Shown here: positions 1 to 64,000 of the stretch, piece by piece
Layout of the letters: every line of letters begins with the position of its first letter
Position numbering within the stretch: the first letter of the stretch is position 1
Source of the DNA: Prevotella sp.
GTDB taxonomy: Bacteria > Bacteroidota > Bacteroidia > Bacteroidales > Bacteroidaceae
DNA length: 64,000 nucleotides
Direction of reading: 5' to 3'
Assembly (NCBI GenBank): GCA_017619375.1
Contig: JAFZSL010000031.1
Coordinates: forward strand, 114,176-178,175
Made by a program: the position numbers and the translations under genes
The notes under the pieces: model-generated
Told to the model about the DNA's origin: nothing
The model's database searches: none
What the model saw: only the letters and a program-made list of their open reading frames with translations

Positions 1-1
1 G

Positions 2-178
2 ATTTGCATGTGCGCGGCCAATGTGTCAATCGTACAAGACAAGCAGCCCAAACCAGAGGCGCAGCCCCGCACGGAAAAAGTCGTTGCCGCCAACAAGGGC
101 AAATCGACGAAAGACCACAAGTCGTGGGAGAAGCAAGTGAAAGAGAATGAGAAAAAATGGAGAAAGCATATCGCATAG
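2..178 (+). CDS. C-terminal end of a truncated gene, function unknown
   Basis: An open frame enters from the left edge and stops at TAG 176-178, giving 58 residues. The visible part is very rich in Lys, Glu and Gln, with a short Cys-containing stretch at the window edge (ICMCAA). No domain is recognisable. The charged, low-complexity composition suggests a tail region. The coding potential is plausible from the continuous frame only; the start and family lie outside the window. Confidence 0.5.
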   Translation: MCMCAANVSIVQDKQPKPEAQPRTEKVVAANKGKSTKDHKSWEKQVKENEKKWRKHIA

Positions 179-184
179 GTGAAA

Positions 185-292
185 GATTGCATTGACAGAC
201 AGGGTAAAAGAGTTAATAAAGATAATAAAAGATTGCGTTAGTTTATAGGTTAATAGATTGCGTTAGTAAACTTAAGGTAAAAGATTGCGTTG
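185..292. repeat. Four short direct repeats GATTGCRTTR (iteron-like)
   Basis: The decamer GATTGCGTTA/G occurs at 231, 256 and 283, with a diverged copy (GATTGCATTG) at 185. Each is preceded by an A-rich tract; spacings are 46, 25 and 27 bp. They lie in the AT-rich gap before the aminopeptidase promoter. They could be a protein-binding array or decayed tandem repeat; the sequence does not decide. Confidence 0.5.
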
Positions 293-430
293 AAAAATGA
301 AGGAATAACGCAAACGTTTCACAAGAAAAAGGTTGTATGAAAGCGGTCGCTACAGGGAAAGCCCCCGGCGACCGTTTTTCGTGCTTTTATCGTGTTTTTG
401 CCCTTTTTTACTCAAGTATTCGTCATTTCT

Positions 431-462
431 TTTGCCAATGCGTAAGAAAAAGTGTAATTTTG
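431..462 (+). promoter_or_regulatory. Bacteroidetes-type promoter for the M18 aminopeptidase gene
   Basis: TTTG at 431-434 and TAATTTTG at 455-462 are separated by 20 bp, matching the Bacteroidetes primary sigma consensus (TTTG, 19-21 bp, TAnnTTTG). Transcription should begin near 468, which supports translation starting at 544 and not at an upstream in-frame codon. Confidence 0.75.
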
Positions 463-543
463 GAGGCTGATGAAATCTTCAAGCGCCAGCCATCAGTGAA
501 AGACAAAACATCATCTCAAATCAAACCCATAACAATCAACGCC

Positions 544-1842
544 ATGGTACAAAGTCTATTGGATTTTCTCAATGCCTCCCCTGTCGGCTTTCTTGCCGTC
601 AAGAACATAGCCAGCGAACTGGAAGAGAACGGCTATCGTCGAATCGACCCCACCCGCCCCCTCGGCAAGGTGAAAGCCGGCGACAAACTGTATGTGACAA
701 AGAACGACTCCTCCATCTATGCCTTCATCATGGGCAGCAAACCTATGGCCGACAGCGGCTTCAAGATGATTTGCGCCCACTGCGACTCCCCCACCTTCCG
801 CATCAAGCCCAACGCCGAGATGACCTGCGAGGGTGGCATCGTGAAACTGAACACGGAGGTGTATGGCGGCCCCATCATGTCCACCTGGTTCGACCGTCCG
901 CTTACCATCGCCGGGCGAGTCATCGTAAGGGGCGACGACGTCTTCCATCCACAGACACTGCCACTCCACTTCAAGCGCCCGTTGCTCCAAATCAGCAACC
1001 TCGCCATCCATTTCAACCGGCAAGTGAACGACGGTGTGCAACTGAGCCGGCAAAAAGACATGCTTCCCATCCTGGGCATCATCAACAGCCGCCTCGAATT
1101 GGACCAAATGCTGATGAACCTCATCTTGGAGGAAGCCAACCAACAGATGCCCGTCAAGAAAGAAGACATCCTCGATTTCGACCTCTACCTGGCAGACGCC
1201 ACCCCGGCATGCACCTTCGGCGCACATAATGAGTTCATCTCTTCCGGACGATTGGACGACCTCTCCATGTGCTTCGCCGGCCTGCAGGCTCTTCTCGCCT
1301 CAAAGGCAGACGCCACCACCAAGGTATTGGCCATCTTCGACAACGAGGAGACGGGGTCGCTCACCAAACAAGGCGCTGGAAGTCCGTTCCTCGCCACCAT
1401 GCTGAGACGCCTCGTCATGGCCCAAGGCGGGACGGAGGAGGCATTCAGCCAAGCGGTGGAACGCGCCTTCATGGTTTCAGCCGACAACGCCCACGCCTGG
1501 CACCCCAACTACCCGGAGAAATACGACCCCACCAACCACCCCATGCTGGGAGGAGGACCAGTCATCAAACTCAACGCGGCACAAAAATACGCCACCGACG
1601 CCATGTCGGCCGCCATCTTCGCAGAGATATGCAGGAAAGCCGGAGTGCCTTGCCAACGGTTCGTCAACCACAGCGACGTGGCTGGCGGCAGCACGCTGGG
1701 AAACATCCTGGCCTCCTCCATCCCGTTGCGAGGCGTGGACATGGGCAATGCCATTCTCGCCATGCACAGTTGCAGGGAAACAGGCAGCACTGTCGACCAT
1801 GTCTACTGCGTCAAGGCTTTTAGCCAATTTTATAAGGGATAG
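544..1842 (+). CDS. M18 family aminopeptidase (aspartyl aminopeptidase type)
   Basis: A 432-residue cytoplasmic zinc aminopeptidase expected to remove acidic N-terminal residues from peptides. Family marks include an early metal-ligand region (MICAHCDSPTFRIKP), the EVYGGPI and WFDRPL segments, a central FDNEETGS segment and a C-terminal HSCRE segment near an AMHS motif. Length matches bacterial M18 enzymes (about 430). The frame is open back to 337, but those 69 residues look non-coding and the promoter at 431-462 lies inside that stretch, so ATG 544 is preferred. It is monocistronic and converges with the kinase gene, leaving only 40 bp between stops. Confidence 0.92.
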   Translation: MVQSLLDFLNASPVGFLAVKNIASELEENGYRRIDPTRPLGKVKAGDKLYVTKNDSSIYAFIMGSKPMADSGFKMICAHCDSPTFRIKPNAEMTCEGGIVKLNTEVYGGPIMSTWFDRPLTIAGRVIVRGDDVFHPQTLPLHFKRPLLQISNLAIHFNRQVNDGVQLSRQKDMLPILGIINSRLELDQMLMNLILEEANQQMPVKKEDILDFDLYLADATPACTFGAHNEFISSGRLDDLSMCFAGLQALLASKADATTKVLAIFDNEETGSLTKQGAGSPFLATMLRRLVMAQGGTEEAFSQAVERAFMVSADNAHAWHPNYPEKYDPTNHPMLGGGPVIKLNAAQKYATDAMSAAIFAEICRKAGVPCQRFVNHSDVAGGSTLGNILASSIPLRGVDMGNAILAMHSCRETGSTVDHVYCVKAFSQFYKG

Positions 1843-1882
1843 AAAAATAGTAGGTCTTAGGAGAGAACAGGAGGCAATAGGA

Positions 1883-4099
1883 TTACTCTATGATCAAGGT
1901 AATCGTTTTGTCTCCCATGGTCATTTCGTCGCCATTGCCCAGAGACTTCACTCGGCCCATGGGCAATGGGTTCCCATTGACCTTTACCAGGTTGCTGGCA
2001 TTCACGCTCTTGACGGTGACCATCGGCAGGTTGCCTACATAGGTGATAGCGAATTCGGCTTGTATCCTGCTCATATACTGCTTGGAATCCTCCATCTGGA
2101 CAACGGCGGTTGATGTCTTCGCCTTGCGCCCAAAGGTGACTACACTCTCGTCCAACTCATATTTGAAGCCTTTCTTGGCGTAGCCGCCATTGCTGAAGAG
2201 ATAGAATTCATCGTGGCCATCACTGACAAGGAAAGCCTTCTTCCTGAGTTCAGGGACAAATGAGGAACCGTTCAGTATCCCTTGAGCTTCCTTGTTCCCT
2301 TGTCCGGCAGACTTTTCCAACCATTCCCTTGCCACTTCGACATCCCTCTTCACGCCGATGCCGCCAAGGTACATCTTTCCCAGTTCGCACTGTGCCTTGT
2401 CATGTCCCTGTTCCGCCACTTTCCGGAGCCAAGCGAAAGCCTTCTCCATATCCACGCCAGTGCCTTGTCCTTCCATGTACATCATGGCAAGTTGATATTG
2501 CGCATGGACATTCCCCTTTTCCGCCGACTTGGTGAACAAGTCGAGGGCATGTTTCAAGTCCTCAGGCACCACACGACCGGCAACATACATTACCCCCAAA
2601 TTATACAGTGCCCCGGCGTGACCGTTATCCGCAGCTTTCTCAAACAAGGGCACAGCCTTTTCAGGTCTGCCTTCCACATTCACATACATCATGGCCAAAT
2701 TGAACAGTGCGCTGGTATTATTCTGAGCAGCAGCCTTTTCATACCATTTGAACGCTTCTTTGTTGCTCTGCCTCACCCCAAAGCCATATTGATACATGAA
2801 AGCGAGGTTGTTCTGTGCGCCGGCATGTCCCTGGTCAGCAGCCTTTCGATACCATTCAGCAGCCATGTCGTCGCTCTTTGGCAAACCTCCACGACCATTA
2901 CGATACATGAACCCCAAGCTACTTTGCGCATCGGCATTGCCTTGTTTCGCTGCCTTCCGATACCATTCGACAGCCTCTCGTTCATCCGTCTCCACCCCCA
3001 TTCCATTTTGCAACATGACCCCGAGGGCGTTTTGGGCAGCGGCATGGCCCTGTTCTGCTGCCTTGTAATACCAAGTCAGCGCTTCGGCATAGTCCTGCGC
3101 CATGCCGTTCTTTCCATAAAAACAGTCCTCGCCTCTGTTGAACATCTCGACAGGGTCAAGGTCACCCCCTCTCGCGTCTCCAACACCCTTGCCCAAGAAC
3201 CGACGTATCTCTTCGACAGACTGAGGCCTGTCACCTTTTGACGGGCTCATCATCCATACGATCAACTTCTTCATCTGTTCGCTCAACGATGGTGGAAGCG
3301 GAATGGACTTTTCCTTTGTCGGCGATGGGTCGGCCAGGATTTCAGATGGCTCGTTAGGATCGAACCCCGTGAGCAAGGCGTACATGGTCGCTCCCAAAGC
3401 GTAGAAGTCTGACCACGGCCCCATGTTCTTTTTCGCATTGGCCGACATTTGCTCAATTGGAGCATAGTAGGGAGAATAGACCATCATGGAAGACAGATTC
3501 GACTTCCCGTCATGGGATGTGGATGCATACTTGCTGGCACCGAAATCAATCAAGACGATATTGAAGTCATTCATATTCACCATGATGTTTTCCGGTTTGA
3601 TATCCAAGTGACAAAGTGGTGGATTCTGCTTGTGTATGCAATCGAGCGTCTCGAGCATCTGTTCGAGTATGATGTCCTTCACGGTATATTCATCATAATG
3701 ATGGACTTCACGGAGCAAGTCTCGTAAACTTTTGCCTTCCACATAATCCATCACAAAATAGGAGGTGCCGTTTTCCTTGAAGAAATGATAGATGGTGACG
3801 AGATGCTTGTTGTGAAGACCGGCCAAAATCCGAGCCTCTCCCTTGAACTTTTCCATTTGATAGTCAAACGAGTCTTTGGTGGCCTTCAGGGGCACCACGA
3901 CGGTCTTTCCGTCTTCCCCTCTTCCGCATACGTCTTTCGCGAACAACTCCTTGATGGCGAGGTGCCTGTTGAGATGCAGGTCCTTGGCTTCGTAGGTGAT
4001 GCCAAAGCCTCCTTGGCCAAGCACCTTGATGATTTCATAGGTGTCATTGTTCAACCTGGTTCCTACTTTCAATGCTGAAGGATACTTGTTGCTTTGCAT
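1883..4099 (-). CDS. Ser/Thr protein kinase with Sel1-like repeats and C-terminal FHA domain
   Basis: A 738-residue predicted signalling protein. The N-terminal Hanks-type kinase (about 20-300) has a glycine loop GQGGFG (28-33), the ATP-binding Lys50 in LAIK, the catalytic loop HLDIKPEN (Asp166) and DFG (185-187). The HRD arginine is replaced by Leu, as I recall for a Bacteroidetes kinase subfamily, so it is a non-RD kinase. About nine Sel1/TPR-like repeats follow (about 315-610; YRKAAxQGxAxAQxxLGxMY pattern). The last about 85 residues look like an FHA phosphothreonine-binding fold (VTFGRK near the start, NGNPLP and LGNGDEM later). There is no signal peptide or membrane segment, so it is cytoplasmic. 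Substrates are unknown; the FHA may bind the kinase's own phosphosites. Confidence 0.9.
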   Translation of the reverse strand: MQSNKYPSALKVGTRLNNDTYEIIKVLGQGGFGITYEAKDLHLNRHLAIKELFAKDVCGRGEDGKTVVVPLKATKDSFDYQMEKFKGEARILAGLHNKHLVTIYHFFKENGTSYFVMDYVEGKSLRDLLREVHHYDEYTVKDIILEQMLETLDCIHKQNPPLCHLDIKPENIMVNMNDFNIVLIDFGASKYASTSHDGKSNLSSMMVYSPYYAPIEQMSANAKKNMGPWSDFYALGATMYALLTGFDPNEPSEILADPSPTKEKSIPLPPSLSEQMKKLIVWMMSPSKGDRPQSVEEIRRFLGKGVGDARGGDLDPVEMFNRGEDCFYGKNGMAQDYAEALTWYYKAAEQGHAAAQNALGVMLQNGMGVETDEREAVEWYRKAAKQGNADAQSSLGFMYRNGRGGLPKSDDMAAEWYRKAADQGHAGAQNNLAFMYQYGFGVRQSNKEAFKWYEKAAAQNNTSALFNLAMMYVNVEGRPEKAVPLFEKAADNGHAGALYNLGVMYVAGRVVPEDLKHALDLFTKSAEKGNVHAQYQLAMMYMEGQGTGVDMEKAFAWLRKVAEQGHDKAQCELGKMYLGGIGVKRDVEVAREWLEKSAGQGNKEAQGILNGSSFVPELRKKAFLVSDGHDEFYLFSNGGYAKKGFKYELDESVVTFGRKAKTSTAVVQMEDSKQYMSRIQAEFAITYVGNLPMVTVKSVNASNLVKVNGNPLPMGRVKSLGNGDEMTMGDKTITLIIE

Positions 4100-4136
4100 G
4101 GGAGATGGTTTAAAGAGATGGATTCAAATGGATTTG

Positions 4137-4167
4137 CAAATTTAGGCAAAAAAATCGAAACATCAAG
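4137..4167 (-). promoter_or_regulatory. Predicted promoter of the kinase gene
   Basis: Read on the minus strand, CTTG (4167-4164) and TAAATTTG (4144-4137) are 19 bp apart. The -7 box is perfect and the -33 box has one mismatch. The 5' leader to the ATG at 4099 would be about 30 nt. Confidence 0.55.
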
Positions 4168-4319
4168 ATTACACAGAAAAAAATGCGAAACAGGGCGTGA
4201 CACGCACCAGCACGACACACACCAACATACTAAAATCACGCCATTTTCACACAGATATCAGCTACATCGACATCATAGTGGTCACAATGGACGAATTCTT
4301 AATAAAAAAAGGTTAAAAT

Positions 4320-4351
4320 ATTGGTAAAATAGGGAAGATTTCTTAATTTTG
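4320..4351 (+). promoter_or_regulatory. Predicted promoter of the large secreted protein gene
   Basis: TAATTTTG at 4344-4351 is a perfect -7 element; an ATTG at 4320-4323 sits 20 bp upstream as a partial -33. The leader to ATG 4514 is about 155 nt. The rest of the 4100-4513 gap is AT-rich, with no ORF and no obvious hairpin. Confidence 0.5.
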
Positions 4352-4513
4352 CAACGAATTATGCGGATTGCGCAAAGAGCGAACTATCAGTCATTCCTAA
4401 AATGATTGTAATAAGTTCAAACGACACTTTGAAGGGCAGAATAAAATGGCGGGAGCACAATCCCCACCTGCCACACTCAAGAGGATCATGAGAAAACCAA
4501 AAATATGAGAATT

Positions 4514-7500
4514 ATGAAACAAAAATTACGCTTTTTAATGATGACGCTGCTATGCGCAGTGGTCAGCTCGGCTTGGGGGGAGACCCAATCAGTTACAATT
4601 TCTCCTTCACAAGCACTAAACAATGGAGGTGTCTCTCCAATAACAGTTACATGCGCTAAAGGAGACGGCACATCAAACCCTGCGATCAGCAGTGGTCAAT
4701 TGCGTTTGTATCAGGCTGCATCTGGAAAGACAACAGGTAATACAATTTCATTTAGTTCGGCAAAGACAATAACCTCTATTGTTTTTACTTTTGCCAATAA
4801 CATGACAGCAGACAATGGAGTATTTAGTGAAGGTACATACGATTCTGCAACTTCCACATGGACGGGTTCAACCAATTCTGTTACTTTAACAGTTATAGGA
4901 AATTCTTCTAGCAAAAGAATATACATAACGAATATGGTTGTGTATTATGATGATGGGGGCGTCATCACTGTCGCCGCCCCAACATTCTCACCTAGCCCAG
5001 GGACTTACACAGAAGCTCAAACAGTGTCGATAAGTGCCGAGGATGGTGCAACAATATACTACACAACAGATGAATCGACACCGTCTTCAAGCAACGGAAC
5101 AGAGTATTCCAGTGCCATCAACATCAGCGAGACAACCACCATCAAAGCTATCGCCGTCAAGGATGGTGTTTCAAGCGACGTGGCCTCTGCCACCTACACC
5201 ATTGTGGCACCATATGTTGTCGAGGATGGCATATTCAATTTTGTGGAGTATGGTTATGGAATGACACAAGACAATAGTGGATATAACGATAATCCCACAA
5301 TTCTTGAGGCTGGAAATATCACCATTAATTTGAGTGGCGGTAGTAATTCTCGTTATTATAATAATAGTGGCTCGCTTGAGCTTCGTGTCTATAAGGCATG
5401 TACGATGAAAATATCTGCTCCTGAAGGAAAAGTTATCACAAAAGTTGAGTTTGAAACAGGCACACCTCTTTCAAGAATTCTTTATGATGGTGAACCTCTC
5501 GCTACTGCACTCCCTGAAGGAACCGTACCAACCAATGGAGCTTGGGAAGGCTGTATGAATGAAGTTACATTTACTTTCTCTAACACCGTTAATATCAGCA
5601 AAATTACCGTCACATACGGAAATGCTCCGATAATCGCCCTCGACCCAAACACCCCCAATCCCATCACCATTCCTTATACAGGTACTGTTAGTTCGGAAGA
5701 CAACAGAGTCTACATCATAGATAGAGGGGTTGCAGATATCGGCATACAGTTCTACGACGCAGACCAAACGACACCGTTGCAATCAGCCCCATCTTGGTTT
5801 GTTTCTGAAATAGACACCCACAGCAACGTTTTGTATTCCATTGGCGAGAATACAGGCGAGGAGCGCACCGTCTATTTTAAAGTATGGGGAGCTGAAACAC
5901 CCAATGCTACTGAGAATGACAGAATCTACACAGACTTGGTTACAATCACCCAAGAGGCGGCTCCCATCACCATAGCAGAGGCACGTGCACAGGAAGTTGG
6001 CGACGTCGTTTTCACAAAGGGTGTGGTAACCAGCATCAGTGGCACAAACAATAAAACTGTTTACATTCAGGATGCAACTGCTGCCATTTGTGTTTATGGT
6101 TCCATTTCCACAGATTTAACTATTGGCGATGAAATAACTGTTTCAGGAACTCTGAAAAACTATAATGGACTGTTGGAAATCACTTCTCCCACTTGCAACG
6201 TAGTCTCTAATGACAACGAGGTAGAACCTACATTGATGACCATTTCCGAAATCAATGCCAGCACCAACCAAGGCTGGTTGGTCAAGATTGAAAATGCTAC
6301 AGTCTCAACTATCATCGGCAAGGATGTAACCATCTCACAAGGGGAAAACAGCATCGTAGTTCGTTTCAACGACACTGCCGATATCACATTCGCCGTGAAC
6401 GACATCATCAACCTCACTGGCAATATCGGCTGCTACAATATCACACAGATAGCCAACCCGACAAATGTTGAAATCCAAGAAGGTGACAAATACTACGTGG
6501 CAGGCACCTGGACCAGCTGGGCAACCAATATGATTGAGATGACCAAGAACTCAGAAGGCAAATACATCCTGACTGGCCAACAGTTGGCAGCAGAGGTAGA
6601 GTTCAAGATAGTCAAGGTAGCAGGAGAGTCATCCACATGGTACGGTGGACAGGCAGATGGCGATCAATATTGGCTTACAGCAGACAATCATACAGACATT
6701 CAGTTGGTTAATGGTGCAAACTTCTATATGCCCATCGCAGGCACATGGACCTTCACCGTGGATCCGAACAATGGAAGCCCGAAACTCACCGTTGAAGGCA
6801 GCTGGCCAGAGCCAGACTACTTCTTGGTAGGTACTTTCAACAACTGGACAACAAGCGATGATTACAAGTTGACCAAAGACGAGACGACAGGCAAATATAC
6901 CATTTCTGCGGCCATAGCTCAAGGAGAAACGTTCAAGATTATAGACAGCGATGGCATATGGTATGGAGCCGTCAGCAATGGTGACTTCTATGTGGAGGCA
7001 AACTTTGTCGGCACAGAGCTCTCCTTGGCTTCACCTGGTAACAACTACTATATGAACCTTTCGAATACTGCAAATTGGAGTATTGTATTCGACCCGGCCA
7101 ATATGCAACTTGTCCTCAGCAATTATGTCTTGCCCGATCCGAACGCCTCGTATGTCTATCAAAAGGTGACAAAAACTGAAGACTTGACCTCTGGCAAATA
7201 CCTGATCGTGTACGAGGATGCCAGCGTGGCATTTGACGGAAGTTTGACAACATTGGATGCCGGAAACAACACCCAAGACGTGGTCATTACGGTCTTCGAC
7301 AAGATATATATGAAAGATGCCATCTATTTCAACATCGACCCAACAGCTGGCACCATCCAAAGCGCATCGGGAAAATATATTGGTGTTTCATCGAATAGCA
7401 ACGGGTTGAAAACATCTGACGACCCAGAAGCTTACACAAATAGTTTTGCTATTGACGAAGATGGCAACGCTGTCATATCAGCAGTATTTAATGGAAGTAC

Positions 7501-8260
7501 AATGACTTTGCTCTTTAACAAAAGTACAGGTGACGGCAACTTCCGCTTCCGTTACTACAAGGCCATAAATAATACTAATGTTCCCATCCAACTCTACAAG
7601 CAAGTGGTAGAAGAGCCTTACACGGTCACCATTCAATCTCAGGCCACAGATGGTACAGATTATTATGCCACCATGGCCGACATTGGTGCAGGATATTTCG
7701 AGGTGCCAGAGGGCGTGGAAGTAAAGACAGTGAATGTCATCAATGGCAAGCTGAACTATCCTACCACCTTCACCAAGGGTGATGTGATTACCGGCCAAGG
7801 TGCATACCTCGTTGTAGCTTCAGCCGCCGAATCGTACACCTTCCCCACGGTATTGGAAGGAACAACGACCTTGCCTGACAACGACCTCAAGAGTAGTGGC
7901 AAAGGTAATCTCAGCGCAACCGCCATGGCAGCCGCAAACGACGGCAACTTCAAGTTCTACAAGTTGTCCTTGCGCAATGGCAAGATTGGTTTCTATTGGG
8001 GTGCTGCTGATGGTGCCGCATTCGAGTACACCAAGAAGCAACAGGCTTATCTCGTGGTGGCACAGCCAGAGACAGGTAATTCCGAGTTAGCATCCGCATA
8101 CTTCTTCGATGGTGATGCCACGGGCATCTACAGCGTGAACGCTGAGATCGAGGATACGGAAGCCGAGGGCGTCTATAGCCTCTCCGGCGTTCGTATGGAC
8201 GGCAAGGCTCTACCCAAGGGCGTCTATATCGTGAATGGTAAAAAGAAGGTCATCAAATAA
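4514..8260 (+). CDS. Large secreted multi-domain protein with CHB_HEX_C-like, OB-fold and CBM-like domains and T9SS-like tail
   Basis: A 1,248-residue exported protein with no enzymatic domain recognised. It has a signal peptide (KQKLRFLMMTLLCAVVSSAWG). A chitobiase C-terminal-like domain lies near residues 150-235 (FSPSPGTY, ATIYYTTDES). An OB-fold-like domain follows near 490-650 (ITIAEAR, GVVTSISG, VYIQDA). Two tandem SusE/CBM-like beta domains come next (YYVAGTWTSW, YFLVGTFNNW). A C-terminal module with KFYKLSLRNGKIGFYWGA is also present in the protein at 41404-44307. The tail (VYSLSGVRMDGKALPKGVYI, ending in basic residues) resembles a T9SS type A sorting signal. ATG 4514 is preferred over 4505 because MKQK gives a typical signal start. 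A likely role is surface glycan binding; the substrate is unknown. Confidence 0.75.
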   Translation: MKQKLRFLMMTLLCAVVSSAWGETQSVTISPSQALNNGGVSPITVTCAKGDGTSNPAISSGQLRLYQAASGKTTGNTISFSSAKTITSIVFTFANNMTADNGVFSEGTYDSATSTWTGSTNSVTLTVIGNSSSKRIYITNMVVYYDDGGVITVAAPTFSPSPGTYTEAQTVSISAEDGATIYYTTDESTPSSSNGTEYSSAINISETTTIKAIAVKDGVSSDVASATYTIVAPYVVEDGIFNFVEYGYGMTQDNSGYNDNPTILEAGNITINLSGGSNSRYYNNSGSLELRVYKACTMKISAPEGKVITKVEFETGTPLSRILYDGEPLATALPEGTVPTNGAWEGCMNEVTFTFSNTVNISKITVTYGNAPIIALDPNTPNPITIPYTGTVSSEDNRVYIIDRGVADIGIQFYDADQTTPLQSAPSWFVSEIDTHSNVLYSIGENTGEERTVYFKVWGAETPNATENDRIYTDLVTITQEAAPITIAEARAQEVGDVVFTKGVVTSISGTNNKTVYIQDATAAICVYGSISTDLTIGDEITVSGTLKNYNGLLEITSPTCNVVSNDNEVEPTLMTISEINASTNQGWLVKIENATVSTIIGKDVTISQGENSIVVRFNDTADITFAVNDIINLTGNIGCYNITQIANPTNVEIQEGDKYYVAGTWTSWATNMIEMTKNSEGKYILTGQQLAAEVEFKIVKVAGESSTWYGGQADGDQYWLTADNHTDIQLVNGANFYMPIAGTWTFTVDPNNGSPKLTVEGSWPEPDYFLVGTFNNWTTSDDYKLTKDETTGKYTISAAIAQGETFKIIDSDGIWYGAVSNGDFYVEANFVGTELSLASPGNNYYMNLSNTANWSIVFDPANMQLVLSNYVLPDPNASYVYQKVTKTEDLTSGKYLIVYEDASVAFDGSLTTLDAGNNTQDVVITVFDKIYMKDAIYFNIDPTAGTIQSASGKYIGVSSNSNGLKTSDDPEAYTNSFAIDEDGNAVISAVFNGSTMTLLFNKSTGDGNFRFRYYKAINNTNVPIQLYKQVVEEPYTVTIQSQATDGTDYYATMADIGAGYFEVPEGVEVKTVNVINGKLNYPTTFTKGDVITGQGAYLVVASAAESYTFPTVLEGTTTLPDNDLKSSGKGNLSATAMAAANDGNFKFYKLSLRNGKIGFYWGAADGAAFEYTKKQQAYLVVAQPETGNSELASAYFFDGDATGIYSVNAEIEDTEAEGVYSLSGVRMDGKALPKGVYIVNGKKKVIK

Positions 8261-8265
8261 AGAGA

Positions 8266-8271
8266 AGGAGG
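8266..8271 (+). promoter_or_regulatory. Strong ribosome-binding site for the 56-aa peptide gene
   Basis: A perfect AGGAGG lies 10 bp before ATG 8282 and 5 bp after the stop of the upstream gene. Such a strong Shine-Dalgarno is uncommon in this window and supports translation of the short ORF. Confidence 0.7.
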
Positions 8272-8281
8272 AAAGAAGAAT

Positions 8282-8452
8282 ATGAAAAAGTATGTTTGCC
8301 CCGTGACAGAAATCATTGCGCTCTCTGCCGAGCCTATCATGGATCTCGGCTACAGCGAAGGCCAAGGAGAAGGAGAGTTTGGCAACCGCAATACGTTCGA
8401 GGAGGACGTGAGTGCAGAATACAACAATTCCAAGTCACTCTGGGATGACTAA
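8282..8452 (+). CDS. 56-residue acidic peptide, Prevotella-type small protein, function unknown
   Basis: The ORF begins 21 nt after the secreted protein's stop and encodes 56 residues. It opens with MKKYVCPVTEIIALSAEPIM, followed by a Gly/Glu-rich stretch (GYSEGQGEGEFG) and an acidic Asn/Ser-rich end finishing in LWDD. The N-terminus has no real hydrophobic core, so it is not a typical signal peptide. From memory, short ORFs opening MKKY-xPxxE followed by a Leu/Glu/Met stretch are frequent in Prevotella and Bacteroides without assigned function. The RBS and tight coupling suggest co-expression with the upstream surface protein. Roles such as a processed peptide or accessory factor are speculation. 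Confidence 0.65.
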   Translation: MKKYVCPVTEIIALSAEPIMDLGYSEGQGEGEFGNRNTFEEDVSAEYNNSKSLWDD

Positions 8453-8475
8453 CACCCTACGCGGGATATGATAAG

Positions 8476-8508
8476 ACGGCGGCCGTGGTTCCTTACCACG
8501 GCCGTCGT
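8476..8508 (+). terminator. GC-rich hairpin after the peptide gene
   Basis: Thirteen-bp arms at 8476-8488 and 8496-8508 with one mismatch form a strong stem 24 nt past the stop. The following U-tract is weak. It probably ends the two-gene transcript. Confidence 0.6.
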
Positions 8509-8557
8509 TATGAATGGTGCGGCTGTAGGGAGTGACACATAATACCAACTTGTCAAA

Positions 8558-8602
8558 GACCCCACCCCTGCCCCTCCTCGAGGGGAGGGGATATGCGCAA
8601 GG
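8558..8602 (+). repeat. GC-rich intergenic element, copy A
   Basis: A C-rich run (CCCCACCCCTGCCCCTCC), a short GGGGAGGGG return arm and then ATATGCGCA. Related elements with the same order occur at 9175-9260 and 51172-51232. Confidence 0.65.
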
Positions 8603-8877
8603 CTGTATCTGTCTAAACGACAATAAATTAAAAAACGCTTCGCTTAAGAAAAGAAATAAAAAGTTTGAAAAATACTTGTTGATAAAGAAAAAAACGCAAG
8701 CGTTTCACAAAAAGGAAGAAAAAAAAGGTGCGAACAAAAGTTGCCCTGTACTGATTTTGGTTGACAGTTTTGTTTGTCAAAAACTAAGTTGGTTTACACT
8801 TCAACTTGACCGTGTGTTCACCTTTTTCACCCTTTTTTGAGAGTGCCTTGGCACTTTTTCCATCTTCATTTTTGGAT

Positions 8878-8940
8878 AAATCGCTCTCGCTCGGCAAACT
8901 GAAAACAAGCTTTCGTCTGCTCTCGCTTAATCGCGATTTT
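8878..8940 (+). repeat. Hairpin element (REP-like), diverged copy
   Basis: Ends AAATCGC and GCGATTT are inverted. The interior shares CTCGCTCGGCA and TCTGCTCTCGCTTAATCGC with the copies at 8952, 63842 and 63923. Confidence 0.65.
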
Positions 8941-8951
8941 GAGCTACTCTC

Positions 8952-9014
8952 AAAGTTGCTCACGCTCGGCAGAATTCAAGCAAGCTTGGTCTGCTCTCGC
9001 TTAATCGCAACTTT
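8952..9014 (+). repeat. Hairpin element (REP-like), near-consensus copy
   Basis: Ends AAAGTTGC and GCAACTTT are perfect inverted repeats, and the interior contains CAAGCAAGCTTG. It differs from the two copies at the window end by only a few bases. Confidence 0.75.
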
Positions 9015-9174
9015 CCTCCTTTTTATATCTTTTTCCTCCTTTTTTAATCTTCTTCTTTTATTGCTATCATTAACATCTTGTGAATCAAAGGTATAAGAGA
9101 TGTGTATAAAGGATTAGCATTCAAGGGGAGGGGCAGGGTTAGAGTCTGTAACTTATTGATTTCCAAATATGATT

Positions 9175-9260
9175 CACCCCACCCCCTTCCCCTTTCGGGC
9201 GGGCACAAGACCCGCCCCTACTGGGGGGGGAGGGGAGATGCGCACCACTTTTTGCACTCA
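9175..9260 (+). repeat. GC-rich intergenic element, copy B
   Basis: A C-rich run, then the palindromic GGGCGGGCACAAGACCCGCC, then GGGGAGGGGAGATGCGCACC and TTTTTGCAC. It shares the TGCGCACC...TTTTTGCAC end with copy C at 51172. A fragment of the central palindrome recurs inverted near 45905-45928. Confidence 0.65.
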
Positions 9261-9377
9261 GCATCATAAGTGGGGACACCCGGCATTCTAAGTGGGGTGC
9301 ATGATGCAAAACGGGGTGACTGTGGGACTATGTTTGACACATATCCGTTCCCTAAGGAAAAATCTTTTTGGGAAAGG

Positions 9378-9407
9378 CTTGCAATTGGCGTTTTTTTGCT
9401 ACTTTTG
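9378..9407 (+). promoter_or_regulatory. Predicted pyrH promoter
   Basis: TACTTTTG at 9400-9407 is a perfect -7 element. CTTG at 9378-9381 lies 18 bp upstream, one base shorter than usual. The leader to ATG 9495 would be about 80 nt. Confidence 0.55.
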
Positions 9408-9494
9408 CAAAAAGAAAAACATCAAATATCCATTCAACGTTTATTTACCACGAATAAATCATAACTATTTTTATAACCACAAAAATCAAATCTT

Positions 9495-10205
9495 ATGGCA
9501 CGATTCAAGAGAATATTGTTGAAGCTCAGCGGCGAGAGCCTCATGGGTAAACAGGGATACGGCATCGACCCGGAACGTTTGGCCGACTATGCACGGCAAG
9601 TGAAGGAAATCCATGACATGGGTGTTCAAATAGGCATCGTCATCGGCGGCGGCAACATCTTCCGTGGTTTGTCAGGCGCGACGAAGGGTTTCGACCGCGT
9701 GAAGGGCGACCAGATGGGTATGCTCGCCACGGCAATCAATTCCCTGGCACTCTCCTCAGCTCTCACCACAGAGGGCGTGGCCAACAAGGTGTTGACCGCC
9801 ATCCGCATGGAACCCATCGGTGAGTTCTACTCCAAATGGAAGGCCATTGAAGAGATGGAGGCCGGAAAGGTGTGTATCTTCTCCGGTGGAACGGGACAAC
9901 CTTACTTCACCACCGACACGGGTTCTTCGCTGCGCGGCGTGGAAATCGAAGCCGACGTGATGCTCAAGGGCACGAGGGTGGATGGCATCTACACCGCCGA
10001 CCCGGAAAAAGACCCGACCGCAGTGAAGTTCGATGACATCACTTACGACGAGATCCTCGAGCGCGGTCTTAAGATCATGGACCTCTCCGCCGTCGTCATG
10101 TGCAACGACAACAACCTCCCCATCTATGTCTTCAACATGGATGTCGTGGGCAACCTCAAGAAAGTCATCGAGGGCGAACCCATCGGAACGTATGTGCACA
10201 GCTAA
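9495..10205 (+). CDS. pyrH: Uridylate kinase (UMP kinase)
   Basis: A 236-residue cytoplasmic hexameric UMP kinase of the amino acid kinase fold, converting UMP and ATP to UDP in pyrimidine synthesis. Visible family features are KRILLKLSGESLMG at the N-terminus, GIVIGGGNIFRG for nucleotide and UMP binding, GGTGQPYFTTDT, and a C-terminal NMDVVGNLKKV segment. Length is typical. It is monocistronic here: the usual neighbour frr does not follow, and a bidirectional terminator comes about 140 bp downstream. Confidence 0.97.
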   Translation: MARFKRILLKLSGESLMGKQGYGIDPERLADYARQVKEIHDMGVQIGIVIGGGNIFRGLSGATKGFDRVKGDQMGMLATAINSLALSSALTTEGVANKVLTAIRMEPIGEFYSKWKAIEEMEAGKVCIFSGGTGQPYFTTDTGSSLRGVEIEADVMLKGTRVDGIYTADPEKDPTAVKFDDITYDEILERGLKIMDLSAVVMCNDNNLPIYVFNMDVVGNLKKVIEGEPIGTYVHS

Positions 10206-10346
10206 CAAGTTTTTTATCACGAATACCGAAGGTATCGCGAGCGAAAGCGAGAACGAAGTGGCAATTAGAGAAATACATGCGCAGCTGACGAGAATGTTCA
10301 GGCGGAAACGCGACAAGGATGTTAAGAAGTCGACAAAGATTACAAA

Positions 10347-10378
10347 CAAGGGGGTGTGCCGAAAAGCACACCCCCTTG
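10347..10378. terminator. Bidirectional terminator between pyrH and the SusCD operon
   Basis: A perfect 13-bp inverted repeat (CAAGGGGGTGTGC and its complement) with a CGAAAA loop. It lies between convergent transcripts and can serve both. Confidence 0.75.
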
Positions 10379-10404
10379 AAATATGGTTCTGATTCTGTTA
10401 TGTA

Positions 10405-10986
10405 TCAGTCGTTCTCTACGAGGCCGGAGTAGCGGATGCCGCTGACCTTGTACTTGGCATAGCCGTCATCGGGATACCATGGGTCGTTGGTGTACTTCAC
10501 ATAGAAGACGATGGAGTCGGCCGGTGAACCGTTGTTCTGTCTTCCCGCACCCTTGAGGATCTTTCCCTGCTCGACAGTGATGCCATAGACATCAGACTTG
10601 TAACTGTTGAGGGCAGCGTGGTTCTCTGCATTGCTGGAAGAGAAGGTAAGAGCATTCTGGTCGATGTTCACCACACTCTTGATGGCATAGTTGGGATAGG
10701 CTTTGTTGCCATAAGTTGAAGCCACATCGAATGCCCCGAGGTCATCAATCCACATTTGTGTAGGCGAATTGCTTGCAGTGTTGTAGGTAAGGAAGAGCAC
10801 TCTTCCCACACCAAAGTAATCTTCTCCACCACTGATGGGATTACCGCTGTCATCCACGGCATCGATGGTGACATACCATTGTCCAGCCATGCTCTCTGTA
10901 GCGGTGCCTCCAATGTCTTCTTTGTCGCAAGAGGTAATTGTCAAGCCAAGCAACAATGTTGCTGCAAAATATAATATTTTCTTCAT
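10405..10986 (-). CDS. Outer-membrane lipoprotein, lipid-binding-like (BT2261-like position)
   Basis: A 193-residue lipoprotein with lipobox ending at Cys20 (TITSC). The body contains AGQWYVTIDAVDDSG near the start, MWIDDLGAFD in the middle and VKYTNDPWYPDDGYAKYKVSG near the end, consistent with the small beta-rich family called lipid-binding putative hydrolase in Bacteroidetes. It is the last gene of a four-gene operon, 17 bp after its neighbour. By gene order it corresponds to the small accessory lipoprotein of the BT2261-BT2264 SusCD complex, so a cell-surface accessory role is inferred. No catalytic residues can be assigned. Confidence 0.7.
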   Translation of the reverse strand: MKKILYFAATLLLGLTITSCDKEDIGGTATESMAGQWYVTIDAVDDSGNPISGGEDYFGVGRVLFLTYNTASNSPTQMWIDDLGAFDVASTYGNKAYPNYAIKSVVNIDQNALTFSSSNAENHAALNSYKSDVYGITVEQGKILKGAGRQNNGSPADSIVFYVKYTNDPWYPDDGYAKYKVSGIRYSGLVEND

Positions 10987-11003
10987 ATCGTATCGTTGCT
11001 AAG

Positions 11004-11702
11004 TTATTTTGTCAATGTTACATAGAACGGAGCACCGAAGTCCATCACAAAAGTGATGGTGCCTGTTGCGGGGTCGTATTTGCCATCTATGCTCTCCATG
11101 GGGTCTTCCCAATACCAGTAGCCTTGATCCACCACCTCGATGGTGTTGTCGGCATTGAGTTTGAGAGTGGCGTCAAGGAAGAAGTCATAGCCATAGGCAT
11201 CATAACCGGGATAACGTCCGTAGCTGTAGAAGCCACCTGCGAGGTCGTTGATGGAATAAGTGCCGTCGCCATTGTCAGTGATGCGTATGGGAGCATTGAA
11301 ATAATGCCTGGATCCATACTGGCTTTCACCGAAATATGTGCTGGCGAAGTTGTTCCTATCAACCACGGCCACCTTGCGTGAAGCAGAAGCGGAGAAACCA
11401 TCAGGGTTGACCACGCTGTAGTTGAGTGTATAGAAACCAAGTTTGTTGGTATCTACGGTGCCAGAGGTGACAATCATGTCAGACACGTCCTCACCACCCA
11501 TGGTAGCCGTACATCCCGGGTCTGCGAAAGCACTTCCCAACTGCGTTGTCATATTTTGGGCACCGTTGAGTTCCAAAATGGCATAATAGGTGATACGGCT
11601 CTTGCCTTCCGACTCATCATCATCACTGCAACTGGTGAACACAGTCGGTGTTGCCAGTGCGAGCAAAGCTGCAAATAATATATTCTTTTTCATTTTATTC
11701 AT
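11004..11702 (-). CDS. Surface lipoprotein, BT2262-like (DUF5012/5011-type Ig-like domain)
   Basis: A 232-residue lipoprotein with lipobox Cys25 (VFTSC), an acidic Asp/Glu/Ser stretch, and an Ig-like domain beginning ITYYAILELNG, with GSAFADPGC and GFYTLNYSVVNPDG typical of DUF5011/5012 modules. The second half contains an FNAPIRITDNGDGTYSINDLAGG segment. Third in the operon after susC and susD, it likely sits with them on the outer membrane as a ligand-binding accessory. ATG at 11693 is an equally possible start. No enzyme signature is seen. Confidence 0.7.
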   Translation of the reverse strand: MNKMKKNILFAALLALATPTVFTSCSDDDESEGKSRITYYAILELNGAQNMTTQLGSAFADPGCTATMGGEDVSDMIVTSGTVDTNKLGFYTLNYSVVNPDGFSASASRKVAVVDRNNFASTYFGESQYGSRHYFNAPIRITDNGDGTYSINDLAGGFYSYGRYPGYDAYGYDFFLDATLKLNADNTIEVVDQGYWYWEDPMESIDGKYDPATGTITFVMDFGAPFYVTLTK

Positions 11703-11716
11703 CTTTTAGGTAATGA

Positions 11717-13234
11717 TCATTGTTGTGCCCAGAAGATAGGTTTCAGATAGTCGGCATTCTCGAATACAGGCGCGTTGCCGTTGCTCGACGTAGAAGAGGA
11801 AGCGTAAGGCCAACGCTCGATGACGTGATTGCTTCCAATGTTACCATTCACCTGGATGGGGGTATAAAGCGTTCCCGGTTGGTAGAGTTGCGGAGAATAT
11901 ACATCGGTATCAACGTTATAGAGCTGAGAGCCTGTCACAGTGCCGAAAGCGGGGTAACGAAGACGGCGCAACTCGCACCACGACTCGAAGTTGTTGACGC
12001 CTGCAAGAGCGACCCACTTGGCAATACCCAACACCTTCTTGTAGTTGCCTTGGTCGTAAGGATTACGTGAGATGTATTCGGCAGCACCACCAACACCAGC
12101 AGAAGCGAAAGATGCTTCCACAGCTGCGGCATAGTGTGCTGCAGCCTGTGCGGCATCATTCTTTTTGGCAAAATATTCAGCAATGAAGAACTCCGTCTCT
12201 GCCACGGTGATGAGATAGACTGGCGAATTGTAAGCTATCTTCGGGCGGCACCAGTAGGCAGCCTTGAGGTCGGCAGAAGTGGAGAAGTTAGTTCCAGACA
12301 CGCCACCGGTGAACACCCCGGAGCTGTTGGTGTCGAAGAAAGCAGCAAGGCGTGGATCTTCATAGACCACATCACCATTGCCGTCTTTCAACTGCATGGT
12401 GCCTACGAGGGCGATGTTGGCAGTGACATTGATCTGCGTGGAGCCGAAGGAGGTGGAGAACTCCTCTGAATAGTAGGGGTTCATCTGTCCTGTCTCATTC
12501 TGCCAGCAGCCTGCGTATGCAACGTCGGCAGTGGGGAGGTTGCCCTCGCTGATGATGGCTCCAATCTGTGCGTCAACAGCTGACACGTTGCTCATACGGG
12601 ACAAAATCTTGAGTTTCAAAGCATTTGCGAACTTGATCCAGTTGGCAGCATTCTGTCCTTTGAAAAGGAAATTGGTGGCCACCATGTCATTGGCGTTGGC
12701 CTTAGCCAGTGCATTGTTCAATTCGTTCAAGATGCCTTCATAGACCACAGAGCCTTCATCATAGTGAGGTGAGGAGTTGCTGATGTCGAGCGCCTCGGAA
12801 TACGGCACGCTTCCATAGCAATCCACCATGGCTTGCAGGGTGAAGCAACGCAGCGTGGTTGCAGCAAGGAAAGTACCCCATTCCTCATTCTTCTCAGCCA
12901 TGTTCATGATGGTCTTCAAGTTTTTCAGTGCCACGCGGTTCAACTGCGAATATGCGGTGGAAGAGCGGACCGGTGACATGGTGAACTGTGAGTAGTCCAC
13001 GTAGTTGCTGGTACCGAACATGTGAGCATAATGCTGTGAGAAATACCCTCCGGGAATGCGAAGGAGGTTGCCATAAGTGGAAGCGAGTCCCATCTCGGCA
13101 GCAGGCAGCATGATGCTGGGTGTCATATTCTCCTCGGTGGGAGAGTTGGGATCCTGGTTGATATCCAAATAACTGTCACAGGAAGCAACGGTCATGCCCA
13201 GGATGATGGTTGATAATATTGCTAATTTTTTCAT
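11717..13234 (-). CDS. SusD/RagB-family outer-membrane lipoprotein (SusD-like_2 type)
   Basis: A 505-residue substrate-binding lid of a SusCD importer. Lipobox Cys19 (TVASC) is followed by DSYLDINQDPNSPTEEN, the usual mature SusD N-terminus. TPR-like helices with VALKNLKTIMNMAEK and YSEALDISNSSPHYDEG follow, and a C-terminal YPSxxR-like cleft is suggested by WCELRRLRYPAFG. It fits the SusD-like_2 branch better than the starch SusD branch. An AGGAGG sequence precedes its ATG, 20 bp after susC. See the operon note for why a peptide ligand is suspected. Confidence 0.9.
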   Translation of the reverse strand: MKKLAILSTIILGMTVASCDSYLDINQDPNSPTEENMTPSIMLPAAEMGLASTYGNLLRIPGGYFSQHYAHMFGTSNYVDYSQFTMSPVRSSTAYSQLNRVALKNLKTIMNMAEKNEEWGTFLAATTLRCFTLQAMVDCYGSVPYSEALDISNSSPHYDEGSVVYEGILNELNNALAKANANDMVATNFLFKGQNAANWIKFANALKLKILSRMSNVSAVDAQIGAIISEGNLPTADVAYAGCWQNETGQMNPYYSEEFSTSFGSTQINVTANIALVGTMQLKDGNGDVVYEDPRLAAFFDTNSSGVFTGGVSGTNFSTSADLKAAYWCRPKIAYNSPVYLITVAETEFFIAEYFAKKNDAAQAAAHYAAAVEASFASAGVGGAAEYISRNPYDQGNYKKVLGIAKWVALAGVNNFESWCELRRLRYPAFGTVTGSQLYNVDTDVYSPQLYQPGTLYTPIQVNGNIGSNHVIERWPYASSSTSSNGNAPVFENADYLKPIFWAQQ

Positions 13235-13254
13235 ACGTTTTGTCCTCCTTCAAA

Positions 13255-16200
13255 TTAGAATTTAACACCTACGTTGAAACCGAAAGTGCGGCAGCTTGGG
13301 TTGACATAAAGCTCACCAAACTGTCCTTCGAGGTCGTTACCTCTCGTACTACCCTCTGGGTCAATATATGTGTTGCTCTTATGGGTCCAAGTGAACACGT
13401 TGTTGCAGAACAGGGAAACATTGATTTCGCTAAGATAGAGTTTGCTCACCCATGCACGTGGCAACTGGTATGCCAAGGTGATGTTACGCAGTTTGACAAA
13501 CGACTTGTCAAGCAGGTAAGCCTCACCGCCTTGTCCCCATCCTGAATCATTATAATAATCCTGATAACTTGAGTTGTTGAGATAAATAGGCGTGTTATTC
13601 TCCACATACTGGGGAGCTTCGGGAGTACCCACATTCACCACAGAGTTGGGGATGACGAACGGACGGCGCTCGTTGTACAAGGTCACCTCACCATTGCCGG
13701 TGAACTGCATCAGGTTCTTGGTACGTGAGAACATGTAACCACCCTTGCGTATGTCAAGTGCAGCGCTGAGTGAGAGTCCCTTCCATGTGAAAGCAGTGGT
13801 GACACCACCTGTCCAATCGGGATTCATGTTCTTACCTGTATCCACCAAGTCGGTAGTGAGGAGCAACTGTCCATTTTCATCTACGATGACTTTCCCATCG
13901 GCTGTATATTGAGGCATGTAGGTGTAGAATTCACCCATCGGGTTGCCTTCCTCTGCATACATGTAAACAGCGTCGTTTCCTGCCGAGAAGGAGTAAATCT
14001 GTGTTTTTCCACCTTCGAGGCTGGCAGGCATGGAGAGCACCTTGTTTTGAATCTTGGAGAAGTTGAAACCCAAATCCCAACGGAAATCCCTTGTACGTAT
14101 GGGCACCAGGTTGACGAGCAACTCTATACCGCGGTTTCTCACATTACCGAAGTTGGTCACCATGGAAGAATAACCTGTGGCGGGGTCAACAGGCAGTGTG
14201 AAGATTTGGTCTTCAGTCTCACGATTGTAATAAGCGAAATCGACGTTGATGCGGTTTCCAAAGAAAGCGAGGTTCAAACCCACCTCATACTCAGTGGTCA
14301 TCTCAGGCTTCAAGCTAGAGCTGCCGATGGTGGCGGACTCTTGGAAAGCGTTGACACCACTCATCGGGAAGCTTGCCACGTCTGTTCCATAATAAGCGCG
14401 GGACGTTCCCTGTATGAAGCGTGCCGATGTCAAATACGGGCTGGCGTCATTACCTGTCTTACCATAAGCCAAACGTACTTTACCAAAGTCGAGTATGTTG
14501 TTCTTCGGCAAGAGTTTAGAGAATATCCAGCTCAGAGTCACACCGGGATAGAAATAGCTATTGTCATCGATGGGCAGTGTGGAAGACCAGTCATTGCGTG
14601 CGGTGAGTCCGAGATAGAGCATGTCGTCCCATCCCAAAGTCACGTCACCAAAGAGACCCACGAGACGTCTCTTCGATTGACTTTCACTCAAATCAGCCTT
14701 CGTGGCACCGTTGCTCAAGTCCCAGAATCCAGTGTTGAAGGTCAGACCGTCAGTCTCACCCGTCATATAGGTATTGAAACGTTCGTTCATATTGACACCA
14801 GCATTGATGTTCACATCCAACCTGCCATCAAGATATTTATCCGACCAATTGGCCAGGAAGTCATGGTTGATTTCATAATTACGCAGGTAACGTGTCAAGA
14901 CCCATCCGTCCTGGTTCATATTGGAAGGAGCATAACCATAATCCTCATTGATGAGAGCGTCATCAAGGGTGATTTGCGGATATCCCATCTTCAAGTCATA
15001 ATCAGTGTAGTCGAAGCCGTAGCGATAGGTAAGCGTCAATTTCTTGATTGGTTTGACGTCGGCCTGGATGAAGCCATGGATCTGTTTGGCATCATTGTGG
15101 TTACAGTTGTTCTCGATAGCCCAATACGGGTTGGTGATACCGTAAGGTGTGTACCATGCTTCGGGGGTGTTGAACGGGTTGGATAGATCCTTGCGGTCAA
15201 CGAGTGAGATGTCACGTGGGAACTCGAGGATACCATCGATGAACGATGTACCTTGATACGAACCTACGATGTCAGCCTTTGACTTGGCGATATTGACGCT
15301 TGAGGTCAGCTTGAACCAATTTGTAGGAGCATAACTGGCGTTGAAAGCGATGGTGTTACGCTTGTAGGTATCCTTGTCATAGGGCACGACACCATCGTCA
15401 CTTGAATAGCCATAGCTGAGATAGTAGGTCATCTTCGAGTCATCAGACATACCACTGAGCGAAACGCTGTGGTTGGTAGAGAGACCTGTCTCGAAGAAGT
15501 CCTCGATGTTGCTCTCCAAGGCAGAATACTCATGGATGAGCTGCTGGTGATTCCAAATCGGTCCATAAACCTGTGTTGAGCCGTCGAGTTCAGGTCCCCA
15601 AGAACCATTCTCAATAAAGGTTTGTGTTCCGTTCCATCCTTGTCCGAACTTGTTCTGGAACTTGGGCAGTGTGGACACCTGTCTCCACTGTACACTACCG
15701 TCGTAAGAGATGGAAAAGTTACGTGCTCCATGCTGCTTTCCACTCTTGGTAGTGATCACGATGACACCATTGGCAGCGCGGCTGCCGTAGAGTGCAGTAG
15801 CGGCAGCACCTTTGAGCACCGTCATCGACTCAATGTCGTTCGGGTTGATGCTGGAGATACCACCCATGGCCTCTTGGTTACCCTGTGCAAGGATGGTTGT
15901 CTGCTGGAGAGGCACTCCATCAACCACATAAAGCGGTTGGTTGTTGCCATTGATAGAACTGAAACCACGGATGATCACGGAGTTAGCAGTACCAGGGTTA
16001 GCCGAGCTTGCGCTAACTTGCACACCGGCCACCTTGCCAGCAAGTGAAGACATGGCATCAGTCAATCGTCCGGTGACCAGTTCATCGTTGTCGAGGGTCT
16101 GCGCCGAATAACCGAGGGTCTTCTGCTGCCTGCTGATACCCATGGCTGTCACGACCACTTCGTCAAGCAACGTATCATCTGACAATAGCCTGATACGCAT

Positions 16201-16464
16201 GTTTGGTGCTGCAGTCACTTCCATCGTCTGCATTCCCACATAGGAAATGCGGAGGGTGCTGTTTCTACTCGGAACGTCCAAAGAGAACTTTCCGTCAACA
16301 TCGGTCACCGTACCCTGTGACGTACCCACAATCTGGACAGTGGCGCCCACGACAGGCAGACCATCCTCTTGCGAGACCACAGTACCCGTGACCCGAGTTT
16401 GTGCCATCGCCACTGCACATGTCATGCAGAGGCAGGCAAGTAACATAGTTAACTTTTTAATCAT
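13255..16464 (-). CDS. SusC/RagA-family TonB-linked outer-membrane transporter
   Basis: About 1,069 residues. A signal peptide (KKLTMLLACLCMTCAVAMAQ) leads to a carboxypeptidase-like regulatory domain (RVTGTVVSQEDGLPVVGATV), the TonB-box region (DEVVVTAMGISRQQK), a plug domain (VIIRGFSSINGNNQPLYVVD; GAAATALYGSRAANGV) and a 22-strand barrel ending in GFNVGVKF. It imports ligand captured by the SusD lid, energised by TonB. The ORF extends to 16476, but MIKKL at 16464 is the better signal-peptide start. First gene of a four-gene operon with no glycosidase, anti-sigma factor or hybrid sensor adjacent. Confidence 0.95.
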   Translation of the reverse strand: MIKKLTMLLACLCMTCAVAMAQTRVTGTVVSQEDGLPVVGATVQIVGTSQGTVTDVDGKFSLDVPSRNSTLRISYVGMQTMEVTAAPNMRIRLLSDDTLLDEVVVTAMGISRQQKTLGYSAQTLDNDELVTGRLTDAMSSLAGKVAGVQVSASSANPGTANSVIIRGFSSINGNNQPLYVVDGVPLQQTTILAQGNQEAMGGISSINPNDIESMTVLKGAAATALYGSRAANGVIVITTKSGKQHGARNFSISYDGSVQWRQVSTLPKFQNKFGQGWNGTQTFIENGSWGPELDGSTQVYGPIWNHQQLIHEYSALESNIEDFFETGLSTNHSVSLSGMSDDSKMTYYLSYGYSSDDGVVPYDKDTYKRNTIAFNASYAPTNWFKLTSSVNIAKSKADIVGSYQGTSFIDGILEFPRDISLVDRKDLSNPFNTPEAWYTPYGITNPYWAIENNCNHNDAKQIHGFIQADVKPIKKLTLTYRYGFDYTDYDLKMGYPQITLDDALINEDYGYAPSNMNQDGWVLTRYLRNYEINHDFLANWSDKYLDGRLDVNINAGVNMNERFNTYMTGETDGLTFNTGFWDLSNGATKADLSESQSKRRLVGLFGDVTLGWDDMLYLGLTARNDWSSTLPIDDNSYFYPGVTLSWIFSKLLPKNNILDFGKVRLAYGKTGNDASPYLTSARFIQGTSRAYYGTDVASFPMSGVNAFQESATIGSSSLKPEMTTEYEVGLNLAFFGNRINVDFAYYNRETEDQIFTLPVDPATGYSSMVTNFGNVRNRGIELLVNLVPIRTRDFRWDLGFNFSKIQNKVLSMPASLEGGKTQIYSFSAGNDAVYMYAEEGNPMGEFYTYMPQYTADGKVIVDENGQLLLTTDLVDTGKNMNPDWTGGVTTAFTWKGLSLSAALDIRKGGYMFSRTKNLMQFTGNGEVTLYNERRPFVIPNSVVNVGTPEAPQYVENNTPIYLNNSSYQDYYNDSGWGQGGEAYLLDKSFVKLRNITLAYQLPRAWVSKLYLSEINVSLFCNNVFTWTHKSNTYIDPEGSTRGNDLEGQFGELYVNPSCRTFGFNVGVKF

Positions 16465-16630
16465 AAACTCTCTCACTAATTAATATAATAATGTATATGT
16501 ATTATCTCATTTCCAAGAACATCCCTCTTTAGGGGCGATTAGGTTGGGCGTGCTCTTTTCCTATGCTGTTTCTATGCAGATACAGGTGATATCGCTGTTT
16601 GCTGGCGTGTAATCTATATAAGTTGGTGGG

Positions 16631-16661
16631 CAAAATTAAACATTTTTTGCATAATAACAAA
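16631..16661 (-). promoter_or_regulatory. Promoter of the SusCD operon
   Basis: On the minus strand TTTG (16661-16658) and TAATTTTG (16638-16631) are 19 bp apart, a perfect Bacteroidetes promoter. Initiation near 16625 leaves a leader of about 160 nt before susC. Confidence 0.8.
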
Positions 16662-16803
16662 AAAATTAAGTGAAAATGTGTGGAAAGATGGTAAATGAGA
16701 GACAAAAAGAGGGAAAAAAGGAACAATGACGCACTATTTTGATATCAAAAAGATGCTTTTCATTGCAATTTTTCATTTTTAGTGTAGAAAAGACAGCAAT
16801 TAG

Positions 16804-16927
16804 ATTGAAGATTGAAAATTGAAAATTGAATTTTTGGAGCAGCGAGAGCAGAGCCAAGCAATTGGAAACAGAAATGCGACATCCTCTTCAATTATCAATT
16901 TTCAATTATCAATTTTCAATCTTCAAT
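16804..16927. repeat. AT-rich inverted-repeat element, 124 bp
   Basis: Arms of 27 bp (16804-16830 and 16901-16927) match at 26 positions and consist of ATTGAAGATTGA/AAATTGA units. The spacer holds AGCGAGAGCAG, which also appears (as CTGCTCTCGCT) in the hairpin elements at 8.9 and 63.9 kb. It lies between divergently transcribed susC and gdhA. No transposase is present. Confidence 0.65.
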
Positions 16928-17005
16928 ATCATTTGCCGTTTTATTCCGCAAAAAGGCAAAAAAGTATCTTTTTTCATCTTTTTTCGATATTTTTCTATCA
17001 TTTTG

Positions 17006-17036
17006 TTTGGTGTTTTGGATATTATGCTTACCTTTG
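17006..17036 (+). promoter_or_regulatory. Promoter of gdhA
   Basis: TTTG at 17006-17009 and TACCTTTG at 17029-17036 are 19 bp apart, a perfect match to the Bacteroidetes consensus. The leader to ATG 17099 would be about 55 nt. Confidence 0.8.
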
Positions 17037-17098
17037 CACACGAAATGTAAGAAGAATCAACAAATTTCAAACAACCCAATAAAAAAAGTAAAAAGATT

Positions 17099-18433
17099 AT
17101 GATTGCATCAAAAGTGGTTGAGAATCTTCAACAGAGATTCCCGAATGAGCCGGAGTACATCCAGGCTGTCAGCCAGGTATTAGGAACCATCGAAGAGGAG
17201 TACAACAAACATCCTGAGTTTGAGAAAGCCAACCTTATCGAGCGGCTTTGCATCCCCGACAGGATCATCTCCTTCCGTGTGACATGGACAGACGACAAAG
17301 GTAACGTGCAGACCAACATGGGCTACCGCATCCAGCACAACAACGTGATCGGCCCGTACAAAGGCGGTATCCGCTACCACGCTTCCGTGAACCTCTCCAT
17401 CCTGAAGTTCCTCGCTTTTGAGCAAACATTCAAGAACTCACTCACCACCCTTCCGATGGGTGGCGCCAAAGGTGGCAGCGACTTCTCGCCCCGTGGCAAG
17501 AGCAACGCCGAAGTGATGCGTTTCTGCCAAGCCTTCATGACCGAGCTGTACCGCCACGTAGGTCCCGATGAGGACGTTCCCGCAGGCGACATCGGCGTTG
17601 GCGGCCGTGAGGTAGGTTACATGTTCGGCATGTACAAGAAACTCACCCATACATTCAGCGGCATGTTGACCGGCAAGGGCCTGGAGTTCGGCGGTTCACT
17701 CATCCGCCCGGAGGCCACCGGCTACGGCAATGTCTATTTCCTCCAGAACATGCTGGCCACCCGCGGCATCGACATCAAGGGCAAGACCGTCCTCGTCTCC
17801 GGTAGCGGCAACGTGGCACAATACACCGTTGAGAAGTGCATCCAGTTGGGAGCCAAGGTGGTGACGATGTCCGACTCCGATGGTTACATCTACGACCCAG
17901 ACGGCATCGACCGCGAGAAGCTCGACTGGATCATGGAACTGAAGAATGTTGAGCGCGGCCGTATCCGTGAGTACGCCGAGGAATTTGGTGTGAAATATGT
18001 GGCTGGTGCCAAGCCATGGAGCGAGAAGGCCGACATCGCCCTGCCTTCCGCCACCCAGAACGAGATCGACGGTGAAGCCGCCAAGGCCCTTGTTGCCAAT
18101 GGTGTGTTCGCCGTGAGCGAGGGAGCCAACATGCCTTCCACCCCCGAGGCCATCAAGGTGTTCCAGGATGCCAAGATTCTCTACTCCCCGGGCAAGGCAG
18201 CCAATGCCGGCGGCGTGGCCGTGTCGGGCTTGGAGATGAGCCAGAACTCCGAGCGTCTGCGCTGGAGCCGCGAAGAGGTGGACGCCAAGTTGCATGACAT
18301 CATGAACGACATCCACGCCAACTGCGTGAAATATGGCACCGAGGCCGATGGTTACATCAACTATGTGAAAGGCGCCAACGTGGCCGGCTTCCTGAAAGTG
18401 GCTAAGGCCATGATGGCACAAGGCATCGTATAA
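17099..18433 (+). CDS. gdhA: Glutamate dehydrogenase, NADP-type
   Basis: A 444-residue hexameric cytoplasmic enzyme interconverting 2-oxoglutarate plus ammonia and glutamate, the main ammonium-assimilation route in rumen and gut Bacteroidales. It shows the glutamate-binding GPYKGGIRYH and the catalytic-lysine loop LPMGGAKGGSDF. A Rossmann GSGNVAQY motif binds NAD(P), and the C-terminal YSPGKAANAGGVAVSGLEM segment is typical. Length and motifs fit the hexameric NADP-dependent class; cofactor preference cannot be proven by eye. It is monocistronic, with its own promoter and a strong terminator. Confidence 0.96.
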   Translation: MIASKVVENLQQRFPNEPEYIQAVSQVLGTIEEEYNKHPEFEKANLIERLCIPDRIISFRVTWTDDKGNVQTNMGYRIQHNNVIGPYKGGIRYHASVNLSILKFLAFEQTFKNSLTTLPMGGAKGGSDFSPRGKSNAEVMRFCQAFMTELYRHVGPDEDVPAGDIGVGGREVGYMFGMYKKLTHTFSGMLTGKGLEFGGSLIRPEATGYGNVYFLQNMLATRGIDIKGKTVLVSGSGNVAQYTVEKCIQLGAKVVTMSDSDGYIYDPDGIDREKLDWIMELKNVERGRIREYAEEFGVKYVAGAKPWSEKADIALPSATQNEIDGEAAKALVANGVFAVSEGANMPSTPEAIKVFQDAKILYSPGKAANAGGVAVSGLEMSQNSERLRWSREEVDAKLHDIMNDIHANCVKYGTEADGYINYVKGANVAGFLKVAKAMMAQGIV

Positions 18434-18457
18434 AATCTGAGAAATCATATAGGAATG

Positions 18458-18487
18458 GGGGCCGCAGACGCGGCCCCTATTTTTTTA
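18458..18487 (+). terminator. Intrinsic terminator of gdhA
   Basis: GGGGCCGC and GCGGCCCC (18458-18465, 18470-18477) pair perfectly around an AGAC loop and are followed by a run of seven Ts. It is 24 nt past the stop. Confidence 0.9.
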
Positions 18488-18527
18488 CAGGAGGTCTTGG
18501 GAAAAAAAGGAGAAAATAGGATGAAAC

Positions 18528-18559
18528 CTTGCACTATTGAGGTTTTCTTTCTATATTTG
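18528..18559 (+). promoter_or_regulatory. Predicted promoter of the tamB operon
   Basis: CTTG at 18528-18531 and TATATTTG at 18552-18559 are 20 bp apart. The predicted start near 18566 puts the beginning of tamB translation downstream of that point. Confidence 0.65.
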
Positions 18560-18638
18560 CAGTCTTGGAGGAGACATCCTTCGCCGATTACCAACCAAGT
18601 AGAAAGTTATCAAAAAAATACGTCGCATCGTCAGCCTT

Positions 18639-21600
18639 TTGGTGTGGTTCTTGGTGGGAACCGCCCTTTTGGTGTACATACTGCTGCACATCCCAGCGGT
18701 ACAGCGACATATTGGGCAACGCACGGCCAAGTTGATAGGCGAGAAACTTGGCACAGAAGTCAACGTGGGGAAAGTTGACCTTGGCTTTCTCAACCGTGTC
18801 ATCATCGACGACGTGGAAATCTACGACCAGCAGGGCGAGAAAATGCTCACCGCCACCCGCTTGTCCGCCAAGGTGGGTCTCGGTCCCCTTCTCAAAGGAA
18901 AGGTGTCGGTGTCGTCCGCCCAGATATTCGGCATGCACGCCACCATCTACAAAGACAGCGTCGACTCCCCTCTCAACATCCAGTTCGCCCTCGACTCCCT
19001 CGCCTCACGAGATGACAGTTCGAAACCCCTCGACCTTCAAATCGGCTCCCTTGTCATCCGCCACGGCAATGTCAAGTACGACCGTCGCGACATCGCCCCC
19101 ACCCCTGGAAAATTCTCACCGCACCACCTGGCCATCAGCAACCTGAGCGGGCATTTCATCATCAATCACATCACTGACAACGATGCCGACATCAAGGTCA
19201 AGAAAGCCTCGCTGCGCGAAGCCTCAGGCCTCGACCTACGCAACCTCTCCCTACACCTCAAAGCCAACAAGCAACAAACGCTCATCACCGAGGTGCACGC
19301 CGCCCTCCCCGAGAGCACCTTGGCAGCCGACACCCTGGTAGCCACCTACACCCTTGCAGACGGCAAGCCCGACATCGGCTCCTTGCAATACAGCGCAATT
19401 ATCAACGAGTTGAAGGTCACCCCCTCCGACCTTGCTTTCGCCGTCCCTTCCCTACAACACGTCAAGAGCGCCGCCACCCTCTCTACACAATTCAACGGCA
19501 CCGCCAGTTCGTTGAACGTGCAACAGCTTCAGCTGCATTGCGGCGATGCGGTGACGCTGAATGCCAGCGGCCAAGTGTCCGACCTTGACAGCACCCCCAA
19601 ATGGCTCGCCCACATCAACCATCTCGAAGGCCAAGCCCCAGCCTTGCAGCAACTTCTCCGCGATGCCGGCACCACCTTCGACCTGCCCGCTCCAATTGTC
19701 AACATGGGACACCTCTCCTATAGCGGAGACCTCGGCAGCAACGGCCATGAGCACGCCATCACCGGCGACCTTGGAACCGACCTTGGCGACGCCAACATCA
19801 ACATGCATATCAAAGGACAGCAGTTCAACGGGCGCATCGAGACCGAAGGATTCCATCTTGGCTCCCTTCTCGACCAACCGCAACTCGGCATCATCGCCTC
19901 CACCATCGACGTGGAAGGGCAACTCCCTATCACACGTGCCATGACACTTGCCGCCCGTGGCGACATCGCCCGACTCGATTACAACGGCCTCACCTACAAC
20001 AACATCTACGTCGACGGACAATACGACAAGGAGACCTTCACCGGCGCCCTCAACATCGACGACCCCAACGGCCTGCTCTCCTTGGAAGGCACGGTCCACC
20101 TCTCCGACACCCCTTCCGGCTCACTGTCCGCCAGCGCACGACATCTCAACCCGGAAGCGCTCGGACTCCCCATAGCACCCAAAGACCACGTTTTCGACTT
20201 CGATTTGACGGCCGACCTCTCCGGCAACAGTCTGGAAACCCTCTCCGGGACACTTGACATCGATGGACTGCATATCCAAGGTCCGAAGAAAGACTTGCAA
20301 TTGTCATCCCTCCATATCGACACTGACAACGGCAGCACCACCAAATACCTCGACGTGACCACCGACTTCGGCCACGCCACCCTCTCAGGCGACTATGACT
20401 ACCGCCACATCGCCAACTGTGTTAGCAACATCATCCATCGCCAGTTGCCCTCCCTACTCCCCTCCACCCCATCCCACCCCCACAGCCACCTCACCTTTAC
20501 CGCCGACATCGACCGAAGCGACTGGTTGCAACACTTCATCGACATCGACTTGAAACTCAACGCCCCGCTGCACATCGACGGCAGTGTCGACGACAGAGAC
20601 AACCAACTCCAACTCACCGCGCGCACCCCCAGTCTCACCTACGATGGAAGCGACTATCATGATGTGGAAATGGAACTATGGACCAACAATGACACGCTCC
20701 ACGCCACCGCCGCCGTCATCAAGCCGTTGGAGGACGACAAGCGCATCGACCTCGCCTTGAACGCCTCAGCCTGCAACGACCTGCTCACCACGCAACTGAG
20801 ATTCCAAAACCATGGCGGCAAGCAGCAACTGCGCGGCAACTTGTCGGGCACCACAGAATTCCATCATCCAAACGGGTCGCCACTTTCCGCCCGCGTAAGA
20901 ATGAACCCCTCGCAAATCTTCGTCAATGACATCCCCTGGGACATCACCCCCTCGCAAATCCAACTTGCCAAGAACAACATCGTCATCGACCATTTCACCA
21001 TCAAGAACTCCGACCAGCACATCATCGTCTCGGGAGCCCTCACCGACAAGGCCACTGATACCATCCACGTGGACCTGAACCAACTCGACGCCGCCTTCCT
21101 CTCCGACATCATCAACACCAAAGGTGTCGACTTTGGCGGCAAGATTTCGGGCGACGCCTTCATCACCTCCGTATACGACACCCCCAAGGCACAAGCGCTG
21201 CTCAACATCGACCATTTCACCTTCACCGACGGCCTAATGGGCGACCTGGCAGCCACCGTGGACTGGAACGCCCGCGAGAATCGCATCAACATCGACGCCA
21301 TCGCCATCGACGGCACTGAAGGACGGACGAAAATCGACGGCTACGTATCGCTTGCAGAAAACGAAATCAACCTCGACATCGACGCCGACGGCTCCCCCTT
21401 GCACTTCCTTGAACACCACATCGGGTCCGTCGTCGACAACATCGACGCTCGCATCGACGGCAAGGTGCGGCTCTTCGGTCCCCTGCGCAACGTCAACCTC
21501 GAGGGGAAGGTGGTGGCCAACGGCGATGTCAGCATCTCCAGCCTCAACACCCATTACATGATGTACAATGACACCGTGCTGGTCATCCCCGACCACATCA

Positions 21601-23036
21601 TCTTCCTCAACGACACCATACTCGACCGCGAAGGACACCGAGGCATCCTCACCGGCAGCGTCGACCACCAACACTTGAGCCAATTCACCTTCGACCTTCA
21701 CGTCAACGCCAACAACATGCTCTGCTATGATTTCAAGGAATTCGGCGACAACACCTTCTGCGGCACCGTCTATGCCTCCGGCAACTGCCACATCAAAGGA
21801 GTACGTGGCGAGACGACCATCGACGTGAACGCGACAACAGAGAAGAACACCATCTTCCATTACAACGCCGCCGGACCCGACGCCCTCAGCAACCAAGACT
21901 TCATCGTGTGGAACGACGTCACTCCAGAATTGCTGGACTACTCCGACCTCCCCTCGGCCAGCGGCAGCCAACCCGTCAAGAAGAAGCGCCAAGAAAGCGT
22001 CACGAAAGAGATAGACCTCCCATCCAACCTCAGGATGAACCTTAACATCAACGCCACTCCCGACGCCTGTCTGCGACTGCTGATGGACGAGAGCAGCGGC
22101 GACTACATCTCCCTCTACGGCAACGGAGCACTTCGCGCCTCCTATTTCAACAAAGGAGCCTTCAACCTCTATGGCAACTACATCGTCGACCACGGCCTAT
22201 ACAAACTCACCATCCAAAACGTACTGAAAAAAGACTTCCAATTCCAACCCGGAGGCACCATCTCCTTCGGCGGCAACCCCTACGACGCCACGCTCGCCTT
22301 GAAAGCCATCTACACCGTGAACGGCGTACCCCTCTCCGACCTCAACATCGGCAACAACTTCACCACGAACAACATTCGCGTGAACTGCATCATGAACATC
22401 GGCGGGACTCCTGAGCAACCATCCATCGACTTTGACATGGAAATGCCCACCGTGAGCAGCGACGCCGAGCAGATGGTGCGCAGCGTCATCAACAGCGAGG
22501 AAGAACTCAACCAGCAAGTCATCTACCTGCTTGCCATCGGCCGTTTCTACAACCAAAATGAAGACAACAGCAGCGAGACAGGCCAAAGCCAAACCAGCCT
22601 TGCCATGCAGAGCCTCCTCAGCGGCACCATCAGCCAGCAAATCAACAATCTGCTAAGCAACGTCATCAAGAGCAACAACTGGAATTTCGGCGCCAACATC
22701 TCCACCGGCGACGAGGGTTTCAACAATGCCGAATACGAAGGACTCCTCAGCGGCCGCCTCCTCAACAACCGCCTCCTCTTCAACGGCCAGTTCGGCTACC
22801 GCGACAACCCCAACGCCACCACCAGTTTCATCGGCGACTTCGACATCCAATACCTCCTCTTCCCCAACGGCAACCTCTCAGTGAAAGTATACAACCAAAC
22901 CAACGACCGCTATTTCATCAAGAACAGTCTCAACACACAAGGCATCGGCCTCATCATGAAGAAAGACTTCAACGGATGGCGCGAACTCGTTGGTTGGAGC
23001 AACAGAAAAAAGAAAAACAAAAACCAACAAAAATGA
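18639..23036 (+). CDS. TamB-like translocation/assembly module protein (DUF490)
   Basis: About 1,465 residues: one N-terminal membrane anchor (VWFLVGTALLVYILLHIP), a very long repetitive beta-rich periplasmic body rich in Asp/His/Ser/Leu strands, and a C-terminal TamB domain (about 1,050-1,465; GNYIVDHGLYKLTIQNV, FQPGGTISFGGNPYDA). TamB/AsmA-like proteins bridge inner and outer membranes in envelope biogenesis or lipid transport. No ATG exists near the start. The frame is open from 18603, after a TAG, and the residues there (KVIKKIRR) look like a real cytoplasmic N-terminus, so TTG 18639 may be too late. The stop overlaps the next gene's ATG (ATGA, 23033-23036). Confidence 0.88.
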   Translation: MVWFLVGTALLVYILLHIPAVQRHIGQRTAKLIGEKLGTEVNVGKVDLGFLNRVIIDDVEIYDQQGEKMLTATRLSAKVGLGPLLKGKVSVSSAQIFGMHATIYKDSVDSPLNIQFALDSLASRDDSSKPLDLQIGSLVIRHGNVKYDRRDIAPTPGKFSPHHLAISNLSGHFIINHITDNDADIKVKKASLREASGLDLRNLSLHLKANKQQTLITEVHAALPESTLAADTLVATYTLADGKPDIGSLQYSAIINELKVTPSDLAFAVPSLQHVKSAATLSTQFNGTASSLNVQQLQLHCGDAVTLNASGQVSDLDSTPKWLAHINHLEGQAPALQQLLRDAGTTFDLPAPIVNMGHLSYSGDLGSNGHEHAITGDLGTDLGDANINMHIKGQQFNGRIETEGFHLGSLLDQPQLGIIASTIDVEGQLPITRAMTLAARGDIARLDYNGLTYNNIYVDGQYDKETFTGALNIDDPNGLLSLEGTVHLSDTPSGSLSASARHLNPEALGLPIAPKDHVFDFDLTADLSGNSLETLSGTLDIDGLHIQGPKKDLQLSSLHIDTDNGSTTKYLDVTTDFGHATLSGDYDYRHIANCVSNIIHRQLPSLLPSTPSHPHSHLTFTADIDRSDWLQHFIDIDLKLNAPLHIDGSVDDRDNQLQLTARTPSLTYDGSDYHDVEMELWTNNDTLHATAAVIKPLEDDKRIDLALNASACNDLLTTQLRFQNHGGKQQLRGNLSGTTEFHHPNGSPLSARVRMNPSQIFVNDIPWDITPSQIQLAKNNIVIDHFTIKNSDQHIIVSGALTDKATDTIHVDLNQLDAAFLSDIINTKGVDFGGKISGDAFITSVYDTPKAQALLNIDHFTFTDGLMGDLAATVDWNARENRINIDAIAIDGTEGRTKIDGYVSLAENEINLDIDADGSPLHFLEHHIGSVVDNIDARIDGKVRLFGPLRNVNLEGKVVANGDVSISSLNTHYMMYNDTVLVIPDHIIFLNDTILDREGHRGILTGSVDHQHLSQFTFDLHVNANNMLCYDFKEFGDNTFCGTVYASGNCHIKGVRGETTIDVNATTEKNTIFHYNAAGPDALSNQDFIVWNDVTPELLDYSDLPSASGSQPVKKKRQESVTKEIDLPSNLRMNLNINATPDACLRLLMDESSGDYISLYGNGALRASYFNKGAFNLYGNYIVDHGLYKLTIQNVLKKDFQFQPGGTISFGGNPYDATLALKAIYTVNGVPLSDLNIGNNFTTNNIRVNCIMNIGGTPEQPSIDFDMEMPTVSSDAEQMVRSVINSEEELNQQVIYLLAIGRFYNQNEDNSSETGQSQTSLAMQSLLSGTISQQINNLLSNVIKSNNWNFGANISTGDEGFNNAEYEGLLSGRLLNNRLLFNGQFGYRDNPNATTSFIGDFDIQYLLFPNGNLSVKVYNQTNDRYFIKNSLNTQGIGLIMKKDFNGWRELVGWSNRKKKNKNQQK

Positions 23037-24781
23037 AACACATGACCATGGCCATCCTTACAGCCATCACCCTCACCGCCCTGCCAGCAATGGCAAAAGA
23101 CAAGACCGTGACCCTAAGAGTCGTCCAGACCAGCGACGTCCACGGCTGCTTCTTCCCCTATGACTTCATCAACCAAAAGCCTTTGCGGGGAACACTCGCC
23201 AGAGTCTCCACCTATGTCAACGACCTGAGGAAGACCTACGGCGACCACGTCATCCTCCTCGACAACGGTGACATCCTTCAAGGTCAACCCACCTGCTACT
23301 ACAGCAACTACGTAAAGACCGACCTGCCCAACGTAGCCGCCGAGGTCATCAACTACATGGGTTACGACGCCGAGACCTTCGGCAACCATGACATAGAGAC
23401 CGGTCACGCCGTCTATGACAAATGGGTCAAGGAGGTGAAATGCCCCATGTTAGGCGCCAACATCATCGACACGAGCACGGGCAAGCCCTATGTGGCACCA
23501 TACACCATCCTCGAGCGCAGCGGTGTGCGCATCGCCATCCTGGGCATGCTCACCCCCGCCATTCCAAGTTGGTTGAACGAGGAAATATGGAGCGGTCTCC
23601 ATTTCGACGACATGGTGGAGAGCACCCGCTACTGGATGAAATATCTCAAGGAGAATGAACATCCCGACGTGGTAATCGGTCTCTTCCACTCCGGCTGGGA
23701 CGGCGGCATCGTCACTGAAGAATACGTGGAAGACGCCACCCAACGCATCGCCCAGAACATACCCGGTTTCGACCTTATCCTGTACGGACACGACCATACC
23801 CAAAACGAGAAAGTGGTGCGCAACATAGAAGGAAAGGACGTGCTCTGCCTCGACCCCTCCAGCAATGCGCTGATGGTGTGCGACGCCACCATCAAGGTGA
23901 CCATCGGCAAGCGCAAGAAGGTGACAAAAAAGGAAGTGACCGGCCAGGTGGTCAGCGTGCAAGACCTTCCCGTCGACCAGCAATTCGTAGAGCACTTCCA
24001 GCCTGCCATCGACAGTGTAAAAGCCTACGTGGGCAGGAAGATCGGTGAATTCGAGAACACCATCTACACCCGCGACTGCTATTTCGGCAACGCCGCCTTC
24101 ACCGACTTCATTCACGACCTCCAACTCCAAATCACCGGTGCCGACATTTCGTTCAACGCCCCCCTTTCGTTCAACATCAGCATCAAGGCAGGTCCGGTGC
24201 ACATGAGCGACATGTTCAACCTCTACCGCTTCGAGAACCTCCTCTACGTGGTGCGGATGACCGGCGAGGAGATACGCAAGCACCTGGAGATGAGTTATGA
24301 CCTGTGGGTGAACACGATGAAGAGTCCCGACGACCATATCATGCTGCTCAGCGACGATGCAAAAGACGACAAGCAACGTTACATGTTCAAGAACCTCGCC
24401 TTCAACTTCGACAGCGCCGCCGGCATCGACTACGAGGTGGACGTGACGAAGCCCGATGGTGAGAAAGTGCGCATCCTGCGGATGAGCAACGGAGAACCTT
24501 TCGATGAACACAAATGGTATAACGTGGCTATGAACAGCTACCGTGGCAACGGCGGTGGTGAACTGCTCACCAAGGGTGCTGGCATCCCCCATGAGGAATT
24601 GAAGAACCGCATCATCTACCAAAGCGAGCGCGACCAACGCCACTACCTGACGGAAGAGATAGAAAAAGCCGGACGCATGAATCCCCAGGCTCACCACAAT
24701 TGGCGTTTCGTACCCGAAGAATGGACGTTGCCCGCCATCGAACGCGACCGCAAACTGCTGTTTCCCAAGGATGAAAGATGA
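23033..24781 (+). CDS. Periplasmic bifunctional metallophosphatase / 5'-nucleotidase
   Basis: About 582 residues. A signal peptide (MKHMTMAILTAITLTALPAMA) precedes a calcineurin-like metallophosphoesterase domain, with metal ligands in QTSDVHGC, DNGDILQGQP, FGNHDIE and YGHDHTQNE. A C-terminal 5'-nucleotidase substrate-binding domain follows (NAPLSFNISIKAG, YRFENLLYVVRMTGEEI). It should hydrolyse nucleotides or cyclic nucleotides outside the cytoplasm for nucleoside and phosphate salvage. ATG 23033 overlaps the tamB stop by 4 nt, implying translational coupling. The 19 residues upstream in the same frame overlap tamB and are not a signal peptide, so the later ATG is preferred. Confidence 0.92.
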   Translation: MKHMTMAILTAITLTALPAMAKDKTVTLRVVQTSDVHGCFFPYDFINQKPLRGTLARVSTYVNDLRKTYGDHVILLDNGDILQGQPTCYYSNYVKTDLPNVAAEVINYMGYDAETFGNHDIETGHAVYDKWVKEVKCPMLGANIIDTSTGKPYVAPYTILERSGVRIAILGMLTPAIPSWLNEEIWSGLHFDDMVESTRYWMKYLKENEHPDVVIGLFHSGWDGGIVTEEYVEDATQRIAQNIPGFDLILYGHDHTQNEKVVRNIEGKDVLCLDPSSNALMVCDATIKVTIGKRKKVTKKEVTGQVVSVQDLPVDQQFVEHFQPAIDSVKAYVGRKIGEFENTIYTRDCYFGNAAFTDFIHDLQLQITGADISFNAPLSFNISIKAGPVHMSDMFNLYRFENLLYVVRMTGEEIRKHLEMSYDLWVNTMKSPDDHIMLLSDDAKDDKQRYMFKNLAFNFDSAAGIDYEVDVTKPDGEKVRILRMSNGEPFDEHKWYNVAMNSYRGNGGGELLTKGAGIPHEELKNRIIYQSERDQRHYLTEEIEKAGRMNPQAHHNWRFVPEEWTLPAIERDRKLLFPKDER

Positions 24782-24810
24782 ATTGAATCTTAGCTTCGCT
24801 GATTTATAAA

Positions 24811-25581
24811 ATGTTTTACTGGTTTATTTTCTGCAAGGACGACCTGTTGCTGGAACGCCAAGCCGACGGCAGTTGGGACGTGCCATTCCAAGAGGAGCCA
24901 CCCGTGCCTTTGAAAACGTGGACCACGGTTCACAACATCAGTCCAACGCTCGACGGGAATGAGGTGAAGACCTACCGCATCGACCATCCAGTGGCTTCCG
25001 ACGACCACCATATGATGTGCGGATTACGGAAGTCCTACCAACTGCTGCCCTACCCCACTTATATGAAGGCCGGTAAATGCGCCGAGATTCTCTATTGGGA
25101 CGACAACACGAAATATTGCGGGGTATGCGGCGGTCCCATGCGTCTACACACCGACATCTCCAAGCGCTGCACCTGTTGTGGCAAGGAGGTGTGGCCGCAG
25201 TTGGCCACGGCGGTGATATGCCTGGTGAGCCGTGGCGACGAGGTGCTATTGGTGCACGGCCGCAATTTCAAGAGCGACTTCTACGGCCTTGTCGCCGGCT
25301 TCGTGGAAACCGGTGAGACATTAGAGGAAGCCGTGGAACGGGAAGTGATGGAAGAAACCGGCATCCACATCCGCAACATCCGTTATTTCTCCAGTCAGCC
25401 GTGGCCCTACCCCTGCGGTCTGATGGTGGGTTTCTTCGCCGAGTATGACAACGGAAAGATTCACTTGCAACGTTCGGAGCTCTCCCGCGGGGGATGGTTC
25501 AAACACAATGCCCTTCCCACCATTCCGGAGAAGCTTTCCATCGCTCGCAAACTGATCGACCATTGGCTGTCAGGATTTTGA
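24811..25581 (+). CDS. nudC: NAD(+)/NADH diphosphatase-like Nudix hydrolase (NudC type)
   Basis: A 256-residue cytoplasmic Nudix enzyme expected to cleave NAD(H) to NMN(H) and AMP, and possibly to remove NAD caps from RNA. A zinc ribbon has Cys103, Cys106, Cys120 and Cys123. The Nudix box runs 163-185 (GFVETGETLEEAV then REVMEETGI). The NudC hallmark SQPWPYP follows at about 195-201. Length matches bacterial NudC. It lies 29 bp after the nucleotidase, in the same orientation and probably the same transcript, so the two may act together in nucleotide turnover. Confidence 0.92.
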   Translation: MFYWFIFCKDDLLLERQADGSWDVPFQEEPPVPLKTWTTVHNISPTLDGNEVKTYRIDHPVASDDHHMMCGLRKSYQLLPYPTYMKAGKCAEILYWDDNTKYCGVCGGPMRLHTDISKRCTCCGKEVWPQLATAVICLVSRGDEVLLVHGRNFKSDFYGLVAGFVETGETLEEAVEREVMEETGIHIRNIRYFSSQPWPYPCGLMVGFFAEYDNGKIHLQRSELSRGGWFKHNALPTIPEKLSIARKLIDHWLSGF

Positions 25582-25624
25582 CAGCATTCGCTATTGACAA
25601 TTTTTTAGCGGAATATGATACGTG

Positions 25625-25665
25625 TCCCCCGTCACTGCAGTGAGCATGGCGGGGGATACTTTTTA
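25625..25665 (+). terminator. Terminator after nudC
   Basis: TCCCCC (25625-25630) and GGGGGA (25651-25656) enclose the perfect palindrome TCACTGCAGTGA, followed by a short T-run. It lies 44 bp past the stop. Confidence 0.7.
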
Positions 25666-25680
25666 CGATGACAAGAATGC

Positions 25681-25823
25681 TCAGGCGGATTTGTAATATT
25701 TGTAATCCGCCTGAAGACAACATAAGAATTTGCAATGCGATTTAATCGATATAAAACATTGACAATGAAGATTTTAGCGGATTACAAATCCTTATGTTTC
25801 ATACTTCGGGATTGCAAATCCCG
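25681..25823. repeat. Cluster of GGATT/AATCC palindromes
   Basis: A perfect 11-bp inverted repeat (TCAGGCGGATT at 25681-25691, complement at 25704-25714) is followed by GCGGATTACAAATCC near 25778 and by CGGGATTGCAAATCCCG (25807-25823). These resemble repetitive extragenic palindromes seen in many Bacteroidetes genomes. The first may also terminate the leftward leu operon transcript. Confidence 0.6.
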
Positions 25824-25855
25824 ATGAACATTCTTGGCGCTTGTTGTTTCCAGTC

Positions 25856-26530
25856 TTATTCCCGGCAACTGGCATAGAGGTCTGCGAGCGATGGTTTAGG
25901 AACCCCTTTGGTCACCGCTGTGTCGAGATCGCGCTTCGCTTCCTTCTTTTTTCCCATCTTGATGAGGAGGTCGGCCCTTGAGAGGAGGAAGTCCACGTTG
26001 TCAGGATCGAGGCGAATGGCTTGCGAGAAGTCGTATTCCGCCACCTCCATCATTCCCCTCTCCTGTTCCATCCCCGCCCTGGCAGCATAGGCCACGGCAT
26101 TATCGGGATATTGCTCCACGAGACGGTTGATCATGTTCATCGCTTCGGTATAGCGCATGTCCTTCTGATTGAGCAGCGCCAACCCCAGTTGTCCGTTGAA
26201 ATTTCCCGGAACGACCTTGAGCATCCGTTCATAATCCTTTCTGGCAAAAGGATACTTGTGAAGTCGTTCAAAAGCATATGCCCTATAATAAAGAGCGGCA
26301 ACGTTGTCGGAATCCTTGGCGAGCACCACGTCGTATTCCTGACGGGCATAGTCCCACTGTTCCAGGAGGAGGTTCCACGATGCCTTTCTCAATCTCAAGT
26401 CCACGTTGTCGGGAAACTTCCTGAGTTTTTCGGCGGCTTCGGCCAAAGAGTCCTTCAACTCAGCATAAGATTGCGCATGAATGGTCACCGTAAACAAAAC
26501 AGCAACCCCCAACAAGACAAGTCTTCTCAT
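25856..26530 (-). CDS. Exported tetratricopeptide-repeat protein
   Basis: A 224-residue protein with a signal peptide ([19 protein letters not shown]) and at least five TPR units (for example [40 protein letters not shown] and [18 protein letters not shown]). TPRs mediate protein-protein contacts; no partner is evident. Its ATG (26528-26530) overlaps the leuB stop as ATGA, so it is translationally coupled as the last gene of the leucine operon although it looks unrelated to amino acid synthesis. A longer reading to 26557 lies inside leuB and is rejected. Confidence 0.8.
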
Positions 26531-27588
26531 TGATTCTTGATCCAATCGACAATCCATTGTCCCACCTCACGCGTGCCATAAGCAGCACCGCCCTCCACCT
26601 GAATTTCCGGAGTGCGCACGTTTGCATCGAGACTGGCGTCCACCGCCTTCCTCACCAATGCCGCCTCATCGTTAAGGCTGAAATGCTCGAGCATCATGGC
26701 CACGGACAAGATTTGCGCGAGCGGGTTGGCGAGATTCATCCCCGCTGCCTGAGGCCACGAGCCATGCACAGGTTCGAACACCGGCGTGCTCTCTCCGGTT
26801 GAAGCGGAAGGCAACAACCCCATTGAACCAGAGATGCAACTCCCCTCGTCGGTAAGGATATCTCCGAAAGTGTTCTCCGTGACCATCACGTCGAAGAACG
26901 TTGGTTCGGCAATCATCCGCATGGCGGCGTTGTCAACAAACATGTAATCCACCTTGACATCAGGGTAGGATGGTTCCATCTCCTTGGCAATCTGCCTCCA
27001 CAGCCTGCTTGAGGCGAGAATGTTAGCCTTGTCCACCACCGTGAGATGATGATGGCGTTTCCTGGCATAGTCGAAGCCCACCTTCAAGATGCGCTCTACT
27101 TCCGGCCGTGTGTAATAATTGGTGTCGTAAGCCTTGTCATTGTCCTGATATTTCTCACCGAAATACATGCCACCAGTGAGTTCGCGGATGCAGATGAAGT
27201 CGGCTCCCTCCACGAGTTCCGCCCTCAACGGACTCTTGTGCAAGAGGCATTTGAAAGTCTGCACAGGCCGGATGTTGGCAAAAAGGCCCAAGCGCTTGCG
27301 CATGGCCAGCAATCCCTGCTCCGGCCTCACCTTTGCAGTAGGATCGTTGTCATACTTGGGGTCTCCCACTGCGGCGAAGAGGACAGCGTCGGCATCCTTG
27401 CAGGCTTGGAATGTCTCTTCAGGGAAAGGGTCGCCCACCTCTTCGATGGCCTTCGCCCCGCAGATGGCCTCGACGTAAGTCACTTCATGTCCGAATTTTT
27501 CAGCGATGGCATCCATGACGGCCACGCCTTGTGTCATGATCTCTGGTCCTATACCGTCGCCAGAGAGGACGGCTATTTTAAGTTTCAT
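26527..27588 (-). CDS. leuB: 3-isopropylmalate dehydrogenase
   Basis: A 353-residue NAD-dependent decarboxylating dehydrogenase. It oxidises 3-isopropylmalate to 4-methyl-2-oxopentanoate in leucine synthesis and, in citramalate-pathway organisms, 3-methylmalate to 2-oxobutyrate. Seen: GDGIGPEIM at the N-terminus, [12 protein letters not shown], the metal-binding VDNAAMRMI region, [10 protein letters not shown], and [18 protein letters not shown]. It is the fifth enzyme gene of the operon, 75 bp after the cimA-like gene. That gap contains short AGGAGTTTTT-type repeats. Confidence 0.97.
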
Positions 27589-27663
27589 ATCAGTATGGTT
27601 TTATGATTGGTAATAGGAGGTTTTAGGAGATAATAGGAGTTTTTAGGAGGACCAAGAGATATT

Positions 27664-29208
27664 TCAGCTTTGCTCCTCGAAGATGTTGAGCATGCGGAGG
27701 GTGGCCTTGATGGCGGCCTCTGTCTGGTCGGCGTCGAGTCCCCTTGTCCTGATCATCTTGTCGCCATTTCTCCAAGTGATGACCGTTTGCACGAGAGCGT
27801 CTGTTCGCCCTCCCGGCGGTATGGTGACGGCGTAGTTGGCCAGGATGGGGAAAGTGCGGTCAAGGTAGGTCTTGTAGATTTTCCTCAACGCCTTCACGAA
27901 AGCGTCGTACTGCCCGTCGCCCGTAGACTCGGCAGCATATTGCTTCCCACGGATTTCCACCTTGATACTTGCTATAGGCTTGAGTCCATAGGTAGAGGTG
28001 ACCATATAGGAGATGAGTTTGACCTTCTCTTCCGGCGTAGTGTGCTTGAGGACATCGTTGACGATGTAAGGCAGGTCATCCTGCGTGACGATTTCCTTCC
28101 TTTCCCCCAGTTCGGTGATTCTTTTCGACACTTTCGCCATCTGTTCCGCAGTGAGTTCCAATCCGAGTTTTTGAAGGTTGAGTGCGACATTGGCCTTGCC
28201 GCTATTCTTTCCCAGCGCGTACTCCCTTCTTCTGCCAAACCTTTCCGGGACGAGGGCGTTGCAATAGAGCAGGTTCTTGTTGTCCCCGTCGGCATGCACC
28301 CCTGCCACCTGGGTGAAGACATTGTCGCCCACGATGGGTTGGTTGGGTGCTATGGCAATGCCGCTGTACTCCTCAACCAAACGGCTGATGTCGTTGAGTT
28401 TGTCCTCCTTGATGTTAGTCCTTGCGAGGAATTGGTCCTTGAGAATGACTTGCACGCTGGCCAGGGGAGCATTGCCACATCGCTCGCCGAGGCCGTTGAC
28501 CGTCACATGGATTCCCTTGGCTCCACAAAGCACTGCCGCAAGAGAGTTGGAGACGGCGAGGTCGTAGTCATTGTGAGCGTGGAAGTCGAAATGGACGTCA
28601 GGGAAGCGTTTCCTCATTTTCCTAAAAAACTCGATGACTTGCAAAGGATTTGTGATGCCTAAGGTGTCGGGCAGCATGAAACGCTTGATGTTGGTCTTGA
28701 CGAGTTGTTCCATGAGGCGGTAGATGTAGTCAGGCGAGTCGTGCATCCCACTGCTCCAGTCCTCAAGATAGATGTTGACCCCCATGCCTTTCTTTTCGGC
28801 ATAGTCGAGGGACCTCATGATGTCATCCAAGTGCTCGTCAGGTGTTTTATGGAGTTGCTCCGTGCAATGTTTGAGCGACCCCTTCGCCAGGAGATTGATG
28901 TTGTGGCATCCACAACTGTCAATCCAGTCGATGGACTGTTTCCCATCGACGAAACCGAGCACCTCCACCTTGTTGAGCATCCCCACCTTCTCCGCATACT
29001 TGCAGATGAGTTTTACCGCATCCTTCTCCCCTTCCGACACCTTGGCCGAGGCCACCTCCAACCTGTCGACATTGATGTCGTTCATGAGCATTCTTGCGAT
29101 CATGAGTTTCTCATGAGGGAGGAAAGAGACGCCGCTGGTCTGCTCGCCATCCCTGAGCGTGCTGTCCATGATCTCGATGAGCGGGTGTGTGAAAGTCGTC
29201 GTTTCCAT
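27664..29208 (-). CDS. cimA: Citramalate synthase-like HMGL enzyme (second isopropylmalate synthase homolog)
   Basis: About 514 residues: an HMGL-type TIM barrel followed by a LeuA regulatory (LeuA_dimer) domain (about 400-514). Motifs are STLRDGEQTSGVSF, the metal-ligand HAHNDYDLAVSNS, GLGERCGNAPL and GVHADGDNKNLLY. From memory, these and segments such as RLEVASAKVSEGE, NIYLEDWSSG and IPPGGRTDALVQT resemble the characterised Leptospira (R)-citramalate synthase more than classical LeuA, which is present separately at 31248-32756. It would condense pyruvate and acetyl-CoA to citramalate, feeding LeuCD and LeuB toward 2-oxobutyrate and isoleucine. ATG 29208 overlaps the leuD stop by one base; the upstream start at 29229 is less likely. 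A second 2-isopropylmalate synthase is the alternative. Confidence 0.75.
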   Translation of the reverse strand: METTTFTHPLIEIMDSTLRDGEQTSGVSFLPHEKLMIARMLMNDINVDRLEVASAKVSEGEKDAVKLICKYAEKVGMLNKVEVLGFVDGKQSIDWIDSCGCHNINLLAKGSLKHCTEQLHKTPDEHLDDIMRSLDYAEKKGMGVNIYLEDWSSGMHDSPDYIYRLMEQLVKTNIKRFMLPDTLGITNPLQVIEFFRKMRKRFPDVHFDFHAHNDYDLAVSNSLAAVLCGAKGIHVTVNGLGERCGNAPLASVQVILKDQFLARTNIKEDKLNDISRLVEEYSGIAIAPNQPIVGDNVFTQVAGVHADGDNKNLLYCNALVPERFGRRREYALGKNSGKANVALNLQKLGLELTAEQMAKVSKRITELGERKEIVTQDDLPYIVNDVLKHTTPEEKVKLISYMVTSTYGLKPIASIKVEIRGKQYAAESTGDGQYDAFVKALRKIYKTYLDRTFPILANYAVTIPPGGRTDALVQTVITWRNGDKMIRTRGLDADQTEAAIKATLRMLNIFEEQS

Positions 29209-29798
29209 CAGTTGTTCTTGCTTTCCCATGCTTCTATCTTGTCCGTGTTTTGAAGAAGGAAGTCAATGTCGTCGAGCCCGTTGACCAGGCAATGCTTCTT
29301 GTAGCCATTGATTTCGAAGTGTTCGCTCCTTCCCGTCGCGAGGTTGGTGACAGTCTGGTTGGGCAGGTCTACCTCCACCTCCATCTTAGGATTGTCATGG
29401 ATGCATTGGAAGAGTTCGGCGAGGAAGCCCTCCGTCACCACCACAGGCAGGACGAAATTATTGAGTTCGTTGTTCTTGTGTATGTCGGCAAAAAAGGAAC
29501 TGATGACGACTCTGAAGCCATATCCGGCGATGGCCCAAGCGGCATGTTCTCTCGACGAGCCAGACCCGAAATTCTTCCCTACGACGAAGATGCATCCTCC
29601 GTAGGTAGGGTCATTAAGCACGAAGTCCTTGATGGGTTTTCCTTCCTTGTCGTATCTCCAGTCTCGGAAGAGATTGTCACCGAATCCCTCCTTGTCTGTA
29701 GCCTTGAGGTATCGCGCCGGTATGATTTGGTCGGTGTCCACATTTTCAAGGGGCAGTGGCACACATGTTGACTTGATGATATTGAATTTCTGTTTCAT
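29208..29798 (-). CDS. leuD: 3-isopropylmalate dehydratase small subunit
   Basis: A 196-residue swivel-domain subunit pairing with LeuC to isomerise 2- to 3-isopropylmalate (and citramalate to methylmalate). Seen: VPLPLENVDTDQIIPARYLK at the start and FVVGKNFGSGSSREHAAWAI in the active-site loop. Length is typical. Its stop overlaps the start of the cimA-like gene by one base (TGATG). A 58-bp gap separates it from leuC and contains a short dispersed repeat (29831-29856). Confidence 0.97.
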   Translation of the reverse strand: MKQKFNIIKSTCVPLPLENVDTDQIIPARYLKATDKEGFGDNLFRDWRYDKEGKPIKDFVLNDPTYGGCIFVVGKNFGSGSSREHAAWAIAGYGFRVVISSFFADIHKNNELNNFVLPVVVTEGFLAELFQCIHDNPKMEVEVDLPNQTVTNLATGRSEHFEINGYKKHCLVNGLDDIDFLLQNTDKIEAWESKNN

Positions 29799-29830
29799 GA
29801 TCTTATTCTTTTTACGAAATGGGAGGAATA

Positions 29831-29856
29831 ATCGGAGTAATCTGAGTGACCGGAGG
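29831..29856. repeat. Short dispersed repeat (ATCGGAGTAATC type), intergenic copy
   Basis: ATCGGAGTAATCTGAGTGAC followed by CGGAGG lies between leuC and leuD. Near-identical sequence occurs inside a coding region at 46873-46897, with a degenerate version at about 57878-57903. Confidence 0.5.
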
Positions 29857-31251
29857 TCACATCAACTCCCTTGGGTCGGTGATGACACCTGTGACAGCGG
29901 CGGCGGCAGCCACCAAGGGACTGGCGAGAATCGTCCTGGCACCAGGTCCCTGTCGTCCTTCGAAATTGCGGTTGCTGGTGGAGACACAGTATTTTCCTTC
30001 TGGCACCTTGTCGTCGTTCATGGCGAGACAGGCCGAGCATCCAGGTTGTCTGATTTCGAAACCCGCCTCAGCAAGCACCCTGTCAAGACCTTCTTCGCGA
30101 ATCTGCCTATCCACCTCCCAACTGCCCGGAACGAGCCATGCGATGATGTTATCTGCCTTCTTCCTGCCTTTCACCATATTGGTGAAGGCACGGAAGTCCT
30201 CTATCCTTCCGTTGGTGCAAGCGCCGAGGAACACATAGTCGACAGGGTGTCCCAACAGCGATTCGCCCTCTTTCAAACCCATGTATTCCAATGCCTTTTT
30301 GAAGGAAGCCCTTGCTCGTGGCTCAACGCTTTCCTGCGTGGGAATCTTTTCAGTGACGGCAATGCCCATGCCGGGATTTGTGCCATAAGTGATGCGTGGC
30401 AGGATGTCGGCGGCATCGAAAACCAGTTCCTTGTCAAACACGGCATCGTTGTCGCTCTTGAGCGTTCTCCAATATTCCACCGCCTTCTCCCATTCCTCCT
30501 CCTTGGGTGCATATGGCCTGCCCTTGAGATAAGCGAAAGTGATGTCATCGGGAGCCACGAATCCTCCCCTCGCACCCATTTCTATGCTGAGGTTGCAGAG
30601 AGTGAGACGGCCTTCCATGGACATTTCTCTTACGACATCGCCAGCATATTCGATGAAATGCCCGGTTGCCCCTGATGTGGTCAGCTGAGCCATGAGATAG
30701 AGAGCCACGTCTTTGGGTGTGACACCTTTTCCCAATTTGCCGTTGATGGTGATTCTCATCGACTTGGGTTTCTGTTGGAGGATGCACTGCGAGGCGAGCA
30801 CCATCTCCACTTCAGACGTGCCGATTCCGAAAGCGACGGCCCCCACAGCCCCATGGGTGGAAGTGTGAGAGTCACCACACACGATGGTCATCCCGGGGAG
30901 CGACAGCCCCTTTTCAGGTCCCACAACATGGACGATGCCATTGTCGGGCGACATCATGCCGAAATGTGCGAGTGAGAACTCCTTGCAGTTGCGTTCGAGT
31001 GTGTCCACCTGTTTCTTGGACACTGGGTCCTCGATGGGTTTGTCCTGGTCGTGGGTGGGAGTGTTGTGGTCGGGCATGCAAAAGATTTGTCCAGGCCTTA
31101 AACATTTCAGTTTCCTTGCTCTCATGCCATCGAAAGCCTGTGGCGAGGTGACCTCATGGCAATACATACGGTCGATGTATAGTTGAGTGGGACCATCCTC
31201 CACCAATTGCACGACGTGCCTGTCCCAAATTTTGTCGAATAGGGTGTTCAT
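29857..31251 (-). CDS. leuC: 3-isopropylmalate dehydratase large subunit
   Basis: A 464-residue aconitase-family [4Fe-4S] subunit. Cluster cysteines appear in FLGACTNGR and in [29 protein letters not shown] and [14 protein letters not shown] are also typical. It works with LeuD. Its ATG (31249-31251) overlaps the leuA stop (ATGA), giving tight coupling. Confidence 0.97.
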
Positions 31252-32756
31252 AAATGTTTTTCCTTGAATTTGTTGATGCAGTCGATATATGCCTCCACCG
31301 ACGCGGTGACGATGTCGGTATTGGCTCCAAAGCCGTAGTAAAGTCCCCCATCATATTCCACAGACATGTGAACCTTTCCCACGTCGTTGGAACCTTTTGA
31401 AATGGCTTGGATGGTGAACTCCTTCATGGTCATTTTCTTCTGTATGATTTTCTTGAGCGCGTTGATGGCCGCATCCACGGGTCCGTTTCCAGTGGACGCC
31501 GCCTCGAATTTCTGGTTGCTGATGTCCAAACCGATGCTGGCAACGCTTCTCACGCCCATTCCCGTGGTCACCTGCAGGAAATCGAGTTTGACAGCGTGCG
31601 TCTCTGCGGTGTCGGCCCCGGCAATCATGAGGATGTCGGCGTCGGTGACCTCCTTTTTCTGGTCGGCGAGTTTAAGGAACTTCTCATAAATCTTGTCGAT
31701 CCTGCTCTCGTTGTCCACATTGACGCCCAGCACCCGGAGTCGGTATTTGAGCGCCGCCCTTCCCGATCTTGCGGTAAGTACGATGGAATTGTCGTCAAGT
31801 CCGATGTCCTTAGGGTCGATGATCTCATAAGTGCCGGCATCCTTGAGCACTCCATCCTGGTGAATGCCGCTGGAATGTGCGAATGCATTGCGTCCCACGA
31901 TGGCCTTGTTGGGCTGAACGGGCATGTTCATCAAGCTCGACACCAGGCGGCTGATGGGATAGATTTTTGTGGTGTTGATGTTGGTCTCCAGGCCGAGGTT
32001 CTTATGGCATTTGAGGATCATGGCTATTTCCTCGAGCGAGGTGTTACCCGCTCTTTCCCCTATCCCATTGATAGTGACCTCCACCTGCCTTGCCCCATTG
32101 ACGACCCCCTCGAAAGTGTTGGCGGTGGCCAATCCGAGATCGTTATGGCAGTGGGTGGAGATGACGGCGTTGTGTATGCCATCGACATGTTCCATGAGGT
32201 ATTTGATTTTCTCCCCATACTCTTGCGGCAGGCAGTATCCCGTGGTGTCGGGTATGTTGACGGTGGTGGCACCGGCCTTGATGACAGCTTCTATCACCCT
32301 TGCGAGATATTCGTTGTCGGTGCGTCCGGCATCCTCGGCATAGAACTCCACGTCCTCGACATACTTCTTGGCATATTTCACGGCGGCGACTGCCCTCTCG
32401 ATGATTTCCTCCCTGGTGGAATTGAACTTGAACTTGATATGGGAGTCACTGGTTCCGATGCCGGTATGGATGCGTTTGTGCTTGGCATACTGCAGCGATT
32501 CCACCGCCACATCGATGTCTTTTTCCACGGCCCTGGTGAGGGCGCAGATGACGGGCCATGTCACGGCCTTGGAGATTTCGATGACCGAGTGGAAGTCACC
32601 CGGACTGGAGATGGGAAAGCCCGCCTCAATCACATCCACGCCCAGCAGTTCGAGCTGTCGTGCCACTTCGATTTTCTCCACGGTGTTGAGCTGGCATCCG
32701 GGAACTTGCTCGCCGTCGCGCAGCGTCGTGTCGAAAACATACAATCTGTCATTCAT
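31248..32756 (-). CDS. leuA: 2-isopropylmalate synthase
   Basis: About 502 residues, condensing 2-ketoisovalerate with acetyl-CoA, the committed step of leucine synthesis. Seen: the N-terminal [13 protein letters not shown], the HMGL motif [40 protein letters not shown] and a C-terminal regulatory LeuA_dimer domain where leucine feedback would act. ATG 32756 (MNDRLYVFD) is chosen because homologs begin there; the frame upstream to 32795 runs toward the attenuator. First enzyme gene of the operon, about 50 nt after the terminator hairpin. Confidence 0.96.
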
Positions 32757-32804
32757 ATACTTCAATATTAAAAAACCTTTGTGCAATCCAGGCACCCCTC
32801 ATCA

Positions 32805-32842
32805 ACAAAAAAGCCTTTCACACTTCTGGAAGTGAGAAAGGC
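32805..32842 (-). terminator. leu operon attenuator (Rho-independent terminator in the leader)
   Basis: On the minus strand, arms at 32842-32830 and 32825-32813 pair with one mismatch around a 4-nt loop, followed by a U-tract (32812-32807). It stands between the leader peptide and leuA. Its first arm contains TCACTTCC (32835-32828), which is perfectly complementary to GGAAGTGA within leader codons 20-22 (32888-32881). This provides an alternative antiterminator pairing. Confidence 0.85.
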
Positions 32843-32864
32843 CATATCCTGTCAACAGGTATCT

Positions 32865-32945
32865 TCAAACGCGCACCTTGTCACTTCCCGCAGCTCTTGG
32901 CAGTAGGAGGTCAATAATGCCGATAATAATACTGTTGTTAGTCAT
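32865..32945 (-). CDS. Branched-chain amino acid leader peptide (26 aa)
   Basis: ATG at 32945-32943, TGA ending at 32865. The peptide is MTNNSIIIGIIDLLLPRAAG followed by SDKVRV. It holds five Ile codons (one ATC, four ATT), three consecutive Leu codons (CTC, CTA, CTG) and two Val codons near the end. It begins about 48 nt after the predicted transcription start and ends 22 nt before the terminator stem. Ribosome stalling at the Ile/Leu run would leave codons 20-22 free to sequester the terminator arm. Ribosomes reaching the stop would cover them and permit termination. No protein function is expected beyond regulation. Confidence 0.88.
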   Translation of the reverse strand: MTNNSIIIGIIDLLLPRAAGSDKVRV

Positions 32946-32999
32946 TGTCGAAAGTCTTAATGAAAAGGTCTCCACAAGGGAGTTTCGTCTTTGCGATTG

Positions 33000-33031
33000 C
33001 AAAAGTAGCACTTTTCAGCCATCCAAACAAA
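33000..33031 (-). promoter_or_regulatory. Promoter of the leu operon
   Basis: On the minus strand TTTG (33031-33028) and TACTTTTG (33007-33000) are 20 bp apart, a perfect Bacteroidetes promoter. Initiation is expected near 32993. The 32757-33115 gap is thus fully accounted for by promoter, leader peptide and attenuator. Confidence 0.82.
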
Positions 33032-33115
33032 TAATTTGACACTTTTTTGGTGTTTTTTTGCGTCATTTTTTTATTTCCCATGGTTGGCGGCCACTTTTCC
33101 AAGGAGAAATCACCT

Positions 33116-35602
33116 TCATAAGATGTTGCCAACTTTGACCTTTATCTCATCTCCGCGATAAATGACTTGCCGGGTCTCTCCATTCACCAGGCGTACTTGG
33201 AACTGTCGAGCCTCAGGCATACCTACGAACCGTCCCTCACGTTTTCCTATCGTCAATTCCTTCTGGCTTTCATCCCACTTCAAGACGATGCGCGAACATG
33301 CCCCCTTTTCATAATCGTTGCTCCATCCATCGTCCTCATAGAGGGTGAAGACGGCATCGGCACCTGGATAAACACGTAATTCCATCGGGCCGTGTTGTGT
33401 CATCGAAGAAAGGAGCGGGTCGACAGCCAACGGCAGGATGCTGCCCCCACGCACGAACACGGGAATACGGGTCTTGTCGATGCGTGTTGTCACGGTTTGC
33501 CCACCCTTATAGGACTCCCCCGTCAGGTAGTCATACCAGCCCTTCTCTTCATTTGGAAGGTAAGTCTGCCATGTCGTCAATCCAGGTTTGGTGACCGGCG
33601 AGATCAGTAGTGACTTGCCAAACATGTAATCACAATCCTGATGCAAGGCAGTCGGGTCATCGGGGAAGTCGAAGACCAACGGACGCATCAACGTGGAGCC
33701 ATCGTAGGTGACGGCGGCTGCAAGGCTGTAGACATAAGGTTGTATGTGGTAACGCTCATTCAGGCACTTGGTGATGATGTCCTGCGCCTCCTTTCCATAG
33801 TTCCATGGTTCGGTGTTGCTCATATAGCCATGAACCCTCATCAAAGGTAGATAGACGCTCGTCTCTATCCATCTCAACATCCTCTCGATGTATTGCGGGT
33901 CTTCATACTGGTCGCGTGGACGGAAGAAGCCACCAGCGTCATAGGTCCACCATGGAATGCCGGCCGCCTGCATGCCGAGTCCCGCAATGATTTGACGGCG
34001 GAAAGTCTCCCAGTCGTTGCCAACGTCGCCAGACCACAAGGCAGAGCCATATCTCTGAATGCCGGGGAAGCCGCATCTGGTGAGAATCATCGGCCTCTGC
34101 TGCGGCCTGTCTTTCCTCAACCCTTCATACACGGTCTTGTTCACCAACAGGGGATATACATTGCGCACCTTCTCGCCACTCCATTTCCCATTGTTGACTT
34201 TCCTTCCTACGAGGTCGTCGTTCTCTGGTTCCGTAGCATCCTGCCACCATGCATCGATGCCGAGTGGGAGGAGCCTCTGGCTGAAATTCCTCCAATAGGC
34301 GTCGGCGGCATCTTTCGAGAAAAAGTCAATCCAGTCTGTTCCTGGGATGTAATGTCCGGCCTGCTCCATCTGCTTGCCCACCTCGGAGTTCTTGTCGATC
34401 TTCGACCACACGCTCAACATCAGTTTGATGCCCCTTGAATGCAGGCTGTCAGTCAATTGTTTCGGGTCTGGATAATATTCCTCGTCGAACCTCATGGAGT
34501 TCCATCCATATTTACCCCAATACTGCCAGTCCTGGACGAGCACGTCGATGGGCATGTTTTCCTTTCTGAAACGGTCGGCGGTGGACAGGATTTCCTCTTG
34601 CGAATGGAACCGCTCCCTGCAATGGATGTATCCAGTGGCCCACCTCGGCATCAGCGGCGCCTTGCCCGTCAACTCGCGGTAGGTGGCGATGACCTCGTCG
34701 GCAGAACCCACGAAAACAGTATAGTCAACAGCCTCTGCCACGGGTGACTTGAAGACGGTCTCATCCTTGACGAGTTGATAATACAGGACGGGGGAGTCGC
34801 CATTTGAAAGTTCCGCCGTCACCTCGTGCTTCCCTTTTTTCAGGTGCACGATGGTCGATGCCGTCGGCGGCAGCCACAGGTTCTGCATCTCTATGACGGT
34901 GTTTCCATCGATGACCAAGTTGTGCCGACGAGCCATTTTCTGCCCCACATCGAGCAGGAGTGCGTAGTCGCCCTCCTTGGTAATGGAGAGCGTCTCCTTG
35001 AAGATGTTGCGCTCGCGCACTTCCCTCCTTCCTCCTTCGGTGGAGGTGACATTCACCATCTCCTTCTCTCCCACACCTTCGGCCTTCACCAGTGCGACAT
35101 GGTTTTCCGCAGGATTGAACTCCACGAGTCCGTAATTGTTCCACAACAGGCCATACCCCTTGTTAGAGAGGATCATAGGTATGGAAATCTGCGTGTTGAC
35201 CTGTGTCAGTCGCCTTGACAAACCACGGATGTTGGAAAAGCCATCCTGGAACTGTCCCAATCCATAGAGGCACTCATCCTTTGGCGAAGCGAATGCCAAT
35301 GTCGCTCCACCATCGGCCAATCGATGTTGGGTGGCGACAAGCACCGCCCTCCCCTCCTTGTCCCTGATGGTCACGGTGTGTTTCCTTTTATCTACATCCA
35401 CCTTGAGGTCATTTTGCACCTCATCGTGTTTCACATACAACCAGTCGGGAAGGTCACTGTCGTCAGCATGCTCATAATATTGGATACGAACGGCGTTTTT
35501 CGCCACTTTCCTGACATTCAGCCACCCTTTTCCGAAAGGAATGCCTTGGGCTTGTAATGAAACGGACACGAAGAGTGACAAGAACAAGAATAGTCTTTTC
35601 AT
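33116..35602 (-). CDS. Secreted GH31 family alpha-glycosidase (alpha-xylosidase/alpha-glucosidase type)
   Basis: 828 residues with a signal peptide (RLFLFLSLFVSVSLQAQG). An N-terminal beta-sandwich leads to a GH31 (beta/alpha)8 barrel. The predicted nucleophile is Asp455 in WWQDATEPE and the acid/base Asp526 in SGDVGND. QDWQYWGKYGWNSMRFDEEY and RCGFPGIQRYGSALWSGD support the family, as does the C-terminal beta region (GGSILPLAV). It should release terminal alpha-linked glucose or xylose from oligosaccharides in the periplasm or at the surface. Specificity is not determinable; the NWGK-like loop and IPWWTYDAGGFF recall xyloglucan alpha-xylosidases. Monocistronic, ending 85 bp before the leu promoter. 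Confidence 0.9.
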   Translation of the reverse strand: MKRLFLFLSLFVSVSLQAQGIPFGKGWLNVRKVAKNAVRIQYYEHADDSDLPDWLYVKHDEVQNDLKVDVDKRKHTVTIRDKEGRAVLVATQHRLADGGATLAFASPKDECLYGLGQFQDGFSNIRGLSRRLTQVNTQISIPMILSNKGYGLLWNNYGLVEFNPAENHVALVKAEGVGEKEMVNVTSTEGGRREVRERNIFKETLSITKEGDYALLLDVGQKMARRHNLVIDGNTVIEMQNLWLPPTASTIVHLKKGKHEVTAELSNGDSPVLYYQLVKDETVFKSPVAEAVDYTVFVGSADEVIATYRELTGKAPLMPRWATGYIHCRERFHSQEEILSTADRFRKENMPIDVLVQDWQYWGKYGWNSMRFDEEYYPDPKQLTDSLHSRGIKLMLSVWSKIDKNSEVGKQMEQAGHYIPGTDWIDFFSKDAADAYWRNFSQRLLPLGIDAWWQDATEPENDDLVGRKVNNGKWSGEKVRNVYPLLVNKTVYEGLRKDRPQQRPMILTRCGFPGIQRYGSALWSGDVGNDWETFRRQIIAGLGMQAAGIPWWTYDAGGFFRPRDQYEDPQYIERMLRWIETSVYLPLMRVHGYMSNTEPWNYGKEAQDIITKCLNERYHIQPYVYSLAAAVTYDGSTLMRPLVFDFPDDPTALHQDCDYMFGKSLLISPVTKPGLTTWQTYLPNEEKGWYDYLTGESYKGGQTVTTRIDKTRIPVFVRGGSILPLAVDPLLSSMTQHGPMELRVYPGADAVFTLYEDDGWSNDYEKGACSRIVLKWDESQKELTIGKREGRFVGMPEARQFQVRLVNGETRQVIYRGDEIKVKVGNIL

Positions 35603-35627
35603 GATGTGGATTGTTATAGATGGACAA

Positions 35628-35635
35628 CAAAGGTA
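35628..35635 (-). promoter_or_regulatory. Putative -7 element of the GH31 gene
   Basis: TACCTTTG on the minus strand, 26 bp upstream of the ATG. No clear TTTG is found 19-21 bp further upstream; that position is occupied by a degenerate repeat copy. Confidence 0.4.
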
Positions 35636-35639
35636 CTAA

Positions 35640-35697
35640 AATTTCGATTGAGCGAGAAAGAAAGGAATGAATTTATTTCTTCGAGCGTGAGATTTTT
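35640..35697 (-). repeat. Degenerate copy of the hairpin element, reverse orientation
   Basis: TTTCGATTGAGCGAGA and, further on, CGAGCGTGAG match the reverse complement of the ends of the 62-63 bp element (AATCG side and CTCACGCTCG side), with a diverged interior. It sits directly upstream of the GH31 -7 element. Confidence 0.45.
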
Positions 35698-35760
35698 TGA
35701 AATCAGCGATTGAAAATCCCAATTTCAACACTCCCTTTATCGAATTATCAGAATAGCAAC

Positions 35761-35800
35761 GACACGGAGCCATAGGGTAAAGACTCCATGGCTCCGTGTC
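35761..35800 (-). terminator. Terminator of the S8 protease gene
   Basis: A perfect 13-bp inverted repeat (GACACGGAGCCAT, 35761-35773 and 35788-35800) lies 30 nt downstream of the protease stop in its reading direction. Confidence 0.7.
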
Positions 35801-35829
35801 GCAAATGTGGTATTCACATCAAAATGAGG

Positions 35830-38800
35830 TCATTCTCCAAGGACGATTCCTACAAGAATTGTCACATCAGTTACATTAACGATTCCATCACCATTGACGT
35901 CGGCAGCGACATGGTCGTATGCCGGCCATATAAACGGTTCCTCCATGTCATCATCCAAAACAATACTGACAAGTGCGGTGACATCAGTTATATTGACGAC
36001 GCCATCCTTGTTCACGTCACCGATGAGTTTTTCCTTGAGAGGTGTCTGGAAGGCTATCTCATAGAGGTATCCGCGATACGTACCAGCCTCCACCTTGTAT
36101 ATCTTCCCGGCCTCGAGGCCATCGGCACTCAAATCCGCTGTACTTTGATAAGTTGAGAATTCAATATTCTTGACGTGTGTTGATGAAGCGGTCAACGTAC
36201 CATCATCATTCAACGTACATTCATAGACTCTGAGATAGGTGGGGTATGATGAAGAAGAATAGTAAGACCTACCGAAATAGCCAAGCAACCTCACTGCCGT
36301 CACATTGCTCACATAGAACGTGGCATTGTATAAAGTAGTCCCTCTCGAGCTGGCATTGCCCAACACACGTGCTGCAGCCGTGGTGAAATAAGTATCATTT
36401 CCGCAATAGGGGCTATCTTCAGAGAATTTTCCCATCCAGTTTGCTTGATCCCCTCCGGTGTATGGACTTCCCGAAGCGGAAGTGATATTGGAATTCATCC
36501 ATGCCTGCGGATGCCCACTACCTAATGTTGAACTTTCAGGGCTGTATTTTGCACCCACCAAAGCACCATATACGGGCAGTGTGAGCCATGCCACGTTGTC
36601 ATTCTTGTATTCTTTGTATTCATAGAGACTATTCAGCAATGCTGTACGCCATCCCTGGTCGTCTATGGTTTTGTAGTTGGCGATGTTGAGATAGGCATCT
36701 GCGGCAGTCCCCCCTTCTGTTGCTGTGGCACTGAGATTGATGGTCACGCTTTGTGCTCCCTGGCTTGCCAGAGTGATGGAGCCGGTGAACGTATCTGCCC
36801 TATCGGCATTGAAAGTCACAGTCACCTCCACACCCTGCTCGATGGCGGAAACCGGGATGGTGTTTGTGCTGACGCTGAAGACGTTGTTGGCATCGTTGAG
36901 AGTCACAGAGATATCTTGGCTGAGGAACCGTCCAGAGACAGTGAAAGTCTGCGTGTATTCTTGGTTGATTTGCCCGTTGAAGGTGAGTTCAGACACATTG
37001 GCAACGATGGTAGGTGTGGCAACTTGGGATGTGCCATGGATGTTGACAACCACATCTTCAGCCCCTTGACTCGAAAGCGTGATGGTGGCGTCGTTCTGTC
37101 CAGCCACGGTTGGTGTCCACGTGACGGTGACATCCACCCCGTTCTCAGCAGCCTGACGAGTAATGCTGGTCTTGTTGATGCTGTACACATGGTTGGGGTC
37201 ATTAAGCGTGACCGAGATGTTTCCTTCGAGGCTCAAGCCTTTCACATTCAACGTCTGTGTATAGGTCTGTGTGGTGTAACCTTCGAATGACAGTTCTGCG
37301 GGTGTAGCGACGATGCTTGGTCCTCCTGAAACCCCGAGTATATACTTGATGCCAGCGAGAGCATCGATTTTTCCATTTCCGAAATGCGAGGCATTGGGAC
37401 CGGAGGTTGTATAATAATCCTTGATGGCCGTCTGCTGCATCACCTCCTTGATATCATCGTTGGTCATTTGCTTATTCACCTCCTTTGCAGCCTGCAACCA
37501 CAGAGCCACGATACCTGCAGCCGTTGGTGTGGCCATCGACGTTCCATCCATTGCCGCGTAAGGATTGGTGGTATTGGCGTTCACACGATCCTCCTTGTAA
37601 TCGCCAGTGGTATAATCCGAACTGTAATGGTTGACAGCAGACACGATACGTGCACCAGGAGCCGTAATCCAAGGATATTGCAATCCCGTCGGACTTTCGT
37701 TAGCAGTGGCATAGCTTGAGAAATAGGCGATATCATCGACGGTGAAAGAGCTACTGTAGTCATGTGTTGTACCATTATAGTCTTTGATGACGTTTTTCGA
37801 CACGTATGCACCTATGGAGATGACATTGGGATAAGTAGCCTCGTCACTCACCGTCATATCATCAGACCCAGCCTTCCAATTGTATCCGCTTGTAGTGAGA
37901 TGGTTGGTGAAATAGCAATAATTGCCTCCCCAAACATCGACGAATGCACTGCCATTGGTGGGATAGAATTCGACAGCCAGCGTATATTTGCTCTTATAAT
38001 AGGTTTCCCCGTTTTGTGTCGTTGATGTGGTGCTTCTGGATGTCAACCCCGAGGTATAGAGCAATATCTGAGTCTTGTCGGAATCGATAAAATCCTTGTA
38101 AGCATAAAGATTTCCACTGAAATAACTACTTAGTCCGGAGACACTCGCCCCACTGGTGCTTGGATTGACAGTGACAGTGGTTTTAACAGCCCCCGTGGTT
38201 GCGTCGAGCACATGGATTTTGCATCCCATGCTGCTGACATTGGTTGACCGGCACCAGACGTTGGCAATCGGGCCATAGTAAAAATATCCGCCATCAGTGT
38301 TGGTATAGTAATGGCTCCTGAGAATTGTCCTCAAAGGATTGCTGCTGCTTGCCGTAGCCGAAACATGATAGCCGCCACCCTCATTATCCTTGGATTTGCC
38401 AGCGTCATTGGATGCGGCGAAAAGACAAATGTGATTGGAATGGCTGGGACCGAAATAGGTGTTTATGACATCAGCGAAGTCTCCTGTGCCATCATGGGGT
38501 CCAAACTGCGACCCCCAGCTGTTGCTCACCACGACAGGAAGGTTTTGTTGGTCGGCATAAGAGATAATATTTGCGAAAGCATTGCTAATGTACGAGTCAG
38601 CCAGTCCGTTGACACCTGCCAAATAGAGGTCGGCTCCTGGTGCCATACCACCATACGTAGCATTGGCATGGTCGTCGGTTACGGTGACACTGCTCCCGCT
38701 GATAATGACACTCGAACCACCCGCAGTGGAACAAGTATGAGTGCCGTGGTCGGAACTTGAGTCATCAGTAGTGGGCGAGCTACTGGTAATAGACGTATAT

Positions 38801-39441
38801 TCCTTGGCCGTTGAGCCATTATAAACGTACGCCCTTTTGATGCGGCTGTTGCCAGCTTTGTCTTTGAAGGCGATATGCTGGAAGTCGATGCCATCGTCGA
38901 TGACAGCAAGCAACACTCCGGTGCCGTCATAGCCATGAGATAGCCCTTCCGCCCGTGCATCGTCGGACCAAGTGAGCACATCGTCAGTATTGGTTTTCTT
39001 CCGTGCCTCATTGGTGGATGGTTTCATCAACGGCGAGACATTGATACGTGTCACATTGCCTATGGCCGCCGCCTCCTCAATCTTGTCGACGGGAATCAGG
39101 GCCGTGATGAGTCCATTGATGAATTTGGTTTGCACCACCACGCCCAATGCTTCGAGATCCTGTGTGTCTTCATTGTCCTGAAGGCGTACGAAGCATGAGA
39201 TATACACCTTGCCGTCAATAGTGTCGGGCTTGGCATACATACGGTCGGGTAAAGGTCCTCCTTTACCAATAATCACTTTGCCGATGGGCTGTGAAGCCTG
39301 GTTACTGGGGGTCATATCCAGTTTTCCATTCAATTCATCCAAGAACATCTGTGTGGTGATTGACAGTTTGCCGTCCTCAGATTGAGCGAATCCCATGAGT
39401 GTGAACACTGCAAGGGTGAAGGTCAGTAAAAATCTTCTCAT
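35830..39441 (-). CDS. Secreted subtilisin-family (S8) serine protease with C-terminal dockerin
   Basis: 1,203 residues. A signal peptide (RRFLLTFTLAVFTLMGFAQ) and a propeptide-like region (about 20-150) precede the S8 domain: Asp182 in AVIDDGID, His232 in DHGTHTCS, oxyanion Asn345 in AASNDAG and Ser635 in DGTSMATP, with a large insert between Asn and Ser. Two tandem beta-sandwich repeats follow (about 700-900; PAELSFEGY and VSELTFNGQ mark their starts). A non-catalytic domain comes next. Last are two dockerin-like calcium loops (DVNKDGVVNITDVTALV and DVNGDGIVNVTDVTILV). It probably degrades extracellular protein. A dockerin without any visible cohesin is odd; see findings. Confidence 0.92.
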   Translation of the reverse strand: MRRFLLTFTLAVFTLMGFAQSEDGKLSITTQMFLDELNGKLDMTPSNQASQPIGKVIIGKGGPLPDRMYAKPDTIDGKVYISCFVRLQDNEDTQDLEALGVVVQTKFINGLITALIPVDKIEEAAAIGNVTRINVSPLMKPSTNEARKKTNTDDVLTWSDDARAEGLSHGYDGTGVLLAVIDDGIDFQHIAFKDKAGNSRIKRAYVYNGSTAKEYTSITSSSPTTDDSSSDHGTHTCSTAGGSSVIISGSSVTVTDDHANATYGGMAPGADLYLAGVNGLADSYISNAFANIISYADQQNLPVVVSNSWGSQFGPHDGTGDFADVINTYFGPSHSNHICLFAASNDAGKSKDNEGGGYHVSATASSSNPLRTILRSHYYTNTDGGYFYYGPIANVWCRSTNVSSMGCKIHVLDATTGAVKTTVTVNPSTSGASVSGLSSYFSGNLYAYKDFIDSDKTQILLYTSGLTSRSTTSTTQNGETYYKSKYTLAVEFYPTNGSAFVDVWGGNYCYFTNHLTTSGYNWKAGSDDMTVSDEATYPNVISIGAYVSKNVIKDYNGTTHDYSSSFTVDDIAYFSSYATANESPTGLQYPWITAPGARIVSAVNHYSSDYTTGDYKEDRVNANTTNPYAAMDGTSMATPTAAGIVALWLQAAKEVNKQMTNDDIKEVMQQTAIKDYYTTSGPNASHFGNGKIDALAGIKYILGVSGGPSIVATPAELSFEGYTTQTYTQTLNVKGLSLEGNISVTLNDPNHVYSINKTSITRQAAENGVDVTVTWTPTVAGQNDATITLSSQGAEDVVVNIHGTSQVATPTIVANVSELTFNGQINQEYTQTFTVSGRFLSQDISVTLNDANNVFSVSTNTIPVSAIEQGVEVTVTFNADRADTFTGSITLASQGAQSVTINLSATATEGGTAADAYLNIANYKTIDDQGWRTALLNSLYEYKEYKNDNVAWLTLPVYGALVGAKYSPESSTLGSGHPQAWMNSNITSASGSPYTGGDQANWMGKFSEDSPYCGNDTYFTTAAARVLGNASSRGTTLYNATFYVSNVTAVRLLGYFGRSYYSSSSYPTYLRVYECTLNDDGTLTASSTHVKNIEFSTYQSTADLSADGLEAGKIYKVEAGTYRGYLYEIAFQTPLKEKLIGDVNKDGVVNITDVTALVSIVLDDDMEEPFIWPAYDHVAADVNGDGIVNVTDVTILVGIVLGE

Positions 39442-39467
39442 TTATGTCCAATTATGTTTTTAGCGTG

Positions 39468-39475
39468 CAAAATTA
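39468..39475 (-). promoter_or_regulatory. Putative -7 element of the S8 protease gene
   Basis: TAATTTTG on the minus strand, 26 bp before the ATG. The nearest TTG lies about 23 bp upstream of it, slightly too far. The remainder of the 39442-39794 gap is AT-rich, with the divergent esterase promoter at its right end and no ORF. Confidence 0.45.
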
Positions 39476-39717
39476 TGAAGAAAATATGTGATTAACGCCA
39501 ATTAGGCGGAAAATCATGAAAAAAAAGACAAATCCTATCGAAATACAGGACTATTTCCAACCGTTTTTGGTTATATTTCATCGAAAGAGTGAATTGCATT
39601 ATCCAACACAAACCGTACTACATTGATGACCAGACTATCATGAGTTTGATGATGAAACATCATTTGTATCAAAAACCACACCCCTTGTAACATGAAAGGA
39701 ACAAAGCGAAAAGGTCG

Positions 39718-39749
39718 TTGCCTTGTATAGCTTTTTTCCATTAAATTTG
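39718..39749 (+). promoter_or_regulatory. Predicted promoter of the carboxylesterase gene
   Basis: TTG at 39718-39720 and TAAATTTG at 39742-39749, spacing 21 bp. The leader to ATG 39795 is about 40 nt. Confidence 0.6.
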
Positions 39750-39794
39750 CCATAGACATTATCAACAATTATCATCAACCCAAAATCAAATTTT

Positions 39795-41279
39795 ATGAAA
39801 AAAATCCTATTTGCCCTGCCATTCCTGCTGCTTTTCATCAGTTGCAGCGAGGATGCCAACAGCCCCGTCCTTGAAATCGAAGGCGGCAAAATCCAAGGCG
39901 TGCCAGCCGACAATCCTGGCGTGTATGTCTATCGCGGCATCCCTTATGCCGCTCCTCCCATCGGCGACAATAGGTGGAAAGCACCGCAGCCCGTGGTGCC
40001 ATGGGACAGCATCCGCGTCTGCGACAAATTCGGTCATCCCGGCTACCAAGCCGTGCACTACCCCGGCTTTTATGCCTCGGAATGGGGATATGGCGACGAG
40101 TCGCCCTATAGCGAAGACTGCCTCTATCTGAACGTATGGACGAAAGCTCCCGGCGATGTGAACAAGAAACTTCCCGTGGCCTTGTGGATACACGGCGGCG
40201 GCTACCGTGAGGGCTGGGGTTCCGAACCAGAGTTTGATGGTCAGGAATGGGCATCCAAGGATGTCGTCTTGGTATCCATCAACTACCGTCTTGGCGTCTT
40301 CGGATTCTTCACCCACCCGGAGTTGTCGAAGGAAAGCCCCGACCACGTATCCGGCAACTATGGCATACTCGACCAGATACAATCGCTGAAATGGATCAAG
40401 GCGAACATAGCACAGTTTGGCGGCGACCCGGACAACGTGACCATCTTCGGCCAAAGCGCCGGTGCTGGCAGCGTGAAGACACTCTGCGAGTCACCCCTTG
40501 CCCAAGGTTTGTTCCACAAGGCAGTCATCATGAGCGGTGGCGGCATCAACGTCCCAGCCAAAGAGGGTGAAGAGGCCAAACCAGCCACCCCGATGAACCG
40601 TTTCTTCACTTACAACCCGACACTCGAGGTGTCGGAAGCCAACACGAAGAAAGTGATGGATTGGGCCGGCCTCACCGACCTGGAGAAACTTCGCGCAGCC
40701 TCCACGGAGACGATGTACACCGTGGCCGACCTCTACAATGCGGTGACCCACAACGATGTCTATCTCGTCAACCGTCCCATCGTCGACGGCCATGTGTGCA
40801 AGAAGACCTTCGACGAGGCCACTCGGGACGGGTCAATAGCCAACGTGCCCTACATGATTGGCTACACATTGAACGACATGGGCGACATGGCCCCCGGCAT
40901 CGCCGAGTTCTGCAAGGTGCGCGAGAGCCAAGGTGGCAAGGCCTGGGCTTATGAGTTCGCCCGTCCACTCCCCGACGATGGCAAGCATCCTGAGATCACC
41001 GACCGTCTGAAAGGTGCCTTCCACTCCTCCGACCTCTGGTTTGTATTCAAGTCGCTCAAGCACTGCTGGCGCCCCTGGACCCAAGGCGATTGGGACCTTT
41101 CAGAGAAGATGCTCACCGCCTGGACGAATTTTGCGAAATACAGCAACCCCAACGGCGAGGATGATGGCGCTTGGACTCCTTGCACAGCAGAGAAGCCCGA
41201 CTTCATGCTGTTCAAACTGGATGACAAGGACGCCGAGAACTCCGAGATGGGCGCTCCCATCATCCCTGCCAAGCCGTAG
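39795..41279 (+). CDS. Carboxylesterase family lipoprotein (type B)
   Basis: 494 residues. A lipoprotein signal ends at Cys17 (FISC). The alpha/beta-hydrolase body has RGIPYAAPPIGDNRW, the EDCLYLNVW signature, oxyanion HGGG (134-137) and nucleophile Ser221 in FGQSAGAGS. The canonical motif is GESAG; Glu is replaced by Gln here. His and acid residues are expected later, with HSSDLWFVF as the likely His region. It could hydrolyse ester groups on plant polysaccharides or small esters in the envelope. Its own promoter lies upstream and a bidirectional terminator downstream. Confidence 0.9.
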   Translation: MKKILFALPFLLLFISCSEDANSPVLEIEGGKIQGVPADNPGVYVYRGIPYAAPPIGDNRWKAPQPVVPWDSIRVCDKFGHPGYQAVHYPGFYASEWGYGDESPYSEDCLYLNVWTKAPGDVNKKLPVALWIHGGGYREGWGSEPEFDGQEWASKDVVLVSINYRLGVFGFFTHPELSKESPDHVSGNYGILDQIQSLKWIKANIAQFGGDPDNVTIFGQSAGAGSVKTLCESPLAQGLFHKAVIMSGGGINVPAKEGEEAKPATPMNRFFTYNPTLEVSEANTKKVMDWAGLTDLEKLRAASTETMYTVADLYNAVTHNDVYLVNRPIVDGHVCKKTFDEATRDGSIANVPYMIGYTLNDMGDMAPGIAEFCKVRESQGGKAWAYEFARPLPDDGKHPEITDRLKGAFHSSDLWFVFKSLKHCWRPWTQGDWDLSEKMLTAWTNFAKYSNPNGEDDGAWTPCTAEKPDFMLFKLDDKDAENSEMGAPIIPAKP

Positions 41280-41307
41280 GTTAGGTTCAAGCAACGGAAA
41301 ACACCAA

Positions 41308-41339
41308 AGGGGGTGTGTCATTTTTTTGACACACCCCCT
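41308..41339. terminator. Bidirectional terminator between convergent genes
   Basis: Perfect 13-bp arms (AGGGGGTGTGTCA, 41308-41320 and 41327-41339) around a T6 loop, between the esterase stop and the end of the leftward secreted-protein gene. The stem sequence resembles the terminator at 10347. Confidence 0.8.
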
Positions 41340-41403
41340 GTTTATGAAGTTTATAATGACCGATTCAGGTTGAATTGTATAATCTAAATGCGGTTATCAA
41401 ATA

Positions 41404-44307
41404 CTATCTGACGACTTTCTTTCCATTGGCGATGACAACGCCCTTGTAGCTGTCGTTCACCCTCTGTCCTGCGAGGTTGTAAGAGGGCTGGGCCACATTC
41501 TCTCCTTCTATCACAACGTTTTTCAGTCCGTCGGTGATGTCGAAGAATAGTGCGTTGGCCGATGTCGTTGTCAAGCTGGTTTGCTTGATGGGCAGGTATG
41601 CCTTGAAGGGTTCGTTTTGGAATCGCCCGCCGTTGTTTGCCATCCAATAGAAGCCCACCTTTCCATTCTTTTGTGAAAGAGCGTAGAACTTGTAATCGGC
41701 CTCAGGGTCGTCGCCCACGGTGTAGGCGTAATCATCAGAACCACGAAGCATATTTTCGCCAACAACGCCCGGCTCTTTGGTGGGTACGAAGACGTAAGTC
41801 TCATTCGGAGTTCCTTCCAACACCACTCCGCATCCGGCAGGAATAATGCCTTCAAGTTCCACGAGATCGATTGTCATGTCACTGACACTTTCCACCACGG
41901 ATGCAGTGAGGCCCTCGGGGATGATGAAAGCACTTTGGGAGTTGTAGTAGGAGGCATAACCGGTTTGCCCTATTTGGAGGACGTAGGGTTGCGCTTGTTC
42001 CGGGTAGGTTACCTCAATGGTGCTATAGTATTTGCCGTCGTCGGAGAAGACAATGTCAACAGTTGCGTCGGTGCCCTCATAGACATACGTAGCCACCTTG
42101 GTTCCACTGCCGGAGGAGGGTGTTTGGCCCGCCACGGTGGTCTCGGTGATGTTGCCTGAAACTGAAGTGATGACCACCTTCATTCCTTTCTCTGCCGGTA
42201 TGGTGAACTTGGAACCTTTGTTGATTTGTGCGTTATTGCGCCCGATGTTGTAGGTCTTTCCCCTCACGCCATCAATGGCTGAGCCGGTGGTGTTGTCGAT
42301 GAACATGGGAATGTCAAGGGTGACGGAGTTCACCTCAGCCTGTACAACGAAATAGCCAGTGGTCCCCTCAATGTTGAGTACTGGAGTGCCAGTGAAGTCC
42401 CAGGTTACAGTGACTTCCCCATCGGCCTCATCAAGGGATGTGGCATTCGCCTCGAAGACGGGGGTGAGGGTGATGTCCTTGGTGAGGGTGATGGTCTCAG
42501 CGAAGTCATACTCGTTGGCGCCGTCAGTCCATCCTGTAGCTGTGTAGCCGTCTTTGCTGATGTAGTAGTTGGCAGCAGGCAAGGTGTAGGTGCTTTCCGC
42601 ATATTCAGGGTTGAGGACTGTGGTCACGGTGCCCATGTCACCCTCTCCTGCGGAATACTCCACCTTGAAAAGCTTCTTGAAGGAGGCGGTATAGTTCTCT
42701 TCTGCAGTCACGTTATCCACAGTGAGCGGGTTGTCGGTGAGAGTGGCGTTGTCGCTGCCACGAGTCCACGACACAAACATGTAGCCGGTCTTCGGCGTTG
42801 CGGTAAGGGTGACACTCTCGCCCTCGTCCACCTCCACGCTCTCTGGAGAGACAGTACCCATGGTCTCATCAGCACTTGCAGCGGTGATGACATAAGATGT
42901 CACAGCCTGTTCCACACCGTCGATTGAGCCAGTGATGATGATGTCGCGGAAGGCGTAACTTTTTCCATTCGCATTATAGAGGATGATTTGCAGGCCACAA
43001 TCGCCAGTGGCGGCTCCAGCTTCCGGATCGATGTCCAAGCTATAAACGGTGTAGTTTTGAGTATCATTGTTGTCGCGTGCAGGGTCGTCAGATGTCTTGC
43101 TTGCCTCAGTGGATTTCAAGTGGATGTCACCTGCTGCGGCGCCAACCCAGTCGATTTCCATTTTTCCACCATCTGTTCCACAGCGGGTGGCGGTGAAGGT
43201 CACATTGGTGGGATGGAAAGTGAGGCCAGCATTGGGCTTGAAAGCAAACAGGATTTTGTGGGTGTCGTCTGTTGCACTACCACCATCATTCATTTTGATC
43301 TTGGTGGATTTCAAACCATTCTTGTCACCATTGAGGGTTTGCGTTCCATTGAACGACAGTGCGCTTCCCAAGGAGAAGTTGATGTTTTTCACATAATCGG
43401 CAAGGTCCTCACTCGCCACGCCATTGGTGTTGTCAGCTGAAGAAAGTTCCCATGTAATGGAGCCGGAGACATCAACGCCGGCGGGATCGGTGACTGTCAG
43501 CAAGTAGGAGGCGGAGGCATCACTATAGGTGATGGAGTTGGAGATGGCTGCAGTGATGGTGGTTTTACCACCGCCGACGAGTGTAACCGCTCCTGACGAG
43601 GCATCCACGGTAGCCACTTTGGTATTGCTGCTGGAATAAGTCACCTCGCTTGCGGCAGCAGCCGGTTCAACGGTCAATGTTGGAGCAGCAAACGAATTCA
43701 CCCCTGCAGAGATGTCGGCGGAATATTCGGTTTCCGGGAAAGATAAAGTTGCTGCAGTTCCCGACCTTGTAATGGTAAATTCATCGAAATAAACAGTCTT
43801 TCCAACCGACCGGTAAAGATATATGGTCGTGGCCCCCACCAAGTCATCATCTGCTGCTATCGTATAGGGGTTAAAATCAACCTTTCCAGCAGGCGAAGTT
43901 TGTGGAATACCCACTACGGAGTTACATGATTCTGGCCGTGTTTCAGCCGTAGAGACCCACAAACCAATTTCCGTATCAGTACGAGACAGGCCCCTTGCTG
44001 CTATCACGTCACCCGCTTGAAGGGGATTGTCAAGTTCGATTTTAAAAAAGGTTTTGTGGTTTGTGATACTAAACCAAACAGCTCCAGAATTTGATTTGAT
44101 AAGGTCTTTAGCTGAAGTCTCCTGATTGATGGCATACATTGTTCCACCAATGATGGCAGCGTAGTCACTTGTGATTTCCGTTGTACTCGTAGGATCAAAT
44201 GACACTGTGGATGTGGTTGTCACATCAGCGGAAAAAATCACTGTGTCTGCTTTCATCTGCCCTGCGGCACACGCCAGAAGCATTAAAAAAGTAAGAATTT
44301 TTTTCAT
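41404..44307 (-). CDS. Secreted beta-domain protein with Big_2-like and InlB-type repeats and T9SS-like tail
   Basis: About 967 residues. A signal peptide (KKILTFLMLLACAAGQMKA) is followed by an N-terminal beta domain, a Big_2-like Ig domain (SSNTKVATVDASSGAVTLVG) and a second beta-sandwich with FKPNAGLTFHPTNVTF. Two divergent InlB/Listeria-Bacteroides-type repeats follow (TPKTGYMFVSWTRG; KDGYTATGWTDG). Then comes a module ending KFYALSQKNGKVGFYWMANN, shared with the protein at 4514-8260. The tail (YNLAGQRVNDSYKGVVIANG then KKVVR) resembles a T9SS sorting signal. ATG 44307 is chosen over an upstream reading to 44361. No catalytic domain is recognised; surface binding or adhesion is plausible. 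Confidence 0.7.
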   Translation of the reverse strand: MKKILTFLMLLACAAGQMKADTVIFSADVTTTSTVSFDPTSTTEITSDYAAIIGGTMYAINQETSAKDLIKSNSGAVWFSITNHKTFFKIELDNPLQAGDVIAARGLSRTDTEIGLWVSTAETRPESCNSVVGIPQTSPAGKVDFNPYTIAADDDLVGATTIYLYRSVGKTVYFDEFTITRSGTAATLSFPETEYSADISAGVNSFAAPTLTVEPAAAASEVTYSSSNTKVATVDASSGAVTLVGGGKTTITAAISNSITYSDASASYLLTVTDPAGVDVSGSITWELSSADNTNGVASEDLADYVKNINFSLGSALSFNGTQTLNGDKNGLKSTKIKMNDGGSATDDTHKILFAFKPNAGLTFHPTNVTFTATRCGTDGGKMEIDWVGAAAGDIHLKSTEASKTSDDPARDNNDTQNYTVYSLDIDPEAGAATGDCGLQIILYNANGKSYAFRDIIITGSIDGVEQAVTSYVITAASADETMGTVSPESVEVDEGESVTLTATPKTGYMFVSWTRGSDNATLTDNPLTVDNVTAEENYTASFKKLFKVEYSAGEGDMGTVTTVLNPEYAESTYTLPAANYYISKDGYTATGWTDGANEYDFAETITLTKDITLTPVFEANATSLDEADGEVTVTWDFTGTPVLNIEGTTGYFVVQAEVNSVTLDIPMFIDNTTGSAIDGVRGKTYNIGRNNAQINKGSKFTIPAEKGMKVVITSVSGNITETTVAGQTPSSGSGTKVATYVYEGTDATVDIVFSDDGKYYSTIEVTYPEQAQPYVLQIGQTGYASYYNSQSAFIIPEGLTASVVESVSDMTIDLVELEGIIPAGCGVVLEGTPNETYVFVPTKEPGVVGENMLRGSDDYAYTVGDDPEADYKFYALSQKNGKVGFYWMANNGGRFQNEPFKAYLPIKQTSLTTTSANALFFDITDGLKNVVIEGENVAQPSYNLAGQRVNDSYKGVVIANGKKVVR

Positions 44308-44358
44308 TTTAATATGGTTTTGGTTAGTAATTTGTTTTAATAGAAAAGAAATATGTGG

Positions 44359-44366
44359 CAAAAATA
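44359..44366 (-). promoter_or_regulatory. Putative -7 element of the secreted protein gene
   Basis: TATTTTTG on the minus strand, 51 bp before the ATG. A TTTG lies about 23 bp further upstream, a little outside the usual spacing. Confidence 0.4.
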
Positions 44367-44654
44367 ATCAAAAAAAACAATTTTTCGCACAAAAAGGCAG
44401 AAAAGTTTTTATAATGTGCAAAATACAAGTTTTTTTCTGGTCCATGAAACAGCATGGTAACAGTCAGGCTTTTACTACATCGCTGAAAATGAATATATAC
44501 CACACATTTTAATAATTGAAGTTCCCATATTCTTTAACGAACACGAAGTAGCCGAGAACTATGGAAATATCCTATTGGACATTTCCAAATTCGTTTTTTG
44601 GGGAATACATTCGCCTTTTTTTTCGACTTCAAATTGGGAAAAACACGTCGATAT

Positions 44655-44685
44655 TTTGTGGTTTCATATAATTGCATTAATTTTG
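44655..44685 (+). promoter_or_regulatory. Promoter of the SH3-YARHG lipoprotein gene
   Basis: TTTG (44655-44658) and TAATTTTG (44678-44685) are 19 bp apart, a perfect match. The leader is about 130 nt. Apart from this and the divergent -7 box at 44359, the 44308-44820 gap holds no recognisable feature. Confidence 0.78.
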
Positions 44686-44820
44686 TGAATTGAAACCATA
44701 AGGACACTTTTTCCAGTCTTTCTGTCATACATCCGTGGCACTTGGACAGAAAGACGGTGCAAGAAGGAGTCGGTTCATCATGTTCAACTGTCAAGTCTAA
44801 TCCAAGTGCTGCGGAAAAGT

Positions 44821-45804
44821 ATGATTATGAGAGTAAGACCACTTGTTGTTTGTTTTTTGTTGTCCGCCGCCGTCGTCATGGTGTCATGTATACAGAAAGG
44901 TTTTAAAGCCGCGCAAAAGTCCACCCCCGTGGAAAAGATTGAGACTCTTAGTAATGAGATGTCCTCCAACTGCGAGGAATGGGAGAAGGATACATGGGAT
45001 GATGCCGCCGACCTATTGGAGAACGCCCTGGGCAACCTGCCCGACAAGATGACCAATGACGAGGCGACCATTGTCAACTCCGCCCTTTCGAGTATGAAAG
45101 TTTATGCCGACCGCCATCGTCGCAAGGCCTCCGGCGTGCTTGACGTCATCACCAAATACAACCCAGGAGAGGCAGGAACTGCAGCAGAACCTGTCGCAGC
45201 AGAACCTGTCGCAGCAGAACCTGCAACAGCAGAACCTATAGCAGAGCCAGCCCCTCAGCCTGTTACTCAGCCTGCGCCCCAACCTGTGGCCAAACCCGCA
45301 GCTCCTCCCGCCGGCCTGTTGCAGGGCAGCGTCATCCGCGAGGGTGGCTACACCAATGTACGCAAAGGTCCCGGCACCAACTTCGCCATCGTAACGAAAA
45401 TCAAGGACGGTTCTCCCATCTACTTCACCAACTACAACAACAACTGGTGTGTGGTATACAACAATGCCGGGAAAATGCTGGGCTACATGCACGCCAGCAA
45501 GGTGGTGAATTCAGCCTATTCTGCACCTGCCCGTTCCTCTAAAGGTCCTGTTGCCGACGGCACTATCTTCGACTGGCTTGCCACTCGTTATGTCACCGCC
45601 AACGACATCGCTGTCCATAGGAATGAGCTTCGCATCCTGCGCAACGCCATCTATGCACGCCATTACAGGAAATTCAAGGATGCCGGTCTGCGCAACTACT
45701 TCAATCAATTCCAATGGTATGACGGATACCGCGATGAAATCCCCGCCAGCGAATTGAACAAGTATGAGAAATACAACATCCAATTCATTCAGAAATATGA
45801 ATGA
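44821..45804 (+). CDS. Lipoprotein with SH3-like and YARHG domains
   Basis: About 327 residues. A lipobox ends at Cys23 (VMVSC). A helical charged region is followed by an Ala/Glu/Pro-rich linker built of AAEPV-type repeats. A bacterial SH3 domain follows (GGYTNVRKGPGTNFAIVTKI then WCVVYN), and the C-terminal domain matches the YARHG family (ELRILRNAIYARHYRKF, FNQFQWYDGYRDEI). SH3 and YARHG domains are usually envelope-located and may bind peptidoglycan or proteins. GTG 44806 is an alternative start, but ATG 44821 gives a cleaner lipoprotein signal. Monocistronic. Confidence 0.82.
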   Translation: MIMRVRPLVVCFLLSAAVVMVSCIQKGFKAAQKSTPVEKIETLSNEMSSNCEEWEKDTWDDAADLLENALGNLPDKMTNDEATIVNSALSSMKVYADRHRRKASGVLDVITKYNPGEAGTAAEPVAAEPVAAEPATAEPIAEPAPQPVTQPAPQPVAKPAAPPAGLLQGSVIREGGYTNVRKGPGTNFAIVTKIKDGSPIYFTNYNNNWCVVYNNAGKMLGYMHASKVVNSAYSAPARSSKGPVADGTIFDWLATRYVTANDIAVHRNELRILRNAIYARHYRKFKDAGLRNYFNQFQWYDGYRDEIPASELNKYEKYNIQFIQKYE

Positions 45805-45807
45805 TGA

Positions 45808-45849
45808 AACAATTAATAATTTATAATTAACAATTAATAATTTATAATT
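45808..45849. repeat. Two adjacent 21-bp AT-rich direct repeats
   Basis: AACAATTAATAATTTATAAT plus T occurs twice without a gap just after the YARHG gene. It resembles the AATTATCAATTTTCA units at 16.9 kb in character but not in exact sequence. Confidence 0.6.
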
Positions 45850-45904
45850 GGGAGATTGAAGACACGCAGCATCGACATTCTTTATGCGAGGAATGCCGAT
45901 GCAG

Positions 45905-45928
45905 CTGTAGGGGGGGCTTGTGCCCGCC
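45905..45928. repeat. Fragment of the GC-rich intergenic element, inverted
   Basis: GTAGGGGGGGCTTGTGCCCG followed by CCCG corresponds, with a few differences, to the reverse complement of the central palindrome of the element at 9175-9260. Confidence 0.5.
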
Positions 45929-45986
45929 CGAATCTTGAAACCGACTCAGCACGGAGCCAAGGATACATACATATCTTATCAATAAA

Positions 45987-47936
45987 ATGGGCAGAGACAA
46001 GAGAATGACGCAGAAAAGCCGTTGGGGAAAGATTCCCATCCACCATACGGGGATGGCAGCCCTCCTACCCTATCTTGTAATCTTCGTCATGGGGATGGTA
46101 TTGACTTTGTCGGAATACAACTACCTGGCACGTGTGGAGGAACAAAACCTTTTCCTGCACACCCCGTTGTTTTTCAGCCAAAGCATGGTTGTGCCCGGTG
46201 GACTGCTCTCATGGGCAGGCGCCTTTCTCACCCAAATGCTCCATTATCCTGCACTGGGGGTGGCGGTATTCTGCCTCCTCTTGGGTCTCTTGGTATTCCT
46301 CTTGGGCCGTGCTTTCCACATCCCTGAAAAGTGGATGTGCGTGACCCTCATCCCCGTGACCATGCTGCTGTTGGGAAACGTTGACCTTGGTTATTGGATA
46401 TACTATCTCAAGTTGCGTGGCTACTTCTTCGTGCCCACGCTTGGTGTCATCAGTGCAGCGGGAATGGTCTGGACGTACCGCGCCCTTCCCTGTCGCTTTC
46501 GAACGGTATTTCTGCTGTTGACGGTCGCCGGGTTCTATCCATTGATGGGAATTCATGCCTTGTTGGCCGCATTCCTCATGGCTGTGTTAGGCTGGCGTTT
46601 GGAGGATTACGGAAAGGCCCAGGCGGCCGTCGACACCTTGGTGGCGCTGCTTGCCATCGTCGCCGTGCCGTTACTCTATTATCGCCATCTATACCACCAG
46701 ACCCACTTGGACAACATCTATTGGGCGGCATTGCCCGTCTTCCGAATGCGGATGGAGAGTTTTCCCGCCTATCACATTCCCTTTGCCGTCACGGTGGCAT
46801 CATTAGTGGTGATGGCACTCTGCTATCGCCAGGAACGGGTGAGCACATCTTGCTGCGAAGAGAGCCAGGAGGATCGGAGTAATCAGAGTGAACGGAGCAC
46901 ATACTCCCAAAATGGATGGTTACGCAAAGCGTCTGCAGGGTGGCTGCAAGGACTGATGATTGTCACATTGGCGGTCGTGTTGGCGGTGTTCTGGTACAAG
47001 GATGGCAATTTCCACCGTGAGATAGCCATGCGTCGCTTAGTAGACCAATGCGACTGGGAGGGTGTACTGAAAATAGCGAAGAACACTCCCGATGAGCCGA
47101 CACGCGACATGTGGTTGATGAAAAACCTTGCTCTTACACGGACGGGAAGAATCGGTGAGGAGATGTTCGACTACCGCAACGGAGCGAAACCCGCCAACAC
47201 CCCCCTGCCCACCCGGTTGGTGCACTGGGACGGGAAAATGCTCTATTTCCAGTATGGCATCCCCAACTACTGCCTCCGATGGTGCATGGAGGACGGGGTG
47301 GAATATGGCTGGCGCGTGGAATATATGAAACTGATGGTGAAATGCTTCCTCGCCAACAAAGAAATGGATGCAGCGCAGAAATATATCAGCCTGCTCAAAA
47401 AGACCCTGTTCCATAGGAAATGGGCCTTGAAATACGAGGAATACATCCACAATCCGCAACTTGCCATGCACGACGAGGAGTTGCTGCCGGTGTTGCAACT
47501 TCTCGGGGATGAGAATTACCTCAGTGGCGACAATGCCATGGAAGAACAATTCCTCATCGACCATTTCGCCGGGTCGGAGAGCGAGAACCCTTTCTTGCAG
47601 GAACTGGCGCTTCTATCTGCCATGCAGATGCATGCCCCCCAACTCTTCTGGTTGCGGTTCAACGCCTACATGGAGAGCCATCCCTCTGAAAAAGTGCCGA
47701 TTGTCTATCAGCAAGCGGCTTGCCTTTTCGGCGAGATGGACGACAAGTTGGACGTCGGCAAAATGCCTTTGGACAAGGCGGTGGTGGAGAGTTGCCGCTC
47801 CTTCATGGAGACCTACAAGCAATACCTTTCACAGGGTCTGTCGGCAAGACACATCAAACCGCTCATGCGCGCCCGTTACGAGACCACCTACTATTACGAC
47901 TTTTTCTTCAACCACTACCACGAGACATGCTATTGA
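45987..47936 (+). CDS. Polytopic membrane protein, DUF6057-like
   Basis: 649 residues. The N-terminal half (about 25-330) has roughly nine or ten hydrophobic segments, including LLPYLVIFVMGMVLTL, ALGVAVFCLLLGLLVFLLG and LMIVTLAVVLAVFWY. The C-terminal half is soluble and helix-rich (RRLVDQCDWEGVLKIAKNTP; AALPVFRMRM lies earlier). From memory the architecture fits the uncharacterised Bacteroidetes family DUF6057. A short Ser/Glu/Gln-rich insert between the last two membrane segments (EESQEDRSNQSERSTYSQNG) overlaps a dispersed DNA repeat. ATG 46005 is an alternative start. The next gene follows after 20 bp, so the two are co-transcribed. Confidence 0.7.
   Translation: MGRDKRMTQKSRWGKIPIHHTGMAALLPYLVIFVMGMVLTLSEYNYLARVEEQNLFLHTPLFFSQSMVVPGGLLSWAGAFLTQMLHYPALGVAVFCLLLGLLVFLLGRAFHIPEKWMCVTLIPVTMLLLGNVDLGYWIYYLKLRGYFFVPTLGVISAAGMVWTYRALPCRFRTVFLLLTVAGFYPLMGIHALLAAFLMAVLGWRLEDYGKAQAAVDTLVALLAIVAVPLLYYRHLYHQTHLDNIYWAALPVFRMRMESFPAYHIPFAVTVASLVVMALCYRQERVSTSCCEESQEDRSNQSERSTYSQNGWLRKASAGWLQGLMIVTLAVVLAVFWYKDGNFHREIAMRRLVDQCDWEGVLKIAKNTPDEPTRDMWLMKNLALTRTGRIGEEMFDYRNGAKPANTPLPTRLVHWDGKMLYFQYGIPNYCLRWCMEDGVEYGWRVEYMKLMVKCFLANKEMDAAQKYISLLKKTLFHRKWALKYEEYIHNPQLAMHDEELLPVLQLLGDENYLSGDNAMEEQFLIDHFAGSESENPFLQELALLSAMQMHAPQLFWLRFNAYMESHPSEKVPIVYQQAACLFGEMDDKLDVGKMPLDKAVVESCRSFMETYKQYLSQGLSARHIKPLMRARYETTYYYDFFFNHYHETCY
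46873..46897. repeat. Short dispersed repeat inside a coding region
   Basis: ATCGGAGTAATCAGAGTGAA plus CGGAG matches the intergenic copy at 29831-29856 at all but two of the aligned positions. Here it is in frame within the linker of the DUF6057-like protein. Confidence 0.5.
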
Positions 47937-47956
47937 CACCTCCCAACTACAAGAGT

Positions 47957-49489
47957 ATGAATGCCATGAGAAAATGGATGATGGTCGTCATGGCCTCGAT
48001 GCTGATCCTGTCGTGCGGGCCCTCCGTGCCTGAACAATACGACAAGGGCAAGGTGTCGCCCAAAATCTACCCCGACTATGTCGATGTCACTATACCGGTG
48101 AACATCGCCCCCCTTACGTTTGAATTGCTATTGAAAGTGGACGAGATGGTCACCCGTTTCTCCGCCGAGGGAGAGGAGTTGGTGTATGGCGGCGTCAAGG
48201 TGTGCCCGGACATGGAAGAATGGAAGTCGCTGACAGCAAAGGCCAAAGGGAAGGACATCACCGTAGAGGTGTTTGCAAAAAAGGATGGCAGATGGGTGCT
48301 CTTCAAGCCATTCGCCATCCACGTCTCACCCGACAACATCGACCAGTACCTGAGCTACCGCGTCATCGCACCCTCCTATGTCTCCTACGAGGAACTTACC
48401 CTCAACCAACGCTGTCTGGAGAATTACGACGAGCGTGTGATGGTGGACAACATGCTCTGCAGCACGGAGTCGGGCGGACAGTGCGTCAACTGCCATAACT
48501 ACCAGCAATACGATGGCGGGCGCATGCAATTCCACGCCCGGGAGAACAACGGCGGCACCGTCATCGTGTATGACGGGAAAGTGGAGAAAGTGACCATGGC
48601 CAACGACTCGCTCATCTCTGCGGGCGTCTATCCCTCGTGGCACCCATCGCTCCCCCTCATCGCTTACTCCACCAACAAAACCGTGCAGAACTTCCACACG
48701 AGTGACATCGACAAAATCGAGGTGCTGGACGCGGAGAGCGACCTTGTGTTGTATGACGTGGAGCATCATACAATCAAAACGATAGAAAAAGTCAAGGATG
48801 AGTTTGAGACCTACCCTTTCTGGTCGCCGGACGGGAAATTCCTGTATTTCTGCAGCGCACATTTCGTATATGAGAGCGACAGCGTGGACGCCGTGGAGGC
48901 GACCCTGAAGGCCAAAGAACTGAAATACAACATCTACCGCAAGGCATTCGACCCTGAGAAACGCACCTTCGGGGAGCGCGAGTTGGTATTCGCCGCCGAC
49001 ACCCTTGGCATGAGCGCCACGCTACCACGCATCTCTCCCGACGGAAGATGGCTGCTGTTCACGATGGGTGAATGGGGCTGCTTCCACATCTGGCACCGCG
49101 ACGCCGACCTCTGGCTGATGGACCTGAATGACAGCAAAGCCACCGCCTTCCCAGCCGAAGCCCTCAACTCCAACCGTGCGGAGAGTTATCATTCCTGGTC
49201 GAGCAACGGCAAGTGGGTGGTCTTCTCCTCGCGCTGCAACGACGGTGTGTTCACCCGTCCCTACATCGCCCATTTCGACGGCAAAGGTGGTTTCGCCAAG
49301 CCCTTCGAGCTCCCCGTCGAAAACCCCGACTTCCACCGCCAGTGGATGAAAAGCTACAACGTCCCGGAACTGATGAAAACACCCGTGGAATTCACACCAC
49401 AAGAATTCGCCGAAGTGCTGAAAGGTGAAGGGGTGAAAGCGAAGTATGTGGGGAATAGCGACACCATCAAGTCATCTCCAAAGGATTAA
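47957..49489 (+). CDS. Lipoprotein with CxxCH heme motif and TolB/PD40-like beta-propeller
   Basis: About 510 residues. A lipobox ends at Cys20 (LILSC). A single c-type heme motif CVNCH occupies 176-180. From about residue 200 on, propeller-like repeats contain SPDGKFLYF, SPDGRWLLFTM and SSNGKWVVFSS, typical of PD40/TolB blades. It would be attached to the outer or inner membrane, facing the periplasm or outside, and would require cytochrome c maturation for heme attachment. ATG 47957 or 47966 begins the signal; upstream frame overlaps the previous gene. Paired with the DUF6057-like membrane protein. Role unknown; electron transfer or sensing is possible. Confidence 0.75.
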   Translation: MNAMRKWMMVVMASMLILSCGPSVPEQYDKGKVSPKIYPDYVDVTIPVNIAPLTFELLLKVDEMVTRFSAEGEELVYGGVKVCPDMEEWKSLTAKAKGKDITVEVFAKKDGRWVLFKPFAIHVSPDNIDQYLSYRVIAPSYVSYEELTLNQRCLENYDERVMVDNMLCSTESGGQCVNCHNYQQYDGGRMQFHARENNGGTVIVYDGKVEKVTMANDSLISAGVYPSWHPSLPLIAYSTNKTVQNFHTSDIDKIEVLDAESDLVLYDVEHHTIKTIEKVKDEFETYPFWSPDGKFLYFCSAHFVYESDSVDAVEATLKAKELKYNIYRKAFDPEKRTFGERELVFAADTLGMSATLPRISPDGRWLLFTMGEWGCFHIWHRDADLWLMDLNDSKATAFPAEALNSNRAESYHSWSSNGKWVVFSSRCNDGVFTRPYIAHFDGKGGFAKPFELPVENPDFHRQWMKSYNVPELMKTPVEFTPQEFAEVLKGEGVKAKYVGNSDTIKSSPKD

Positions 49490-49504
49490 CACTCCATCCA
49501 TCGA

Positions 49505-49732
49505 CTAATAACATTTTTGGCAAGGCTTCCTCCCTTTTTCTTTTGCTTGACTGAGGGTCACTTTCTTGATTTCCGCACTACAATTGTTCAAACCGCTACA
49601 GTTTTTTGTAGAGTGGTATGAATAGGCATATTTTCCAGTGCATATATACACATAAGTATCGTTGCTTTCTTGCACGACATTTAGTGACGATGTAAACAGC
49701 AACAATGCAAATGATATGAGCAATGTCTTCAT
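49505..49732 (-). CDS. Small exported Cys-rich protein
   Basis: About 75 residues: a signal peptide (KTLLISFALLLFTSSLNVV), then YVYICTGKYAYSYHSTKNC, several further cysteines (NNCSAEIKK) and a C-terminal PCQKCY. The pattern of Tyr/His, spaced Cys and terminal CxxC matches a small domain I have seen appended to many bacterial exported proteins, resembling an Ada-type zinc site. Four Cys/His ligands for a metal are plausible. ATG 49732 is preferred to 49753. It converges with the CxxCH gene (15-bp gap). Confidence 0.7.
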   Translation of the reverse strand: MKTLLISFALLLFTSSLNVVQESNDTYVYICTGKYAYSYHSTKNCSGLNNCSAEIKKVTLSQAKEKGRKPCQKCY

Positions 49733-49825
49733 AACATCATTCTTTTTTATCAAAAGTTAATAGCACGATGAGGCATTCTGGGGAAAAGGCCAAGGGTATG
49801 GTACATCTCAGCCTCTCATCCTCCG

Positions 49826-51082
49826 TCATTTCAAATGGTTCACCCACTCCACGATGTCTTGGAGGACCTCGGGTGAGATGGTTTCTTCAATCTCACCGTA
49901 TTCGGTTGGGAGGCCGGTGGTGCAGTGCTGGAAGAGGTGGTTGAGGGATGGGTATTCCTTGACGAGGTTCTTCTTCGAACGGGGTAGTAGACGGCGGATT
50001 GCGGTGAGATTCTGTGAAGCAACGACCTGACAGTCGCGGTCACCGTTGAGAGCGAATGCGGGACAGCGGGTGCTGCGGATGTCATCAGACGGGTCGTAGT
50101 CAACGAACCATTTCAGCCATGGATTCTGCGTGACGGTGGGTTCATTGCGGAATGTCTCCACCGTCATTTGTGCGGGCTGCCCCATCAGTTCGAGCATGCG
50201 GTTGCTTTGCACCACCAACAAGGTGTCGCCCTTCACCCCTGGTCCAGCCAGCGAGACAATGAAATCAGCCTTCTTGCGTGAGGCGAGCATGAAGGCGATG
50301 GCACCACCCTCGCTGTGACCGAGACACCCCACCTTCTTGAAGGCCTTCTTGCTGCGCAAGAACTCCATCCCGGCAGCAGCATCGCGCATGAAATCCTCGG
50401 TGGTGGCATTCGCCACGTCGCCACCCACGGAAGCAGCTGTGGCGCGGTCGTCATAACGCAACGTGGCGATACCGTGACGTGCGAGGTAGTCGGCGATAAC
50501 AAGGAATGGCGAATGCCCCATCAACTCCTCGTCTCGGTTCTGTTGTCCGCTGCCCGTGACAAGCAAGACAACAAAGGGTTTCTTCTTCGACTTCGGGTCA
50601 TAGCCTATGGGATAGGACAGCGTGCCAGCCAAGGTGGCACCATCCGCCTCGTTCCTGAAAGTCACCTCTTCCGTAGTATAGGGAAACGGTGGCTTGGGTT
50701 GTTGAGGCCTCTTCACCTCCGCCACCCCCTTTGTCATTACAAGTGGGAAGGACATACCATTCTGCGAGAAGGTGCCATCCAACTTCCCCTCTTTGAGTTT
50801 TGCGCGGTAAGTGGCATTGATCATTTCCACTTTCACAGCCACGGAGTCGTCGGAAAGGTATTCCTTAAACGCGCCGATGCCCTTGGCACCTTGGTCGGGA
50901 CTGTCGAGTGTGACTAACACATAACCGTCTGCTTGTTCGAAATTCAGGACCACCGTCAGCGACATGACTCCTAAGTCAAGTTTGCCCGACCATGAGCCAA
51001 GCAAAGCCGTTGTTGATTGCACTTGTGAGTGCCCTGCCAACGTGGCAAGGGCGAAAAGGAAGAGAAGGAGTAATTTTTTCAT
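49826..51082 (-). CDS. Secreted alpha/beta-hydrolase (esterase/peptidase-like)
   Basis: 418 residues. A signal peptide (KKLLLLFLFALATLAGHS) leads to an N-terminal beta domain with GSWSGKLDLG and GTFSQNGMSFPL. The hydrolase fold carries VVLLVTGSGQQNRDEEL, the nucleophile elbow GHSEGG (Ser257), a probable Asp in NGDRDCQV and His in LNHLFQ. The N-terminal beta domain plus this hydrolase type is common in Bacteroidetes and is often annotated as a S9-like hydrolase or esterase. Substrate unknown. The upstream 51083-51135 stretch has repeated AGGAGGTTT units. Confidence 0.87.
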   Translation of the reverse strand: MKKLLLLFLFALATLAGHSQVQSTTALLGSWSGKLDLGVMSLTVVLNFEQADGYVLVTLDSPDQGAKGIGAFKEYLSDDSVAVKVEMINATYRAKLKEGKLDGTFSQNGMSFPLVMTKGVAEVKRPQQPKPPFPYTTEEVTFRNEADGATLAGTLSYPIGYDPKSKKKPFVVLLVTGSGQQNRDEELMGHSPFLVIADYLARHGIATLRYDDRATAASVGGDVANATTEDFMRDAAAGMEFLRSKKAFKKVGCLGHSEGGAIAFMLASRKKADFIVSLAGPGVKGDTLLVVQSNRMLELMGQPAQMTVETFRNEPTVTQNPWLKWFVDYDPSDDIRSTRCPAFALNGDRDCQVVASQNLTAIRRLLPRSKKNLVKEYPSLNHLFQHCTTGLPTEYGEIEETISPEVLQDIVEWVNHLK

Positions 51083-51171
51083 TTTTATAGAAGAATATAG
51101 GAGGTTTAAAAAGAAAACAGGAGGTTTATGGAGGAACTAGTGGTCTGTAACATCAAAATCTTTATTCTTCT

Positions 51172-51232
51172 CCACCCCCACCCCTGCCCCTCCCCTTCGA
51201 TGGGAGGGGATAGTGCGCACCGTTTTTTGCAC
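51172..51232 (+). repeat. GC-rich intergenic element, copy C
   Basis: The C-rich run CCCCCACCCCTGCCCCTCCC, a GGGAGGGGATA return arm and then GTGCGCACC...TTTTTTGCAC. The order is the same as in the copies near 8.56 and 9.2 kb. TCTGTAAC occurs just before copies B and C. Confidence 0.65.
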
Positions 51233-51307
51233 ACAACTGACTTGTCCATGGAGTGCCAAGATATAGATGTTACTATCTACTAAGAGGTCTTAGGTGAAAA
51301 AAATCTT

Positions 51308-53647
51308 TCATCTTTTTATCTCTTTCACATCGGTGTCGCCGGGTTTGAAGAGCAAGCCGTAGGGGGTTGCACCTTCGACCTTGTATTCCTCGATGGAGAG
51401 TTTATCCCAATCGATTTTATCAGTAGACTGCGCCACCGGCACCTTTGGGATGAGCGAACCCGCCTTGACGAGGATGATGCAAGGGATTTTACCTGCCTCA
51501 ATCTCATGGTAACCACCATCATATACCTTCTTGGTCTGGTAGTCCACCCATTTTCCTTTCGGCAGGTAGCACATTCTCTTGTTGCCACTTTCCATCAATG
51601 GAGCGACGAGAATCTGCGAACCATACATATACTCATCCTCCACATACCAGGCACCTGGGTCCTGTGGGAACTCCACGAACAACGCCCTAACCATCGGAAG
51701 GCCACGGTTGGAGCAATCCTTTGCTTGCGCGTAGACATAAGGCATGAGTTGGTATTTCATCTCTGCACAGTCGCGGAAGGCCTTGGTGAACGACTCGCTG
51801 ATGAGCCAAGGTTCGGTGGGCGGTGCGCCGTGCGCCCTGGTGTGCGAGGACAAGAAGCCGAAGGGCAGCCATCTGCGGTAGATGTCCTCCGGCGATGCCG
51901 TGACGAATCCACCCATGTCATGGCTCCAGAAGGAGAATCCACTCAGTCCGAAACTCAGTCCACCCCTGAGGTCGCCCAACATGCCGATGTCGTTGGTGGC
52001 AGCGTCGCCACCCCAATGCAGGGGATAACGTTGCGACCCCGCCCATGCGCTTCTTGCCCAAATCACGCCCTCTCCCGAATGCTCCTTGACGGCATTCCAC
52101 AGCGCCATGTTGTATCTGAGCGGATAGAGGTTGTGCTCATAGAATCCCGTTTTCCCACTGGCATACAGCCCGTTGAAGGGAGCCGCCTCTCCGAAGTCAC
52201 ACTTGATGGCCGCCACCCCTTGGTCGATGAGTCCTCCAATCTTGTCTTGGTACCATTTCACGGTCTTGGGATTGGAGAGGTCGAGCACGGCATCCTCGTA
52301 AGGCATCCCCCCCATGGCATTCTTTACGTGCATCCCCCCTTCGACAAGTTCGCTGAAATAGCGGTTCTTGGGAGTGAAGTAAGGGAGTTGCCAGAGGCAC
52401 ACATGGAAACCGTCCTTTCGCATCTGTTTGAGCATGGCCACCGGGTCGGGGAACCTGTCCTTGGCAAATTGGTAGTCGCACTGCCAGTCCACGCCAAACC
52501 ATCCTGTATCGAAATGGATGACATCTGCCGGTATCTTGTGCGCCCTGAGTTGCCGCGCGATTTCCAGTCCCTCCTGTTGTGAGAAATAGGTGATGCGGCT
52601 CATCCAAGTGCCGAAGGTCCAAAGCGGGAGCATGGGGCTCTTACCCGTGACATCGGTGTAAGCATCCAGTATTTCCTTCGGTTCTCCGAAGAAGATGAAG
52701 AAGTCCATCTGTTCATCCCCCATGAAGAGTCGCTGCGCCCCGATGTAGGAAGCCCCGAAGTCGCAAGTCACAGGAGCGCTGGTATGCATGAAGACGCCAT
52801 ACCCCCTGTTGCTGAAATAGAATGGCACGGGTTTGTACATGCCGTCGGTCTCGGGTCCTTGCGGATCGGTGACATAGAGATGCACCTTCTGCCCCACCTT
52901 GTTGAGCGAGGTGAAGGATTCGCCGCAGCCATAGATGCGTTCCCCCGGAGCGAGGAAGAATACGGGGTTGATGCTTCTGGAGTTGTCCGCCCCTCTCTTG
53001 ATGAAGCAGAACGGGAGGAGTTTCACCTGTGTGGAGTCATTGTCTATGATGGCTCGTGTCTGCGTGAGCACCTTTCCCCTCTTGTCTTTCAGGATGATTC
53101 TCCAAGGGTATTTCTGAATTTCGATGGAGCCGAACTCCCCCTTGTAGGCGATGTTCGCTCCCCCACCCTCCACCTTCCATCCATTGGCGGCGGCGGATGT
53201 GGCCTGCGCCTTCATCCTCATCTTGAACTCGTCGGAGAACATAGGGTCGTTGTCATCATCCACGGGTTGGATGGGTGTGGTGAGCATGCGCACCCTCACC
53301 GTCCTGCTGTCGATGAACTGCAGTTGCATCTGCAGGTCGGGATCGTTGTCATACTGCGTGTCGGGGAAATCGAGCATCTGCATCCTCACAGGCCAGTAAC
53401 CATTAAGATTGAACGCCTGCCTTGGGGAGAGTCGGAAACGTTTCCAGTTTACCGTTCCCTTGGCTGTTGCCGCATCGAAGGAGACGAGGCTGTCGGCCAA
53501 AAAATAGGTGTTTGACAGGTCGTAGAAGTCCGTGGACATGTCCTTGGGATTGTTTTGGAGGTACTGCACACCAGCGTTGGTCTGCAATTGTGCGACGGCA
53601 GCCAAGGGGAGGCAGGCCATCAAAAGGGAGACGATGGATGATTTCAT
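51308..53647 (-). CDS. Secreted GH31 alpha-xylosidase-like enzyme
   Basis: 779 residues with a signal peptide (KSSIVSLLMACLPLAAVAQ). An N-terminal beta-sandwich carries GERIYGCGESFTSLNKVG. The GH31 barrel follows, with the predicted nucleophile Asp484 in IKCDFGEAAP and acid/base Asp548 in HWGGDAATND. The CDFGE motif is of the YicI-type (TDFGE), suggesting alpha-xylosidase activity on isoprimeverose or xyloglucan oligosaccharides. The other GH31 in this window (33116-35602) has WWQDATEPE instead, so the two belong to different subfamilies. The C-terminal beta domains include ILVKAGSLIPKVP. Monocistronic. Confidence 0.9.
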   Translation of the reverse strand: MKSSIVSLLMACLPLAAVAQLQTNAGVQYLQNNPKDMSTDFYDLSNTYFLADSLVSFDAATAKGTVNWKRFRLSPRQAFNLNGYWPVRMQMLDFPDTQYDNDPDLQMQLQFIDSRTVRVRMLTTPIQPVDDDNDPMFSDEFKMRMKAQATSAAANGWKVEGGGANIAYKGEFGSIEIQKYPWRIILKDKRGKVLTQTRAIIDNDSTQVKLLPFCFIKRGADNSRSINPVFFLAPGERIYGCGESFTSLNKVGQKVHLYVTDPQGPETDGMYKPVPFYFSNRGYGVFMHTSAPVTCDFGASYIGAQRLFMGDEQMDFFIFFGEPKEILDAYTDVTGKSPMLPLWTFGTWMSRITYFSQQEGLEIARQLRAHKIPADVIHFDTGWFGVDWQCDYQFAKDRFPDPVAMLKQMRKDGFHVCLWQLPYFTPKNRYFSELVEGGMHVKNAMGGMPYEDAVLDLSNPKTVKWYQDKIGGLIDQGVAAIKCDFGEAAPFNGLYASGKTGFYEHNLYPLRYNMALWNAVKEHSGEGVIWARSAWAGSQRYPLHWGGDAATNDIGMLGDLRGGLSFGLSGFSFWSHDMGGFVTASPEDIYRRWLPFGFLSSHTRAHGAPPTEPWLISESFTKAFRDCAEMKYQLMPYVYAQAKDCSNRGLPMVRALFVEFPQDPGAWYVEDEYMYGSQILVAPLMESGNKRMCYLPKGKWVDYQTKKVYDGGYHEIEAGKIPCIILVKAGSLIPKVPVAQSTDKIDWDKLSIEEYKVEGATPYGLLFKPGDTDVKEIKR

Positions 53648-53681
53648 ATTCTGAATTTTCAGGTAGTTTTTCAGTCGAGTG

Positions 53682-53689
53682 CAAAAATA
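53682..53689 (-). promoter_or_regulatory. Putative -7 element of the alpha-xylosidase-like gene
   Basis: TATTTTTG on the minus strand, 35 bp before the ATG; no good -33 element is visible. The rest of the 53648-53961 gap is AT-rich with no ORF and contains the divergent promoter at 53863. Confidence 0.4.
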
Positions 53690-53862
53690 GTGATTTTTTT
53701 CTGAATGACCATCGAATGATTTCAGAAAATCTTACATGGTCAAGGAGTTTTTTGAAGGAGGGAAAGGAAGGAACAGGAAATTTCAGGAAGCGACAGCAGG
53801 TCTTATAAGAATTGGAGTCTGTAAACGTTTTCGTGCTTTTTTCCTTGATAAAGATGAAAAGA

Positions 53863-53894
53863 TTTGGGGTTGAGTAGATAGTTTCCTATTTTTG
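53863..53894 (+). promoter_or_regulatory. Promoter of the dockerin-pectate lyase operon
   Basis: TTTG (53863-53866) and TATTTTTG (53887-53894) are 20 bp apart, a perfect match. The palindromic AAACGTTTTCGTGC lies just upstream (53823-53836) and could be a regulator site. The leader is about 60 nt. Confidence 0.75.
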
Positions 53895-53961
53895 TCGTTG
53901 CAAACTGGGATTACGCCCTTTTACCCCCTAAAAAAGCAATCAAACACTTTCAAACCATTTT

Positions 53962-54834
53962 ATGAAAAAAAGCATTATCCTATCCATTGTGATGGCCATG
54001 GCATTCGTGATGGCCATGGCAGACTCATGGGAAACCATCCTGGTGAATGGCGCCAATGTGAACAAGACCGCCACACGCCTCACCTTCTCAGGCGACGAAG
54101 TGACACTGTCCTATGGCGACGGCAGCACACAGACCGCCGACCTCTCCACCGTCAGCATCGCTTTCAGGCATGTCGCCATGTTCAAATTCTCCGATTATGA
54201 CAACTTGGGCACCATCAAGACCTATGGCGGGCGCACCCTCCCGGCAGAAGTGACCCTGTCGCTGACAGCCGGCCAGTGGAGCACCCTCTGCCTGCCATTC
54301 GACATGTCCTCCTCCACCCTTTACAGCATTTTCGGCAACGGCACCGTGATTGCCACGCTGAACGGTTCCACGTCCAATGGCATTGACTTCGTCACCGTGG
54401 ACAAGATTGTCAAGGGAATGCCCTACCTCATCAAGCCAAGTCAAAATGTGACCAGCTTCACCCTCGACAATGTCACTATCGGCACGATGGGCGAAGGCAG
54501 TACGGTGTCCTCCGACCCCTACCTCTTCACGGGCAACCTCGAGACCCTCAGTGCCAGCCTCACCGGTGCCAGCACAGGGACCTTGATGGGTGATGTGAAC
54601 AACGACGGCCAAGTCAACATATCCGACGTGACCCTCGTCGTGAACCACATTCTCAGCAACAATTCATCCATCAACACCGAATCGGGCGACATGGACCACA
54701 ACGGCGACATCACCATCTCCGACGTCACTTTGCTGGTCAATGTCATTCTCACCAACACCGGCGGGAGTGCCACGCAACCCATCATTCTCATCGATGGAGA
54801 AGACAGCGGACTTAAAGCCAGCGACCTGCCATAA
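53962..54834 (+). CDS. Small secreted protein with C-terminal dockerin
   Basis: 290 residues. A signal peptide (KKSIILSIVMAMAFVMAMA) is followed by a short VTLSYGDGSTQTADLSTVSI segment and a beta domain with QWSTLCLPFDM and GMPYLIKPSQNV, a module I recall from many Prevotella secreted proteins. Two dockerin-like calcium loops come next (DVNNDGQVNISDVTLVVN; DMDHNGDITISDVTLLVN) and a short acidic tail. No catalytic domain. It is first in a two-gene operon with the pectate lyase, 29 bp ahead of it. A structural or adaptor role is inferred from context only. Confidence 0.75.
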   Translation: MKKSIILSIVMAMAFVMAMADSWETILVNGANVNKTATRLTFSGDEVTLSYGDGSTQTADLSTVSIAFRHVAMFKFSDYDNLGTIKTYGGRTLPAEVTLSLTAGQWSTLCLPFDMSSSTLYSIFGNGTVIATLNGSTSNGIDFVTVDKIVKGMPYLIKPSQNVTSFTLDNVTIGTMGEGSTVSSDPYLFTGNLETLSASLTGASTGTLMGDVNNDGQVNISDVTLVVNHILSNNSSINTESGDMDHNGDITISDVTLLVNVILTNTGGSATQPIILIDGEDSGLKASDLP

Positions 54835-54863
54835 GAAAACCCAACCTTGTAAAAAAGCGAATC

Positions 54864-57731
54864 ATGAAAAGAAAAGCCATACTAACGATATTCACGCTTG
54901 CCCTGAGTTTCCTCGGCTTGCAAGCACAAGCCACCTGGGACTTCACCACCTTGAGCGATGCCGACGCCACCCTGCTGAGCGCTGACGGTACAGGCGACTG
55001 GATGAAAGACACCAACGACCGCTGGTGTTACACTGCCAAACTGACCAACTCACCCCTTGTCGCCAACGGCAGTGAACTTGCCTGGGGCAAGGACCTGCTC
55101 TTCTCCTGCAACGCCGGCGAGTCTGGCAACCTCCGCATCGACCCCAAAAAGAATCGAGGTTGGATTGGCGGTTCCGGCGTCATCACCATCCCCGGTTTGA
55201 AGCGAGGACAGACAGTGACCATCGTTTACAAGACCTCGTCAAGCAGTGAGGCCCGTGCTTTCACCCCCACCAACCTCAGCGGCACCACCGGTTTCGAAGC
55301 CTCCTTGTCGGAGCTCACCGGCAGCGGCACCGTGGCCTCTGACGGCGACGTGGTGCTCACCCCCACCGGCGCCCTCTACATCTACAGCCTCACCGTCAGC
55401 GAAGAGCCCGGCACGGAAGCCGTGGTGATTCCCGGCAACAACGCCGAGTTATACCAAGACGTGGTTAACAACGAGGTGAGCCGCAACTCCAAGGTCAACC
55501 AGATGCTGGTGGAAACCATTGACGGCAGCATCCACTACTACAACACCGACGGAATCAGCAGCGTGGACATGGACAAGACACAGAGCACCGTCGTCATCAC
55601 CTTCAAGCAAGGCGGTGCCGACACCTATTACGGAACGGTGAAAAACATCTCGTTTGCCAAGGGAGTGAACCAAGGCGAAAACGGTGACATCCACAACAAC
55701 GGCGTGACCATCACCGAAGCAAAAGGCTGGTTGGAGTCGGCCTACGTGAAATGGGAGCCATACCAAGGCGCCACCACCTACAAAGTATATATAAAAGGTG
55801 GGCAGTACAGTGACTACACCTTGCTCGACAACATGCTTGTCCGCAACTACGGCAGTTACGGACGTGCCGACATGGTAGGTCTGAAAGCCGCCACCAACTA
55901 CAGTTTCAAGGTTATGCCCGTGGTCAACGACGCAGAAGTCACCTCCGCTGCCAGTACGGCAAACAACATCACGGTGATCAATTACAACCGCGAAGGCTTC
56001 GCCCACAAGAACTGGACGAAGGGCGTGGGCGCCTACAACGACGACGGTACGTTGAAGAGCGGCGCGAGAGTGTTCTACGTCACGAAGAACACCGCCAAGA
56101 CCATCACCTGCGACGTGGTGACCGAAGACAATGGCGGCACCACGGCCTGCACGGGAATGCAAGCCATCATCGACGCCTATCAGAAAGGCCGCGACACCAC
56201 CCCCGCCACCTTCCGTCTCATCGGCAAGATCTCAGCCGACGATATGGACTCCTTCAGCAGTTCCGCAGAAGGTTTGCAAGTGAAAGGCAAGAATGCCGAC
56301 TCCGAGTTGAACATCACCATCGAGGGCATCGGCGAGGACGCCACCATCTACGGCTTCGGCATCCTCGTACGCAACGCCAAGAGCGTGGAGATGCGCAACT
56401 TCGCCGTGATGCGCTTCATGGACGATGGGCTCTCCCTCGACACCGACAACTCCAACGTGTGGATACACCACATCGACATATTCTATGGCAAGAACAAGGG
56501 TGGCGACCAAGATAAAGGCGACGGTTCCATAGACATCAAGAGCGACTCCAAGCTCGTGACCGTGGATAATTGCCACTTCTGGGATTCCGGCAAGTCGAGT
56601 CTCTGTGGCATGAAGGACGAGAGCGGCCCCAACTACATCACCTACCACCACAACTGGTTTGACCACTCCGACTCCCGCCACGCCCGTGTGCGCACGATGT
56701 CCGTTCACATCTACAACAACTACTTCGATGGCAACAGCAAATACGGTGCCGGAGCGACAACAGGCTCAAGCGTGTTTGTGGAGAACAACTACTTCCGCAA
56801 CACCAACAAGCCGATGCTCATCTCCATGCAGGGAACCGACACCAAGATGGGCACCGACGAGAGCAACGCTCCCACCTTCACCAAAGAGGATGGCGGCATC
56901 ATCAAGAGCTACGGCAATGTGTTCGCCCAGCAGGGCAACAACTTCAAGTATGTGACCTATCAGCAAAACCAGACGCATTTCGATGCCTGGGAGGCCACCT
57001 CTCGCAACGATGTCGTCCCCTCGTCGGTGAAAGCCAAGCAAGGCGGCGGCACATACAACAACTTCGACACCAACAGCAGTGTGATGTACAGCTACACTCC
57101 CGATGCTGCCGCCGACGTGCCAGCGAAGGTGGAAGGTTGGTATGGCGCCGGTCGTATGAACCATGGCGACTTCACCTACACATTCACCAACAGCACCGAC
57201 GACTCCGACTTTGAAATCATCCCTGCCTTGGAAAGTGCCATCAACAGCTACACCTCTTCATTGGTGGGCATCTTTGGCGGTGAGACCATCAGTGGCGGCG
57301 GTGGCGGCGACGATCCTGGTGACGATCCTGGTGACGACCCCAGCGGTTCCATCATCGATGCCGACATAGATTGCACATTTGCCGCCAACAACAGCTATAC
57401 GAACAGCAACGTATTCAACATTACGGGCAACACCTCCAACAGCAAAGGCACTGCCGTAGTGAACGGAGTGGAGCTGACGTGGTGCCTGAAGCTTGAGAGC
57501 ACGACGTCGGTGAAGTTCACCCTCGACAAGGCGATGACTATGACGCTTATCTTTGGCAGTCAAGACACCAAATACACCATCAAGGTGGACAACACCAAGA
57601 TGACCGGAGCGAAAGACAACAGCGTGTCCACCAGCCAAGGCATATTGACAGTGGAGTTGGCTGCCGGGGAGCACACGCTGACCAAGGCCGACACGGGGAA
57701 CTTGTTCTACATCGGGTTGAAAAGCAAATAA
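54864..57731 (+). CDS. Secreted pectate lyase, PL1 family, with beta-sandwich flanking domains
   Basis: 955 residues. A signal peptide (KRKAILTIFTLALSFLGLQAQ) and an N-terminal CBM-like domain (about 20-180; WDFTTL, GSGVITIPGLKRG) come first. A fibronectin-like region (AYVKWEPYQGATTYKVYIKG) precedes the right-handed parallel beta-helix PL1 domain (about 420-790; NVWIHHIDIFYG, DGSIDIKSDSKLVTVDNCHF, YHHNWFDHSDSRHARVR). A Gly/Asp/Pro linker (GGGGGDDPGDDPGDDP) joins a C-terminal beta-sandwich. The catalytic-region RxPxxR is RHARVR here, Pro to Ala, with both arginines kept. It should cleave polygalacturonate by beta-elimination with calcium. No T9SS tail is evident. Confidence 0.9.
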   Translation: MKRKAILTIFTLALSFLGLQAQATWDFTTLSDADATLLSADGTGDWMKDTNDRWCYTAKLTNSPLVANGSELAWGKDLLFSCNAGESGNLRIDPKKNRGWIGGSGVITIPGLKRGQTVTIVYKTSSSSEARAFTPTNLSGTTGFEASLSELTGSGTVASDGDVVLTPTGALYIYSLTVSEEPGTEAVVIPGNNAELYQDVVNNEVSRNSKVNQMLVETIDGSIHYYNTDGISSVDMDKTQSTVVITFKQGGADTYYGTVKNISFAKGVNQGENGDIHNNGVTITEAKGWLESAYVKWEPYQGATTYKVYIKGGQYSDYTLLDNMLVRNYGSYGRADMVGLKAATNYSFKVMPVVNDAEVTSAASTANNITVINYNREGFAHKNWTKGVGAYNDDGTLKSGARVFYVTKNTAKTITCDVVTEDNGGTTACTGMQAIIDAYQKGRDTTPATFRLIGKISADDMDSFSSSAEGLQVKGKNADSELNITIEGIGEDATIYGFGILVRNAKSVEMRNFAVMRFMDDGLSLDTDNSNVWIHHIDIFYGKNKGGDQDKGDGSIDIKSDSKLVTVDNCHFWDSGKSSLCGMKDESGPNYITYHHNWFDHSDSRHARVRTMSVHIYNNYFDGNSKYGAGATTGSSVFVENNYFRNTNKPMLISMQGTDTKMGTDESNAPTFTKEDGGIIKSYGNVFAQQGNNFKYVTYQQNQTHFDAWEATSRNDVVPSSVKAKQGGGTYNNFDTNSSVMYSYTPDAAADVPAKVEGWYGAGRMNHGDFTYTFTNSTDDSDFEIIPALESAINSYTSSLVGIFGGETISGGGGGDDPGDDPGDDPSGSIIDADIDCTFAANNSYTNSNVFNITGNTSNSKGTAVVNGVELTWCLKLESTTSVKFTLDKAMTMTLIFGSQDTKYTIKVDNTKMTGAKDNSVSTSQGILTVELAAGEHTLTKADTGNLFYIGLKSK

Positions 57732-57767
57732 CACGGTCGGAGGCGAAGCCTCCAAATACTGAGAAAG

Positions 57768-57809
57768 CGCGTGGCTTGCTTGTGCACAGCATGCCACGCG
57801 TTTTTATTT
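57768..57809 (+). terminator. Terminator of the pectate lyase operon
   Basis: CGCGTGGC (57768-57775) and GCCACGCG (57793-57800) pair perfectly and are followed by TTTTTATTT. A second small hairpin, GGAGGCGAAGCCTCC, lies at 57739-57753 just after the stop. Confidence 0.8.
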
Positions 57810-57907
57810 AGGGCCGGGCGGAGATTCCGCCTCTGCATTCGGTGTAGAGGGAAAAATGGAGCGAAGAACGAGGAATTATCGGAATAATCGGAGTGGAATG
57901 AGGTGGA

Positions 57908-59254
57908 TTATTCCGAGAGCTCCAGTAGGAGTGCGTGGATGGTGGTTTCCGTGATGCGGAAGCGATGGTCGGGGCGCCTACCCATCACCCAGAGGATGGT
58001 GCCGGAGGCATCGGTGAGGATAAGTTGGTCACGCTTTTGGAAAAGGTCGATTTTGAGGTCGGTGAGGAAATCACTCACCAAGCGTGTTTTCCCATTCATA
58101 CCAAAAGGAGCGAACCTGTCACCCTGCACCGCCTGTCGCACATACAGGGGGAAGACCACCTTGTCGGCATCAAGTGCCACCATCAAGGGCTGTTTGGGAA
58201 GGTCGAAGGTGTTATCAATCACTTTCCGGCTGACCTTCAGTTTCTTGTTCTCAGCCAGGACATAGTTTCCTTCGATGGGGATGGTCATTGGCTTGAAAGG
58301 CGACTGCAAAGGTCTGACAAACATTCTTTCACGATGAAACGCCAACTCGTGTGAGGTGGAAGCAAAAACAGCTCCCGTTCGATGGGTCTGCATGGCCAGG
58401 AAAATGTCTGCAACGGCCGCAGGTGAGAAGCCGAAATCCTTGAGCATATAAAACAAGGTATACTCATCGGGAACCTGTCTCAAGTCATAAGCCACGACAC
58501 CCTTGCCCTGAGTCCCAACCATAGCATCCGCCACCCTCTTCGCCATCGTCTGGTCGAAGACAGCAGCCGCCTGTCTGACGCGCTCTGCCGTCATTGCGAT
58601 GGAGTCGGCCACCGATGGGTTGATGTCACGCATGAGCGGCAGGATGTTCAGCCGTATCTTGTTCCTCACCACGTCGTCCACCAGGTTGGAACTGTCAGTG
58701 ACGTAGGTCAGTCCCTTTTCCGCGAGGTAAGCCTCGATGTCGCCCCTCCCCACGCACAACAGCGGCCTTACGATATGGTCGCGCTTGGGAGCTATGCCCG
58801 CCAACCCATGGACACCCGTTCCCCTGATGAGGTTGAGCAGCACGGTTTCCACCGAATCATCCTTATGATGCGCCACCGCCACCACGTCGGCACCGATGTC
58901 GACGCGCAATCGTTCGAAATAATCATATCTGAGGAAACGTGCAGCCATCTCGATGCTCACGTGGTGGGTTTCAGCATACTCCCGTGTTGCGAAGTGGGCC
59001 ATGTGAAAAGCGACACCAAGGCCTTCGCACAGTCTACGACAAAAATCCTCATCCCTGTCGGCCTCCTCACCTCTCAAATGGAAATTGCAGTGCACCGCTT
59101 CGATAGGATACCCCAAATCGTGCAACACATATAGCAAAGCCACGCTGTCGGCCCCTCCGGAAAGAGCGACGAGCGTGGTCTTGTCACGTCCCATCAATCG
59201 ATGGTTGGCGATGAAATCCTCTACGGTTTTTTCAAGAAGGCTGTTCCGAGCCAT
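57908..59254 (-). CDS. tilS: tRNA(Ile)-lysidine synthetase
   Basis: 448 residues. The N-terminal PP-loop ATPase has SGGADS (32-37), VHCNFHLRGEEADRDE and HHKDDSVETVLLNLIRG. A C-terminal lysidine-synthetase domain follows (about 370-448; RFAPFGMNGKTRLVSDFL). It modifies C34 of the CAU-anticodon tRNA so that it reads AUA as Ile; essential. It is the last gene of a three-gene minus-strand cluster, starting 10 bp after rlmI. Confidence 0.95.
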   Translation of the reverse strand: MARNSLLEKTVEDFIANHRLMGRDKTTLVALSGGADSVALLYVLHDLGYPIEAVHCNFHLRGEEADRDEDFCRRLCEGLGVAFHMAHFATREYAETHHVSIEMAARFLRYDYFERLRVDIGADVVAVAHHKDDSVETVLLNLIRGTGVHGLAGIAPKRDHIVRPLLCVGRGDIEAYLAEKGLTYVTDSSNLVDDVVRNKIRLNILPLMRDINPSVADSIAMTAERVRQAAAVFDQTMAKRVADAMVGTQGKGVVAYDLRQVPDEYTLFYMLKDFGFSPAAVADIFLAMQTHRTGAVFASTSHELAFHRERMFVRPLQSPFKPMTIPIEGNYVLAENKKLKVSRKVIDNTFDLPKQPLMVALDADKVVFPLYVRQAVQGDRFAPFGMNGKTRLVSDFLTDLKIDLFQKRDQLILTDASGTILWVMGRRPDHRFRITETTIHALLLELSE

Positions 59255-59263
59255 GGCGGTCCC

Positions 59264-60463
59264 CTACTCCACAAACAAGACAAGTCCCTTGAGGTACTCC
59301 CCTTCAGGATGATAGATATTGACAGGATGGTCGGCCGGCTGGTGAAGTTGGTGAAGTATTCTCACCTTTCGCCTCGCCTGCGCCGCCGCGGTGAAGACGG
59401 CATTTCTGAATTGGTCCTTTGTCACCACCTGGCTGCAACTGAATGTAAAGAGCACTCCCCCTGGAAGGATGTTTTCCATTGCCTTGGTATTAAGGCGAGT
59501 GTATCCCTTGAGCGCATGATGCAACGCCCCTCTGTGCTTGGCGAATGCCGGCGGGTCGAGAATGACGAGGTCGTATCTCCCCTGCGCCTTGTCAAGGAAC
59601 TTGAAAGCGTCTTCACAGAAAGCCTCATGCCTTGTGTCGCCAGGGAAATTGAGTTCAACGTTGAGGTTGGTGAGTTCGATGGCCTTTGCGCTACTGTCCA
59701 CGGAATGCACCAATTTCGCTCCTCCCCGCATGGCATAAAAGGAGAATCCTCCCGTATAGCAACACATGTTGAGCACGCTTCTCTCCTTGGCGAACTGCTC
59801 AAGTAGACTACGGTTTTCCCTTTGGTCGATGAAGAACCCTGTTTTCTGTCCCTTGACCCAGTCGACATGGAACTTCAGTCCGTTCTCCATGGCCACGTCG
59901 CCGTCGTTTCCACCACATAGGAATCCGTTTTCTTCCCCTTCTCCTTTGAGGAAAGGCAACGTGGTCTCGCTCTTGTAATAAACATTGCGCACCTTGTCGG
60001 CCATCACCTCCACAAGGGCCTTTGCCAGTTGATGCCGGCATCGATGCATTCCCACACTGTGGGCCTGCATGACAGCCGTCTTCCCATAACAATCGATGAT
60101 GAGCCCCGGCAGGTTGTCCCCCTCTCCGTGGACGAGTCTGAATGTGTCGCCCTGTCCGTCATTGCATAGCCCCACGGCCTCTCTGACGGCGCGTGCCGAC
60201 TTCATCCTCTCGACCCAAAAATCGTGGTCGATCTCCCTTTTCTCGAAAGAGAGCACCCTCACCGCAATGGTTCCTCCTTGATAATGCCCCAAGGCGATGA
60301 AATTTCCCTCAGCATCACAGACTTCCACAAGGTCGCCGTCCGCCAACCCGGCATCCCGTCGTGCAATGGCCCCGGAAAACACCCACGGATGGTAGCGCCT
60401 CAAACTTTCATCTTTGCCTTGCTTGAGAGAAATGACAGGAAGAGAAGGATTTGTTGTTTGCAT
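59264..60463 (-). CDS. rlmI: 23S rRNA (cytosine-C5) methyltransferase RlmI-like
   Basis: About 399 residues. The N-terminal PUA domain starts KQGKDESLRRYHPWVFSGAI. A class I SAM-dependent methyltransferase domain follows, with NMCCYTGGFSFYAM as the SAM-binding motif. VILDPPAFAKHRG supplies motif IV, and the catalytic cysteine is in FSCSQVV. It likely methylates C1962 of 23S rRNA. ATG 60493 is an alternative start adding ten residues without homology support. Lies 42 bp after the exonuclease and 10 bp before tilS. Confidence 0.9.
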   Translation of the reverse strand: MQTTNPSLPVISLKQGKDESLRRYHPWVFSGAIARRDAGLADGDLVEVCDAEGNFIALGHYQGGTIAVRVLSFEKREIDHDFWVERMKSARAVREAVGLCNDGQGDTFRLVHGEGDNLPGLIIDCYGKTAVMQAHSVGMHRCRHQLAKALVEVMADKVRNVYYKSETTLPFLKGEGEENGFLCGGNDGDVAMENGLKFHVDWVKGQKTGFFIDQRENRSLLEQFAKERSVLNMCCYTGGFSFYAMRGGAKLVHSVDSSAKAIELTNLNVELNFPGDTRHEAFCEDAFKFLDKAQGRYDLVILDPPAFAKHRGALHHALKGYTRLNTKAMENILPGGVLFTFSCSQVVTKDQFRNAVFTAAAQARRKVRILHQLHQPADHPVNIYHPEGEYLKGLVLFVE

Positions 60464-60505
60464 ATTGTTGAAAATGGATTGTTTGTTATTCATGGCCGGA
60501 AATGG

Positions 60506-61147
60506 TCACGGGACATCGGGGAAAGGTGTTTCTTCGACGATATGCAGCTCGAATTCGCCCGTCTCTTTCAGTCTCACATACTCGTCGTAGAGTTTGATGC
60601 ATGCCCATGCATCAGTAGCGGCATATAATTTCTGTTTGTCCGAAAGCACGTCAGCCTCCCAATTGGAGAGTTGTTGCGTCTTGCTGATTTTCTCCCCGAA
60701 GACGTTGGCGTATAGTTTCTGCAAGCTCAAGTCCTTCACTCCCAGTTCGCTGAAATGATCCTGCAGGTCGAAGAAAGTGCCAGGCTTGAAAGTTTTCCTC
60801 CTTGAGAGTGAGCAGATGTCGTCGTGCAGCGACAATCCCACCTTTGGCACTGTCTCATCCTCCAGGAGTCTGACAATGTCTGAGGTGATTCCCGTAAGGT
60901 TGAGCCTGAAGAGGAAGCACTCCTCCCTTGATGCCACTTGGAGCAACGATACCAAGTTTTGCTTTCCCTTTTTGAAAGAAGGCCTTGTCTCCGTATCGAT
61001 GCCCAGAATGGGTTTGGACAACAAGAAATCCACCGCTCGCCTGGTTTCGTGAGGAGAGACGATAACGAAAATCCTTCCCTCGAAGACAGCCTTCGGGAGT
61101 TTGGAGATGAGCTTCTTGTCGTATGTATCGTAAAGAATTTTTTTCAT
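60506..61147 (-). CDS. 3'-5' exonuclease, RNase D-like (DEDDy)
   Basis: 213 residues with a single exonuclease domain and no HRDC domain. Metal ligands of the DEDDy family are visible: Asp and Glu in GIDTETRPSF, Asp in VGLSLHDDI, and Tyr/Asp in YAATDAWACIKLY. It would trim RNA or DNA 3' ends. First gene of the minus-strand cluster with rlmI and tilS, all linked to RNA. A possible -7 box (TATTTTTG on the minus strand, 61174-61167) precedes it. Confidence 0.88.
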   Translation of the reverse strand: MKKILYDTYDKKLISKLPKAVFEGRIFVIVSPHETRRAVDFLLSKPILGIDTETRPSFKKGKQNLVSLLQVASREECFLFRLNLTGITSDIVRLLEDETVPKVGLSLHDDICSLSRRKTFKPGTFFDLQDHFSELGVKDLSLQKLYANVFGEKISKTQQLSNWEADVLSDKQKLYAATDAWACIKLYDEYVRLKETGEFELHIVEETPFPDVP

Positions 61148-61217
61148 TGTGATTCGTTACATTTTGCAAAAATAGAAAAAAGTTGCGAAAAAAATACCTT
61201 TTCTTGAAATTTTCCAT

Positions 61218-61225
61218 TACTTTTG
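61218..61225 (+). promoter_or_regulatory. Putative -7 element of ftsK
   Basis: TACTTTTG, a perfect -7 match, lies 102 bp before ATG 61327. No clear TTTG is present at the required upstream distance. The short hairpin CCGAC...GTCGG (61275-61292) lies in the leader. Confidence 0.45.
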
Positions 61226-61326
61226 CAGATATATTAGGATAGAAATGCAGAGAAACTCTGTTTTTTATATAAAACCGACCCCATAAAGTCGGCAGAGATA
61301 AGAATTGATTGGAAAAAAATTCAGAC

Positions 61327-63816
61327 ATGTCAAACAAGAAAGCGGAAAAAAAAGAAACCTCGTTGTCGGAGAGCCTTGGCTTGGACAAATTCATGTTCAA
61401 GATCCATATCGACGAACGAATCATCTTCATTTTAGGTTTCATCTTGTTCCTCGTCGGGCTGTTCATGTTGGTGGCCTTTGTGTCCTATTTCAGCACCGGA
61501 GAGGCCGACCAGAGTTTGGTCACTTCTTTGCAGGAAGGCGAAGTGAGGAACGCCAACCAAGAGTTTCAGAACATCTGCGGCTCCATCGGAGCCATCACCT
61601 CCCATTTCATGATAGCGAGGAGTTTCGGTCTTGCCGCCTTCCTCATCCCTGTCTTCATCATCTTGGTGAGTCTGAAATGGATGCGTGCCTACAAGGACAT
61701 CAACCTGCTGAAATGTTTCTTCGGCTTGACCTTGTTGATGATTTGGTGCTCGGTGGCCTTCGCCAAGTTCCTTGCCCCGGCATTCAACAGCAGCATTTTC
61801 AACCCAGGCGGCGACCATGGGCTGTTCTGCTCCCAATACATCGAGAACATCATCGGCACTCCCGGCCTCATCGCCATCCTTGCCGCCGTGGCCATCGCCT
61901 TCCTCGTCTACGTGAGTGCTGAGACGGTGTATGCCATCCAGCACATCCTCAACCCCCTCAAGTTTTTCCAAAGCATTCCTTTCAGCATCACCAACGAGTC
62001 CAACACCCCAACTGGCGAAGCCTCAAAAGACAAGACGCTCGGCAGCATTCTGTCACCCAACACCCAGGAATACGACGACCCCACCCCCACCCAGGTGACC
62101 TTCACCAACGACGACGGTGTCAACGTGGTGAACGGGGAAACTAAGGAAGAGAAGCGGCCGGAGTTTGGCACCATCCGTCCCCGCAAGCCCAAGAAGGAAG
62201 TAGGGATGGAAATCGAGGTGGGCAAAGGCGACGAGCGTGCCACAGGCAACACCTTGGGCGAGGAGGACCCATTAAGCACACCCATCAACCCCAAGGAACC
62301 GTTCACGCGCTACCAATATCCCACGCTCGACCTTCTCAAGCACTATGAGAACGACGGCAAGCCCTACATCGACGAATCTGAGCAATTAGCCAACAAAAAC
62401 CAGATAGTGAAGGTGCTTAACAGCTTCGGTGTGCAGATTCGCGAGATCAAAGCCACCGTGGGCCCCACCATTACGCTCTATGAGATCACGCCAGCCGAAG
62501 GCGTCCGCATCTCAAAGATCCGCAACTTGCAGGACGACATCGCCCTGAGCCTTGCCGCCTTGGGCATCCGCATCATCGCCCCCATCCCCGGCAAAGGCAC
62601 CATCGGCATCGAGGTGCCCAACAAGAAGCCCAACATCGTGTCGATGCGCAGCATCCTCGACTCGAAGAAATTCCAAGAGTCCAAGATGGAACTTCCCATT
62701 GCGTTGGGCAAGACCATCACCAACGAAGTATTCATGGTGGACCTGGCCAAGATTCCCCACCTGTTGGTCGCCGGTGCCACCGGTCAAGGCAAGTCGGTGG
62801 GTCTGAATGCCATCATCACTTCCTTGCTTTACAAGAAGCACCCCAACGAATTGAAATTGGTACTCATCGACCCGAAGAAGGTGGAGTTCAGCGTCTATTC
62901 TCCCATCGCCGACCATTTCATGGCCTCCGTTGGCGATGACGACGAGGTCATCATCACCGATGTGACAAAGGTGGTGCGCACTTTGAAGAGCCTTTGCGCC
63001 TTGATGGACCACCGTTACGACATGCTGAAAATGGTGAAGGCCCGCAACATCAAGGAATACAACCAGAAATACGTCAACCACCTGCTCAACCCTGCCGAGG
63101 GTCACGAATACATGCCTTACATCGTGGTGGTCATCGACGAGTTCGGCGACCTCATCCTGACCGCCGGCAAGGAGATAGAACTTCCCATCGCCCGCATCGC
63201 CCAGTTGGCCCGTGCCGTGGGCATCCACATGGTGATAGCCACCCAACGCCCCACCACCAGCATCATCACGGGCAACATCAAGGCCAACTTCCCCGGCCGC
63301 ATGGCGTTCAAGGTGAGTGCCATGATCGACTCCCGCACCATCCTCGACCGTCCCGGTGCCAACCAATTGGTAGGTCGTGGCGACATGCTCTTCCTCAGTG
63401 GCAGCGAACCCACCCGCGTGCAGTGTGCCTTCATCGACACGCCCGAGGTGGAGACCATCAACGAATACATCAACAAGCAACCCGGCCCGACCGCACCATT
63501 GGATCTCCCAGAGCCCATCTCTGAGGAAAGCATGTCCGAAGGTGTCGGAGGCGGCATGATGGAAGGTGGTTCGAAACTCGACCCCATCATCGAGGAAGCC
63601 GCCCGCTCCATCGTGCTGACGCAACAAGGTTCCACGAGCATGATCCAACGACGCTTCTCCATCGGCTACAACCGCGCCGGCCGCTTGATGGACCAATTGG
63701 AGAAAATCGGCATCGTAGGTCCCGCACAAGGCAGCCGTCCTCGCGACGTGCTGATTCCTGACGAAAACAGCCTCAACAACCTTTTCATGAGAATGAAGGA
63801 AGAAGGGAACTTGTAG
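61327..63816 (+). CDS. ftsK: FtsK/SpoIIIE-type DNA translocase
   Basis: About 829 residues. The N-terminus has four predicted membrane segments (RIIFILGFILFLVGLFMLVA, SFGLAAFLIPVFIILVSL, CFFGLTLLMIWCSVAFA and LIAILAAVAIAFLVYV), then a Pro/Glu/Thr-rich linker (about 220-330). The motor domain has Walker A GATGQGKS, a Walker B-like YIVVVIDEFGDL and TQRPTTSIITG. A C-terminal gamma winged helix (about 770-829; RRFSIGYNRAGRLMDQLEK) reads KOPS-like sequences. It coordinates chromosome-terminus segregation with XerCD and division. ATG 61327 (MSNKK) is preferred over TTG 61309. Confidence 0.96.
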   Translation: MSNKKAEKKETSLSESLGLDKFMFKIHIDERIIFILGFILFLVGLFMLVAFVSYFSTGEADQSLVTSLQEGEVRNANQEFQNICGSIGAITSHFMIARSFGLAAFLIPVFIILVSLKWMRAYKDINLLKCFFGLTLLMIWCSVAFAKFLAPAFNSSIFNPGGDHGLFCSQYIENIIGTPGLIAILAAVAIAFLVYVSAETVYAIQHILNPLKFFQSIPFSITNESNTPTGEASKDKTLGSILSPNTQEYDDPTPTQVTFTNDDGVNVVNGETKEEKRPEFGTIRPRKPKKEVGMEIEVGKGDERATGNTLGEEDPLSTPINPKEPFTRYQYPTLDLLKHYENDGKPYIDESEQLANKNQIVKVLNSFGVQIREIKATVGPTITLYEITPAEGVRISKIRNLQDDIALSLAALGIRIIAPIPGKGTIGIEVPNKKPNIVSMRSILDSKKFQESKMELPIALGKTITNEVFMVDLAKIPHLLVAGATGQGKSVGLNAIITSLLYKKHPNELKLVLIDPKKVEFSVYSPIADHFMASVGDDDEVIITDVTKVVRTLKSLCALMDHRYDMLKMVKARNIKEYNQKYVNHLLNPAEGHEYMPYIVVVIDEFGDLILTAGKEIELPIARIAQLARAVGIHMVIATQRPTTSIITGNIKANFPGRMAFKVSAMIDSRTILDRPGANQLVGRGDMLFLSGSEPTRVQCAFIDTPEVETINEYINKQPGPTAPLDLPEPISEESMSEGVGGGMMEGGSKLDPIIEEAARSIVLTQQGSTSMIQRRFSIGYNRAGRLMDQLEKIGIVGPAQGSRPRDVLIPDENSLNNLFMRMKEEGNL

Positions 63817-63822
63817 GAAATT

Positions 63823-64000
63823 GAAGATTGACCTGCGGTCGAAGTTGCTCACGCTCGGCAGATTCCAAGCAAGCTTGATCTGCTCTCGCTTAATCGCAAC
63901 TTTGAAGATTGACCTGCGGTCGAAGTTGCTCACGCTCGGCAGATTCCAAGCAAGCTTGATCTGCTCTCGCTTAATCGCAACTTTGAAGATTGACCTGCGG
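63823..64000 (+). repeat. 81-bp tandem repeat, two full units plus a partial third
   Basis: The unit GAAGATTGACCTGCGGTC plus the 62-bp hairpin element repeats exactly with period 81 at 63823 and 63904; a third begins at 63985 and runs off the window. The hairpin elements are 63842-63903 and 63923-63984, with ends AAGTTGC and GCAACTT and an interior CAGATTCCAAGC paired with GCTTGATCTG. Related single copies are at 8878 and 8952. Confidence 0.9.

Follow-up and report, generated by a model that had tools for sequence, protein, structure and literature searches.

What controls the leucine genes at this locus? The window analysed here, a 64,000-nt stretch of a Prevotella sp. contig, carries leuA on the minus strand with its ATG at 32756, and a sequence-only reading had proposed that the region ahead of it is a complete transcription attenuator with an isoleucine, leucine and valine leader peptide. 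We find every element named in that proposal present:

33000..33031, minus strand: promoter, TTTG at 33031-33028, a 20-nt spacer and TACTTTTG at 33007-33000 (sequence)
32865..32945, minus strand: leader ORF with ATG start, 26 codons plus TGA, MTNNSIIIGIIDLLLPRAAGSDKVRV (sequence; Ile/Leu run conserved in relatives)
32901..32930, minus strand: control codons ATT ATT ATC GGC ATT ATT GAC CTC CTA CTG, codons 6-15 (sequence)
32876..32888, minus strand: antiterminator 5' strand, GGAAGTGA at 32888-32881 (codons 20-22) plus AAGG at 32879-32876 (fold)
32828..32841, minus strand: antiterminator 3' strand, which is also the terminator 5' arm, CCTT at 32841-32838 and TCACTTCC at 32835-32828 (sequence, fold)
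32807..32843, minus strand: intrinsic terminator, hairpin 32843-32812 and U-run 32812-32807 (fold, covariation)

The promoter claimed earlier is present as TTTG plus TACTTTTG, which fits TAnnTTTG, the Bacteroidetes promoter consensus, and the 26-codon ORF holds five Ile, three Leu (CTC, CTA and CTG) and two Val codons exactly as had been described. The 8-nt complementarity reported between codons 20-22 and the terminator arm is perfect (GGAAGTGA against TCACTTCC), but the length given for it is too short, as AAGG:CCTT extends these 8 pairs to 12 in an antiterminator of 8+4 bp. The terminator, correctly placed ahead of leuA, folds at -17.1 kcal/mol (z -4.6), a value equalled by 0 of 200 shuffles. 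The 65-nt pre-terminator RNA, in which the 3' arm is not yet made, folds as the antiterminator with 12 pairs at -19.6 kcal/mol, beating shuffles only mildly (z -1.83, 12 of 200 as good). A simple sigma-70 and terminator scan reports none of the attenuator's parts because its rules omit the Bacteroidetes-type promoter and hairpins with an internal mismatch; it returns 0 terminator-like sites and one promoter-like site (32951-32923, minus strand; 1.3 expected), which overlaps the leader ORF.

Behind the leader lie five genes that would probably share one transcript:

31248..32756, minus strand: leuA, 2-isopropylmalate synthase (TIGR00973, 660.1 bits, cut-off 598.7)
29857..31251, minus strand: leuC (TIGR00170, 644.8 bits, cut-off 560.25)
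29208..29798, minus strand: leuD (TIGR00171, 193.7 bits, cut-off 116.25)
27664..29229, minus strand: cimA-like gene, predicted (R)-citramalate synthase (NF042433 CimA, 609.4 bits, E 4.8e-183)
26527..27588, minus strand: leuB, 3-isopropylmalate dehydrogenase (TIGR00169, 430.3 bits, cut-off 353.2)

CimA (NF042433) is the best NCBIfam match of the cimA-like gene, yet below the curated cut-off of 950. Citramalate synthase and LeuCDB together yield 2-ketobutyrate for isoleucine, so that an operon holding a CimA-like enzyme and LeuCDB would serve both leucine and isoleucine, and the Ile codons of the leader make sense because the operon also carries the cimA-like gene. The single IlvA model used (TIGR01127, E<=1e-60) has no match in the same genome, which is compatible with the citramalate route; passages of PMC9026213 present CimA as an alternative to IlvA in gut bacteria.

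The leader was then compared across the order. Of 200 genomes sampled from the genus, 150 contain leuA at E<=1e-150; at E<=1e-100, so do 130 of 151 sampled at family level and 48 of 119 at order level. A further 140 stretches, 20 of them from the genus, were added to the survey. Our detector requires three things: a terminator whose tail is rich in U, a helix to serve as antiterminator, and an ORF whose end is close to that helix. It scores at least 80, our threshold, on 151 of 250 leuA upstream regions, or 144 of 242 after duplicate removal (genus 78/122, family 48/75, order 18/45). Its design and weights were written after all the genus sequences and some from elsewhere had been seen, and it credits Ile, Leu and Val codons by their total, so that the total is selected and the split among the three is unselected. 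The 98 of 242 regions below threshold are in part detector misses and in part plain loss, and 49 cimA-containing operons are also below it. Of the 144 detected attenuators, 136 have TAnnTTTG in the 130 nt that precede the leader ATG, against 18.3 expected from shuffles, and 118 have, in addition, TTTG 18-22 nt upstream of the box.

The geometry of the leader is shared as well. From the start of the last Ile/Leu codon to the antiterminator, 101 of the 144 measure 13-15 nt, the 15 nt of the window being the commonest distance, and the stop codon lies 18-30 nt past the antiterminator start in 108, with the 21 nt of the window again commonest. Since the front edge of a ribosome lies roughly a dozen nt beyond its A-site codon, this spacing implies that a stalled ribosome would just free the antiterminator strand and that one at the stop would cover it. 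Taking the 14 codons before the antiterminator as the control window, we find that Leu accounts for 25.8%, Ile for 24.3% and Val for 3.0% of 2013 codons. Codon choice departs from that of the leuA genes: CTA provides 33.5% of Leu codons in control windows (n=519) versus 2.3% in leuA (n=4634), and ATT 86% of Ile codons (n=490) versus 36% (n=6173). CUA is named as the most suitable leu control codon in E. coli in a passage of PMC1183508, which also cites a reduced sensitivity of the Salmonella leu leader upon exchange of CUA for CUG.

We consider it very probable that the leader is a classical ribosome-mediated transcription attenuator sensing isoleucine and leucine; sequence and comparison support this through the parts themselves and how widely they are conserved, through two pairing strands that change in step from genus to genus, through the spacing, and through control codons that match the content of the operon. 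RNA polymerase would begin near 32993 and transcribe the leader. When Ile-tRNA or Leu-tRNA is short, the first ribosome on the ORF would stall in codons 6-15 with its front edge just short of GGAAGTGA, allowing GGAAGTGA/AAGG to pair with CCTT/TCACTTCC, and with this antiterminator formed, transcription would continue through leuA-leuC-leuD-cimA-leuB. When isoleucine and leucine are both plentiful, the ribosome would reach the stop codon, which lies 21 nt beyond the point where the antiterminator begins, and cover the antiterminator strand, so that the terminator would form and transcription would stop. A search of the 144 attenuators for a preemptor (1:2) hairpin, limited to ungapped helices, finds none, the best helix upstream scoring like those of shuffled upstream sequence (mean z -0.01, 4% at p<0.05), and in this the leader is unlike a trp-type four-segment attenuator. 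Because it has no preemptor, an untranslated leader would be expected to give readthrough and not termination. An ACTTC:GAAGT preemptor pairing proposed for some leaders was not borne out.

Which amino acids are sensed can be asked by comparing the control codons with the genes behind them. We classed leaders as cimA+ where a same-strand cimA lies within 4.5 kb behind leuA, and as cimA- where there is none within that distance and at least 3.6 kb of sequence is in view, which gives 75 cimA+, 15 cimA- and 54 unclassed among the detected leaders. The cimA+ leaders average 3.89 Ile, 3.45 Leu and 0.43 Val control codons, and the cimA- leaders 0.13 Ile, 5.93 Leu and 0.13 Val. At least two Ile control codons are present in 72 of 75 cimA+ leaders (the three exceptions being L190 and L242, where the detector chose the wrong ORF, and L093) versus 0 of 15 cimA- leaders, which carry Leu only; 12 of these 15 come from genus g123, and the others are L174 (g127), L248 (g133) and L136, from another family. 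L196, with a score of 78, a Leu-only run and no cimA, is under the cut-off and outside the 15. In L199 and L200 cimA lies at 5.25 kb, in L197 it is on the opposite strand, and in L136 and L201, where the view ends after 3.9 and 3.65 kb, it is on other contigs. A leuA tree of 88 rows, from which L190 and L242 are excluded, shows 4 changes of cimA status. Its supported branches hold 3 independent pairs, and in all 3 of them Ile accompanies cimA (sign test p 0.25, which 3 pairs cannot bring to 0.05). The Ile/cimA link is sharp, with few events, only 3 to 4 of them independent.

Individual rearrangements follow the same lines. Among g123 leaders, that of the locus with cimA still in place (L202) reads IIIISILALRL, and those of its relatives resemble SLLNLLGLRL. 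The 13 further g123 genomes searched carry cimA elsewhere, some of them on the same contig at a distance of a few kb, and the 13 loci read by eye show no attenuator before it; the one weak detector hit there, L263, which scores 81.75 on a frame that opens with GTG and holds three I/L/V residues, is not credited as an attenuator. In G351 the operon is split: leuA stands alone behind a Leu leader, ..IAFLNLLVLRL.. (L174), and leuC-leuD-cimA has an Ile+Leu attenuator of its own, ..IINSGIILSLRIS.. (L271, detector 104.75). This is the only one of 19 cimA loci outside leuA operons, read by eye, with an attenuator before leuC of leuC-leuD-cimA; two more (L272 in G338 and L273 in G370) have one directly before cimA. 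In those two g133 genomes, cimA is first in a cimA-ilvE-ilvD-ilvB-(ilvN)-ilvC run upstream of leuA, and the leader before it, recognized by eye alone, reads MITSNLILVGIILLVLVE or MKATSIILSLLVVLLVKHK, with Ile, Leu and Val (the detector gives L272 a score of 71 on a different ORF and finds none in L273). Within this run NCBIfam names ilvE and ilvC in each of the two genomes and, in L289, ilvD and ilvB as well; in G370 ilvD lies at the corresponding place, and ilvN is a small ORF assigned by position only. At leuA of these two genomes (L185, L186) no attenuator is detected.

Leaders of the same build precede ilvD, where 40 of 68 distinct upstream regions score at least 80 (e.g., L276, L278, L279, L282, L284), with such runs as ..HIIRVVVV.. 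and TVLVVVVVVVLK. Their control windows average 2.25 Ile, 2.15 Leu and 4.08 Val, and at least three Val codons occur in 36 of 40, versus 0 of 144 leuA leaders. The contrast between Val-rich leaders before ilvD and Val-poor ones before leuA suggests that the downstream genes determine codon make-up and that the leuA leaders do not sense Val. The ilvD of the window's own genome is not among the 40: neither by eye nor with the detector is an attenuator found there, and about 20 nt separate the end of its promoter box from the ATG. The intergenic stretch upstream of this gene (L256, about 8000-8330) contains several near-identical head-to-tail units, GGCGCATATAGTCCTTTTAGTCCCCAAAGTCCGTAGACAAAA...

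These comparisons bear directly on the proposal that all three branched-chain amino acids are sensed at the window's leader. Its Ile and Leu parts stand, and its Val part, which draws on the two Val codons of the ORF, does not: both (codons 24 and 26) lie past the antiterminator start, behind the switch point, so a ribosome stalled at either would cover the antiterminator, and with Val so scarce in the control windows before leuA, so frequent before ilvD, and no ilv gene among leuA-leuC-leuD-cimA-leuB, we regard an Ile/Leu/Val leader as very unlikely.

Might the terminator instead answer to some other signal, a riboswitch ligand, a protein or a T-box, with the ORF incidental? The terminator is indeed the best supported single part of the leader. 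Against this, Rfam gives no family at gathering score anywhere in the window, Leu_leader (RF00512), Bacteroid-trp (RF01692) and T-box included, and even at E<=10 the interval 32700-33100 has no T-box, riboswitch or RF00512 match, its four sub-threshold matches being a PyrR site, two sRNAs and Phe_leader (other strand). Such a signal would also leave the Ile/Leu run, the spacing and the dependence on operon content unexplained, and we judge it very unlikely that one operates here in place of Ile/Leu attenuation.

Conservation of the leader among relatives, proposed earlier as a check, largely holds. From the genus we assembled 110 loci (30 of the 150 leuA-matching genomes plus 80 more) with 105 distinct upstream regions, of which 88 contain the ORF, the Ile/Leu run, the antiterminator and the terminator as judged by regular expression and by eye; the detector finds 74 of the 105, missing 15 of the 88 and adding one unseen by eye (L056). 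A strict GGAAGTG...CACTTCC pair, 20-100 nt apart, occurs in 72 of the 105. By eye, 17 loci lack the attenuator, among them L067, where too little contig is present. The attenuator appears to have been lost repeatedly in the genus (L016, L020, L024, L038 and others), and several of the attenuator-less loci have, by eye, a TAnnTTTG box near the leuA start. Another of the 17, L100, looks like a decaying attenuator, in which a terminator-like hairpin stays and the leader ORF and antiterminator are gone.

In many genus leaders the Ile/Leu run is followed by G-S-D-K-V-C or by x-K-stop. Where GGAAGTG is present in detected leaders (88), it is read as Gly-Ser in 78 and in another frame in 10 (x-Lys.., mostly then a stop), so it is the RNA that is conserved and not the encoded peptide tail. 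This reading in two frames speaks against a leader peptide that works in trans, and nothing at this locus calls for a trans role of either the peptide or a short leader RNA; a trans-acting attenuator leader peptide, peTrpL, is reported elsewhere (in part of PMC7298713), and the leader may have an additional role of that kind, yet as the explanation of this leader we find it exceedingly unlikely. The idea that the parts came together by chance in intergenic DNA rich in AT, in favour of which there is nothing but the ease with which short ORFs turn up, deserves practically no credence, because 144 of 242 real regions versus 3 of 750 dinucleotide shuffles reach a score of 80, and the window scores 99.5, where 0 of 750 shuffles reach 90.

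Covariation separates the two hairpins of the Ile/Leu attenuator. In an alignment of 85 genus rows (A1; L093, L102 and L105 of the 88 are excluded, their arms differing), 94.6% of terminator cells are paired and the covariation score is 0.214 versus 0.146 shuffled, with 0 of 500 as high; terminator covariation within the genus is strong. For the antiterminator, in a test weakened by some columns being shifted one base in rows without T in the arm, 90.9% of cells are paired versus 90.2% shuffled (10 of 500 as high), the covariation score is 0.098 versus 0.090 (25 of 500) and the double-change pairs number 3 versus 2.7 (320 of 500), so that covariation within the genus is weak at best. Across other genera, the two strands change together. 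GGAAGTG is absent from 56 of the 144 detected antiterminators, and both strands have changed in step in GTGAGAATGGT:GCCATTCTCAC (L146), in the 18-bp pair GCTCGGAGTGAGAGAGGC:GCCTTTCTTGCTCCGAGC (L173), in TTGTGGAAATGGGA:TCCCATTTCCACAA (L165) and in GTGAGAAAGGT:ACCTTTCTCAC (L168). When arms are swapped among 66 family and order attenuators, the own arm averages 23.1 versus 17.3 for swapped ones and lies above the swapped median in 51 of 66; the own partner does so in 32 of 40 ilvD and 49 of 78 genus attenuators. The antiterminator pairing, for which covariation had been suggested as evidence, accordingly shows little of it within the genus and coupled change outside.

How does this leader compare with known systems? 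The enteric leu attenuator (RF00512), whose details apart from its CUA codons are general background here, is alike in its Leu codons including CUA (three CUA codons in Salmonella), its choice between terminator and antiterminator, and its leu operon; unlike it, the present leader has no Rfam match, uses Ile codons too, precedes an operon with cimA, lacks a preemptor and belongs to another phylum. Enteric ilv leaders hold several branched-chain codons, as do the ilvD leaders found here. A further element, RF01692, which we take to be a trp attenuator, differs in giving no match in the window; as a candidate cis element in Bacteroidetes, listed in PMC2864571, this Bacteroid-trp RNA is otherwise a parallel. 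Attenuation of a branched-chain operon is common to the ilvGMEDA and ilvBN systems of E. coli and Salmonella treated in passages of PMC1183508, unlike which the leuA leader has Ile and Leu control codons only. Within the phylum, sections of PMC9723704 give strong clues for leader-peptide attenuation before amino-acid operons of Flavobacterium psychrophilum. A Leu-rich leader before branched-chain genes is also found in the S. aureus attenuator peptide, to judge from excerpts of PMC5794164, which differs in being from Firmicutes and acting beside CodY.

A 2010 terminator survey (PMC2965389, in the part available) had leader-peptide systems known only from Proteobacteria and Actinobacteria, ermC aside, besides its own find in Firmicutes, and a 2013 Rfam-based survey (passages of PMC3766115) suggests that four Rfam amino-acid attenuators may stem from gamma-proteobacteria, with very few transfers. 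The spread of the present family across Bacteroidales, a large gut order, would speak against such a narrow gamma-proteobacterial origin. Small ORFs of B. thetaiotaomicron are called reminiscent of leader peptides in part of PMC7366714, and the portions of PMC8632094 and PMC4833913 at hand contain no leuA leader of Bacteroidetes. In the literature searched, which took in few subscription journals, we find no description of this leuA leader. Hints of attenuation in Bacteroidetes are already published (PMC2864571, PMC9723704). The abstract of Vitreschak 2004 (FEMS) reportedly names Bacteroidetes/Chlorobi, and priority for attenuation in that group may be theirs.

A broader reading, to which we give about even chances, is that these leaders form an old, Rfam-absent, preemptor-less Bacteroidales family on branched-chain operons, whose control codons are rewritten when gene content changes: Ile+Leu before leuACD-cimA-leuB or a split-off leuCD-cimA, Leu alone where cimA is missing, Val-rich before ilvD, and Ile+Leu+Val before cimA-ilvEDBNC. 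If so, the function of an operon could be read off its codon run, and a leader that is not translated would by default leave the switch ON. The match between codons and gene content would amount to a natural test of attenuation without bench work, the leader codons could aid gene annotation and back cimA as an isoleucine gene, and the leaders suggest how surrounding amino acids may set these operons. They may also provide small, predictable sensors for Bacteroides genetics.

Upstream of the leader in the window, on the same strand, an 828-aa protein resembling a GH31-type glycosidase by eye (33116-35602, minus strand) ends about 85 nt before the leader promoter. Beyond it lies a 1203-aa protein (35830-39441, minus strand) that by eye resembles a protease of the subtilisin type carrying two dockerin-like repeats at its C terminus, GDVNKDGVVNITDVTALV / ADVNGDGIVNVTDVTILV.
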